In this document: piece by piece, positions 1 to 64,000 of the stretch
Layout: every line of letters starts with the position of its first letter
Position numbering within the stretch: the stretch's first letter is position 1
NCBI RefSeq assembly: GCF_021155765.1
Contig: NC_060116.1
Coordinates: 12,152,001 to 12,216,000 of the forward strand
Origin: Diprion similis
Lineage: Eukaryota; Arthropoda; Insecta; Hymenoptera; Diprionidae
Direction of reading: 5' to 3'
Length of the DNA: 64,000 bases
Notes under the pieces: generated by a model
The model's input: only the letters and a program-made list of their open reading frames with translations
Databases searched by the model: none
Told to the model about the DNA's origin: nothing
Program-made: the position numbers and the translations under genes

Positions 1-3000
1 AACATAGATCGAGTCGAGACGGTGTATCGGTGGATTCCTCGATTTCCCGAGCGCCGCGCAGTCGTTCTTTTTCCGTCATTTGCCTCTATAATCAGAACAA
101 CAACGACAACAGTAATAACAATAATAACGACGATAATAAAACTAATAATAGGCCGATCGCATGCGTGAAGAGGAATGACTCGGGCAGAGTCATTAGTAGA
201 GGTGGTTTCTTGGCCGTGATGGGCGTGCGCCCCGAAGGGCCTGAACTTGGGCCCGCGGCACGCGATTCAGGGTTGGTTATTAAAAATTGGGCCCCGGGCC
301 TTGCCGGGACCGTATCTCACAGCTCCGCTGCATTCCCGGCATCGCCCTGCAGGGTCGCCACTTAATCATTCGGTAGGAAATGCCTGCCATGCCACCGTAG
401 CCCCTGGGAGGAGGAGAAAGATGAGTGCACGAGTATTCACCGGATAATCACACCCCGTTCAAAATATCTTCCCACACTATTTTTTTACATCAACGATTTT
501 GCGTGCCCCTTTCAATTTTCTACATCGATTATATATTGCCTGCTACAACCGGCTGTGATGTAGTTCTGTTGACGTACTGGAAGAAGAAGGAGGCGAGGCT
601 CGAGAAAACGTACATATAAAAGACGATAAAAAAATCATCATCGATCATTTTCCAGACCGAGTATTCACCTTGATATTACACTTGTTCGAATGCCCGTTCC
701 ACGCATCCATCCCTGATCGATAAGCTCGGGATAAGAGATTTTTCAGTCCTTAGTCAGGTGAAAATAAGTAATATATCATCCTTCTTCCGCATATTTCTCA
801 GCCACAAAATTTCGCGACTAGTTTAAAAGTTTGCAGAAGAATGGAATTGATAAGTTACACTTGATCGTGCGTAGAGTAATTATTGCTTTCCTCCAAGCAA
901 TCTCCTTACGGATAATGGTACCGTATGTCTTGCAATTATCATCGCAGCACTTCGACGCGCATCCAGACGTAACTATAATAAACTATTTTCTCAGTACCTT
1001 TGCGTGCGCGTTACAATTTCCTCGACATATACACATTACACCCCCATCCCAATTTATTTCCCCATCTAATCCTCTTTCCCTCTCCCTCTTTCTCTTCAGG
1101 ATCATTCGTTTTTCCTTTGCTTTCACCACTGATTGACTCAACGTTCCTTTCTCAACCCGGGATCGGCAGTCGATTTTTGTAATCTCGGAGCAAAATGCAG
1201 TTTGAATTGCAAATAAATCGCGACTCCTGTCCACGTTTCGAGTCCGCAATTTAAAGTCGCTAATTCTGTCCACATGCATCATTGCTACTACCGATCGGCA
1301 CGGCAGAATGGCAGCGAAACACGTGGCAGCTTATTGTTAGAATACGTGGTCATGGTATGCTGCCAGTCAGCTATGCGGCAATTACGTGCGTAAGACAAGA
1401 CACTCCACGCCGATGAAAAATGGACACGGGTACCCGGACCATGCGGTAATTGTTACTCAACTTTACCTTTCGCATATCGTTGTTCGCTCGACTTTTATTG
1501 TACCCATACATATAGATGTAATACCCAGGACGGTATGCCTATGCACGAGTACTATTCTTGCCGCAGGTACTTGTCCAGGTTCTCCGCGTGCAGGTATAAC
1601 ATATCGCACCTAGGTATACAATATATATACGTATATATTATATATATATATGGCGCATTTATAACTGCGTGTGAATTTTGACCGCAGACCACGGCTACAC
1701 TGCAGGGCGGTGGTCGAGAGCTCGTTTTCTGGCAGCGTGGGAAAACGCCTTCCTGACTCCCGTCACCGCTTGCATTTATTGTACGAGTATCATACGTTCC
1801 GTGGTCTCGGTTTGCCCGATTAAACGAGTATTTATAGCGTTAAAATTTCTTGTTGTTATTTCATTTGGGATCGAACAAGTTCGGCATGAGTACCAAACAA
1901 ATTCTGTCGCCGTTGATTCTCAAGATCTGAAGCAATAACTGATATTGCTTTGAACAAAAAAAGTTGGCAATTGAATTTTGGGGATGAAAAAAGTCGGGGG
2001 ATAAATCTGGAGGATTTATTTGAGCCAGCTCGTTTTCCTATCCGAGGTGTAAACGGGCGAACCTTTAGGGTTGTAAACGGTTGTGAGTTAGCTCGTTTCG
2101 TAGCTCATAAGGTATTCCGGGACGTGTTACGAGTTCCCGAGTGGCAGGCTCTCGCATCGGAGTCTATTTTCCTCCTCCTCGTTCTCTTTTCTTCCTCTTT
2201 CCTTACCTCCGAGCAAAGGCTAGGCCAGCTCTATCCTCGTCCAATTGGTCATAGGTCAAAGCCGGTAATAACTCAAGGGCAAAGCGCTGCCTGCACGTCG
2301 CTACGCGAGCTCAGCTTTATGTCGATTGGCAATTGCAGTTCGGACCAATTGCAATCCTGTGAGATTGAAGTAGAGTGTTCGTGAAAAATCCAGTTCCATT
2401 CGTTAGAGATGTTTTCTCTTACGTTTGGTACTTACTTCTCCTACTATTAGGTACGCTAGATTGTATTAAAGGAATCTACTATTTTTTTTTTTCAAAATTC
2501 AAATAATATTAATATTCAGAGAGAAGACATTTCTTTTAACTTTTTTGTAATCTTATAACTCGTCAAAGCATTGGTGTACTGATAAGACCAGGACGTTTTT
2601 TTTTTTTGTAAGAAATTAAACGCTCTACAAAAAGGGTTTGGTTTCATTTTATGACAAGTCTACTCTTTCAAAAGGTATTTAAGAACCTTAAATTTTTTAT
2701 ACAGTCTAAGGCACACCTGTAATTCGCTTTGTCAGACGCACGATTGGAATCCTAACTAAATGACTGGTAATTCGAAGCGTGTATACCAATGTTCGGAAAA
2801 TTAAGTTTTCTTTTTCTTCGTTTCCTCGATGTTTGGTACCGATTTCCATCCACCGCGAGTAAGTTCCCTTTCCGGTATATGTACAATAGAACAATGCGGA
2901 TGCTGACAGATTTTTTTCGAAGCCTTGATCGAAAGCTGTGCGTCGCCAAATTTGTCGGCAAGTATAATTACGTTCTTTTTTACGTCGTGGATCCGACCTC

Positions 3001-4283
3001 CGACCCGAGGCTATAAAAAGTACTTTCCCCGACGAATTGCTTGTATCGAACGAGAAATTTGTGGGACTTGCGTATATGCGCAGGCTTTAAGTTCTCGAAA
3101 CGTCGAAAGGACTTGGAACCGGACGAGACGGAGAGTTCGAGTAGTTTTTCCATTCACGGCCATAAAATAATATTCTATTTTCCTTGAGGCGTTATTCGAG
3201 TGGAAATGACGCACTGAGCTTAGGGCCGTTATACGTTTGAGTTTGAAAGGAATTGCGAATGCCTTTTTCTCGTGCGTAAACCCCCTTCTCGAAACGGACT
3301 CTGCGGAAATCGCGTAAATGATATATTCTCGTTTGCAATTTTTCTACCGCGATTAACTGCTGCACCGATCAATTTTATGTTCGCGAACGTTGCGAATCCC
3401 GGCGCACGTGCCTGCTGTGAGAATCGCTTAGAAAGGCGAACGAATATGTGCGCGTCAAGGTGAAGGTACCAGGAAAGGCCCGCAGGGCCTCAACCCGGAG
3501 AGATGCATGGAAGGCTTTCTCGGCGATAATACGTCGAACCGCGATCCTAAAAGTGGAGCAAATTGTTCGCCCCTTTCAATAGTGATGGCCGTTGAAGAGA
3601 AAAAATGAAAAAAAAAAAAAAAAAAAAAACCAACGGATTTCAACGTGGTAGCGAAATTTTTAGATTTTGAACACGAACGTTAGTTTTAAATAGACCCGCA
3701 ATGTATGAGGACTAAGTTGTTTCTGAATTGTAGAAGTGCTCCGATTACAAATTTAAAAACATGAAATTGACTCGCTCGAAATTCGTCGTTGATTAAATTT
3801 GGCAATCGGTCGGAAGTTCGGAACATTCCAGACTCCAGAGCTGACGATCGCGGTGAAAAAGGAAGAAATGGAAAAAAAGAAAAGAAAGTAGTCAGAAATG
3901 ATAACGTTCACTTTGCCCCCGAGGCAAAGGGAGGGCCGGCGAAGATATGCAAGCAGGTGGATGGTGTCCGAGGATAGGATATCCTTCCTGACAGGCGGAG
4001 TTGATCTTGTAACCGACGGAGAAAGTTCCTCATAATTTGGCCGGTATAGCATAACGACAACTGCACAGTCCATCGCGATATTCGAAAGTGGATCTATAAG
4101 ATCGAGGAACGGGCGATTGGCGAGGGAAAATATTGCGCGAATAATACCGATCGAAGAATCAGAGAACAAGTGTCAGCCACTGTTGGTGCTATAAATTATT
4201 TTCAAGGATTTCTTCTAGCGGGAATACGTAGATCAATTAAATGCCAAGAATCTGAGGTGCGTTGACTCCATTCTTTGTTGCAG
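1..4283. other. non-coding, probable upstream intron or 5' flank
   Basis: No exon could be supported in this stretch. It contains short chance open frames only and a homopolymer A run at 3608-3629. A good acceptor (pyrimidine-rich, ending ttgttgcag) closes it at 4283, so at least its right part should be an intron of the gene whose exon follows. Confidence 0.5.
3608..3629. repeat. poly(A) homopolymer
   Basis: About 22 uninterrupted A residues, apart from nearby single breaks. It is simple sequence with no adjoining retroelement body that I can see. Confidence 0.9.
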
Positions 4284-4388
4284 ATGGACGAGATTCGAAG
4301 CAAGACGAGGGAGGTCGAGAAGCTGGAAAGGCTCGTGCTGGAGAGTTCGCAAATGCACCGGAAATTGCGGACGAAGGAAGACGACCTG
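4284..4388 (+). CDS. coiled-coil exon, probably the first visible exon of the JAKMIP-like gene
   Basis: This 35-codon exon is bounded by a clear acceptor (ttgttgcag) and a strong donor (gtgagt), and starts and ends in phase 0. Its peptide (MDEIRSKTREVEKLERLVLE, continuing to KTKEDDL-type charged residues) is a typical heptad coiled coil. It joins in phase to the exon at 32468. Because it directly follows an acceptor, its ATG may be internal, with earlier exons lying left of the window. Assignment to the distant exons is inference from phase, strand and coiled-coil character. The alternative is an exon of a separate gene. Confidence 0.6.
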
Positions 4389-4735
4389 GTGAGTTATTTG
4401 TGCAATATTAACGACCCTTGTTACTTATCATTGGTCATTCGGTTGACGGATTGTAAGAGGAGAAGAATCACAAGGCAAGCAAAAATGTCAACGTCGCGTT
4501 CGAATAAATGTATGGATTATTATTTTCCATCGGTGGTCACGATGCACTCCGCCATGGATCTTATGGCATATACGGCTATACGTATGGGTATAATGTATAC
4601 GCTCGTCGAGAGAAGGGAACGGAAAGCAAGCGCGAGCGAATGAGCGTACTTAAGTTGTTATCGGCTCTTATGTTTGCCGATAAGTGAAATGTCGAGGTGG
4701 TCTTTGGCCTCGTCAAATTGTCCTTGATAAAGGCG

Positions 4736-4737
<2 letters not shown>

Positions 4738-4772
<35 letters not shown>
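4738..4772. repeat. (TGTTGC)n microsatellite
   Basis: About six tandem copies of a hexamer, ending in TGCTGC. It is intronic and not in an open coding frame. Confidence 0.95.
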
Positions 4773-4930
4773 ACGTTGCACGAGCGTCAGTGTAAACCTG
4801 AATAAATCTTCTTCATCCGCGTCTTATAGTTCTTGCTGAATTCCTGACGGGACTTTTTGAAAGCCGTATTTAATGGCGATTAGGCCAACTGGCGCTGCTA
4901 CGTGGTGACGAAATTACGAATAAACTACAT

Positions 4931-4969
4931 AAGAAAGAAAAGAAAGAAAGAAAGAAAGAAAGAAAGAAG
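4931..4969. repeat. (AAGA)n microsatellite
   Basis: Tandem purine tetramer of about eight to nine copies. Confidence 0.95.
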
Positions 4970-7900
4970 TCCGCCTCTGGTTTCTTCCATTACTTTTTTT
5001 ACTCGTTTTACCCATCGCCCATAAGTTCATCGAGTCTTATATACTCTTCGGGCTTTCACGTGCATGGATGTTATTCCTTCTCTCTTTGGCCCTTCTATTC
5101 CTCTGCCACAATTTTTTACTGCATTATTTTTTACAATAATATTTTTTTTTATTTTCTACCGCTTCGCGTTTAACGATAACGCGATGTAGGAACGCTCGGA
5201 CAGGCGAACGACCATCGGTGTAAACACTCTTATGCAGTTCCTTATTCCCTAAAGCCCGCGACCATTCCCTAGAGAATGATTTACTGCTCGGGCAAATGGC
5301 TTCGGCTCACACTACGAGTTTAGAATCACGATTCTTCTTCTCTCAGTCGACTTTCCTCAGCGCATCCCGTCTTCGCCGTTTCCGGTTGCAGCTGACTGAC
5401 TCTTCTCGCTCCATTGTTATCCTCGCGAAAATTCAGTCTGCAGAATCAGCGGTTATCGAGAGGATCGGCACTCGCATCCTTTTTCAAATTAAAAGAATCT
5501 GTGATTCTACTATCTATTCTTTTATTCGTTTTTTGATTTTTATCTGGAAACTTACCGTGCGTTGATTTGATAACTGTTTAATCGTTTATCATATATCCGA
5601 ATGAGCTGAAGATGTAAGTATAATAAGCGAAGCAACGATCTCCAGAAAGAGGTTAAAGTAAAAACTCGTACATCAGGCTTTCCAGAGTAATTAGTGTCGA
5701 ACCACTTCAGGTTTTATTTGTTTTTAATTTATTCATTTATTTAATTTTTTTTTTTTGCATCATTACATTCAATTCTTGGGAAATTTAAGTACGTGTAAGT
5801 CACGTATGAGATTCGGCAGAGAAGAAGACGAACCTGAATTCTCAAAAATTTCTAATTACATTAGCAGCGCAAAAACACTTTCACTACGTGTTTGACTCTA
5901 TAAACACGTTGCATTTTACGAAGTCAAATTAAAAGATGAGATTTTTTATTTTATCCATACAGGCTTTCACAGGAATTTTTTGTTGTTGATATTGTCAACA
6001 CAATTACTATTGATCTTTTTTTCTGGAGTGGATTTTTATTTTTATTTTTATTTCTTATTGAGAAACATCAGCTCGACCGATCAGATACAACGAACGTTCA
6101 ATTACCTACATTATTATACGGTATAACGGAAGTGTACAACGATAGTAGGTATCTATATAAATACACGATGTCTTGAGGTTATTTACCTCATTCTCACGAA
6201 TTACAAATTATACGTCACACGCAAGAGAATATAAATTTTGCAAGCAGTGTGTGGGTATAATGTAATTAACAATCTTTCAAGCATGTGATTATAAATTCTC
6301 GCGCATCGTGTTGACAAATAATTAGCCATACTTATTTTCGAATACATATCTCTGGCACAGGGAGAAAAAGTTTTTTTTTTATTCGCTGAAATAGTACCTG
6401 TAGGTATGTAATATGCGTTGATTCGCGTTTTAAGATCTGTGACGACAATCCGCGAAAGAATTAATGACGATGAGTCAGATAAAACGGTGGACAATACTAC
6501 CTATGCACATACAACATATAGCATACATGATACGAAGTCGAGGTGCGAACTCGGAGTCTCAAGGCGGGTATAAGAGCCGTTAGAAAAATAATAACATTCG
6601 GTCATGAGCCTGGTTCGACCTGACCCAGACTGCGCACAACCATAACTCGATTAAAATATTTATAATTCCATGGTGCTCACACTCACTCGGAGAGACGCTC
6701 TCACACCTACGAGAAAACAATCCCCGTGTCTAATAACAATGCAAATTGCGTGGAAGACTCGACGAGGCAATCGGAAGAAGCTTTATTTCATTGTTAGTCT
6801 GGTCGGAATGTATACACGCATATGTATTTGAAATTGCAATTATTATTTCATTTTTCCAATCGTTGGAAGAGGGACACTGAGAAAAGAGTTTATTTATTGT
6901 TAACAAACGTATGTTTGGATATGGTGAAATAAATGTTTCGTTACAAGTATGCAATTTGTCAGCTATTAAAAAAAATCTAACGATCATTATTCGGCTCAAC
7001 TAAAGTTTGATAATTATAAGGAAACTTTTGTTTCGCCATATTCAAATATATACGTTTCTTAACAGTAAATAAATTCTTCTCTCGGTATAGAGGGGGTAGT
7101 TATATACTGGTAGTCTGAATCCTGAATTTTGACCAAATTCTGCACTAACTTCAGCCGTCATCTTTAATTTATTTGAGAATTTCGTTTTGACAAAAGAACT
7201 CGCCCTTTTTCAACCGCTGACTAAAAACAGTCGCAAATAAACTTGTAGGAAATTTAATCCTCCACAACTTTAGTCACAAGATCTTATTTTTCTACGATCT
7301 AAACCACGTTTCCGACTTAATACCACGAGTCGAAGTATGTCGACCGAAACTTTTCTGGAATCTGGTTAAAGCACTGGACCACTTCCAGCAATGATTGAAA
7401 ACGGAAAAAGTGGTATCAAAAAGTCGCAATTTTCGCGCGATTTGCAATGTATTTCGGATCGATAATGACGAGAGTGATTAGCCAGTATCAACAGGGTGAC
7501 TGATCGCAAATCTTGCACGCGAAGGGCTTCTGTCTATGCACAAGCAATATACTTCTTGTACCTACACGTACACACCGGTTGGGCATAATAGGTACAGAAT
7601 ACACAGGTAGAGGCACGAGAGCCGGAGAATACGAAACACGAGTGACGGGGATCAGTCTGCTCTAGACTTCAGAGCTGGACGCACGCGCATTCAAGTTTCT
7701 TCCGCTGTTGTCAACCGTGTATATGATAATAATTATACCGTATAAAAATACAGTTGTTTTTCACATTCTTCATTTTTTCGGAGTGAAATTGCTGCTGTTA
7801 TAATTTTTTTATTTTTTTTTATTTTCATTTTTTGGCTCGTATCACTTACGACACTTTTGGTCAACCAGTGCGGTATTTTATTTTATTTTCAATTTTTTAA

Positions 7901-10900
7901 ACTCTATTTTAGTTACTTCATTTTCTGTTCTCCGTTTCTTATATGAATCGGCTGTTCAAACAACGACTGGATGGGGTTCGCGTGGAATGAGGTGAGCTTT
8001 GTTAAGTTAAATATTACAATTACGATTATTACCACTGTTATTAGTGCAATTACTTTTTCACCCTGTTACCCACCATGTTAACTACGGGGTGGAGGTACAA
8101 CGTGTATTTCAACCTTTGCTTCCGACCTCTGACCTCCGTCACACGGTTATAAAAGTTATCTACTTGCCAAAAGACTGTTTGAATTTCAATAACCTATGGC
8201 TTGTAGAATGTCCATTGCTGCTTGGGATTTTATTGCGAGAAAAAGTAACGGCAAGAAAAGAATAGATCCATGATCGATAAGGACTTAAATATTGATTATG
8301 AAAACTTTACGTATAATAAAACAGTAATAATCGTCTTATTTTTATTTCGATCGTTAATTTCTTTGGATAATCATTTTGACTGGAATTATTTCTTGGGATG
8401 TTGCGAAGCCGAGAATTATGCAGTGAAACTATTCGAGTTAATTGCGGATTGATCGTTGTTGCACACGATTGATCGATCTATTACGCTGTAATAACTCGTT
8501 GCGAAAACGTTGCATTTTCGTTCATTGATTAGGATTAGTGATGTACACGTGTCAGGTAAGAACGAATGCTGTGCAATTGATCATTCGTATACACAGAAAT
8601 AAAAATGCTGCGATATCGTATCTTTATGTATAAGCTTAACATGTCCTATAATATAAAAACAAATTTCACCAACTCACACTTTTCACAGACAGAGCTTACA
8701 CGCGCGCTTAAATTCATCAATTATACGTACTTATATCTAATCGGAATCTAAATCGAAGTTCTAAAAACATGTGAAAACTACCGAATTGACGTTATGTAAA
8801 ATCGGTTTCAAATTCTCCCACGTATTTAGATATAAATCTAAACTGTACTTACTCAAAGTTTTCTCGACAGAAGCGAATATCACCTGTTATTTCTATAGAA
8901 AATTAGAAAGAAAAAAAAAAATTTGCAAACTTTCATGAAACTGAGCAAACATTCATATCCGCCGCTAAAATATTGACGAATTCGATCGGAAAATGCGATG
9001 AGTATAAATCTTGCGCTAATCCAAGTGTTCTCCGATCGCCTCGCTCGATTAGATAGCAGGTACGAGGATTAGATCGAAAGTTGGCGCTCTCGTTCAGGCG
9101 GGCGTTTATAATGCTGATACCATATGCCCGCAGGATCAGACTTTTGTCACGCATATATCACAACCTGTAGTTCAACGTGCCCACGAGCAATTAAAAATTC
9201 ATACTTAAAAGACAGCGGGAAAGTTTTGATCCATTAACGTTCGTAATCAACCAGCCGAGGCGAACCTGCGCATATAGACGTTGCAAAAACTTTCATACAT
9301 TAGTTTGTATGACTTCAATGCATTGACTATCGCGAAAGTCGCAGCGCGGGTGCAGTTTCAAAAAAAAAGTCACCACTGCAGCCATATAGTCATATTGATT
9401 CCTTATCACTTGTAGAACCGTATCGAATCGGTCTCTAGGACAGGTTTTATGGACGATATTAATTCTCGCGTGTTCTAATAATTTCTATTCGACGTAGATT
9501 CAATTATAAGAGATTTATCTCAGGTACACGTCCTTAATTAACGAGAAATTTTTACCAGATCATTACAATTGAAATCGAGTGAGCAATCAAGTCGAAAGTT
9601 TGTAAAACCTCGAGTCGTTGAACGTTGTAATAAGAATTTGCGATCCTTTTATTTCCCCAACGAGGCATCTTTAATGTCGTCGATGTTTTTGCTTTTATGG
9701 TAATAAAAAAGTATCGAAAATAATGACGATTATCATGACTTGACTGGGTTTCCATGGAATAACAACACACGTTTGGTACCTTGAGGAATATTTTTTAATC
9801 GGTTAAACTTTTGTTCCAATTATTTAGAACGTTTGTTTCCAATAATATATCGAAGATCATGGCGAATATTAAGTGATTGAGATGCGGATGATAAAACGGC
9901 GCGGCCGTAAAACCCGTCTTACACCCACATTCATTAATGACAATGCCGCTGGTGTCGTTCCGTCGCGTATTATAGCGCCGCTGCGCTGTCAGTGTTATGA
10001 CATTATGGCCGATTGTGTGGTAGGGCAAGTTGAAATGCGACGATCCAACATCCACCCATGTATAATAATCCGCTGGTCTCCCATATAAAGGAGGACTAGT
10101 GAGTCAGCTTGAATACCGGCTGACAAAGTCGCGCGGTCTTGAACAAAGCTGCCGGGCGATGCGAGCGATGACTCCATAATAGAAAATACGTCGCATCTCG
10201 ACGTAGATCTATGTAGGATACGTGTGCTTGGCCTCTTGAAATCCGAACACCTCGAAGCGAACGATTCTGCGGGAGATGAAAAATTGACGAAATTCAAGTC
10301 GGCAACGTTATTCTGACGAAACATCGTGGAAAAATAACGATTTTCTTATTTTTGCAATGATTATCAAGGATATGAGTAATTTTTGATTCGTCACAGCTTA
10401 CTGAATTTCATACAATTACAAAATCGTGAAATTACGGTTTTTTCTAACTTCAACATCATAAAAATGGTTGAGTATCGAAGTCGTATCCCGTGGAAAGGAT
10501 GAAACGGCACTTGAAAGGACAGAAATCTGATCATTTTGCACCTCGATAATTCCTTGGATTCGAATCGTAACCTTTAATGTATAAAAACGTGGTTAATCAG
10601 CGATCAAAAAATGTCCCAAGTGAACAATTTATTCTATCTTGCATCGCATCAAAGGAGTTTATTCTTATCAGCGTGACAATGTTGATTATTACAGAAGTTA
10701 CCTAATTGTTTTTGGATGCAGTGATGAGAAATCTTTTCAAATATAATAAGATAAAAATTTTTCACGTATCCTCGGGTATATTGCACCCATCGAACGAATC
10801 GGCGTTACTATCGTAACAAACGGCAGCGGTTTTTAGCCGTGAATTCCTTCGGCAGAAGCTAATTGACTTGTCGAGTAAAAAGCCAGCCGTGCGATATGGT

Positions 10901-11333
10901 GATTTTTCCCTCCGTGCGAAAGTCGCGAAAGCCGGTATAGTTACATGCACGTAAAACGCACGCCGTGTCACGTTGGTATGCAATTCTACGATAATTCGCT
11001 CGAAGAGAAAGACGCAGGGGGGAAATTAAGCGAGAGAGTAATTTATCGAAACTCGCGAGATATTCAGGTCATTGAATTTCCCGGCCTGAAAACTTTGCGA
11101 GATATCGTGAGGTCGCTACACCCTCCTTCGCTTGTTGACGTGTTCGTGTCTGCAGAACGATATTCTTCTTCCTCTTCTCGTGGCCTCTTCGTGTTTTATA
11201 TGCGCGGACTGTGTGTGCGATTACTAATTATAACCGTCACGATTGACCCATATTTTATGTACTTTGAGTGACCATTCCGTGGTTCTACTGTAAACCGTGA
11301 TTCTTCAATTTTTTTCGGAAAATTTTGCACGTA

Positions 11334-11563
11334 AGGTAAGTGTGCCAATTATTGACACGCTTAGACTTAATCATTGACCTTTTTTCCCAAAATTATAAAT
11401 CAACGACACAAATTATGAATTTTTTGATGACTGAAACAAAGTGTCAAAAGGTTAGACACTGCAAATTTATTTTTTGGTAATTTTAGAACTATGGATCAAA
11501 TAGATTCTACCAAAAAGGTCAATAACTGGAACGGGGTCGATATTACAACTGGTACACTTACCT
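11334..11563. mobile_element. palindromic MITE with TA target-site duplication
   Basis: The element starts AGGTAAGTGTGCCAATT and ends with the near-complement AACTGGTACACTTACCT. Both ends are flanked by the dinucleotide TA (11332-11333 and 11564-11565). The inner parts also pair: ATTGACCTTTTT near 11383 matches AAAAAGGTCAATAA near 11514. About 230 bp with no coding capacity and a TA duplication fit a Tc1/mariner-type MITE. The superfamily assignment is inference. Confidence 0.75.
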
Positions 11564-12092
11564 TAGTCGGTCCCTCGTTTTAACATTTTGTGTAAAAAGT
11601 TGTTTAATAAAATTACATAATTTATATTATCAGAATAACCCTTTTACAGACATTTTATAACTGAACAGAAAAAAAAACAAAAAAATTTATGCATGGATGA
11701 CGAATCCATTAGCTTAATTAGCTTAACTTTTTTTTTTATCAATATCTAAAATAAACATTATAAATAATTTTCATTAATAAAGCACTAGTAAAAGGAAAAA
11801 CGAAGCAAATTCGGTTTGATAGCGTAAAATCTTTTACGATAGATCGAAATCTCGATGACTCTATATGTATCCACGTGCAACTGGACGCGGTTTTTCGATC
11901 TTCTGTACAACGCGCAACGAGCTGTTTCGTAAAAAATCTAATACCTACCTAATGCATACATTAGACGTGTATCTAAGACGTAAGCGTAATTACGTATCAT
12001 TTGGTTCAAGTTCACCAAGTGCAGAAGTTCAAACGAGCGATTAGACCCTCGCGGCTAAGTGCGAGCAATTTACTGCAATGTATATGCGTACA

Positions 12093-12139
12093 ATACATAC
12101 ATACATACATACATACATACATACATACATACATACATA
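12093..12139. repeat. (ATAC)n microsatellite
   Basis: Nearly perfect tandem tetranucleotide, about 12 copies. Confidence 0.95.
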
Positions 12140-15100
12140 ATTCGTCTCCAGGACGTAAGTACGTACCTACTTGCGCGCACCTATCTATCTCGTAATCTGA
12201 TCGAGAAAAGGATACGGGTACATACTTCTACCTGTGTAAACAGCTTGCTTAGGTACACTGTACTGCCTCACGCACACACAGACACGTAAAATCTTACCGC
12301 TGCAATTTTCCTGCTGTAAAAATGCAAGAACGAGAACAGGGAAGGAAGGAAACGACGAAAGAAAGAAGAGGGATAAAAAAATAGGAGAGAGGATCGGGAG
12401 ACCGAGTCGAACTTTTTATCGTTCGCTATTTGTTGCATAAGCGTTTTGCAGGCGCATACGCAGCAGTGCAGACTCTTCTGATTATCCCATTATCTTCGCG
12501 TTTTTCCTCCCTCCTTATGCATGTATTATAGGTATACATCAGATATCCAGCATCCGGGAATAATAGAATCCAGGGCCGTATTTTCACCTGCAGCGATTCC
12601 GGACGGAGGGGGCGAGACGAAGAAGTCGAAGGGTCAGTGACTCGCTCTTCTCAGCTCTCGAGTAAGTGTCCTGTCGTCGTCGTGGGCAGCGCGTCGTCGT
12701 CGTTTTCTCCACGCCATATATAGAGCAGCTCTATAACCGAATTAACAAAACTAGTTCGTATGGCCGCGGTGCGCAGGGACATTCGTGCATCTACGTTCGC
12801 CTAGGTATAATACACTGCGTCAATCTGTGGCTACGGGTAACGTACGTAGGCAGCTATCCGCAGGACGTTAATTAGCCTCCCTGCATCTACGCTAGTTTAA
12901 TTAAATTAACAATAACCGCACCTCGTGCGTTGCCTCTTTTTCTCATCTTTGCTTTATTTCTATATTTCACTTCATACGTTCTATTTCGTTCTTTCGTTTG
13001 CAGCTGAATGCTTCTCGAGAGAAAAAGTGAAACAAGAGGAAATTAAAAATATACTTATGTATGTACATATATGTATACATCTACACATCGTACATACACG
13101 TATTACATGTCTATAGATGTAGACGCGTTACTTTCAAATACTTAATTGGTTCTCTGTCTCGGTATCTTTTTTTCCTCACTTTTCTATTTCATTTATTTTT
13201 TTTTTGTCTTGCCATTTCGTCCCAGTTACCGATAATCGTATACCAAAGTATTTTTTTTTTTTTTTTCAATTTATCTTATTTTTACGTCTCCCTTTTCTAT
13301 ACAATCGCGGACTGAAATCGATCAACGAATTAATCAATTCGCGCGTGCAATTTGAGGTAACGGTTTGTTACGAACCTTATTCTATTTATCTGTACCTGCA
13401 GTCGTATACATATATAACTAGATAACTAACGCAAACTTTTTCACAAATTATATTACTCCGATCAGTGGTGAGATCTATTGTCGAGTGAAAACTGGGGGAA
13501 TTTGGGTCAGAAAAGAACCTGCGCCATTAGCGTCTACGTGTCTCCTATACGTGAATGTAATGGGCAGGTGTATTTTTGAAAGCAGCTTACTCCGTTGTTT
13601 CCGGATTATCTAGCATACTTTTTCCGGTTCAACGTGTCGGTCACTGCCGTATGACCGTGATCAAACTGACCCACAATTGTCGTCGCGTAGAGTCCGAGCT
13701 GAAATCGAAGAGTTGTCGTATAAATTTCCCCTTTGGCATGCCTTTATTCGAAACTCACCTTGCCTCTATTCGCTATTCCAATTTATGCTGATTTATGAAT
13801 TCTCAAGTCAACGAGCGATGTGTTGTTATACATCGACGAGGGTATAACTAATTACGATATTATACGACTTGGAAGGAATAATTCTGCGTTTGGGATTTCA
13901 ATGCACGTAATGTGTGATGAATATTCAACGTAAGATTAGGTTCTAAAAAATTATCACGTCGCGAAGAATCGAAGAATCGAAGAATCGTCGTGTCTGTTCC
14001 TATAACCGACAAAGATACGAAAACAGAGACATGGCACCGAAATTTTCACGAATCGAGGACTCGATCTGAACTTGTTCGAGACAGCTGTTATCACACGGTA
14101 TAATCACGATAAAACGAGGGAGCACCAATTACCGAAATTACAGCTTCTGCGTCAGCTGTTGTATAAGCTCGAGCCCGTGTCAACTTGTCCGTATCATGCT
14201 TCTCGGAAGAAGAGGCAAATGCTTAATTTGTTTTCCCTTGGACTCTCACGACGATCGTCCAATTAAACAATAAGAATGCTGCCTCATTTTCGTTACAAGA
14301 ATAATTGCAGAGACGTATACGTACGTCTGACATATCGAGGAAAGTACGTTTTTTTAATACTCTAAACTGCAGCCGTTACTTAATTTATGTCCGTTTCTCT
14401 AAGCCCGAACGCTACTACGCCTCGCTCGTAAAAAGCCCTCTTTAAAACACAATTTTTCTTCAAGTATAATAATATACTCGTTTACCGGGGGTCTCCGGTG
14501 AACGTTCACTTCCTAATTCGCGCGCGTTTCTAATTTCTCAACCACGCGGTTAAACCGCTTCCTGATCATTGTTTTTTTTTTATTTTCCTTCCTTTTTTTT
14601 TTATGGTTTCGGATATTCACTCGATCATATTCTTATATTATACTCGCTTACGTTTTATCCTAAGCTTTAAACGGTGGATCAAAGCACGTATGCTCTGCGG
14701 TTTGAAGGGGTGCGTGTGATACTCAGTGATGCGTGCGGTGCGTGGGAGCGGCATTACTTACCCTGCCTCACGCATATACTTGACCAAGTTTCCTCATTGC
14801 GTATTATACAGGCTGCGGTTTTGCTCGACGCGCGTGTTAATCCGTACACGAGATGATCGCGGATTTTATACGCTTCGTTAACAATCGATTGGGAGAAAAC
14901 GTCTCGCGCATATCTATTTTCATCGACCTGATCGTTCATAAATCGAACTTCCAACCGTGAATCACACTTTCGATTCCTAAACACGATCAGGCGGAATCCC
15001 CAAACGGCGGTGTAAAAGAGGCGATCGGACGTGGGATAACCGGTGTGTCCCTAATTCTAACGCACATCCGACCATTCCGATTGATCTTTAGCCTTTTCCA

Positions 15101-15673
15101 CGTTATTAACAATAATCACATTAATAATAGTAGTCTTGTCCATAATTCACGAGCGTATCATATAAGCCGGCCAAAAAGAGCTGGCGGAATGAGAATTTGT
15201 GGGCGAGAAATTGAAGATACATCACCGTCGGCTTAAACGGTCATGCATCGCGAATTCGAAGTTCGAAGTTATCGGGCGCAGAAAAGTCGGTCACGCGGGA
15301 TCTTGACGTATAGGAACATGTTCTTACGCCGTTAAAGAGATTTGGGGTAATTTTTTTCGCTCACCAATTTTCGTGGATCGGTAAAAATTCAGCTCCAGCC
15401 ATCTCACGTTTCTCATATATATAATGAACGGCGAACCGTGGGCAACGGTAATTCAACGCCATTCTTCACTACATAATACTTGAATCCGCAAAAGCTCGAA
15501 TTATACGCCTGAAATTTATTCCTATAATTCGCAAAATTCTATTACACGGAGTTAAATTGTACGAAATAACTTCACGCACTTCTCTAACTGTCGTTTTATT
15601 TTTTATATTTCCATTCAAAACTCGTACGACGCCCAATCCTTATAAAGGGTTGGTGTAAAGTCGGTGCGTATAT

Positions 15674-15696
15674 GGGGGGGGGGGGGGGGGGGGGGG
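15674..15696. repeat. poly(G) tract
   Basis: 23 consecutive G residues. A C-rich tract with matching pairing capacity follows about 105 bp downstream at 15801-15829. Confidence 0.95.
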
Positions 15697-15800
15697 ACAT
15701 TCAAGCATTAATAGGTCAAGCTGTTTTCTACCACTTTGAGGCCCCCCCTTTCCTCCTTCTTCTTTTCTGTGCGAACGTATGTGTAGCACGTGGACTTTCA

Positions 15801-15829
15801 CCCCCCTCCCCCCCCCCCCCCTCCCCCCG
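15801..15829. repeat. C-rich tract
   Basis: C6 T C13 T C6 pattern. It can pair with, or form an i-motif opposite, the upstream G tract. Confidence 0.95.
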
Positions 15830-17220
15830 CTTGTGGGACTTTTATTTTATCTGCGAAATTATCTCATCGAGACTGTGCAAATCAAGTGATAAGTCATCGT
15901 GTGAATGAGTAGTTTACTGTAGCTAGATACTGATGTTTTGAGTGAAAAGTAGTTTGAAATCACTTGGAAGTCTCGTGTGAATTCAGGTTACATCCGTGAT
16001 TCTAGCAGGACACCCAGTCATGCATTGCATAGTCACGGGGAGTAATTGATGGTATTATAAGAAACAATCTACTGTACGAGTTACTGTCAGTTTGAGAATC
16101 TTAAATGTTTAAAATATTATCCGCTTCTGACCGCGTCGAGTTCGTGCAAAGTTTGCTCGTTTCGCGTAGTATTTGGACCAGCTTACAAACACTCGGAGTT
16201 GCGCACTTGAAGATCAAACTCGAACAATCCTCGTATTGCGGGCCCGGCTAACTCAGAGTCAAATCAAATTAAGTATAAGGTTTATTCTTCTCATTATCGC
16301 ATGACCGGTGATATTTCGAGATAACCGATTGGTCCGCGAGGCTAAATGATTTGACTTCATCTTCGGAGTTACTTCGAGAATGTTGCAAGTGTACGCTGTA
16401 GATTGACCGACGTTTCTGGGCTACGGGCGAACAGCTCGCGGGCGCTTAAGAAACGGGTTTCCCGGCTATGGAACAGATTGCATATTGCACAGTGCAAATT
16501 ACGACGACCACGACGCCGCGACACCTCGAGTCGTATTAATGCGGAGAAATTACGGCAAAGCACGATTTGCGTGCCTACGTACGTCTGCTGCATAGAAGAA
16601 GGTACAACACGTCACGTCCAAGTCGGTCGTCGAAGGTTCGGCCAGCACTTAATGATCATCTTTTCTTCGCGGTAAACCGTTATTACAAATTATTGCGTAC
16701 GTAGATTACACTGTTTGGTATACGAGGTGGTGTGCATGGAAGACAACGGTCGCGAAACTTCTCGAATCGCTTACATTTTCTTCGATAAGGATGACCGTTT
16801 TGCACCGATTTGATCGCGAGAGAAGTCGAGAAGAAGATTCTTCCTACGTAACGTCATTTTTAATATTATACTGACTATTATTGTCTTTTTGATTGTCGTG
16901 ATTTCATCAACGTCGTCGTTTCGCATTCTTCTTGCTTTCACGATGACTCGGGAAAGAGATTTAATGTACTGTACGGGCGAGAGAAGAGACGTTTGCGGAA
17001 TGCTAATTCGATGACGCATATCTCCTCGAGGACGGGCCATCTTCTTGTACGGTTCTCTCTTTCCTCTTCGCGTTTATACCTACACCTTATACATTACGTA
17101 CCGCCTTGAAATCCTGGCGTTTCCCATAATCGAATTGCCGTTGGTGATGTCCCGTGTCTCGTGTGTCTAAATTGTCGGTAAACAAGATATGCGAGAAGCC
17201 AAAAAGATCCTAGATATAGT

Positions 17221-17223
<3 letters not shown>

Positions 17224-17254
<31 letters not shown>
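17224..17254. repeat. (AT)n microsatellite
   Basis: About 15 AT dinucleotides, continuing into ATGTATATGTA. Confidence 0.95.
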
Positions 17255-17260
<6 letters not shown>

Positions 17261-19160
17261 GTACCTAAGTAACAAATCGACCTCGTTTCATTTAAAAACG
17301 TTTGGAAGTCTAGACGTTCACCTTCCATTTATCGCAACGGTGCGAACGAATTCACAGCCTCGCAATCAGACGTGTACTTAGTTCGTGCATATTTTGTATA
17401 TTATTCTTGACGGGTTGACAGATTCAAGTATACGTGACATATCCTGCAGCATTCGGCCGCTTGAATGATAGATTACGTGAGACATCGTCACGTGTATTTT
17501 ATGTGTGCGGAGATATTGAGGCTGTAATTAGAATAATTATACAAGTCACGGGATTGCAGTTATAAGTTTTTATTTTTTTCTCATCAATGAAGGACTTGGG
17601 AACAAGTGTCGCATCCGCCGAACCGAGGTTCTTGAATTTTGTTAACCCATAATAAGCCGCGCGATTGCAGCACCGACAAAAAGCGCTGCAATAACTGTCT
17701 CGACGTTTTGAATTACTGCATATATTCTCGCAAAGTTAAATCAACTTCTTAGAAAATCTATTCATAAATTACTTGCGAAGTAACTTGACGAGTAAAACTG
17801 CGCATAATTATATGTATACATAATATCTCACAAATGTAGGAGACATTATAGCTAACGTACGAAGAATCGTGAGATTTTTCTTTGATGATAATTTTCAAGT
17901 TACACAAATAACTTGACACTTTAGAAAAGTTTTATATAAGTATGCAATTTATGCAAACAACGAGCATGATCATTAATCAATGACCTGACCTTTCTGGTAG
18001 TCGTAACTATCATAGAATTATACATAGTATTTTTCTTAACCGTTATTAAACCCGTTCACACGTTAGTCTTTGGCCTTGTCGCCTATGTAAAGTACCAAGT
18101 GCATATTGCATACAATTGCATTGGCATTAAAAGTATCATTAATTGATTCTTTGTCTGTAACGCTAACCGCATATATTTATCATGCGATTCTCTGCTCAAG
18201 TTCTGTTCATCTTGATTTCATACCGAGAATCAAAGATGCATAGTTCTTGCAGCTCACACCAGTCGATTAGATTATAATTAATGCGCTGATACCGGTATCG
18301 GTGTCTCGTTTTGAAACAATAAAAAGAGATGAAAAATCAAGATAACGATACACGCATCAGTCGAAACAATTTTATCTGCCTTTAGTCTGCATATCGAGTC
18401 CTGGAGTTCATAGTTTATACAGAAATACAAACGACAGAGAATGATGACAGCTTTCGTCACATCCCTGCCCGTCTATGTCATCAAGAAAGAGTTTGTCACA
18501 TGTCGAATTAACAGTATCCACCATAACCCGTTACCAAGTTAGATCCAGTGTGTAGGAGTTGCGACCTCGGCTGCTGCTGCGGTGGGCTTTAGCCAAATGA
18601 AGTAAAAATCCAGTGATATTTTCTCGTGAGTCAACGATCTTCCGGCGTCGCCTAGATTCGCCGTTCACACGCTCTCGATCCTTAGGGATGCCAATCTGGA
18701 CCAAAAATCCGCGCGGGCTCTCAGGTGCATGCAGCAACGTTGATCATCTGCAGATTACACTCATCCCGGTGACGGAAGGTTAAAAACCAGCACCGTTTGC
18801 ATGCCACCGTCCGTGTTAAGAGGAAATCGTTTGCGGTTACTTCGTCTCGACCCCGAAGTGGATTATATGTATATAGCTATTTATAATACGTGTGGAGCTA
18901 AGATTTCTACGGCAAACCGCAGCTCGCTCTATCACCGATTCTCTCGATCTTGTCTGCTGTTTTAGTGCCGATGCGGTCATCTCCTCGCATCGAGGTGGTC
19001 CAAACCGAATGTTCCTGATTTATTGACCGGCTTATCGACAAAGTGCTCGTGCGGTTTGAGCCCCATGGTGAGTTTTAAGAACGGTTTTCCAAGTGGCTGA
19101 AGTCTCCGTTGAATCAAGGCACCATTAGTTGTCCTTGAAAATGCAGCCGTGCGGGAATCC

Positions 19161-19244
19161 GTACGAATCCATTCCAAGTTCCCATGAACTTGTTGGATTT
19201 CTAACGTTGGTAACAACCCATGGGAACTTGGAACGGATTTGTAC
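19161..19244. ncRNA. candidate pre-miRNA-like hairpin
   Basis: Arm 19161-19186 (GTACGAATCCATTCCAAGTT then CCCATG) pairs with 19219-19244 across a 32-nt loop. The 26-bp stem has one G·U and one A·C exception. Size and near-perfect pairing resemble an animal miRNA precursor, and it lies in an intron. Strand cannot be decided. No known miRNA was recognised, and an old inverted repeat is the alternative. Confidence 0.35.
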
Positions 19245-20708
19245 AACATGGATTCTAGTGTCTTGACACGAAGCGCAGGTTTCTTCTTCTTTTTATTCAC
19301 TTCTTTTATCTGTTTTCTTATCGAAGTGGAAAAACGGAGCAAGCTTCTTTTTCGGAGGATTATATCGCGGGACTTGCGAACGGTTATGAGTTGGGAAAAA
19401 GTCGCTTTCATGGTCACCCTAGGGTCGGAACTCGGCCGTGCTGACAAGCGAAACGAACCGGAATTAATAGAGTTCTCGCTCTTCGTAGTACTCGTAGCGG
19501 TTCTTTGACTCCGGGGTCTCGCGAGCTTCGCCTCGTCGTAGACGTTGTAAGAAATCGAGAATGAACTAGAACTCAACGACGTCACGGCACGCGGAAAGAT
19601 CCAGGTGAATCCAGATTCGAAGACCGTTCTTCTCGACTCGAGGCGAGACAGGGGGAGGAAAAACTCTCGTGATATTCGTTACTTCTTGATCCAAGGTTCG
19701 TTACGACGGTACATTGACAGTGCCTTCACGTTACGTTCCACGCAATTCCCTGGGGAGACCCAGTTTGCATTGTCTCTTACGCGCGTGTGTTTTGTATATA
19801 ATTTCGTCATAGGTAGATGCAATACTGTACAATATACGAAGAAGCATGTGAATGTACTTGCGTCAGAACTACAGTGCGAAACGCCAATAGACACTCTTTA
19901 AATTTCTTCAATTATCAAAGAGCACGCGACCATCGAAAGCTGATCTTGATGTTACGATCAATCGATGCATTCAACGCCCAGCGAGGAACTGATGAACTTT
20001 TTAAATTGTAATCCATGTCTTCGTTATGATACTGTCCTCCATAATTACACGTGCCAACATTCAGCGGTAATTACCGCTAAAAAATTTTCACGACAATAGT
20101 TGCTCCGGTATTCATCGATGTGTATTATCGCGATCGATGTGCGTGCCGATTGCAGTGCAATGAATCAAAGCGGCAACGAGGGAGGGAGCGACTTCCTTTA
20201 GTAATCGCGGTATGGTCTTGGGTGGCATTGTGATCCTCTTAAGGTGCAGGTGACTGAAACGTGATCGGGGACTTGGTTTCCTGGCCAAGGGTCACTCGGG
20301 AATCACCGTTTCTTTTTGCCTTTACCTAAAGGAAGGAGCCACTTCTGAACTAGTATACGTGACCACGATGAGCCAATTTGCTTTATAGCTTGAAGGGTGT
20401 AATCTTGGATGAATTGGAATCTCCCCGCCATCCTTCAAAGCATGATTTGTAACTCATTGTAAGAATGTACGACAATGAATCGTGAAATTTTTAAGTTAGA
20501 GTCATTGACTGTCAGCCAAAGTGAGACCAATTTGTTTCCTGAAATGATGAGATTTAGCTTCTGATCTCCAGTCGTATTTGCAATTCTTGTACACTTAATC
20601 TTCATGCCGGGTATATGAATAATTATTATCATAGTTTTCTGTTTCTCATAAATTTTAATCATCTTATTTCCCTAATCTCACTCTCTCTTTACGCTAACGT
20701 AAATTTTG

Positions 20709-20731
20709 CCCCTCCCCCCCCCCCCCCTCCC
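20709..20731. repeat. C-rich homopolymer tract
   Basis: CCCCT followed by a long C run and CTCCCTC. Confidence 0.9.
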
Positions 20732-21255
20732 TCGTTTTTTTTAGTTTTTATTTTGTTCTTGAATAATTAGAGACCGAGATAATTAGAATCTCAGCAGTTC
20801 TCGGCCTGATTCCCAATTCTGACTATACTTCATCTAATTCTAAGCGGCAACATCTAAGAGCGATCCTAACTTTGTCTATCCGTATCTTCTGAAAGAAGCT
20901 GCAGTGACAACAAAACCGTTTGACCGAACGATGTTCTCTCACAAAGTAACTTCATTAACTCTTGAAAAGACAGAAAAGAAAAAAATAAAGGGATCATTCA
21001 AAGATGAGAGATGAGTCTCGGGATGTAACCAGCGAATGTTTAGCCATGGTTATGTGTCTAACCCATTGACTATGTAATATATGGAACACGTGGATCGCCC
21101 GGTATGGATATACGCGGTGTGCATACACGTTCATACTTAAGCCGGCAATAAGCACACGTTGGTGCATGTACTTGTGAACCAAACAGTCGGCTGAGTGGCC
21201 AGTTAACCGTACAGTGAAAGTGAACCAACACTTTAGTCGAGTTTCAGTCCCCTCG

Positions 21256-21258
<3 letters not shown>

Positions 21259-21292
<34 letters not shown>
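21259..21292. repeat. (CT)n microsatellite
   Basis: About 17 CT units. They create spurious Ser-Leu or Arg-Glu open frames on the two strands. Confidence 0.95.
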
Positions 21293-21293
<1 letters not shown>

Positions 21294-23323
21294 TCTTCGG
21301 CTCTGCACCACCGCAGACCGTCTAGAACCCACAGCTTCGGGTTTCTGTAGCGAAACCGACCCGGTTCGAGCCGTGTTCGCTCTGGCAAGCGTGCAAAATC
21401 GTCGTTTTATAATACCGGTTGATGTATACAATGAAATTGATACCTCATTGTGTTTCCGCTCTGCACTAGTACCTGCCTGATAAATTCGAATTTTTCAAGG
21501 TTTCAAAGAATAATCTATAATACAATCTCGATGGTACCGACGAATCTTCGTCAGCGACGATAAATATTGTATATTTAAGAAATAAAAAATAAACAAACCG
21601 TTTATTCTACACAGTTATCGATGCGACGGAAGGAAATGAAATTATACTATTCTATAGTTACGTGAAAAAGTCTATCCAATAAAACTCTCCAGGATTCGTG
21701 AAATATATCGCAAGGCTATCCCTTTGTGCTTTTTACCAAAATTTGGATCCATTTTGAAAAATCTTAGAATTCAGTTTTACTACCATTCATAATTCGGAGT
21801 CTATCTTAGCATTGGAATTTTTTTATTGAATTCAGTTTTTTTTTCCTGTTTTTTTGAATCCATGAAGCAATTAATTAATTGATTTTGATATATGCAACGA
21901 AACATTGCGTTGCCTCGAAAGGAATTTTCTCCAGCTCGCCTCGTCTGCAAATTGATTTTGATAAAAAAGGAAAAAGTCTTCTCTGGGTTTCTTGTATGTT
22001 CGCTAAGAATTTTTCACTCGCATATTCCGAAACCTTCTCGCGTACGCTTGAACTACCGTAAATCGATTTTTTGGTCCCAGTTGAAGCGAGTTAAACCTTC
22101 ATGCTTGTGTGGTCATGCATGGACGCGATGCATGCTGCGTCGTATTATTGCCGACGAATAGTGTAGGTGATTACAATTTACGACGGGGTACAAAACGTAT
22201 TTTTTGTAACTTCCTTTTATAAATATTCTTTCTTCTAGATCATTATCTTGTTAGGTAATTGAATGTTACCGCACGCCATAACACTGTCGCGTTGCCTAGG
22301 TGGTAATTCACACGGGTAATCGACCTCCTAATCGACCGAGCGTGATTTAATCACGAATCCGAACTGCCTCCCGCAGTTTTTGAACCACCTAACTTGGAAT
22401 TTTTTTGCAGCTTTTCAAGTATACATTCGAAATCTCATTGGGGACTTATGTAACTTTGTTTCATTGAAACATGCCTGCGATTTGGTTCAAGAACAAAGAT
22501 GCGAGTTTAGATGAATTGAGAAGCTTAATTCGTTAGTCTCGATAGAATAAAAAATTGTGTGTACCAAAAAGGGAAGCGAATTTTTCGTATTCTCAAAAAT
22601 CTGCGTCTTTTCCATTTGCCGAATTTCTTACTCGTTATGATAGATGAATCTTCTGAATTTTTAAGCGACCAGAATTCAAGAGAGTCCACAAGACTGTACA
22701 TTGATCCGTGATCTTACGCAATATTCTTCGCATAAATCTTGAGTGGTTATGTTATGCCTTTTAACCTACCCGCGTAGCAGCGCTTTCGATTAATTGAATT
22801 TGAAAGAAAAAGCTCGTGAATAAACATGAGGATTCGAAAATACCTCCTTCGGTGACCTAGTAATTATTATCCTTTCACAAATGGTTTACACACGTTAATC
22901 TTTCGGGACAGTGTAGCAGAAGCAGGAATAAAAATTGAGGTTTTTTAAACTTTTATTTATCCATCTCAAACCTTGTAAGGTAGAATAAGAAAAGAAGATA
23001 CCTAATTCTCAGTACAAAAATTAAATACTCGAAAAAAAAGTATATATTATATGTATTAGAAAATCCGAACGTTCGTTAAAAAATATTCAAGTATTTCGAA
23101 TTACGGTCATTCATTTCCTCAGAACTTAATTACGTTCCAAAACACTTGTCAATTTGGCAAAACGAAGAAAAATTTTATCTCGAGATAGGAAATTTCTATC
23201 TAAATATCACACAACAGCTACCTTGAAGATGTTTAAAATTTCGGCTTACGTCTCCTGACGTCCTTAGAAACGTTTTATTAAAATCGATGAGTCGTCAAGT
23301 CGCCGGTGAATGAAGGAACATGA

Positions 23324-23363
23324 AGATGAGGATGAGGATGAGGATGAGGATGAGGATGAGGAG
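23324..23363. repeat. (GATGAG)n microsatellite
   Basis: About six hexamer copies, non-coding context. Confidence 0.95.
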
Positions 23364-23803
23364 GCGAAAGAGTCAAGAAGTCAGTACAAAATTGGTGTGT
23401 GTACTTTATTATACCTGTGCACAGGGGTCCCCGTGTATGCTTACCCAGTATGCACATAACGGTTAAAGGCAAGGTACTCGCCCCGCCCTGGCTTGCCTCA
23501 CCTGTCCCAATATACCAATATGTGTAGTGTAGTGTGGCTACCTCGTCCCCGTGCCCGCGGCCCGCGGCCTGCCCGAATGTAAACGACGAATGGACCGTCG
23601 CATCCGTCTGACGGAGTGACGGACTGAGACGCTGCAGCATCCGTGTGCCAACCGACTTCCGTGGACGTCGCGTGTGAAATCGATGACCACGAGTTTCCAC
23701 ACTTTCGTAGAAGGAGTAGGTAGTATGAAAAAAGGAGGCGGTCAAACCTCGCCGGTGCCGGATCGACATGACGACCGGTATATAAGATGGGATCTCTTCT
23801 TGC

Positions 23804-23842
23804 TCTTCTTCTTCTTCTTCTTCTTCTTCTTCTTCTTCTTCT
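23804..23842. repeat. (CTT)n microsatellite
   Basis: About 13 trinucleotides. They produce long artefactual poly-Glu/Lys/Arg frames on the minus strand. Confidence 0.95.
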
Positions 23843-23912
23843 CCTCGTGCTTCTTCTTGTGCGAAACTGACGCGGAGGAACAATGGCACGCAGCATTTGC
23901 TTTGCTTTGCTC

Positions 23913-23935
23913 CGGTTCGGTTCGGTTCGGTTCTG
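23913..23935. repeat. (GGTTC)n short tandem repeat
   Basis: Four pentamer copies. They are not telomeric: the insect telomere unit is TTAGG. Confidence 0.9.
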
Positions 23936-25650
23936 TTCTTCCCTTTTCCCCGTCAGGCACGAACGACGCAATTTGCTCCGTGGGGGCTCGTTAACTCGGC
24001 TTCTTTTTACGCATCCATTCTCCTCCTTTAACAAATGACGTTGATGATAATAAAATAAAGAAAAGATAAGGAACTACGGTTTTTTCTTGTTGGGAAACAT
24101 TCTTGGGTGAAGAAAGGGCCAAGCGTTTTTTTTTTTTTTTTTTTTTTTCCCTCGCTCGGGTATATTTTCTATACGACATCCTACGTGCGTGATACATTCT
24201 GATCTTACCATTAGAGACTTTTAGTAAAATATTGATTCGTGAATGTTGAGTTTCAAGTTTCGTCTTTTACTAATTTTTTTTTTTTTTTTTTTTTTCCTCT
24301 ACTCTTTTCCCCACTTACGGATGAGTGAACAATGTGAAATCTGATAAATTATTGACAGTTGAATGTGATTTTTTAAATTAATATATAGATACATTTTCAT
24401 ACATTTGAATCAGCAGTTAAATATACACTTTCGAAAGAATGAATATCAGACGTTATCGGAGCGTTTGAACCAAACTAGTAAAAATTTGACGTAATCGAAT
24501 AGGATTATTTATTTCCCTTTTTGCATAATTTTGGATCCGTTAACGTTACGTAAGTGCACCTGCACCTATGAAATTAATCTTTCATGCCATAGTATATACG
24601 TATACATATTATAAACGCGCTACAAACTTTCGCGAGATATAAACTGTACTTTCGATCGTTCTTATTATTTAATAGTCTTCTATAGATCTGAATAACAAGA
24701 CTTATGCTCGTATAAAGTGCATCGTCTCGTATAAAACTATCCTTCGGTATAACGTCTAACCTACATCCAGATAGATATTGTATACATTACAAGAATTCAC
24801 TCGCTTCGGATGTGTCGTAATACGGTTTAATTAGCAACAAACCTCGTACCGCTCAGACCTTAGATTCCTGCGATTCCAAGTATACATGCAGCCTGCATTA
24901 TACACACCTGTATTATAATCGAGAGCAAGTGACACGGCGGGTTACTTTTTTTCTCCGTCTGCAAAAAATCCGTACCGTTTCACCGTCGATTATCATCATT
25001 ATGTATTATGCGATGAAGAAAATCCATGTTAAATAAAACCAGAGAGGGAACTGCAACTATCACTCGATGTTATAACGGTGATGTAACAACGTCGTAGCCC
25101 GAGGACAGGAAGTCGTAGACATTTGTCACAATTTTTCGTCGCACGATCGTTCCTTTTTCACTTTTACCATCTTCGATTATTTATTTATTCAGATTTCATT
25201 TCATCTCACAATCACAACTTTGGCAACGTAAAAATTCGCTTATCTCCAATCGGGGGAAACGACTGTTCAACCATTGGGTTTATTTTTATTTTCATTCAAT
25301 CTGCGACCCAGTTTTCGCCAATCGTACATCATCAAGGGTCATTACCAAGCTAACAGTAATCTACCGGTATAATTATGTGATTAAAATTCATTTGTGTTAC
25401 GAGAGCCTCGCCGATTTGGAACGGCAGAGTTCGTGATACATCGCTCTTCGCGGTTGCGCCAACACACTTACGGACTGTAATGCATATCGTAATTCTAATT
25501 AAAAAAACGAATTAACAAGCATGAAAATTCAGTTCGTATTTACAACCTGACAAGATGCAGCGACTCGATGACCAGGAAATGAACGCAACGGTTGTCCGGT
25601 ACTGTGCAGAAACATCGGCTCGTTAACCCACGATGCCATTTATCTATCCC

Positions 25651-25679
25651 CAAGTCTGCAAGTCTGCAAGTCTGCAAGT
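25651..25679. repeat. (AAGTCTGC)n short tandem repeat
   Basis: Three and a half copies of an octamer. Confidence 0.9.
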
Positions 25680-26331
25680 GTGATGGCACCGAATCGGCAA
25701 GCCCCGCGATCACAATAAAACGGAATGCGAAAACTGGTGTAACGAATAATTGTTATTAATAATGTATCGCTTTGCGTTCCGTCGTACATTCTTCTTTATT
25801 CTTTATTTTACCGACTGCTATAAAAGGCGTTGAAAATCTGGCAGGTATACGTACGCAGGAAATAATTGCTCTAAAATTGCTTTGCAGAAATGTTTTATTC
25901 ACGGTGTTGGATAATCGAGTGAACCTCGTTGTCCTTCCGATGTACCGTTCGTACATATATTATAACGTTTTAAGCCGTACGACGTATCGATACTTCGAGT
26001 TCTCTTAGTCAACTCTGAAATTTGAACGATGTCATATTATCACGCAATTCCACGCTTGTTCTGCGAACGATCATACATCGGTTCAGGGTTAAAAAGAAAT
26101 AAGTCTGATTTAAAATAGACGGGGGCACGGAGGCGGTAAGTTGGTACAATATAACACGGTACCTTCGTCCATACGTGGGGAATAATATATCTATTATTAT
26201 TCTCTCACATACATTTGACGAGCTTTTACTGTTACTGTTCGAGGCTGAATGAGTAGTCGAAGCGATTTTTAGCGACCCTTGTAATTAACGAACAAGCGTG
26301 TAATTTCATGGTTTAACCGACCGGAGGATGG

Positions 26332-26360
26332 TAGATACTAGATACTAGATACTAGATACT
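26332..26360. repeat. (AGATACT)n short tandem repeat
   Basis: Four copies of a heptamer. Confidence 0.9.
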
Positions 26361-29300
26361 GGATAGGTATAACTTAGCTACGCGTTGTCTCCCTGTCATA
26401 GATAAGCTAATTGCAGTAAGCGTTCCTCGCGATGAACGGACAGCGTCGACGAGGAGAAGAAGGAGTAGAAAAGGTGTTTCTTCTCCCCTGAGCTGCACGT
26501 GCTGGTGTAGCACACTTAGAAGCTACTGCAAAAGTTGTGCGTAGGTCTCGACTCTCGAGGGAATAATATTATACCCCCCAGGCTTTATTATCTCGCAGAG
26601 TAATCACCTTATTCTTCTCCTCCTCTCGTACACACAGAATGTCTACCGCCGAAGCGATTCTCCCGGGTAATTCTTCTTTCGCAAAGAAAGATAAATGCGC
26701 AGGCACGCATACGACTAATTATAACTATATACCTGTGATCTCTGCGGAGGTAACAATCGCCTGGTCACTCTGACCGTTGGACGAAATTTGACGAATCGGA
26801 ATTAAAAACGGAATTAAACTCGCACGCGTCGGTTATACTTTTGTGTATACGCTACACGGGAATTCGCGTTGTCGTTCATTTAAGAAGTGGGGGAGTCGCA
26901 AAACCGCGTCCACAAGATCCTCGCCGAGCCGATGATATAGTGGAAGTGGTGCCGCGATCGAGGACAGAACCTCCGAGAAGAACGGAGCTCGGTTGAACTC
27001 CTCGATACTCACGAAATTGCGTTTATTTTTATTTTTTTTTTTTTATCTACTTTCCAACATTTTACCTTCTCTATTATCACGCGTTGACAAAAGTGTGTCC
27101 TTATCTCGTAAATGTAATGCTAGTGAAACTTTATTTCACTTCATTTTATTTGGTGCTTCCTGCTCCAGTCGTATAAAGCTCGAGGTGTTCAGTTTACACT
27201 GATTTTATGAGGGAACATTTTGTCAGAGGATATATTACACCCCTCTGCTGTTATGGTGAGATATTTTATCGCTCTGCAATGAAACTGGATATGTAACCTC
27301 GTTATAAACTTTGTGATGACTAGGGGAGTTAACAATTTTGTAAAAAAAATTTCTCCTCTCCACGTGCGCAAAACTCGACGTGACTGTGTTTGTTTTTAAT
27401 GTATGTGCATACGTGTGTACGCGTGTGAAGGGGGTGATTAATTGTCGTGTAATTATCGGGAAAAGTTTTTACGTCCCGTTGGGGAGAGACTATAAATAAA
27501 AATGAAAATAATGTGAGAGACGCTTGGAAGTGTCGAAGTTTTTTGTGATGAATGCATCTGTGCTTTGAGACTCTGCGCTCGATTAGCAAATGCACGAAAG
27601 GATTGCTCTGGATTATGGACGCGTACGCTTATTACGGGATCCTACCCTGCGCAGGCGGTATACTTAACTCAGTAAGTTTACTAGTATTATGATCTCATCT
27701 ATACTTGGATGTAATATTTTTCGTTGTGAAAAGATCGTATGACATGAGTCAATTTTTGATTTACTAAAAAAACTTGTCGAATTTCTTCGAACTTGGGAAA
27801 ATTCTTGCAGTTGTCAAACTGTTCTAAAACCATTCTTCGAAATTAGATAGATATCTATCGGAGCACTGATTTCGTTGATGGGATCTTCTGGAATTAAACG
27901 TCCAATAATATTCTTGCATTCGGGACATTTCTGCAATCCGTTACTTTCGCAATTTTGACCTTCTTGAAAAAATCTCCGTAACGATGTTCTGACCGACGTG
28001 AGTTGAATCCCGGTCGAATGTCGTAAGATTAACCTTTGGCTTCTTCGCTATAAATTATTTGTAAAGTATATATATATGTATATACTTGTATACGCATACT
28101 TAGATACATTCACCACACGCCAATCGGCTAGAAATTGTAAAATTCTATTTATTACGTACCAATAAAGTTTTAACGCCTAATGTCGATTTAATTTGACGAG
28201 TCTTGTTTTTTATCTTATACATTTTTCATGGTTTCAATTCACTGCAGCGTGGCTCGAGGATTATTGAAAAAAAATATTATTCAAAAATTCATCACCTTAA
28301 TCCAATTAATCTCCAGATTAATCTCCATCGAGATTAAAAACCTTCGGTACGGTATTAAATAAGGTGCATAAACCTGCCTCTGCGTGGTGGGATTAAATGT
28401 TTAAAGAAAATCTGTACCGTAGCGTTTCGTCGTGGGATAGAAAAAAAAAAATAAACTCGCGGTTGCGTAGGTGGGTTTCAATCAACAGGTGGTTCAGGTG
28501 TGGTAAAATATTCGTATGTACACCGATACGAGACGGCGGTACTAGCAGCGTGCGTGAGGATAAACCTGGCGAAGATTCTTCTGAAATTATTACATTGGCC
28601 AACCTTTCAATTCATATTTTTTAACACGGTTACATCGACTCGATACTGTAGCTTGAGAAACTAATCAAACATCGGATACATTGCGAAGTGAAAAACTGTT
28701 TAACGTGTAACTATATGCTCTATGAATTTCAGATCGTTATTCGGTCTCTGATTGCGTGAAAAGTATAGTTTTTTATATTACAAGAACCTTGTTACGAAAG
28801 GTGGGATTTTACTTTTCTTTTTCCGGATACTTGAAAAATCGCCGTTTAAGGATTGAATTATTTTATGCGGGTAAAGTTATTCAATCCATACCGATTTCAA
28901 ATACTCGTTCACATCAATATTCTCCGCAGTGAAAGTTTACAAATAAACAAATTCCTTGTTCTTTCTTCTTTTCTTCTTCATTCGGGAACTAAAGTGGTTG
29001 ATCGAGTTTTTTAATTACGATAATTACTTTTACTTCGATGTCACGCAAATCCTAAACTATACGGTCTCATTTCTTTTCCTTTTTCTTGTTAATTTTTTAA
29101 TTTTTTATTCTTTCTTCTATCTAACACAATAATTACACCGAGCAATAGTTAACATCGCAAGCCATCAAACGATGCGATACTTATTTGAATATGTTATAAA
29201 TCATACCTCACACATCGAATCAGGCTTGAAGGTAGGCACCTGTAACTCGTCGTTTCGAACCATCATGCGGAATGAAACGTAGCGAAAATCGATTTATTCG

Positions 29301-30267
29301 GTATCGTTAATTACCGAAGCCCAGTTCGCCGGCTGCTCCGACATATCGGGCCCATCCAACTGACCCAATGGTACAGTACGACGTAGGTGAAGACGGTATA
29401 CTTGCCATGCCAGAGATGCGTGGAAGTACGGGAAGGCGAAGGCACATGTAGTCGCGCAGACAGACTTCGAGCAGTAGCCAGCTGTGTGTCAGGGGGCCAA
29501 CTTAACGGTCCACGACACTATTACTACCGCAGCATCCATTCGCCTTCGAATATTACGAAGGTAGTCCACACGTAAGCGCCTATCGGTACACACTCGACCG
29601 CTTCATCGCCTGCACAGGTGGACCGACCGGCAGGTATAATAAGATACAGGTATATAGGATACATATACCTACGTAGAGTCACTCGATGTCTCGAGTATAT
29701 TGAGGTCTCTTCGTGTACTCTTCGCCTCCGGTAACTATATACCAACGACGCCGATTTTCGAGTCACGTGCCGGCAAGTCTCCCACGATTAGGGGAAACCG
29801 GTGTTTACTTTACTTGTATCCGAGAAATGGGTGAACTCGATTGATTTTGTGTTGCATTGAAATGCGGAAACATTTGCGGATGAATATTTATCGTCAAGGT
29901 ATAGAGCAAATATTCTGCAAGAAATATTTCAGTTTCGTTGAGAAAAATAAGTGTCATCCTAGATTTTAGTCAATGGTTGTTAAAATCTTTAGTCCAAGAC
30001 TTCTTTATCTATACATCGATATAAAGTTTGCAATCCTTAAGGGAATTTTAAGGGAACGAAGGAGCTTCTCCATTTGCAATGATCCTTGCTGAAAATTGTT
30101 GAATCGTTGGTTATTCCGCAGGAATCAATGTATCGAAATGAATTTCCGAACGTCAAAGATTGTGGCTTGATTTACGACGTGTCCAGAAAGACACCGGTAA
30201 ACAACCAAGGACCGCACTGACCGTTGACCCGCGTTTTGACCGACGCCTGAACCATCATTGAGATAAA

Positions 30268-30308
30268 GATGGAGATGGAGATGGAGATGGAGATGGAGAT
30301 GGAGATGG
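30268..30308. repeat. (GGAGAT)n microsatellite
   Basis: About six to seven hexamer copies. Confidence 0.95.
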
Positions 30309-32467
30309 TCCCGAGTTATCCGCGGAGGCTGGGTCAGTAGTGAGCAGAGGTATATTGCGTAGCCGCGGGATACTTTCGGCCGGGAAGGAAACTGTGCCAC
30401 GAGATCGAGATGTCGAGGAGCCGAGCAGCGAGCATCTGAGATCCGTGAGATCCTCCTCAGGGACAATAACCAATTCGTTTTAATTATAATATACCGATTG
30501 GGAATCACCGTTATACACATCTCGAGATGTTACAACTAGTCTTGGACTTAACTTTGCAGCCGTCGTGCAAAGCGGTTCCCGCGTCTTTGTCGGACGATCG
30601 AGCGTATGGATTTATAAATATATATAACATGCCACGCTGTGTGTTTCTCACGTGTACGTTATAAAAGGCATATCCTGCAGGGCTTCGTCGATATCTGTGT
30701 CAGTCGGCAGATGTAGCTGCACATAAGATGCAAGGGACAAACACTGTGGACCGTTGTATCAATTTCCGTAATCCACGGTGAAATGGGCGGGCAGCAAAAC
30801 GATCTTTTCATTCAACTCCAGTCATACCTTCCAGGCGTTCGCGGTGTAAGGAGTAAAATGATACCCGTAACGGGAGAATGGGTGTTACAGGACTGAAAAC
30901 AGGGATGAGCACCTTTTTCAAGAGGATACGCCGTAACACCGCGTACAGCTGCGCCGTTTCAAGATTGAGGAAAAATTGGATACCGGCAGGAAATACAATT
31001 TTGTTATATCGAGCAATCCTTTAATCCGTGGCCATCAATTCTTACTTATTTTGCAAGATCTGTACAACAGTAAAAACGATTCGAAATTCGATTTTTATCA
31101 TTCAGCTGGGCTGTTTCGTATAGAGTAAAATTATGATAATAAAAATTATTATTTCTTGGAGGTTGAGAACCTCAAGCGCGAAATGTGCACACCTATGTGT
31201 ATATATATGTATATGTATATACCTATACGTATACAAGGAAAGGGGCCGAGACCGGAAGTAGATAGGAACTTGGAACCTTGTTATCTGGTTCTGTTTCTTT
31301 TTCTCACACTAGTTTCCGAGTGCGAACGTTTTTACGCGTCTATATTCACCCGCACGATTTGCAAATGTTGCGTAACCGACCTGACCGGAAATCCATTGAG
31401 TACCATGCGTATTCAGTTCTGTAAGTAATGATTTGAAACTGGGTAGGTCATTTGGTCTGTTCCGTACGGAGATACGAAACTGTGCAATACGATCGCCGGA
31501 TCAAACAACCTCGGAAACCAGTATTTCCTTCTAGATTTATCTAATCGCTCTAATTAGCAACGCACAAACCAATTAATCCCTTAATTTGCCGACCGTTACG
31601 TCGCCCTGGAAACGAGAACTTTCCAGCTTGCGTTCTATACGGTATGTTCCTCGTGTGAACGAGAAAACATTTTTATACAGCTATATTATGTATCCGGTAA
31701 ACGGAAATGCGATTACCCAAAATCAAATTTTCCATCATTATTCCTGTCCTTGTGGCTTCGTTTTGGCTTACCTACCTATAAAATGATCCGGAATCTTCCA
31801 CGGCTGAAGAGAGTTTGGGTAAGACAGCGGCTTTCACTTTCGCAAGTCCAGCATCTTCGGGAACTGAGGGTCCTTGTTTCGTTTCGAATCGATCATTCTT
31901 TAGCTCGACTTGCTTATAGCTTGGAGCCGTTTTTTACCAACGCCAAACGGCGTCGCGATACCCTTTGATAGTGAAGCTAATTGTGAGTTTATAGTCATTC
32001 AACTTTCCCCGAGAGCGAGAGTCGTCCGTCTCATCGCTGCGCCAGGTCCTTCCTGGCCATTCTGCTGGCAAGAACGATGGTCACCTCTCACCTCGAAAGA
32101 CTCATTAGTGCAGCTCCTTTTCTGGATTCCCTTTTTCATTCATTAGGTAACTGTACAGCTGATTTTTATCCTCCAAGCCGAGAGGCTCCAGTCAACTTCG
32201 CTCCTCCTCACAGCACCATTGTTGGAGAGCTGCAGGAGTGAACGGTAATTGTCAATTAGCCATTACTGCGGCAAACGAATAGAATTGGATTTAACGACTT
32301 GTGCGTGTCGCACCCTATAGATGCACGCCGGTAACAATACTGCGAAAAGCTCTTTCCGTTTACTGCATAATTTTTATGTTGGTTGCTGTAAAAAATTTGC
32401 GCAACACATTGTCCTCGTCCTAAAATTCGGAATAATAGTTTTCTTTTTTTCTCGCTCTCTGTTTCAG

Positions 32468-35400
32468 ATGCGAAAGTTGCGCGAGACGGAACGAAGTAAT
32501 CAGGTTCGTCTAGCGCCCCGCATAGAAGATAAAAATTCAACGAGCACCGAGCATGTCGTAAGTTGACCTTTTCCTTCGCATCACATAAAACATGGAACAT
32601 TGAGCTGATATCTGATGAGAAAACAATCTAACAAATGCAATAAAATTTAAATTAACTAAACGCAGGAGGACTCGTGTACCGGGGACTGTGAGGCTGCGGC
32701 CGAGGTCGAGAGGCTTCGAGAACTCAGTGTTGAGCAGCAGGAGGTCATTGAGATTCTCAGGCAGGCAGTCAAGGTATCCTATATACACGTACAGAATAAC
32801 CGGAAATGTAGATCATACAATTATAAAGTGGAGAGTTTTTCCGTGGGGCTTATAAAAAAGGGAAAAAAAAAGAACAACGTCATCAAAAGTTATCCACGCG
32901 ACGTTGCGTACGAGTTATTATAATTCCACGACACGCGTCCTGCATGGCGCATGGCGTGTCAAAGAAACACTTTCGCCGACGCAAACTTCCGGCGTCGATA
33001 TCGTGCCTATCTTACAAACTTTCCCGTTCGTCACGAGAACGCTGAGGGTCCAGTCGTTTTAAATCAATCAAGATAATCACCCCCCCCCCCCCCCCCCGCA
33101 CCACTTATGTTACAATTATTATTTTACGAGCCTCTTACCACGTTTTTTCCCTGCACAATTTTCAAGGAGAAAGAACGGAAGCTCGACCAGATCTCGAACA
33201 AGAAACGAAAGGAGGAATTCTACAAGCAGTGGCTTGAACTCGAGCCCGTTGTAGAAGTCGAGGACGAAGACGAACACGAACATGAGGAGGGTGACAGCGC
33301 TTTGTCCAGCGCTCCGTCGTCGCTGTCACCCCAACCTGGAGGATGTGGACAGTGGCAGCAGACAGGCGTTACCAGGGAAGCGTACGAGACGGTACTCCTC
33401 GAGGTTGAGGAGCTGCAGAGTAGACTCGTCGAGGAACAGCGGGAACTTGCTCACGCCAAGAGCCAGGTTCGCGACCTGGAGAAGGCTCTGCTTCAGGAGG
33501 TGGGGCTCGGCTCGAATTGTCTTGTCTCGATACTCTTTCGTGCAGGTCCGGTCGTCGCTTGTCAAACTCCTTGAAACTTGAATCTTTATATTTTCAGACA
33601 CGGGGAAGTCAGAACAGCAGACGAGCCCTGAGCGACAAACTCCGGGAGATCGAGGACCGGGAGGCAACTTTGGTCGCTGAGATCTCGGAACTCCGAGAGC
33701 AGAACGAGCTTCTCGAATTTCGCGTTCTTGAACTAGAGGAGTCGCCCTGCCTCCGGGACACGCCTGATCCGGCCGACAGCGGTATCGTCTCGCCCGAGCC
33801 CATTCACCTCTACAAGGTGAGTTCCTCACACCTGCAGCCGAGACACGCCTGTCGCGAATACTCGATAGTGTAACTTGATAAGCCAGATCTGATACTCCGA
33901 TCAGCCTTTCTAAGCGACGAATACCTGTCTTCTTTTTCTCTGTGTTTCTTTCCTCTTTATATTGTCACACGGGCTGCCCAGTGACCTGAAAAATCTGAGA
34001 ATTTTCGACTCTGCTGCTATAGATGTGACGTCCAACGATTTTTCATATTCCCTAAACTCGCATGTCACGTTACTAAGAATTCTTCTCGTGTAGGACCAGG
34101 TCGGTAAGCAGAAGGACCGCGCCGTCGCGACCATCATTCCTTACAACACTTACAACAGCCCAGCTTCGCCGATACCTCAAAAGCCGCCGTTGTCCCTCCA
34201 GGAGAGCGGGATCTTCGACGAGGATGACGAAGCGGACGTGGAGCTGGCCAGTCGGGGAACGCAGACGGAAGCTCCGGCCGGTGATCTTCTGCAGGAAGTC
34301 CAACGGCTACACGAGCTTCGGGCCCGGATCCAGGAGCGGGCGGTCAAAGTTCCGGTTCCCATGATTGACCCGAAATTGGACGTTCCCGACGTCGCTGATT
34401 CCGGACAGAATGCAAATTCCTATCTAGACCGCATTCGTGAACTTGAGCAAAGACTCGCCGCCCACGAGGAGGCGGAGAGCAAGCGAAACCAAGACAAACA
34501 GCTGTCGAAACAAAGGGAGGAGGAACTCTTGGACGAAAACTACAGACTCACCGAGAGGATTTACTGGTTCGAAAATCTTCTTCGGAATTCCAAGAACCTC
34601 GAGGAGGATCTGAAAGGCTCTTCGAACGTTCAGGAGGACGAGTTAACGCCGAAGAATGATGACTCGCATGTTTCCGAGGAACACGAAGACGCATCATCGG
34701 CGGGGATGCAAAATCCGGAAGCTACCGAGGTGCCGCAAACGATTTTGTCCACTCCAGGGTCTGTCGAGGCCGGAAAATCGATGACCTTGGAAGATCTTGA
34801 CGTGGGATGCAACGAGTGTGGAAAAATGAGGTCTGAAGTGATCGGCAGGCTGGAGGAGCTGGTACAGGTCGAGCTGCTGACCAGACAACGCATCGTCGAT
34901 CTTGAACGTCGGGAGGCGACGTACATGAAGACCTTGCAGAAGGCTGACGAGATGTGGGTCGAAGCGGAGCGGGGCTATTCGAATCAGCTCAAAGAGCTTC
35001 GCGCCAAGCTCGAGCTTGAGCTCTCCGAAAAACAGAAGCTCTCTCAACACGCTGCCGAGCTAAAAGACAAGCTGAATGAAATCCGGACGAGCGATGACGT
35101 TGCGGATCGCTGCACTGAGTGCGTTAGATGTCGCAGGTTTGTGATGCCGGAAATTTTCATCTCCGAAGCGGATCAATCCTTCGACGAGGTTGACGCGGCA
35201 GCTGGAAGTGGAGAAAGCAGCGGGGATTCAGCATCGAAAATTGATCCGAAATCGAAAATTTCCAGTAACATTACCGCGGCTGCGATTTCGAGCGTCGGGG
35301 ATGGAAGCGGTGAAGAGAATTTGACCTCTTCTAAACCACTCGTTAATTCAATCATAGAGCAGGATACGGCGAGAAAGGTGAGTCGAATTGACAGGCTGAT

Positions 35401-36818
35401 TTGCATAATGTTACACCTTTTATTAGCTCGTGCAGATATCGAACATCGCGAGAGGTTGTAAATAACTCTTATGAATCGGAACGGTTTATCGTTCAGGTTT
35501 CTACTGCTCGTGACAATCGTGTCATCCGTGTCATCTTTACAAAAACGAGATATTCAATCTGTGCCAATAGTATGATTCATCGTGCGCGCGTGCCAGCATC
35601 AGGATTAGCATAAATTTTTGCATATTTTCGTAATCGTTTATTTCCCGTTAAAAAAATTCCCACAGTATCAAACCTCCGGCTAAACTCTCTCTCTTTTTCT
35701 ATCTCTCTCTCCTTACTTCCCATTACATTACCAGTCAGCTCCTCCGTCTATACAAATATACTCATCGTTCACCCTGGTGTCAATCACTTTCTCGTATAAT
35801 CGTCACTCAGCGTCAATCGTTCGTCTCGAAAAGTCAAGCCAAACTCCATCTCGTCTCCGATTAAACTCTAGTCGCCGCGGGTCGTGCACACATTGAAATA
35901 GTGCGATTAACAAATAGAAATGTACGAGCTCGTGCCTCGTTTATTGTGCAACTACAGCGTGTAGGTAACTACTTCGTGCCGTACGTGTGTTCCAGTGTAT
36001 GTCGTGTTATTCTTTACACACATTTAAATATCCGGGTCAGAAGCATTGATTACATTTTGCATCCAGTAGGTACCAACCCGTGTACGTTCAGTTCGCACAT
36101 ACCGGAGTCCCGGATGTGGTGGAGTTGCTTAGTCGTTGTTTACGATTGTATCATAAATTTTTTACGCGCGTTTCGAGGATCTCGCTGTTTCGTCACTGAA
36201 GGTGAAAGATAAGCATTTAAGTAGTTGTTATAGGCACTCAATCGTACGATATATAACTAATGAAAAGAAGAATGAGAAACTTTCTCGAGTTGACTGCTGT
36301 GACCCTAAATATCCAGGTTCCCTTCAACATGAATCTCTTCCCGCCGTTTCTCCGTAACTTTTGATAAATTGTTTCAGGTGAAGGTTTCCAAGGTATTCGT
36401 GCCCGAAATCGTTGCAGAATTGGCAATCGAGGCTAAGGAGGAAGAGGCGCCTAGCGAAGAGTCTGATAATCGGATAGAAAATACCGATGGTTCAATCCCG
36501 GACAGTGCAGGCAAGGGTAAAGGAGTCGTTGGAGTGGTCCAGGAGGGTCCTTCGGGAAAGAACGACATCGGGATAGACGTAGTGGAAGGCGGAGAGGCTC
36601 AACCAGAGCCTGTAGTGACTATTAACGAGACAGAACCTAAAAAGAAGGTTAGACCAAAACGGGATGGGCGTAAAGTGAGGGAGAGGGAAAGGGAGCGGGA
36701 GGGTTGGGTGATGAAGGCTTGGAACAAGAATAATAGGATCGATTCGATAGAGCAGGACTTACCCGGGCATAGAATACGTTTAAACAGGCTAGTCTTGTAC
36801 CAGGAGCTTTGCGTTTAA
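32468..36818 (+). CDS. JAKMIP-like long coiled-coil protein, exons 2-7
   Basis: Six exons with clean borders, all phase 0: 32468-32557, 32666-32773, 33167-33499, 33598-33816, 34094-35377 and 36378-36818 (stop TAA). With the exon at 4284 they give 859 residues. The protein is Glu/Lys/Arg-rich with long heptad segments, an acidic stretch (EDEDEHEHEE) and low-complexity linkers. It carries two CxxC pairs in exon 6 (CNECGK and CTECVRC) and a basic tail (REREREREGW). The segment NELLEFRVLELE (about residues 248-259) closely matches, as I recall it, the C-terminal signature of Janus kinase and microtubule-interacting proteins. That family binds microtubules and motor cargo, so a cytoskeletal role is inferred. 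A different golgin-like coiled coil remains possible. Exon 6 shares a motif (DLE-RE-T---TL-KA) with the Cys-rich gene downstream. Confidence 0.8.
33080..33097. repeat. poly(C) tract in intron
   Basis: About 18 C residues inside the intron between the exons ending at 32773 and starting at 33167. Confidence 0.9.
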
Positions 36819-36865
36819 GGGGCGAAGTCGTAAATTCTCCCGGAAAGAAGAAGTAACAAGATTCA

Positions 36866-36889
36866 ATCAGTCAGTCAGTCAGTCAGTCA
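36866..36889. repeat. (CAGT)n short tandem repeat
   Basis: Five to six tetramer copies just after the stop codon, within the probable 3' UTR. Confidence 0.9.
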
Positions 36890-36900
36890 ATCGATCAAGC

Positions 36901-36906
36901 AATAAA
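36901..36906 (+). terminator. AATAAA polyadenylation signal
   Basis: Canonical hexamer about 83 bp after the JAKMIP-like stop codon. A second copy is at 37477-37482. Which one is used cannot be told. Confidence 0.45.
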
Positions 36907-37418
36907 TATAATTCTCGTTGTAGCGATCACTCGGAGAAATAGAATACCAAAAGGAAAAGAAAAGAATACGAACATGCCCGAAAATCGACTTTGTCATTTT
37001 GGTTTAAGGACGATACTGTGTATAGCGAAAAAAATTGCCGGATCATTGCCCGACTCGATTTCGTCCGCGGATTATTCAGGTACATGTCAAAGTTGCGCGC
37101 ACCTGAAACTCCGTAACGAAAACGAGACACGCAAGGAGGAAAGTGCGAAGAGAGAGCTTGACGCGTCCCAGAAATTTTTCCAAGTTTAAAATACGTGAAG
37201 GGAACCAGCAGCCGTGCCGATGCTCCGCGGGCTATTCGGATAATGCAGAAACGAAGAGTTGGGAGGGACGCATGCATTCTCGTTTACGATCGAAGACGGT
37301 GCCTGTAAACATACTTCATTTCTCCCCGTAATATTCATCTCGCATGTACAAAGTGCTGCAGAGTGAAGTGGGAAGAGGAGGTCATAAGTATCACTATACC
37401 CGTGAATTTAACGACCAC

Positions 37419-37452
37419 GAAGAAGAAGAAGAAGAAGAAGAAGAAGAAGAAG
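37419..37452. repeat. (GAA)n microsatellite
   Basis: About 11 trinucleotides in the presumed 3' UTR or intergenic DNA. Confidence 0.95.
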
Positions 37453-38638
37453 GAGACAGCCATATGTATAAAGTACAATAAACACGGGAATGCGAGGAAT
37501 ACAAGATGATGCAGTTGGATGGCGGTGACTGTTGCCAGTCAAAAAGAAATCAAAGTTGGATCAGCATAGCAGAGATTTCTCCGGTCAGGAGTCGCGTAAT
37601 GCATAAATGCAAAGTGCACTCTGCCCTCAGTCGAAATGATCGAAATATGCAGAGTCGGATCAGATCGAGAAAGAGAGAATGAGAGATAAAAAATAAGAAA
37701 GAGAGATAGAGATTAGATGCAAAAATATTGTCAGAGGAATTGATTCTAACTGGCCGAAGGTCAGTTAATCATAAAATTTCTCTCGCTATAATACCATCGC
37801 CAAATTGCGCCTACTAAGCATATATCTAAATAATCATCGCAATTGGAGCGCAAATGATAATAACAACGTAATAAAATTGAATAATACAAATAACCGGACG
37901 CTCATTTGACGCATAGTATTCTAAATACATGCATATTCGCATCATGCAGCGGATAATTTCGTGCTTTTGTGAGTTTCCCTTTACACGACTCTTGTCTGCA
38001 TTCTTCGATCCCTGTTCGACGCCTACTTGAACGCATCCTTGGGTGTAGAATTCTGTTTTCGGTATATCCACTTACTTTAGAAGTAGATCCTCGATTCTAT
38101 TGATTTTACGGCGCTTATATGATATGACATTGTGCTTACGGTGTTGGGGTTTTAGAGATATCGGGGTGAAGCGAAGAAATTTTTTTTCAATTTAAATTCA
38201 ATCGCAATGTACTCTGAAAAGTTGGCTTTTCAAGCTTTTGAACTTCAACGAAATTTTCTATTGAAAATCCCGAAAAAGTCCGAAACTCGGACATTTCCTA
38301 CATTTTTTCAAATATTCAACATCAACTTTGATTTTTATCTCAACTTGAGTTAGATATAAACAAATTCTCTCGCTCTACCCTAACAAGATGTATTGAGTCA
38401 CGATCTCACTCTCCGCAGTCGTTGGAAGTATAATTCCGCCGCCTATTCAATTAGCGATCTGTTTTCTGCCTCTTTATACAATCACCTTACATTCCCCCTT
38501 TGCAGTATACAATGCTAATACCGATGTCATTACGTTCATTGTTCCTGCGGGCTCTTGACTCTCGGTACAATATCCCGCTAGCGCGTTTTATTGCGCAAGT
38601 ATAATAACCGAGATTAAATTTTTCTTTTTATTTCGTTA

Positions 38639-38663
38639 TTTTTTTTTTTTTTTTTTTTTTTTT
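38639..38663. repeat. poly(T) homopolymer
   Basis: About 25 T residues. Confidence 0.9.
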
Positions 38664-39141
38664 ACATTACCATTTTACTTTCATCTTTATAGCATAATTG
38701 TTTTTGATAATACAGTCCCGCTTAATAATTAAGCTGTAGCGATAACAAACTGGGGAGACTTCTTGATAATGATAATGATTAATATAATCGACCTTAATTT
38801 GGAGCTGGTGCTCCAGCGCTCGTTATTGCTGTCGAATAATTACTTGGTTTTATTTACAACGTTGCAGGGGATTTAATGCAATTTGCTTCTAGCACCTATA
38901 TACTTATATATATACAGTATACACGTTATTGTTATTACAGTATTATTGTCTTTCTTAAGTAGCATACTATCTACAATATTCTTCTTAATTTTCTTCTCAT
39001 GAATTTTATTCCTTCAATTCAAAGGCAGATTACTTCTTCTAATTCAATACTGATATGGGATTTATTTCTATTTATAATCTTTCGTACTACAGCTTATCTA
39101 TACATATACGTATATGGAATTTGGGAAAGATGCAGTGTCGA

Positions 39142-39234
39142 GCTATCAGGACCGTAGTCTAGCGACATTTTTGTTTTTAACTTTCTTTCGTAGCTTAAAT
39201 ACTCATCAACTCTGTCGACTACGGTCCTGGTAGC
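39142..39234. repeat. short inverted repeat (hairpin)
   Basis: GCTATCAGGACCGTAGTC at 39142-39159 pairs with GACTACGGTCCTGGTAGC at 39217-39234, with one G·U-type exception. The loop is about 57 nt. It could be a structured RNA or a decayed inverted-repeat element. Confidence 0.5.
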
Positions 39235-39252
39235 GAGTGGCGCGATGAAAAT

Positions 39253-40796
39253 TCATGATTCCGTTACGAAATCAAAATTGAATCTATCCAATTCTGGCAG
39301 GTAATTTACTTCCGTTGGAGATGAGGCCAAGCCGGGCCTTCTCCGTGGTGTGTCAGTCGAATTTGCGGCTTTCTCCCCGCGGAAGAGGACCTCGCGTTTT
39401 TCGACCTCGAGCTGTTCCTCCTGCGGATGTTGACGAGATGCTATTTTCGATCAGTTAATAAGGTAATTTTTGTCTATCAAAATTCTATCGAGAATCTCCA
39501 GTAGTAAATAAAATTTATGGGTAAAGGAGAACAAAGATTAAACCAGATATTTTTTCAGGACAAATCCGCTGGCGCTACTTGGTGAGTCCAAGTGACGTAC
39601 AGAGATGGTACGTCCATCGCCTCCTGATTTTTACTCACTTAACTCGCTCAATCGATCGTTATAAGTTAGTCAACCCTGAACCTAGCTGTTAAAGATTTTC
39701 TTTTCGTTTTGTAGTAATTATCGTAAGTAGTTGCCCAGCTACTGGTCATGTTTATAATTGAGCCACACTAAAAGAAGAGACCAGCTGATCTATGTCCATA
39801 TCAATGTATAATAACTGAAGTGCCTATACGAACACTTGGATGTACGAAAGTGTTCATTAATTACTGTGCAATGCCGCAAGTGCAATTGTACGTAAAATCG
39901 AAATGGAACCCACCGTTATCATCGTCGTAATAACCGCAGCGCGATAATCTATCTATCGCGGATAGTCTGAATTCATATTATTTGGCTTAAGAAGCTGCGG
40001 TAAATAGCACTTGACAATTAATTTTCATCTCACGATAATTTTACATATGAAATTGTTGAAAATTTTTAATTTCCTCTTACATCTCTCTATTTTTATTATT
40101 TAGACAATCGAACGCGCCGAAAGGATCATATTATTAACGACGGACAATAATTTTTATTCGATGATTAAAATTATATAATCAACGTAGTAGGTAATATAAT
40201 ACTTACATAAATATTTTTCGAAACGAAACGAATTAAAAAAAAAAGAAACAGAAACAAAAACTCTCTCGAAATCGACGAATCATAATCCCATGTTGTTATA
40301 GTTATAGATTACATATTTATCACTTTTTACATTTTAACACGTATAATCTATTTTTCTGATTTGCCCATTATTATGCGTAAGAAGTGTGAAAGAAAAATTA
40401 TATCATTGGTTCTATCTTGCATGCATACAAGGCGGACTAGAGACGCATAAAAACGTATCTACCAAATTGGAACCGCAAGTTAATTAAGAGTTTGTGCCGA
40501 CGTTTGAGGTCTGTAATCCCGTATTAGGATGTTATGTAGAAATTAGGTAAAAATGTCTAGTCGATTTTTTCTAAACTTTAAGTTTTTAATATTTTACCGC
40601 TATATATCGATATCTATATGGTTTCCAAAAGGCTATACAAATATACAGGTAGATCAGCTTGCAGAATTTGTTCGACCCAGGTTGATAAATTCTTCTGTAA
40701 TCGCTACGATCATGCTTCCAACTTGTACCATACACTTTATTGCCTGCTGTATTTTCAGCGATTAATTATAAGCCCATTGAATTCTAAACGTGTACA

Positions 40797-40831
<35 letters not shown>

Positions 40832-41891
40832 TGCGTACTCTGATATTAAATATTACCTATTATATCTAAGTATACATTATATATACGAGATATATTTTTG
40901 AAGAAACACTTTATACTCGTCTTTCGTCGCTGACGAACTCTCGGAAAGACAAGGAAAAAAATATTGTTTTTTCACTACGTTTGATACATTTATTATGTAT
41001 ATGATTATGTGTTACTCGATTAAAATATTTAAATCAATATCCAGGCAGTCTTCAATTCTCATAGTACCATCTACAGCAGTTGTTTTAATTGAGAAGAAGA
41101 ATGTAGTCAGCGTCATGCAAAAAGTAAGAGAATTTTGAATACATATAAAATTATAACTATAAAAAAATTTATGAAAGTAAAAGAAATCTTATTTAATATT
41201 GCAAAAGATCACCAAGGATACAAATTTTCGCAGAATTTGAAACTTATATTTTACACGTGTACCTACAAGTTTTATCGAGAAACGAATCGGTCGGATTTAA
41301 TACATACTAAAATATGATTTCAACTCTCAAGTCACGGTCTAAAGTCTGTGTTTTTACAGAAACGGCCTGGTTCCGGTCTAGTGTTGGCTCGTCTTAGTCC
41401 TGTAGGTTCGTTACTTCTGCAGTTTGGCGCATCTCTTCCCTCGGGATTCGCACTGCAAGCGCTAGTCGATGGCTGCTCGTTTAACCTTGGTAGAAAGAGC
41501 CATATTATACTTATTCATTTTTACCTCAGAAAAGAAACAAAATTTGCTGGAACTTGTAAAGTTGGCATATTTTAAGTTAGTGATCACCATATTTCATTAT
41601 ATAAGGATCAATTTCCGATCGAGTTTAATTGGGTCACCTGAGACCAGTCTGCAACAATCTGGCCGAAGGATCGGCGTTCCGCTTCATGGACACCATCGCC
41701 CCCATAAGTAAGGATGGAACCGCGCACTCCATGAGGTGGATACGCTCGGCCAACTCCGTCTGACGTTGTTCCAGGGATGCCTTGCGTTTCTCGTAGTGAG
41801 AAACCATGTGGGACCAGTAGCTGCTAGATTTCCTGGATGTCGCTGTACTGACAAGAGATTCAGATGACGCGGTAATCTCTGAGCCCGGCAT
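39253..41891 (-). CDS. small protein sharing the N-terminal module of the divergent Cys-rich FN3 gene
   Basis: Proposed exons in transcription order are 41891-41638, 41485-41358 and 39440-39253 (stop TGA). Intron phases are 2 and 1, giving 189 residues. Residues 25-69 match residues 28-72 of the plus-strand gene at 42252 at 27 of 45 positions (core YE-R-ASLE-RQ--L-ER---MECA-PS). That match is the strongest evidence that exon 1 is real. The second exon reads on in phase from a gtgacc donor. The third has a charged, coding-like frame ending PELDRFNFDFVTES. Alternatives: the second exon could run on to a stop at 41332, or an extra exon near 40629-40738 could be used. Exon 1 is well supported and the 3' part is tentative. 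Function unknown. Confidence 0.55.
40798..40830. repeat. (AAT)n microsatellite
   Basis: Eleven trinucleotides, probably intronic in the minus-strand gene. Confidence 0.95.
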
Positions 41892-42251
41892 TTTGTTTGA
41901 TTAGTGCACTGATTTTGTTCGCAAAATATCTGGAAACCCAACGTTGACAAGACGGCAGTGTCTGAAATATTCGGGCTACGAAGAATTTTGAAGGTCTATA
42001 TAATCCGCCGAATTAAAAACATTTGACTACGGACCAGCTGATCATTCATGGCACATATGAAATATCCCAAAAAGCAAAACTCGGTGACGTATGCATATAT
42101 ACGTAATTCTCGAAGATGGCGTCGCGTGACGAGTTTCCCTTGGATCAAAAGCTTTTGAAAACGTTTTAAAATTCTTGGTGTAAAATTTCTACAGCTCGAA
42201 GAGACAGAATAAAAAGAAAATAAACAAAAAAGCGATAAGTAAATTATCAAG
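41892..42251. promoter_or_regulatory. bidirectional promoter region of the head-to-head pair
   Basis: Only 360 bp separate the start codons of the minus gene (41891) and the plus gene (42252). The spacer must hold both 5' UTRs and both core promoters. It contains AAGATGGCG at 42113-42121, the core of YY1/pleiohomeotic and TISU initiator elements often found at TATA-less transcription starts. No TATA box is evident. Confidence 0.5.
42116..42169 (+). CDS. short upstream ORF in the 5' leader of the Cys-rich FN3 gene
   Basis: A 17-codon ORF (MASRDEFPLDQKLLKTF) whose ATG sits in AAGATGGCG, a very good initiation context. It ends 82 bp before the main ATG. If transcription starts just upstream, it could modulate translation of the main gene. 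Whether the leader includes it depends on the unknown transcription start. Confidence 0.3.
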   Translation: MASRDEFPLDQKLLKTF

Positions 42252-45200
42252 ATGAACTCTTTCCGAACTTCTGATCTCGGTACCGCAGATCTTGGGAGCG
42301 GCAACGTCAGCAATGAAAAGGGCACTAACAGCCATTGGAAGGACATTGTGAACAAGTATGAGAGACGAAATGCTTCGCTAGAACGGCGTCAGGCCCAGTT
42401 GTCCGAACGTCTTCGAGCCATGGAGTGTGCCCTGCCATCGATGCTGATGAACGCTATGGTCTCCATGCACTACGGAACCGAGCCACCAAGCATGGACCTG
42501 ACCAGCATCTTGTCCAAGTCAGGCGTCGGTTCCGGGACACAAGGCGTGGACTTGAACCAACCGATTTCTGAGAGTTATCAAATAGAACTCGTTTACAAAA
42601 GAGATGAAGAACCGTTCGACGCTAACCGGCAAGGTAAGAACTCGAAGGATTCGACTTCAACGTCAGTAAGGAGTTCTCGGTTCGCCACCGGCGATGACTC
42701 GCATCTGAATCACAATACGACTAGTGATGGTCAGGTGCCAACCGATGATGAAGGTCTTTCGGTTATGAGTTCTCGGGACTTGATCGCCCTCGGGCGAATC
42801 CAGGAGCTGGCCGAACAGGAACGTTTGCTCAAGAGGTACATATGCGATCTTGAAAGCCGTGAACGAACCTTCTGCGAGACTTTGGAGAAGGCCAACAGAC
42901 TTCTGAACGATCCATTGGACTGCATGGAGTGTCTGCCCATCTGTCCGGGCGCTGAAGTCAAGGAGCCGCTTTCAAACGATCCGGTAATACAGAGGCTGCA
43001 GAAACTCGAGTTTTACAACAAGAGAATGATCACGAGCATGCGGAGTCTCAGGCAGGAGAAGAACGTGCTGATTAAACAGACGGACATGTTGAAAACGCAG
43101 CTCAGATCCACCCAGGAAAAGCTCGGTGAGGTGCAGAAAGAGGTGCTTGGTGATTCGAAGGTCATTCCTGTTATGGGCGAACCTTCGTTCACCGCGGTGC
43201 GGGGTACTTGCAGTTGCGCCTCTACCACAAACAAAGAGAATACTGTGGGGAAAAGCACAAGTCCAAAAACGCTGATCCAGTTAGCCGAACAATTCGAGGA
43301 TGTCTTGGAAAAAGCCAAGGTTTGTTCCTAAGAGTGCAAATTCGTTAGCCTGCAATTACTTCACCTTTAATTTCTCGCAGAATCGAGGTTTGTGCAAATT
43401 GAGCGGCCCTATTAAGGAAACTGCAACGAAACTGAAGCAGCTGAGCAAATCCGAGGAGGGGTACAAGTGCATTTGCGATTGTCCCTGCGATCCCACAACG
43501 AAAAAAGTTAGTTGATTGTCTTCGCTGAGGGGTGGTTATAAGAATGTAATATCTTGCCCTAGGCTTTCTGGGTGGCGCTTTTCCCGTAGCTATTTTAATA
43601 ATCATTGTTTTTTCACAGCGCTACTGAAGCTCGCCGGAAAGCCTGGGATGAAAAAGGAATCTGCTGCAGAAATGTATTCTTTGAAATATCGTTTGACCTA
43701 CTTTGAACGCAGGATGGACCCTGCCCCAAGTGCCTATGCGGACAATTTGACGCTGATAAGTTAGGCGAAAATGGCGACTGGTTTTGTAACAGCTGTGGCG
43801 GAGAGTGTGTCTGCGATCTCGTGAGTCTCGACGATGATTCTTCTGAAACGAATCAAGACAAAACTAGAAATTGCGAGTGCGGATGCAAAGATGATGAAAT
43901 CGCTTGCAGATGCGGCTGTGGAATTGTGAACTCAAATGACGTTTCTGAAACAGGCGATATATCAAAAACAGTGGTGGGTTGGTGACAATTAGATTTGTCG
44001 AAATTTTCTATGAGATATTTCTAATCCTGCAATCAATCCATTTTTGGCATTCCCCAGGCTAGGAAATTGTCCGAAGATTTGGACGGCATAATTTGCAAAG
44101 ATTGCGGAAATTGCAAGTGCGGTGATGACCACTCCAGGTGTCCGGATTGCATCGAGGCCTGCACTTGCTCCTGCACCACGAAAACGGTGAAAATCGTTAT
44201 ACTTCTAATGCAGTTTATAACGTTTTTATTGAAGAGTCAGCTCCCGATTTTTTGCCAACTCAATTCGACAGCTATGAGTTACTTTCTATTACTTTCCTCT
44301 AACGAGATATTGGTTTCTGCGATATCAGGTGCCGGAATCTTTACCAACTCATGACGAAATCCAGTCAGGCAGCAAAACGAGAGAGTTACAAGATCCTAAT
44401 ATCTGTGGTCCTCGTTGCGCGTGCAGTGATTCGAATACCAAGAGTTCGGAGAACGATGTCGTCGATGAGCTCAGGAGAAGATTCGTGTTTCCATTAGGAA
44501 ACAAAGGTGGGAGAAAATAAATCAATGTGGCTTCAAACAACCAACATTAAAATAAGCCTCATATGACTCTTGGTTCCTCAGGCAATCCTGACTTGCACCC
44601 ATGCTTCGAATGCGAGCAGAAAGAACCTTGCGACGTTTGCTTTACCGAAGAGCTGAAGAGATTAGACGAATCAAAAGTCACCGCGCGTTCCGTTCTTAAG
44701 CAGTCTCTCATACCCCCTTCATCAATACCATGCGAAGAATGTTTGAAATTTGGTACCCAACGAAGCAAAGATGGCGGGAAGACAAGTCCAATGTGCAATC
44801 TGTGTCAAGTGCGCGTGATCCCAAACTTTGGTGCTGAGAAGACCTCAGAAATAATCGTTGGAGATGAAGGAAGTGGAGACCAACTCGACTCAAAAAAAAA
44901 TCACGACTCAAATTGTCCGTGCGGTTGCGAAGCGACGATTTCGACGAACCCAGATGTAATCGTGAATGATTTAAAACTTCATTTCCATTGCTTAGCGAAT
45001 CAGTCTATATATTTTATGGTACATTCTCATTGACAATCCATATTTTATTCGTATCTTAGCAGTGCCTCTGCGGATGTGACGACGATGCGAATAGTCATCA
45101 TGCGATAAAAAAAGACAGCTGTCCCTGCGGATGTGACGAAACAACAGGGCAACACGAGGCATTGCAGGAATCAGGGTAAGAGGATGGAATGCCTAAATAG

Positions 45201-46481
45201 CTGGCTTGAGCCCGATCCTAGAATCGCAAAGTAGATATACATAAAAATGATTCGTTTTTTAATAATTCCAACTGCAGCTGTGACTGCGAGTGCGCCAAGG
45301 GTGGGGTGCACTGCGACTACTGTTGCTGCGTGGATTCCGTCGTGAAAATGTTGAACGATGATAAAATGGCGCACGAAAAATCTCCGGAGACTTGTCCTTG
45401 TATCGAAGATAGTAACCGGGAAGCCGAGATGGAGCGTTTGGCCAGAACTCTTCAGCAGGAAGTCGACTCCATTGGCAGAAAAAATTACGTTCTGCAACAG
45501 CTTGTCGCTAAGTGCGGCTGCTCCTCACCTGAAATTATCGAGGGTTTCTACCCTTCGGATGGTTGTCCCTACCACGATCCAGCACCATTAAGGCCAACCA
45601 TTTCTGGTCTGCAAGCAACTGTCGAATTGCTGCGTGTGAAGAATCGCAGCAAGGATGGAATGATCGCGGCTCTGGCTGAGAATCTTGGAGACTCGGTAGA
45701 CCCTGGAAAAATCGTCGAGAAATTGGCCAAATCAATCGCTGCGGCAACTGAACAAGACTTTGACCAGTGCAGGCTGTACGATTACCTCAACAGCCCAGGT
45801 TGCGCTCAGGTGAATTTCCGCGAATGTGTGACATTGTGCACGAGGTGAAAGTTGAAGAGATTTTTCAACCCCCTCAGTCTACACGTTTCTTGTATTTCCT
45901 TGTCGACAGATCAGCAGCAAACTGCCAAGCCGAGATGAAATTTCCACTCGTGAAGAAGAGTCGGAAGACTTCGGGCAAATTGCTGGAGCTAGAGACGCGG
46001 AAATGATAAACCAATCACGATACGGCATTCCCCCACCTCGAGACTTTGCAGTTCTGAATAAGATCTGTGACGATTGTCTCCTAGTCGCATGGAGTCACCC
46101 GAATGATATTTCGTTCGTCAATGGTTACGAAATCCTCGTTAACGGGTAAAATTACCCCCGCAATATGCTTATGACGAAATCAGTTCACGATGGAAGATGG
46201 AGTTATTAGTCGGAAGTTCTATAATCTGAGGGATTACGAGATCGGAGATTGAGCCTTGATAATCTCTCCAGGAATCTAAACCCACCGGATATTTCTCTAG
46301 GTATTTGGCGAGCCGCGTCAGGTCGCCCACGCGCACCGAAGCTCTCTTGGTTTCTCTTGACATGTCACGCCCGGTATTGTTAACCCTGTACTCAGTTGGT
46401 CCCGGAGGATCGTGCTCCGAGCCGGTAAGGATTACCCACCCACACTGTCCCTGCATCGATAACCAACACGTCTTCAGATGA
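42252..46481 (+). CDS. Cys-rich coiled-coil protein with C-terminal RIM-BP-like fibronectin III domain
   Basis: Ten exons with consistent phases: 42252-43319, 43381-43506, 43713-43973, 44058-44186, 44329-44506, 44582-44955, 45063-45175, 45278-45809, 45910-46145 and 46301-46481 (stop TGA), giving 1065 residues. Order of parts: a module at 28-72 shared with the minus-strand neighbour; coiled coil with Cys pairs (CMECLPIC) to about 350; a region dense in CxC and CxxC (CICDCPC, CPKCLCG, CECGC, CRCGCG, CTCSC, CPCGC, CLCGCDDD, CDYCCC) to about 770; another short coiled coil; and an FN3 domain at about 968-1055. The FN3 (GIPPPRDFAVL, GYEILVNG, a Trp, a late Leu-Asp strand) most resembles FN3-1 of RIM-binding proteins. 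The Cys clusters suggest Zn or other metal binding (inference). No signal peptide, so probably cytoplasmic. The exact edges at 43973 and 45063 could shift by one codon. I know no named family with this architecture. Confidence 0.85.
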
Positions 46482-46629
46482 TCGCTGATCAGGTACTAGT
46501 TTGTTCTATTTCCTTCACAGGAATTGAAGCTTTTGCAATTTTGTTATTTGAATTTATGTTGAAAAAATCAGTGAAATCTCAGAATTCTACGTAAAATTGT
46601 CTTATTTACTTTAAAAAATTAATTAGCCA

Positions 46630-46635
46630 AATAAA
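46630..46635 (+). terminator. AATAAA polyadenylation signal
   Basis: Canonical hexamer about 150 bp after the stop of the Cys-rich FN3 gene. Confidence 0.5.
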
Positions 46636-46791
46636 ATTGAAGTACAAAATAAATTTTCGTGTGCGTTTCGCTCGAGCTGCAGGAAGAGTACCATGAGATT
46701 AACAAAAGTAGTGTTTTTTTTTTTTCTTGATATAATTATAAGGAAAGAAACGAATGCCAGTATTATTTTGGCGATAAGTAATTTATTTAAT

Positions 46792-46797
46792 TGAACA
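46792..46797 (-). terminator. AATAAA polyadenylation signal (minus strand)
   Basis: TTTATT on + reads AATAAA on -, about 200 bp past the chitin-binding gene's stop. Confidence 0.4.
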
Positions 46798-47000
46798 AAT
46801 GAGACTGTGCATGTATGTACAAAAATTGAGCACCCTAAAGTATTCACAGTAATTGAGCTGAGCTTATGTGGTTCGATGATAACACTGATGGATTATTTTG
46901 ATATTGCGCTTGTATTATTGCAAGTGAGAATATTTGGTGATTTAAAATTAATTACTGACGATTTATGGAAACCTTAATCAGTGAGCGAACTTTGCAATAA

Positions 47001-48823
47001 TTATGAGAAGTTATTGGTTCTTGGTATGTAGAAAAGTTTTCTTCGATCTACGATATCGTCGATAGTATTGAGGTCTGGCCACACATCGGGTACCTTGAAG
47101 TACACGCCAACAAGAGGGGGTTGAAAGTTCGGAGCAGTCAAGGCTCGTGGTAGTACGTCGTTATTTTCACTGGGAGTGAAGTAGATTTCCGTTGTTGTCC
47201 CGGTTTCAGTCGGGTAATAAGGATCGTCCTCCAGGACGTTGGGGACAAGCGGTTTCAAGGATGCGGTATAATCGCGTTGGGGAAATCCCGAGGTCAATGG
47301 CGTTGTCGGGGTCGTCGTGGACGGTCGGCCAGGATTCTGAGTGGACTTGGCACCCACTTTGTCCCAGCGAGGATAATTGCTGTTTTGGAAACTGAAGTGA
47401 GATTCCGTGGTCCGCGGATATCCGAAGCCGGAACGTGACGTGGTAGACTCGATGTGCTGTTCTTTCGAGTTCACAGTGAACTGATCTTCGCCTGATCCAT
47501 CTCGAGGATATACTTGCTTGCTCTTTATCAGTTTTTCGAAGTGGGTCCCGAATCGAGCTTCGGTGGGCAGATTGGAGAACGTCTGCTGGCGGTCGCTCTG
47601 CCAGTTCTCGCTGACGTTGAGCCTCTGGTAACCGAAGGGGGATTTATTATATACTCTGTATTTGTCCCCTGAAAAACTTTCCGTGCTTGAAACCTGCTTC
47701 ATCCTCTGATCGTCCGCCCAGTTTGGAACCACGTTCGAATTGTTAGAGCGCTCGGGTGAATTGACTGTACCAAAATGGAAGCGCCCAGTACTGACCTCTT
47801 TACCGACCGTTGAGTTATTCTTGGAAGAAAAATTGCGGTAGAGATTACCCGTCATCCATCGACTAGGCTGCGTCATGGTTGAGATGGATTCTGACTCGGC
47901 TGAAGGTTCGTGGACCATTTTGCCGAGCCGAACTCCCGCCTGGCAGTCAACGAGGTACGCGTGATCGCAGATCAGAGCCTCTTGTCGGAAGGCGGTCATC
48001 TCCGGACAGAGATAAGAAAACTTATTACCCTGGTCATCGCAGTTGTAGTAAATTCTGCAGTTCGACGGTACGTCGGCGTAGTAGCCAGTCGGGCGGCCGG
48101 CGCAGGTGAAGTTGGAATTAATTGGCTGCGCCGTCGTGTTCTGCGGGCATGAAGATAAAGAAGACAATTTTCACATCCAAGTCCATACCTACAATCGTAC
48201 CGCACACTGTCAGAGGTCATTGCGGCAATTACGCTGCCTCATTACCTCCACGCATGAATAAGAAGCGGCGGCAGTCTCGGGTTGCGCAATTCTACATGCC
48301 TACGTAGTCACAAAAAGCTAAAAGTCACTGTATTTCATTTCGAAGGTCCTCTGCTTTGTCTACGCAACTACGGGCAGCATCGAACACACCAGTCGCACTC
48401 GAGATTCAAAAGTTGGTTTGCACGCCCACGTTCTCTCACGGGACAGCGAATTTGAAAATTGGTCAACGAGTGAACAAATTTCATAAATTATATCGATCAA
48501 ATGTCTGACTCGTTCGAAGTAACCGATGGTAATTGGTTGCTGTATTTATTACTATCGAAGGAATTTATGCGTAATCATAGGTCATAATTACTGTAACTTG
48601 ACAGACATTCTTAAGAACTAAAACCAGTCATGCGTATTTTAAAATAACTTGAAATCGCTAATTTCATAACATTTTATGTTTACAAAACGACACAAGGAAA
48701 CTTTGGATATCTTTAATCTAGAAAGAAAATAAGAGGAGTAAGATATTAACTCACGAAGAATGCTTGGAGCTGTGCAGCGGTCAGGCTGATTACGACAAAT
48801 AGAGTAAAAACGTCTCCGGTCAT
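47001..48823 (-). CDS. secreted chitin-binding (CBM14/peritrophin-A) protein, CPAP1-like
   Basis: Two exons, 48823-48755 and 48140-47001 (stop TAA), phase 0, 402 residues. Exon 1 encodes only a signal peptide (MTGDVFTLFVVISLTAAQLQ). Exon 2 opens with one CBM14 domain: six Cys at 36, 51, 57, 68, 81 and 89, spaced x14, x5, x10, x12 and x7, with the aromatic residues GYYAD and IYYNC and the SYLCP...ICDH motifs of insect cuticular proteins analogous to peritrophins with one domain (CPAP1). These bind chitin in cuticle or other apical matrix. The remaining 300 residues are Ser/Thr/Asn-rich and disordered, with an (NT)P-rich patch and a C-terminal segment PLVGVYFKVPDVWPDLN that may be conserved. 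The intron borders (gtgagt; cccgcag) are clean. The class is firm; the exact CPAP1 subfamily is not assigned. Confidence 0.93.
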
Positions 48824-49267
48824 GTTGTGGAAAAGCTTGAATCGGCCGCGAGCCATTCGATTCAGAGCCAAGTATCCACTTGGACCGTAATACCGGCGAA
48901 CGTACGGCTAGGCAATCTCGATGGTAACTACCAATTACATTGTCTATGGATCGTAGGATCATCCGCTGGAAGGCCTTTGCTTGGCTTGCCGAGATGCGCT
49001 GGGAGTGAAAGTAAGAGCGATATACATATAGTGTAGGATGAAGGAGTCAATGCCGGGCACCACCTACTTTACTTTTGTCAGGATTTTACACTTGTCTCGC
49101 ACCTTCGGATCCGGGGACAAAAACGTGTTTACGCATCGCACGAAAGGGCGTTATACAGGAGCAGTTTTAATCTTGGAATCAACGCAGGCACTGCGTGCTT
49201 CTAAATCTGGGGGGGGAATCACTCGAGATTTGAATGACACAATAAATATTTGTGTCGAATTAATTTG

Positions 49268-49634
49268 AGGGGGGATTACAGTGAAATTTTGATAATATCG
49301 AGTTTTTGATTTTTGAAACGTCTAAAAAAGATGTGATCAAATATTCCTCTCAACAGAATTTAGATTATGGTATTATGTGTCTTGAAAAAAAATTTCAATC
49401 TCCTGTGATGAAAGTTTGTGCGCAAGGAACTTTTAGCAGGAAATTTTCAGTGTATCGCTCCCAAAACTTCCTTGTGCATACACTTTCATCGCAGGAGGTT
49501 GAAATTTTTTTTCAGGATACATACTGCCATAATCTAGATTTTATTGGAGGAAATTTTTGATCACATCATTTTTAGTCATTTGAAAAACAAAAAACTCGAT
49601 TTCATCAAAATTTCACCGAAGTCCCTCCTTTAAT
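49268..49634. mobile_element. foldback/MITE-like element with about 170-bp inverted arms
   Basis: The left arm (from GAGGGGGGATTACAGTGAAA, through TTTAGATTATGG and TTTCAATCTCCTGTGATGAA, to CGCAAGGAAC near 49430) is an imperfect reverse complement of the right arm (CTTCCTTGTGC near 49467 back to TTTCACCGAAGTCCCTCC). Only about 25-35 nt lie between. It is flanked by TTAA on both sides (AATTAA on the left, TTAATTAA on the right), which may be a target-site duplication. No transposase is encoded. Transcribed, it would form a long hairpin RNA. Confidence 0.75.
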
Positions 49635-50908
49635 TAACTTAGTTTATTTCAATTTATGAATATTAATTTTTTTCTTGATAATTTTTGCGAATACATTCTA
49701 ATTCAAGTGAGTTTAAAAATGTTCAGTCCATTCCTTTTTATTTCTTGTTAATTCGAGTCAATTTCTTTCAATTGAACTTAACTTTTTAATTTGAATTTAA
49801 TTTTTTTTCGCACATAATTCAGTTATTTCTTAGTTAATTCTGATTATTTCAGTTAATTTTTGATAATTCAGTTTATTCTCATTGATTTAGTTATTTTGCA
49901 TTAATTCAGTTGATTCTCGTTAATTCAGGTAAATTATGATCAATTCACAAACTTATTGATGCATAAATTCAGTGAGTTATTTCCCCCTCGTCCAAATCAA
50001 GTGCAGCAGCTAGAAGAAATAGAATTTTGTCCTCTTTCCGGTACAACGCAAGGTCGAATATTCCCAAGTTTACGTGCCACGATGCACGTATCTGTACATT
50101 CCGATGTATCTATACCCATGATTTTTTGATTCACTTTTTTCGTCGTCCTATTACACTATTACGATACAGAAACAATTGTGTATTAGAACGGGAGTAATAT
50201 TATATTTTCAAGGCACGATGGATTGGACACGGAAATATGAAACAATATTTACGCATCGAATTACGTAAAAGTTTACACACACCTATACGCGTATTTATCC
50301 TTGACATTATAGAATACTTGAGCATGATTGGCAATCAGTAAAAGTCACTGTATCTGTACGATTCCTTGAGTTATTCTAGCATTGTGTTTGTTTTGAGTAG
50401 TTGTAGGCAGGTGTATACCTATATGCGTCATACGCATGCTTGTAGAACAGCAAAATACTTGGGAATAAAACCGTTTTTACAATTCAATCGCAGGCTTGGC
50501 AAAAGGGAATAATGTGTAAATGTATTTTCTAAAATTTATTCATGTTGAGCTCGCGTAACTGCGACGTATAATTCATTCTCTTATAGATTTTTGGTTGGTT
50601 CATTCATTGCCACGCGGCATCTTGCTCGAGGTCACGGACGAGCATAAATTTAATGACTCCTGGAACGACGTCAAAAAAGAAGTAATGCACGTAAAATTGA
50701 AATGTCAAGAATGCCTACCCTCTTGTCACGAAAGTACACTTGGTTGAACCACTATAAAACTAAAACATTGTTTTTGTCTTCTCAAATCAAGTTGGTAGCA
50801 AATTAATCACACTCGATGTATTCTGAATGAAATAGGTCCTGCAAGAAGTAGTATTTACAAACCTCTTTGAATTATTACTCGAACGCGAATTTTAAAGTTA
50901 TGATAGTA

Positions 50909-50995
50909 CAGTAAAACCTCGATTATCCCAACCTTAGTCATCCGAATCGTCAATTATCCGAACTTGATTTATCCAAACGCTCAATTATACTGACG
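50909..50995. mobile_element. pogo/Tigger-like terminal fragment
   Basis: Starts after a TA with CAGTAAAACCTCGATTATCC, the terminal sequence typical of pogo/Tigger (Tc1/mariner superfamily) elements. It is followed by degenerate ATTATCCGAAC-type subrepeats. No matching opposite end or transposase was found within the window, so it is a solo end or decayed copy. Confidence 0.6.
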
Positions 50996-52040
50996 TTGGC
51001 TAAAAAATATATATTTGACGTGAAATATACATTGTTTCTCGCTAAAAAAAAGTGTAGCAGCCGTTCTTCAATTAGCGATAGACGACTATGTAAAACCAAA
51101 GTAATAAAATATGCGTTTGGTGTTTAAAAAAGGTCCAATTCGTACTTAGATGTTTAATATAGACTGATTCCGTCATCGGAAGGGAATAGCTTTTGGTTTT
51201 AATTTTGATTGCCTCTGAGGGTTTCCCACAGTAGCTGCACATAGTGGTCCACCAACTAAGGCAGGAAAAAACATTTTTATTACATTGTTTCTCTTATCTA
51301 ATTAAGTTTGTATAAAATAGTATTGTATAAGGAAACACATTTTGTATTAATTATTGAGTAATTATATTTCATTTTCTGTTCGCGCCTTAACGCTGGCAAA
51401 ATCACCTTTTATATTTGCAACATCTAAATTACGAGCGATTTAACTCTATATTCAACAGAGGCAAAGCATTCAGATTTTCCTGTGATACTAGGGAAAAAAT
51501 TATCGGTTTACAATATTTTGTATACACGTGTGCACAAAAAGTTCTCGAACTTTATGCGGGAAATTCTTCGGAATCGAATTGCACCGAGACATTAATATTC
51601 ATGCGATTCTTTATTGGTAACGATTAAGAGTTCACATGCCCAAATTTATAAAAATCTAGGTACTATTTGAAAAATTTGATTTTGAAAATTCAAGGGCTGA
51701 AAATTTCGAGGTCTTATAAGGCTATATATAGCCTTTTTAGCAGCACCGTTAATCCGAGCCCGTGTTGCACACGCAACACAGTTGATGGAACTCGGAAATC
51801 ATCGCTGAGTATTTTCGCATTTTTCGTAATTTGCAAATTTTCGAACTCTGTGAGTAGAAACATCTCTGGCAGAGTGGAGCAGACGGAAATATTTTTCGCC
51901 CCAGTCAGTTTGTCATAGGCATGGACAGTCATAGGCCAAAGAGTACATGTGAATCAAAGTTGTGGGGTGCAACACAACAGCGAGTCGTTCAGTAGCTGAG
52001 TAACCAGAACTTGAATTAATTGATATAAAATCTGTGAAAA

Positions 52041-52678
52041 ATGAACGTAGTGCCCGGAACGGCATCCCTCCTCGAAGAGCTTGACAGTACGTTTGATGTA
52101 ATTAGTTGGAAGTTGTTAGTTGAATAGATTTATTGAAATTGAGGTTATGTTTACACTTGACTATCAATTTAAATATTTTGATTAACATTTACACGAGCAT
52201 CACTAAATAAATTAATCACCCCCAAACTGTTCGTTTAGAAAAGCTAATGGTTCTGTTAAGAGATGGTAGAACACTTATCGGATATCTCAGAAGTGTTGAT
52301 CAATTTGCCAACCTGGTTCTTCATCGAACTATCGAAAGGATTCACGTTGGCAAAGAATATGGGGATATTCCTCGGGGCGTTTTCATCGTCCGAGGCGAGA
52401 ACGTTGTTCTCTTGGGAGAAATAGTAAGCACTAAATTTTTCTATGCTCAACGAGGCTATATTTTTAGTTTTCCAGCACTATAAACTTACTGAATTTCACC
52501 TCAGGACAGGGACAAGGAAAAGGATCTGCCACTATCTCAGGTGCCTGTAGATGATATATTAGATGCTCAAAGACGAGAGCAAGAATTAAAGCAAGATCAA
52601 GAGCAACTGATGAGCAAAGCTCTGAAAGAACGAGGCCTCTCCTACATTCCGGATTTGGGGCATGACGACATGTTCTGA
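52041..52678 (+). CDS. LSM1: U6 snRNA-associated Sm-like protein LSm1
   Basis: Three exons, 52041-52086, 52239-52423 and 52505-52678 (stop TGA), phases 1 and 0, 134 residues against 133 in human. The N-terminus NVVPGTASLLEELDKK and the Sm1 motif (VLLRDGRTLIGYLRSVDQFA) are nearly identical to human LSM1. The Sm2 motif (FIVRGENVVLLGEI) and the C-terminal helix (ALKERGLSYIP) also match. LSm1 is the subunit that distinguishes the cytoplasmic LSm1-7 ring. With Pat1 it binds oligoadenylated mRNA 3' ends and promotes decapping and 5'-3' decay in P-bodies. The first ATG fits the family start exactly. It lies tail-to-tail with the ARHGAP19 gene. Confidence 0.97.
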
Positions 52679-52881
52679 CCCACATCTATTCCTACGACAA
52701 GTTCATTTTCATCATCCTCATCATCTCATAAGTCTGATTGAATGTACAAGAGAGTTGTTTAATTTTGTGAAAGCAAAGGGAAAAAGGTGAAAAAGGTAAA
52801 AAAGAAAACAGACAATTGTTATACATGAGGCGTGCGCTATAATATGAAAATATATTATTGATACACAGATCTGACAATACG

Positions 52882-52887
52882 AATAAA
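52882..52887 (+). terminator. AATAAA polyadenylation signal
   Basis: Canonical hexamer about 204 bp downstream of the LSM1 stop. Confidence 0.5.
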
Positions 52888-53268
52888 TCGCGAAAAATTT
52901 TGTTATTCTACCTCTGTTTTTTTTACAAATAGTTACAATGAACTGTTGCAAATTTCGTTGTTGGCTCATTCAGGATGTATAGTATTTTCAAATATTTAAA
53001 CCCACAACATTCATCGCCGTCATTTACAACTAATATGATAAAAACTTAGCATATGATTGAGGTCTAGTATAAATATCACGTAGCAAACTATTTGCTATAC
53101 ATTATACAAAAATTTCGCACAGAATTCGTATTCGATATCAAACGAATACGAATTAATTATTAATCGACAGCTGAAAATTAGGTAAATAATAATAAAAACT
53201 GCTTAATAATTTAAACAAAAGTAAAAAATACGCATTGGTTAAAACTTATAACAGTGTTCAACGCAATT

Positions 53269-53274
53269 TTTATT
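53269..53274 (-). terminator. AATAAA polyadenylation signal (minus strand)
   Basis: Lies about 66 bp past the ARHGAP19 stop codon in its transcription direction. Confidence 0.5.
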
Positions 53275-53339
53275 ACACAATGAAGTGTGGTAAAAGTGAG
53301 TTTGAACATTAGATTCAATGTATATACTATATTTCCGTT

Positions 53340-56300
53340 TTAAAAAGAAGTCTCTTGTAACGTTTCTTTTGCTTTTACTGGTTTCAGTGTAGATTCACTC
53401 AATTGTTTGTTCCTTAGAGTTTGAAACTTCAATTTATTTGTAACAGTTTTGTCCAGGACAGATCTTTTAGAGTCGTTACGCTGAAGATTCGTTCCCCTTT
53501 TCCTGGGTGATGGGTTAATAACCTCATCAATTTTCTCTGCAGAGTCATTAACACTGTTGGTACTACCAGAAACTATGCCAGATGTATCGGAACTAGGTTG
53601 ATTTCCATCCAAACAATGCAGAAGACTATCGGATAGCCTGTCTTCGTTAAGAATATTCAAATCTGATTCAGATTGTTCAAAATCGCCAGTACGAGACGTG
53701 AAACTCAAATCAACGGGACTCGCAGTTAGTACACTTCGTGATAATAGATATTCTCGAAATGTACTTGTTATAGAAGCACTACTTCCTTGAATTGCATTAC
53801 AATATTCGTCTTCTATTGATGTCACAAAATTTCTACCCTCATTTAAATTTCCGAAGTTTTCTTTGTCCTCTGTACCACCTTGATTGTCAATTAGCACCAA
53901 CTCACCACTCGTACTGTCTATTTTTTGAGATTCTTCCAATATGGATGTACAACTTTTTTTTCGTGTAAGATCTAAATTTGATCTTTGAATGTTAGAACCA
54001 GAACTGCGAGGCGTCCTTCCATTATTTAATGTTGCAAGATTGCATAAGTTTGACCCAGAGATCATCATCACTGGTTTTCTTGATCGTGGAGTCATCATGG
54101 TTTCCTGTCGGAAGTGTAAATTAGTTTCAACAAAATTTTCATGACTTCTTCAAAATAATATTCGTCTGGCCAATCAATCATTTTTTGACCAGAGTAATAA
54201 TAATTGAATTTTCTGATTGCCTTTTCATATCAAGTAGCAGCGGACATGCAGATTCATTATATGCAAACAATGAGCACATGAATAGAAACAGACGCGTAAA
54301 AATAACATGGGATAAAGAGTGAAAACAGAAAATGCAGAATACATGCATACCTGCATAGCTTTACTCATCTTCGTCGTGCTTTGAGTAATTGGACTCATGC
54401 TTTTGTCATGGTTCGCAATGGGCGTCAATGTGCATTCATTAGCAGCAGCAGCAGCAGTAGCAGCAGCTAGACTTTTTCGCAGTAAATTCTTAGCTGGTGT
54501 TGATGTATGTGCCGTATATGTGTTCCAGAATCTACTCATTACTGTTGGAGGTGAATAGCTTGATATTTCCGAAACTGAAGTTTCTGTCTTTTGTGGAGAC
54601 ATACCAGATTGTATATTAGGCATAAATTTCCTGGGAGAAAAAACCACTTCTATGTTGGATTTTCGTGTTACAGGAAATATCGGGTCTGAATTTTGCCGCA
54701 CCAATTCGCCATCATTCATATTAGAGGCAGTTTCTTTCGAATACACTTCAGGTTCACTTAATTGGCGTGAAAATCGTAGATTTGTCGAGGTATTAATATC
54801 TTGCAAGCTGGAAGCTTTGTTTTGCAGTTTTTCTGGACAGACATTGTTGTCAGATTCACCTTGAGTAAAACTTTCCCTGACCCATTCTGATGATTCATTT
54901 TTTACAGTGTTCTCAAATTTTTCGATGCTTTGCTCTTCGCTAATATTTACAAAATTTACTAGCACCACTTTCTTCTTTGACTTAAAATGCCCCAGATTAG
55001 ACGTGTTCAGGCTCCCCGTGCTGCTGCTTATGTGTTTTACATGCAGTAGATTATCTGCTTCCAATGGCTCGTAGCTATCCATGCTTAGCTCATCATCTGA
55101 TTTACTGAACAGTGTTTTTGGCGGAAGCAAAGATTTCTCCAGGCTCTGTTCAATGCATGCAAATAAGAGAATTTTAGTAACATCGTTGCATTCACTTGCA
55201 GAGTTTGTTAGTACAAATAGCAATTAGCACAATTCATTTGATTCAAAAAGGACATTGACACTGACAAAATATCAGAAATTGAAACAGAATTTCTGTAGTA
55301 AAAACACATAAAAAAGCTGGTATTATTTACCGACGACAATATATTCTCCTCGCTGCTAGATCTGGTGATATTGTTACAGCCTATGTTGATGTCTACTAGT
55401 TTTTTATGGCCCAGTATTTTCTTTTGGAAAATATGCTTCTTTATTGAATCTCCTAGGCTTTTAGTTCTCAAATTTTTCACCTGTCGAGGCGTTCCTTGTC
55501 CGTTTTCTTTATTGAATTGTTTAACCAGCCTGCGTTTTTTCGCAGATTCTGGCATGGCCTGAATATGAGCATACAACTGTGCTAATGCTGCCTGCGTGTC
55601 TTGTGTCGAGTTTGCTTTGGCTGTTAATTTGTGATCGACAAAACTAAACACTGTGTGAGCTGTACCAGTTGCATCTGACGTTGATTCGTTTAACTGTGAA
55701 TGGAAAGAGGGGTATGAAATTTGGGAAAATCGGTTTCAAATAATAAGAAAAAATTAAATACATTAAAAAAAGCTCACATCATTTTTTGTAGGACTCAGAA
55801 GTTTCCTTTCTTGTTCAACCCAGTAAGCTCTAATATCAGTGGCTAGTTTTGGAGGAATGTCGAACATTTCAGTGCCTTTTGTAATCATGAAGGCAACTAG
55901 TCCGGACAAAGTCTGTGAATTTATGTGCAGAGCTTCAGGCGATAGTTTCCTTGGACACAGCAAATGTGGAGTGAATAATGTTGCTAGGCTGTCACAATTC
56001 ATTTTGTTGCTGTGTTCGAAGCTTGCCGTTTTGTTTAACAGCCTTAGAACATTTCTAAGCAGAATCCGATTTTCAGATGGTAATAAAAGCAAAAGTAGCT
56101 GCAATGATCTAAGTAGTCTACATTCGTTTGCTTTCATATCACCACACCATAGCTCTGTTAAAAAAAATGAAGATTAATGAGTGACAAATTTTCACACTCT
56201 GTTGTGGTCATCTAATGGGTATGAGATTCACCAGCAATTTGACAGTGAGCAGGATAGTGCAAGTCTGTTAACAATGGCTCCGGCAATTCGGCTAAGAAAC

Positions 56301-57310
56301 TTTTCAAAACGGAAGCACAGTCGTGAACACTAAATCGGCCATCTTCAAAGTTTAATGGGATTCCCTGATATAGCGCGTTTTTCAGGTCTTGTTGCCTGGT
56401 GAGCTTTCCTGTTCGTCGAAAAATCCCTTCTTGTACGATGCCTGGAATAAAACAAAGGTAACGTTTAATGAATGAATATAGTTGTATTGTGTGTATAAGT
56501 GCTGATTCAAACTTACTTTGTTCAGTTGACAGATATTCAATCAGCTGTTTGACTTGAGTTATACCATCATGTGACAAAGGAGCACCCTCTATCACTCCCT
56601 TCTGTAGATTGATGGTTGACTTGGGCTTTTTTGAGAAGCTTATCAAGCTCCATTTTTTTAGTTTAGCTTTTTCCGCCACACAGTCGCTACTGAAAAAAGA
56701 TATTGGGATTTTAACTTATGCTTCATGATGAATGAGAAATATGGATAGATTTTTCATAGGGTCTAATAGATTGCACCACCGAGCTTTTTCTCCATCACCA
56801 ATATCAAGCCAACACAGCAATCAGTCGCAACTAAAATACAAACCACAAACAGTACGGCAGACGGCATCTTGTGCTTGAGGTCGAGACTAGATTTTTGGCT
56901 TCTCGCCATACACTACTCAACGCATGCAGAACGCATTGACACGAAGGAGAACAGTTCTTGGTCATACTCGCATCCCAACTAAATGCACGTTGACACAACC
57001 ATGTAGGGATACAAATTACAGTGACAATACCAGGCAATGAAAAATAGAAAGAGCTATTGATGGTGCGGTAATTCGAAAATAAATACAAAAAAAAAAATTA
57101 CAATCCGCAAATTAGATAAATTCTATGAGCTGACATTGAAACGTTTGGCTTGACAGTGAAACGATTGCAGTAGACAATAACTCACTCCTCAGTGTTGAGG
57201 TCCAATTCAAAGGACAGGTGCATCCTGACGAGGGTGTGAAATTGTTCAGAATTAACTTTTCGCATTCTGTAAGCCAGCTTTCCGTCGACCCCTTCGTTAA
57301 AGTCTTCCAT
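53340..57310 (-). CDS. ARHGAP19: Rho GTPase-activating protein 19 (RhoGAP54D-type)
   Basis: Seven exons in transcription order: 57310-57186, 56689-56517, 56441-56232, 56154-55778, 55693-55331, 55145-54351 and 54104-53340 (stop TAA). Phases are 2, 1, 1, 0, 0 and 0, giving 935 residues. The RhoGAP domain starts at GVIEGAPLSHDGITQ. It has the arginine finger in EGIFRRTG (about R108), the KSFLAELPEPLL helix and the LATLFTPHLLCP helix. Beyond the domain, ALAQLYAHIQAMPESAKK and LVKQFNKENGQGTP match a block diagnostic of ARHGAP19. In that family the protein stimulates GTP hydrolysis by RhoA and acts in cytokinesis. The C-terminal half is Ser-rich and disordered, with many SP/TP sites and a poly-Ala run (54440-54468). 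It is longer than the human protein (about 500 residues), as an extended tail. Its start lies next to a probable bidirectional promoter. Confidence 0.95.
54440..54468 (-). repeat. (GCT)n repeat encoding poly-alanine
   Basis: A trinucleotide run with one imperfection, inside exon 6 of ARHGAP19. It encodes an Ala-rich stretch with one Thr in the disordered tail, so it may vary in length between individuals. Confidence 0.85.
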
Positions 57311-57723
57311 TTTCGTTATTAAAAATTACGATTAACGTTAAAAATCCTGAACGCGGGACATGTTGTACAACCGACGATTCAAATATTACATAGGCACACA
57401 TACACACACCTACGCGTTTTTGGTCAACGGCGGTTAGGTTCAATGGAAATATATGCATGTATCCGGTGCTTTGTTATGTTCGTAAAATTGACATGATGCG
57501 TAGATTTTTCATGGCCAGGCCGCGAGCAGAAGAGACGGATGAAAACATCGTTGGTATTTTTGTCCGGGCAAATACAAATTCGCTGTATATTAGAGATATT
57601 TTTCACCGACGACCGCACCGCCAAAATACGGATACCATTTCGGCTTACAGTTTCCACGGCAATGGCGAATCACGTGACACGATATCGAGTCTTCTGATTG
57701 GTCGTCGCGGTAGTATCCGAAAG
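57311..57723. promoter_or_regulatory. divergent promoter region ARHGAP19 / FAM193
   Basis: Between the ARHGAP19 ATG and the first likely exon of the + transcript. Visible elements are CACGTGAC (57671-57678, E-box of the USF/MITF type), ATTGG (57697-57701, inverted CCAAT box) and AAGATGGCG (57721-57729, YY1/TISU core). No TATA box is evident. This layout is typical of housekeeping bidirectional promoters; actual start sites are inferred. Confidence 0.5.
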
Positions 57724-58495
57724 ATGGCGTGTGCATCGCTTGTGTGTGAATGGTGTGAAACAAATGCGAAACGCGATAGTATGGCACTCCGTCGTCGGGT
57801 GGCAATTGGCAAAACGGCGTTCGAACTGTTCGAAGGCTCCGCACTACATATACGATGGTACTCTGAAAATGTAACTGCAGAGGTGAGATGCTATGATAAT
57901 TCTTGATTGAAAACAAAGCGTACCTAGCAGGGTGAATGAAGAGGCCTTAACGCTTTTTGCAAACGTCACAGCCGCATTACGGGTTGTAAAAGTTGGATTA
58001 TTAAAAAGTTCAGGGCCAATGACGTTGCCGGCGTTTAGACTTTAAATCAAAATTCTAGTACAGATTTGCGAAATATTTATTAAATTCAATTTGTGTAATA
58101 CACTATTTAAAACAGTCATGTTCTCGTTGTAAATTGAAGTATATTTTTTTCCGAATCAACAAATTTCGTTACCGATAATTTCGAACATTTTCTGGCGTTA
58201 CCAGTCTAGTGAGAGTATGGTGAGAGATTCCGTAACGAGGTTGGCAATTGTGAATCAAGATACATAACTAACGCAGGATTCATTGAGTCCTTTATGCAGT
58301 GCTTTTTTCAAGTTCGGTTTGCGTTGTGTCAGATTAAAGTGCAAGTCTATCGTCAACAATTGCACAACAATTGCGCCTGCCTGTACTGCCGTGTTTATCA
58401 GTGGAAATCTCTCATCGCATACACAGAATTATTATTTGGCATGCGATGACATCTCTTGTAGCGATGGCGAAGCTGAACGAGGGATAGTGAAGTAA
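57724..58495 (+). CDS. candidate two-exon upstream ORF (or 5' UTR exons of the FAM193 gene)
   Basis: The ATG lies in AAGATGGCG. Exon 57724-57882 ends at a gtgaga donor in phase 0. A good acceptor (ctaacgcag) at 58276 opens 58277-58495, which stays open in the same phase for 72 codons to a TAA, giving 125 residues. The product would be Cys-rich (CEWCETNAK, LKCKSIVNNCTTIAPAC, CDDISCSDG) and is not recognised. The same second exon would run on to the FAM193 start at 58664, so this could be a long uORF in a dicistronic-like mRNA, or simply leader sequence that is open by chance. Confidence 0.3.
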
Positions 58496-58663
58496 TAGCG
58501 AACGGCCATATTGAGCGAATGTTGACTGTACGCGTACTTTGCCTGTAGGTATTTACTACACGGCACCTTCTAAAGGCGAAAGATCCAATCGATTGGTGTA
58601 TATCCTCGCGAATATCCAGTGAGAATTTCGCGGCCTGACCGTGTGATTTTCCTTAAGGATAGA

Positions 58664-61600
58664 ATGAGCGATTGTAACGACGAGGTGGATCAGTGCGAGA
58701 AACGAAAGAGCATCGAAGAAGCCGCGATGGGTGACGTCCTGGGTAAGGAATCCAGCAGCAAGGCTAATCCCGAAAAGGATAGTCCTTCTAAGGATCAGGG
58801 GGACGAGGATGGACGCAAGGAGGCTGACGGTGCCTCGACAGTCGTAGTCGAAAAAAATTCTGCTCTCAATCCTCCGTCAACTGTCAGAGAGGTACCCGCA
58901 TTTTGCTACACCCATTAGCATGCTAATCACGGACACGATTTTCCATGTAATCGATCATGTAAACTCTATTTACGAGTTCCAAGGAAGTCTCGTTTCATTA
59001 TCTTCGATAGAACGAGTTTTCACCTCTACCAAGTCAGTTAAATTCCATGTCCCTATTGACGGTTCTTCTGGTTCTGTGCAACACGGCTAACCCAACCCTG
59101 AACTCAATGCTTAACGTTGATATAGAAGGTATATATCAGTTATCTCAAATGGATTGGTTTTATTTTTTAGAATTCAAATGTACATAAAGCTACAGAGAAT
59201 ATTGATGTTGGACGAGATGAGGATGTGGGATCTAACGAGTTGTCATCCATTAAAAGTAATCCAGAGGCTACAATTGACGGTGTTACTGATATGCTGGTTA
59301 TACCTAGTTCTCCGTTACAACGTCCAAAAGGACCGTGTTCTTGTGATGCGTGTAAAGACAGAAGGTAAAACATTTCGTCAACTACCACACTTGAAAGATG
59401 TATACATGGACGTTTGCTTTGTTTTCGCAGGGAGCTTTTGACTGAGCAGTTAGAAGAAGTGACAAGGCTACAGGGATTGTGGATGGAATTGAGGCAGCAC
59501 ATACGTTCGGTCTTCAGAGCAGCTACAGAAACTTCTCGTGTACCTCATTCATCCTGTCCCAAATATGACAAGGCTCATTTGGAAAATATGCATGAAATCA
59601 TTCTGCAGTAAGTGCTTTCTTCTCCTGTTTGTACTTAGCAACAATATATTTTTTTCATCGTTTAATTGTATTACAGATTATGTAAAAGGGATCCTCATCA
59701 GCTTTTTATGAGGCTTGAGGGACAGGCCCAAGATTTTGTTGTGGAGACAAAGGTTCGCCTTCTTGATCTTCTACATATTCGGAATGCTAGCAACCTTGCT
59801 GAAATTTTTCTCACTGGTTGGTAATATATTTGGTTTGACAAATTTTATTTTTGCCGAATTCGTATTTTATTATTGAAACTTATGCATCTTATAATGAGTA
59901 AATAAAGAAAAGAAAGAAAAACAAGGATTTGAAAGTTAGTTCTGATTTGAAATTTATCGCAGAATTTCCGTGTCAGTTTTATCATTATACAATATCATTA
60001 GGAATTTAAAATTAGAACGATTCACAAAACAATTTGTCACTTTAGAACTAGGCCATCTGTCTAAATATATCATTACTAGTTGCAAAAACAGTGGAGTAAG
60101 AATATCAAGTTTTGTTTCCTATTCTATTTTAAAAGTAGCATTGTAGTATCATAAGTATTACATTGCTATATTGTTTTCGACTTTATTTTTTATCTCTTCA
60201 ATCGAAATATGTGAATAGTAAGAAAAGTATATGCTGTCTGTTACTATGTACTAAATATTCCCAAAATATGTTTGTATAAACAGGATTGCTGGATGGATAT
60301 GATGCATTGTTGTCAGCAGCATCTCACTTATCCAGTCTGGTAGAGCCATTAGAGAACGAACATCTTTCAAAGTTTAATCTTACGTGGGATTGCTTGAATA
60401 AACGGCTTTACCAGAGTTGCGTCTATACCGATCCACTTGTGCAAAATAATTTGCCACCCTTTATTGGACAGGTAACAATCATTTGGTGTTGATATTTGAT
60501 AAGGTTAGGGGAAATCATACATAAATGTATCTATGTATAAAAGAATTTCTTACTAATTTGAACTGGATAAAAAAATTATTTTGACCAATAGCATAAATGC
60601 ACCGAATATTTCAGCTACGAAAACTTCTGCCACTAAAGGGTGCTGAATACCAAGGCCTTGTACACAGATATCTTGCTTTTGATGATGAAATGACAAGAAT
60701 CGGGGACATGTGGCCAGAGGCTGAACGACTAATTGACAAATACAAGTACGTATCTGTTATTCCTGCAATCTAATTTAAGAATGATGATTTAGCTGTGTAA
60801 TTCATGCACATTCTTCTCGTCATTCTTTTTGTAGATCTAAATTGAACTACTCACAACTAGTACATAAAAATGATAGATGTTTTAAACTTTCAGCCAGGAA
60901 CAGGCGGCTCTTAAAGCAAAACAGAAAATGCTCAGGGAAGATTGGGAGCTGTTTAAAGCTCGAAGAAAACTTATTCAACAACGAATGTGGAACAGAACTT
61001 CTAAGTTAGTGAATCTTCTTTTGATTAAATATAGTTCAGTATCATATCTAGGTAATTATCAATCGTCAGTCATCAAGGCTAATCTCCACTGTATTTAATT
61101 TTGTCTTAAGCTTTTTTAGGGAAATGAGAAGGAACAAATTAGAGAATAGTAATAAAACAATTTCATAAACTATTACAGTGAGTTGACGGAATTCGATGAG
61201 CAGTTACTAACACTTGCTACGTTGGGGGCAGTCGGAGCATTGAGTCCGAATAGTAGACCACCTAGTCCGAATTCAGACCTTGGTCTAGATGCTCTGAATC
61301 TGCCACTAGACACTGATATTTTAGAAAGTCTGGCGCACGATGCAAACAAGTCGACACATCTACGCCTCGCTGACATGGTGGGTGCGCTAACATCGACCGA
61401 GGTCCTAACAGAGATCAATGGTCATAACGTTGGCCCACCAACAGCATTGAACGGTCATTATAATGAACCAGAATATTGGTTTGGCTACGAATGTGCTGTT
61501 AACCATGTTCTTAATTATGGGTTCGTTACACCGCCACCTTCGCCTAGGTCTGGAAGGTATAATAGCGCACGAATATGGTTTGTTTTGTTACGTTAGTTGA

Positions 61601-64000
61601 AGTTATTTTTCTTCAAAGAAAACTTTTCGTTTTTAGTCCGATCAATGATGAGAGAGTTGATGGCGAGGGAAGTGAAGTAGACATTGGCGGAGGTGACGAA
61701 CAAACATGCGAATGCCATGTCTGCACTGTGCCTCAAACGTCGCCTACTGTAAGTATTTTCAACAATCGTTGTTAAACATACAGATTTATAATTTAATGCA
61801 CATTCCACCCGCGGTGATGTATAGAATGTGAAAATGTTTGATTTGTTCAATTGTATGCAGTATCTTCTATAAATTTTTTTTCTTACTAGCGGATCGGTAA
61901 AGGACCATCTCTTAATCTCAATCTGCAAACAAATAATTTCAATCCATTCCCACCGATTAGCAACGGTTTATCAGGTAATACAGAATTTGTTGCTCACAAT
62001 TTTAGCTACGTACAATGTATGTATTCAAACGATTTTGTTTCTTACCAAATATTTTTTTTTTTTTTGCATTACAACAGGTAGTGTGAATTGTACAGCACCG
62101 AAGAATGGTTTAGTTGATATGAATGGGGTATATCCGCATCTTTATAATCTACACGCAGCTTTTGCTGCAGGACCTAAGAAACCGAACAATCTAGCTTGTC
62201 AAACAAGCTCATCACTGGGTAGCAAATCAGATGAAAAAAAATCTTCTTCATTTGGTACACCAACAAAGAAAAAATCCGAGGATATAAATCTCAATAAGAA
62301 ACAATTAGATGATATTCAGTGTGCTATGGAAGACACAGATTTAAGAGAGACTGAACCGCAACCGTGTCCGTGTGTTTATCAACACGCAAAGGAAATTGTA
62401 GAGAGGAAGAAAGAGGTGCTAGAAAATCCACCTTGCTCTTGTTTACTAAAGTCTAAACAGAAATGGGATACCTGTCCGTGTTTAAAAAAATGTAAGTTAT
62501 ATGTTCAAGTATCCCACTAAAACGTTTTCAGAATCTTTGTCTTATTTGCAACAAAAATATAATATTTTTCATAGCTCGCTCAGATCCCGCCATGACAAAC
62601 GGATATGGACAGCCTGAATCTCTTACCATATCTACTGCCAAACCAATTTCTGCCTCAAGGAAGGCAGCGAATAGGCCAAGCACTACACAACAAACCCATA
62701 TTCAAACAAGGCACTCGACCACCCAGACGCCTAACATCACTCACAACCATAATCATCTACCACATCCTGGTAGGTGTAAGTGACATATCGTTCCATCATT
62801 GATTCTAACAAAGATTCAGATTATCGTAAAATATTCATACTCGCAAACTGTTAAGCTTGATTTTAAAGCTCAAAGGCGAGTTTGCTCTCAATCGTAAGTC
62901 TCCTCTCATCGGATGCGGCACAACAATATTCGAAAAAACAGTGTATTTAGTAGATATTTATATATTGTGCTGTTTAAACACAGGTCCCACTCATTCTCAC
63001 TCGCGTGGTACACTGCCGGATCTCGCGAAGGGTGCAGCAGCTCCTCATCGTGGACATGCTCATCCCAATCATGTTCCACATGCTTGTCACAAACAAGCTA
63101 ACATTGAGCATATAAAGAGGGTGTCTTGCAGCGACCGTTAGTATTTTTGATCAATAATATTAAGTATATCATTTGAAAGTTTTATCAGTAACTATTGAAA
63201 ACAACGTTTTGGTAATTATAGTTGGTGCAGGCGATGGGGATTGTTCAGATTCTGGAAGTAGCCAAGAAGATTCGTGTTCGACGAGTAGTTCAACTCCTAG
63301 AGATTCTAGCAGACATTGCGATTGTTGCTATTGCGAAGTATTTGGACATGGAGTGGTTAGTAGATGTTCAAAATTTATCGCATCATCTAGAAAACAGAAT
63401 TTTATCTGGGGGATACTTGGTTACAAGTTGCTACTTCTGTTTTGCAGCCTTCGGTAGCACCTGTGAGCAGGAATTACAATGAAATGAGAGAGAGACTACG
63501 GCAACTTTTGACAAAGAAGAAAGCTAAGAAGTGCAAGGCGGCGTGTAGTCCACCAAAAACTCCAGTCGAAATCCCACCCTCAAATTCAAACACTGTACCT
63601 ACTTCTAATGTTTCACCTAATCAACCTGTACCAAGGCCTAACACTCCTGTCTCCATAAATCCTGTCCAACACCAAGACACAAGAGATCAGAGGGACTTGG
63701 AGGCGTTGCTTGAATTTATTGAGGGCAATCAGAATAGTAAAAAAGACAATAAGAAGGCGGAAAAGAAGGCGAGACAAAGGCAGAAAAAAGTAAGCAGTTG
63801 GTTACTGAAAAAACTAATTATCAGTTGTTATTGGGAATTTGGTATTTAATAATAATTCAGATTCATTTGCTTTTAAATCTGTCCTTATATTGCATATATT
63901 TGTTCATAATAGTTGGACGAGAAGCTGAAAAAGGACCAACAAGAAGCAGAGAAACAGAGAATAATAGAGCTACAGAAGAAGACCCCTGAAGTTACTATAA
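58664..64000 (+). CDS. FAM193A: FAM193 family protein (FAM193A-like), 3' end beyond the window
   Basis: Sixteen exons with consistent phases: 58664-58891, 59171-59364, 59431-59607, 59677-59816, 60284-60471, 60615-60745, 60894-61004, 61179-61556, 61637-61748, 61890-61974, 62078-62491, 62575-62769, 62984-63136, 63222-63355, 63448-63789 and 63913-64000 (cut). 1023 residues are visible, against about 1265 in human. Diagnostic parts are GPCSCDACKDRR near residue 135, the helical block LCKRDPHQLFMRLEGQAQDF, EQTCECHVC, several CPC motifs, and the C-terminal block CDCCYCEVFGHG followed by SRNYNEMRERLRQLLTKKK. The last block matches human FAM193A very closely. The exon ending at 59816 uses a weak gttggt donor, chosen because only it keeps the frame. 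The start was taken at the first ATG of the frame. The molecular role of the family is poorly defined; the Cys clusters suggest metal binding. Confidence 0.95.

Follow-up and report, generated by a model that had tools for sequence, protein, structure and literature searches.

The window, that is, the whole stretch of 64,000 nucleotides analysed here, probably carries at positions 42252-46481 a gene for a long cysteine-rich protein. In its roughly 1060 residues we read, in order, an N-module, probable coils, a Cys region, a helical block and a terminal FN3 domain. Our preferred and still tentative reading is a functional gene of a small family, whose product would be a scaffold inside the cell, with a Cys spacer that binds metal and an FN3 end for docking.

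Gene model and related loci

Joined at GT-AG sites, the ten exons at 42252-46481 (Table 1) form one frame of 1066 aa. This upholds the ten-exon, 1065-residue protein of the initial annotation, with phase kept across the sites and 1066 aa under the present splice choices; the alternative splice sites 43970/43973 and 45060/45063 shift the length by one residue each. The last exon may be spliced at 46424 to an eleventh exon instead of reading on, and this second ending (46301-46424 plus 46521-46562) gives 1061 aa. The eleventh exon is suggested because the donor at 46424 is good (GAGCCG/GTAAGG), the acceptor at 46521 is pyrimidine-rich, and AATAAA occurs at 46630 and 46648, 3' of the candidate exon. 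The FN3 core is kept under either ending, and the Pfam scores of the FN3 segment (22.8 versus 22.2 bits) give no choice between them. Exon 1 has an open frame of 356 codons, while the longest in 1000 shuffles is 255. Exons 6 and 8 are fully open in some shuffles too, so their openness may be due to chance and is by itself no evidence for them; their support is a paralogue on another contig, C3.

Table 1. Positions in the window of the exons and related features
Feature	Position	Strand	Content
Related coil gene, separate from this protein	33424..35458	+	JAKMIP-like; two ORFs assumed to be one gene
Small N-module ORF, 85 aa	41634..41891	-	Divergently oriented; second copy of the N-module
Exon 1	42252..43319	+	N-module (about residues 27-80), linker, coil-like segment 1
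Exon 2	43381..43506	+	End of first helical part; first dense Cys cluster, CICDCPC
Exon 3	43713..43973	+	Cys clusters including CECGC, CRCGC
Exon 4	44058..44186	+	Cys clusters
Exon 5	44329..44506	+	Cys cluster CGPRCAC
Exon 6	44582..44955	+	CPCGC and four CxxC pairs
Exon 7	45060..45175	+	CLCGC, CPCGC
Exon 8	45278..45809	+	Final Cys clusters; conserved block 2, taken as helical
Exon 9	45910..46145	+	Linker, then first half of FN3
Exon 10	46301..46424	+	Second half of FN3; stop at 46481 if donor 46424 is unused
Candidate exon 11	46521..46562	+	13 codons and stop

The genome-wide search with the window protein gives 16 matches at E up to 1, including ten that are the gene's own exons and one that is the small N-module ORF. 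Contig C3 is matched at E 1.4e-14 and 1.6e-8, contig C8 at 5.8e-4 and 0.027, and an upstream ORF at 0.088. On C3 (L027, reverse complement) we obtain a model of eight exons with phase kept, encoding 861 aa with a stop soon after FN3; its exons were picked by eye under the guidance of similarity to the window protein, so that not all of its junctions are independent of the window model. The two proteins align end to end, with blastp values of 2.4e-28 and 7.9e-25, and the one-sequence phmmer search gives 6.3e-47 (score 146, with a large bias of 65 bits), the N-module being weak in this comparison (i-E 0.0083). Identities are 20/64 in the N-module, 60/187 in the coil segment, 35/98 and 50/188 in the Cys region, 42/120 in block 2, 5/26 in the linker before FN3 and 26/81 in FN3. 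Within residues 1-1048, 33 of 72 Cys are aligned with Cys, in an alignment that itself rewards Cys matches. The intron 5' of exon 2 (window residues 356/357) has the same column and phase in the paralogue, and that 3' of exon 2 (398/399) lies within one column of its counterpart.

Both loci hold the N-module, the coil-like segment, the long CxC-rich region, block 2 and the terminal FN3 in the same order, which argues that we see a small family and neither an isolated case nor an artefact of two fused genes. That two adjacent genes have been wrongly joined is therefore very unlikely: phase is kept over all junctions of the window model, and the second locus, on another contig, has the same parts in order and its own closed model. 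As a side observation, the presumed C3 intron between block 2 and FN3 (5013-6256 of the L027 reverse complement) is open for 385 codons, the longest in 1000 shuffles being 200; it is in frame with the preceding exon, contains hydrophobic stretches and matches nothing in Pfam up to E 1. It could represent a coding exon, either retained or alternative.

The size of the family indicated here is a minimum. Contig C8 (L028) carries two related open frames, 809 and 440 codons long, in which the N-module, coil and scattered CxC occur. In the upstream JAKMIP-like ORFs (Table 1), one segment has relatives in the window protein and the C8 gene. ORF 33424-33870 matches JAKMIP_CC3 (PF16034) at 43 bits versus 30.2, over 40 of 200 profile positions, and ORF 34094-35458 holds the segment in common with exon 1 (38 residues, 17 identical). 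In the Pfam scan of the window protein JAKMIP_CC3 is not listed, and we do not count the protein as a JAKMIP. Other open frames in the window include an adjoining one with chitin-binding Peritrophin-A (CBM_14) at 47004-48170 (-), one with a RhoGAP domain at 56215-56715 (-), and one at 61873-62517 (+) that has the short Cys clusters CPC, CSC and CPC and for which Pfam gives nothing up to E 1.

N-module, coil-like parts and cysteine region

The shared N-module of the initial annotation is real: among 1696 window ORFs, the minus-strand ORF ending at 41634 matches it at E 2.4e-16. Over 61 aligned codons, the copies in exon 1 and in the small ORF have dN 0.46 and dS 1.69, with dN/dS about 0.27. The small ORF and the gene form a divergent pair on opposite strands, their starts 360 bases apart (window 41634-42252). 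The helical parts likely form coiled coils, as proposed earlier; a crude heptad score of our own is weak, reaching the threshold in five scoring windows and in none within the second helical block, and the Pfam coil matches are below cut-off, so the coil is kept as likely and not as established. No solved relatives were found outside FN3.

The 1061-aa model contains 74 Cys, among which 58 fall within residues 356-835 (480 residues). The earlier count of about 20 short CxC/CxxC clusters is borne out, with 23 in this model and 19 of them within residues 356-835; the model has 25 CxC and 12 CxxC motifs in total. CxC lies above what composition gives in 2000 shuffles, both in the whole protein (25 versus a mean of 5.1, maximum 14) and in residues 356-835 (24 versus 6.8, maximum 17); the same holds for CxCxC in the latter (9 versus 0.8, maximum 5), whereas CxxC shows no excess there (10 versus 6.8, maximum 17). 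The partly repeated units described earlier are all present, namely CPCGC twice, CLCGC, CECGC and CRCGC, which makes five CxCGC units, compared with two in the C3 paralogue, where CPCSC and CPCAC occur additionally.

No Pfam family exceeds its cut-off in the Cys exons, and the TCR/CXC profile of the TSO1/LIN54 type is absent at E up to 10, a search in which HMMER filters can drop weak matches. A metal-buffering protein like the metallothioneins, with the Cys region as the active part, would suit the CxCGC units and the Cys density. We consider it quite improbable, since Metallothio_5 reaches just 8.1 bits versus a cut-off of 25 and this role would give the conserved coil-like and FN3 parts no purpose.

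The FN3 end and RIM-BP

The comparisons support an FN3 end of RIM-BP type, as the initial annotation had proposed. The best solved match of the window FN3 is Drosophila RIM-BP (best-domain E 6.9e-5), and a joint FN3 profile finds Drosophila RIM-BP (6q9m) at 1.8e-16, with 3.8e-7 for the best single domain, followed by human RIM-BP2 at 7.6e-4 and then fibronectin at 0.0025. The Pfam profile search of the window FN3 lists Ig_RIMBP2 (PF25523) at about 22 bits, below the cut-off of 27; fn3 (PF00041) gives about 13 bits versus 25, and the whole window protein gives 17 bits for Ig_RIMBP2, below cut-off. The FN3 segment of the C3 paralogue is above both cut-offs (Ig_RIMBP2 37.8 and fn3 29.3 bits), and with the whole paralogue Ig_RIMBP2 is over cut-off at 32.8 bits and fn3 is not listed. 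In the genome search with PF25523, only the genuine RIM-BP was found, over cut-off on contig C6, and the window and C3 loci were missed; at both of these FN3 is split by an intron. The genome's own RIM-BP resembles the Drosophila one, in keeping with an insect source. By a shuffling score the window FN3 is closest to FN3-1 among its three FN3 domains, which supports the earlier likeness to FN3-1, while tblastn against the unspliced genomic RIM-BP gene found FN3-3 alone.

RIM-BPs carry three SH3 domains and two to three FN3 repeats (PMC7565545). We find one matched FN3 stretch each in the window protein and the paralogue, and no SH3 family in the former at E up to 10 or in the latter at E up to 1. 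Because of the one FN3 and the missing SH3 match, the protein is not filed as a RIM-BP. We hold it improbable that the protein is a lineage-specific RIM-BP paralogue that has lost its SH3 domains and acts in neurons, as in both proteins FN3 is single and SH3 is unmatched, the N-terminal part goes with a different coil family, and the C3 FN3 does not single out FN3-1 by the shuffling score. The introns also speak against it: those within FN3 differ between the two paralogues (column 1057, phase 2, versus column 1053, phase 0), and both are placed unlike the intron in FN3-1 of the genome's RIM-BP, which sits further on as read by eye from the ORFs.

Possible role and comparison with known systems

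A hydrophobic start is absent from the protein, which is thus probably intracellular, and the scaffold we tentatively prefer would act inside the cell. Its helical parts would self-associate, and its CxC clusters would hold a metal, for example zinc, or, in sperm, form disulphides; given the probable intracellular location, metal ligands suit these clusters better than disulphides, sperm excepted. The bound metal or the disulphides would then stiffen the Cys region as a spacer. It is from the CxC density alone that we infer such a metal-binding rod. The FN3 end might dock the scaffold to a partner, in the manner of RIM-BP FN3 domains, which bind BK channels (PMC6092624). A cytoskeletal or sperm-tail location is our guess.

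Sperm tails typically contain Cys-rich proteins. The protein could accordingly be a structural one of the sperm tail or manchette, whose coil and Cys region are cross-linked or zinc-loaded in late spermatids. It would thereby be an insect analogue of the outer dense fibre proteins, and also of RIMBP3 in its sperm role. The upstream JAKMIP_CC3 match beside the related segment hints at microtubules, and RIMBP3 seems to be active in microtubule organisation, especially in spermatozoa (PMC7565545). We regard this reading as possible though unlikely, and a literature search by titles and abstract starts gave no tie of such a protein to insect sperm.

The Pfam scans agree with the earlier impression that no described family combines these parts, with no family over cut-off outside FN3, and the literature search, largely of titles and abstract starts, found no description of this architecture. 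At rather low probability, we may deal with an undescribed insect family in which a RIM-BP-type FN3 without SH3 ends a coil and a metal- or disulphide-stiffened CxC rod, anchoring a cytoskeletal or sperm structure, as an independent counterpart of mammalian RIMBP3 in sperm. One survey gives a single Rimbp gene for the invertebrates it covered, sea urchin excepted (PMC7565545).

Compared with known systems, the protein has repeated CxC like the metallothioneins and the TSO1/LIN54-type CXC proteins, but no Pfam match to them over cut-off. The likeness to JAKMIP (Janus kinase and microtubule-interacting protein) consists of the segment in common with the ORF adjoining the JAKMIP_CC3 ORF, the window protein itself being without a JAKMIP match; vertebrate JAKMIPs are not known to have a Cys region or FN3. 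The Cys-rich sperm-tail proteins, such as the outer dense fibre proteins and fly Mst, have similarly dense short Cys clusters. They have Cys-Gly-Pro repeats, the window protein having CxCGC units and an FN3 end instead. With RIM-BP (RIMBP2, RIMBP3) the FN3 type is alike, but here there is one FN3 instead of two to three and no SH3 match, and we know of no RIM-BP with a CxC-rich region and an N-module. Synaptic scaffolds are where FN3 domains of RIM-BP are known; a second, SH3-free protein type with such a domain beside a long CxC region would offer a further intracellular Cys-rich scaffold for testing and show the module in another context.
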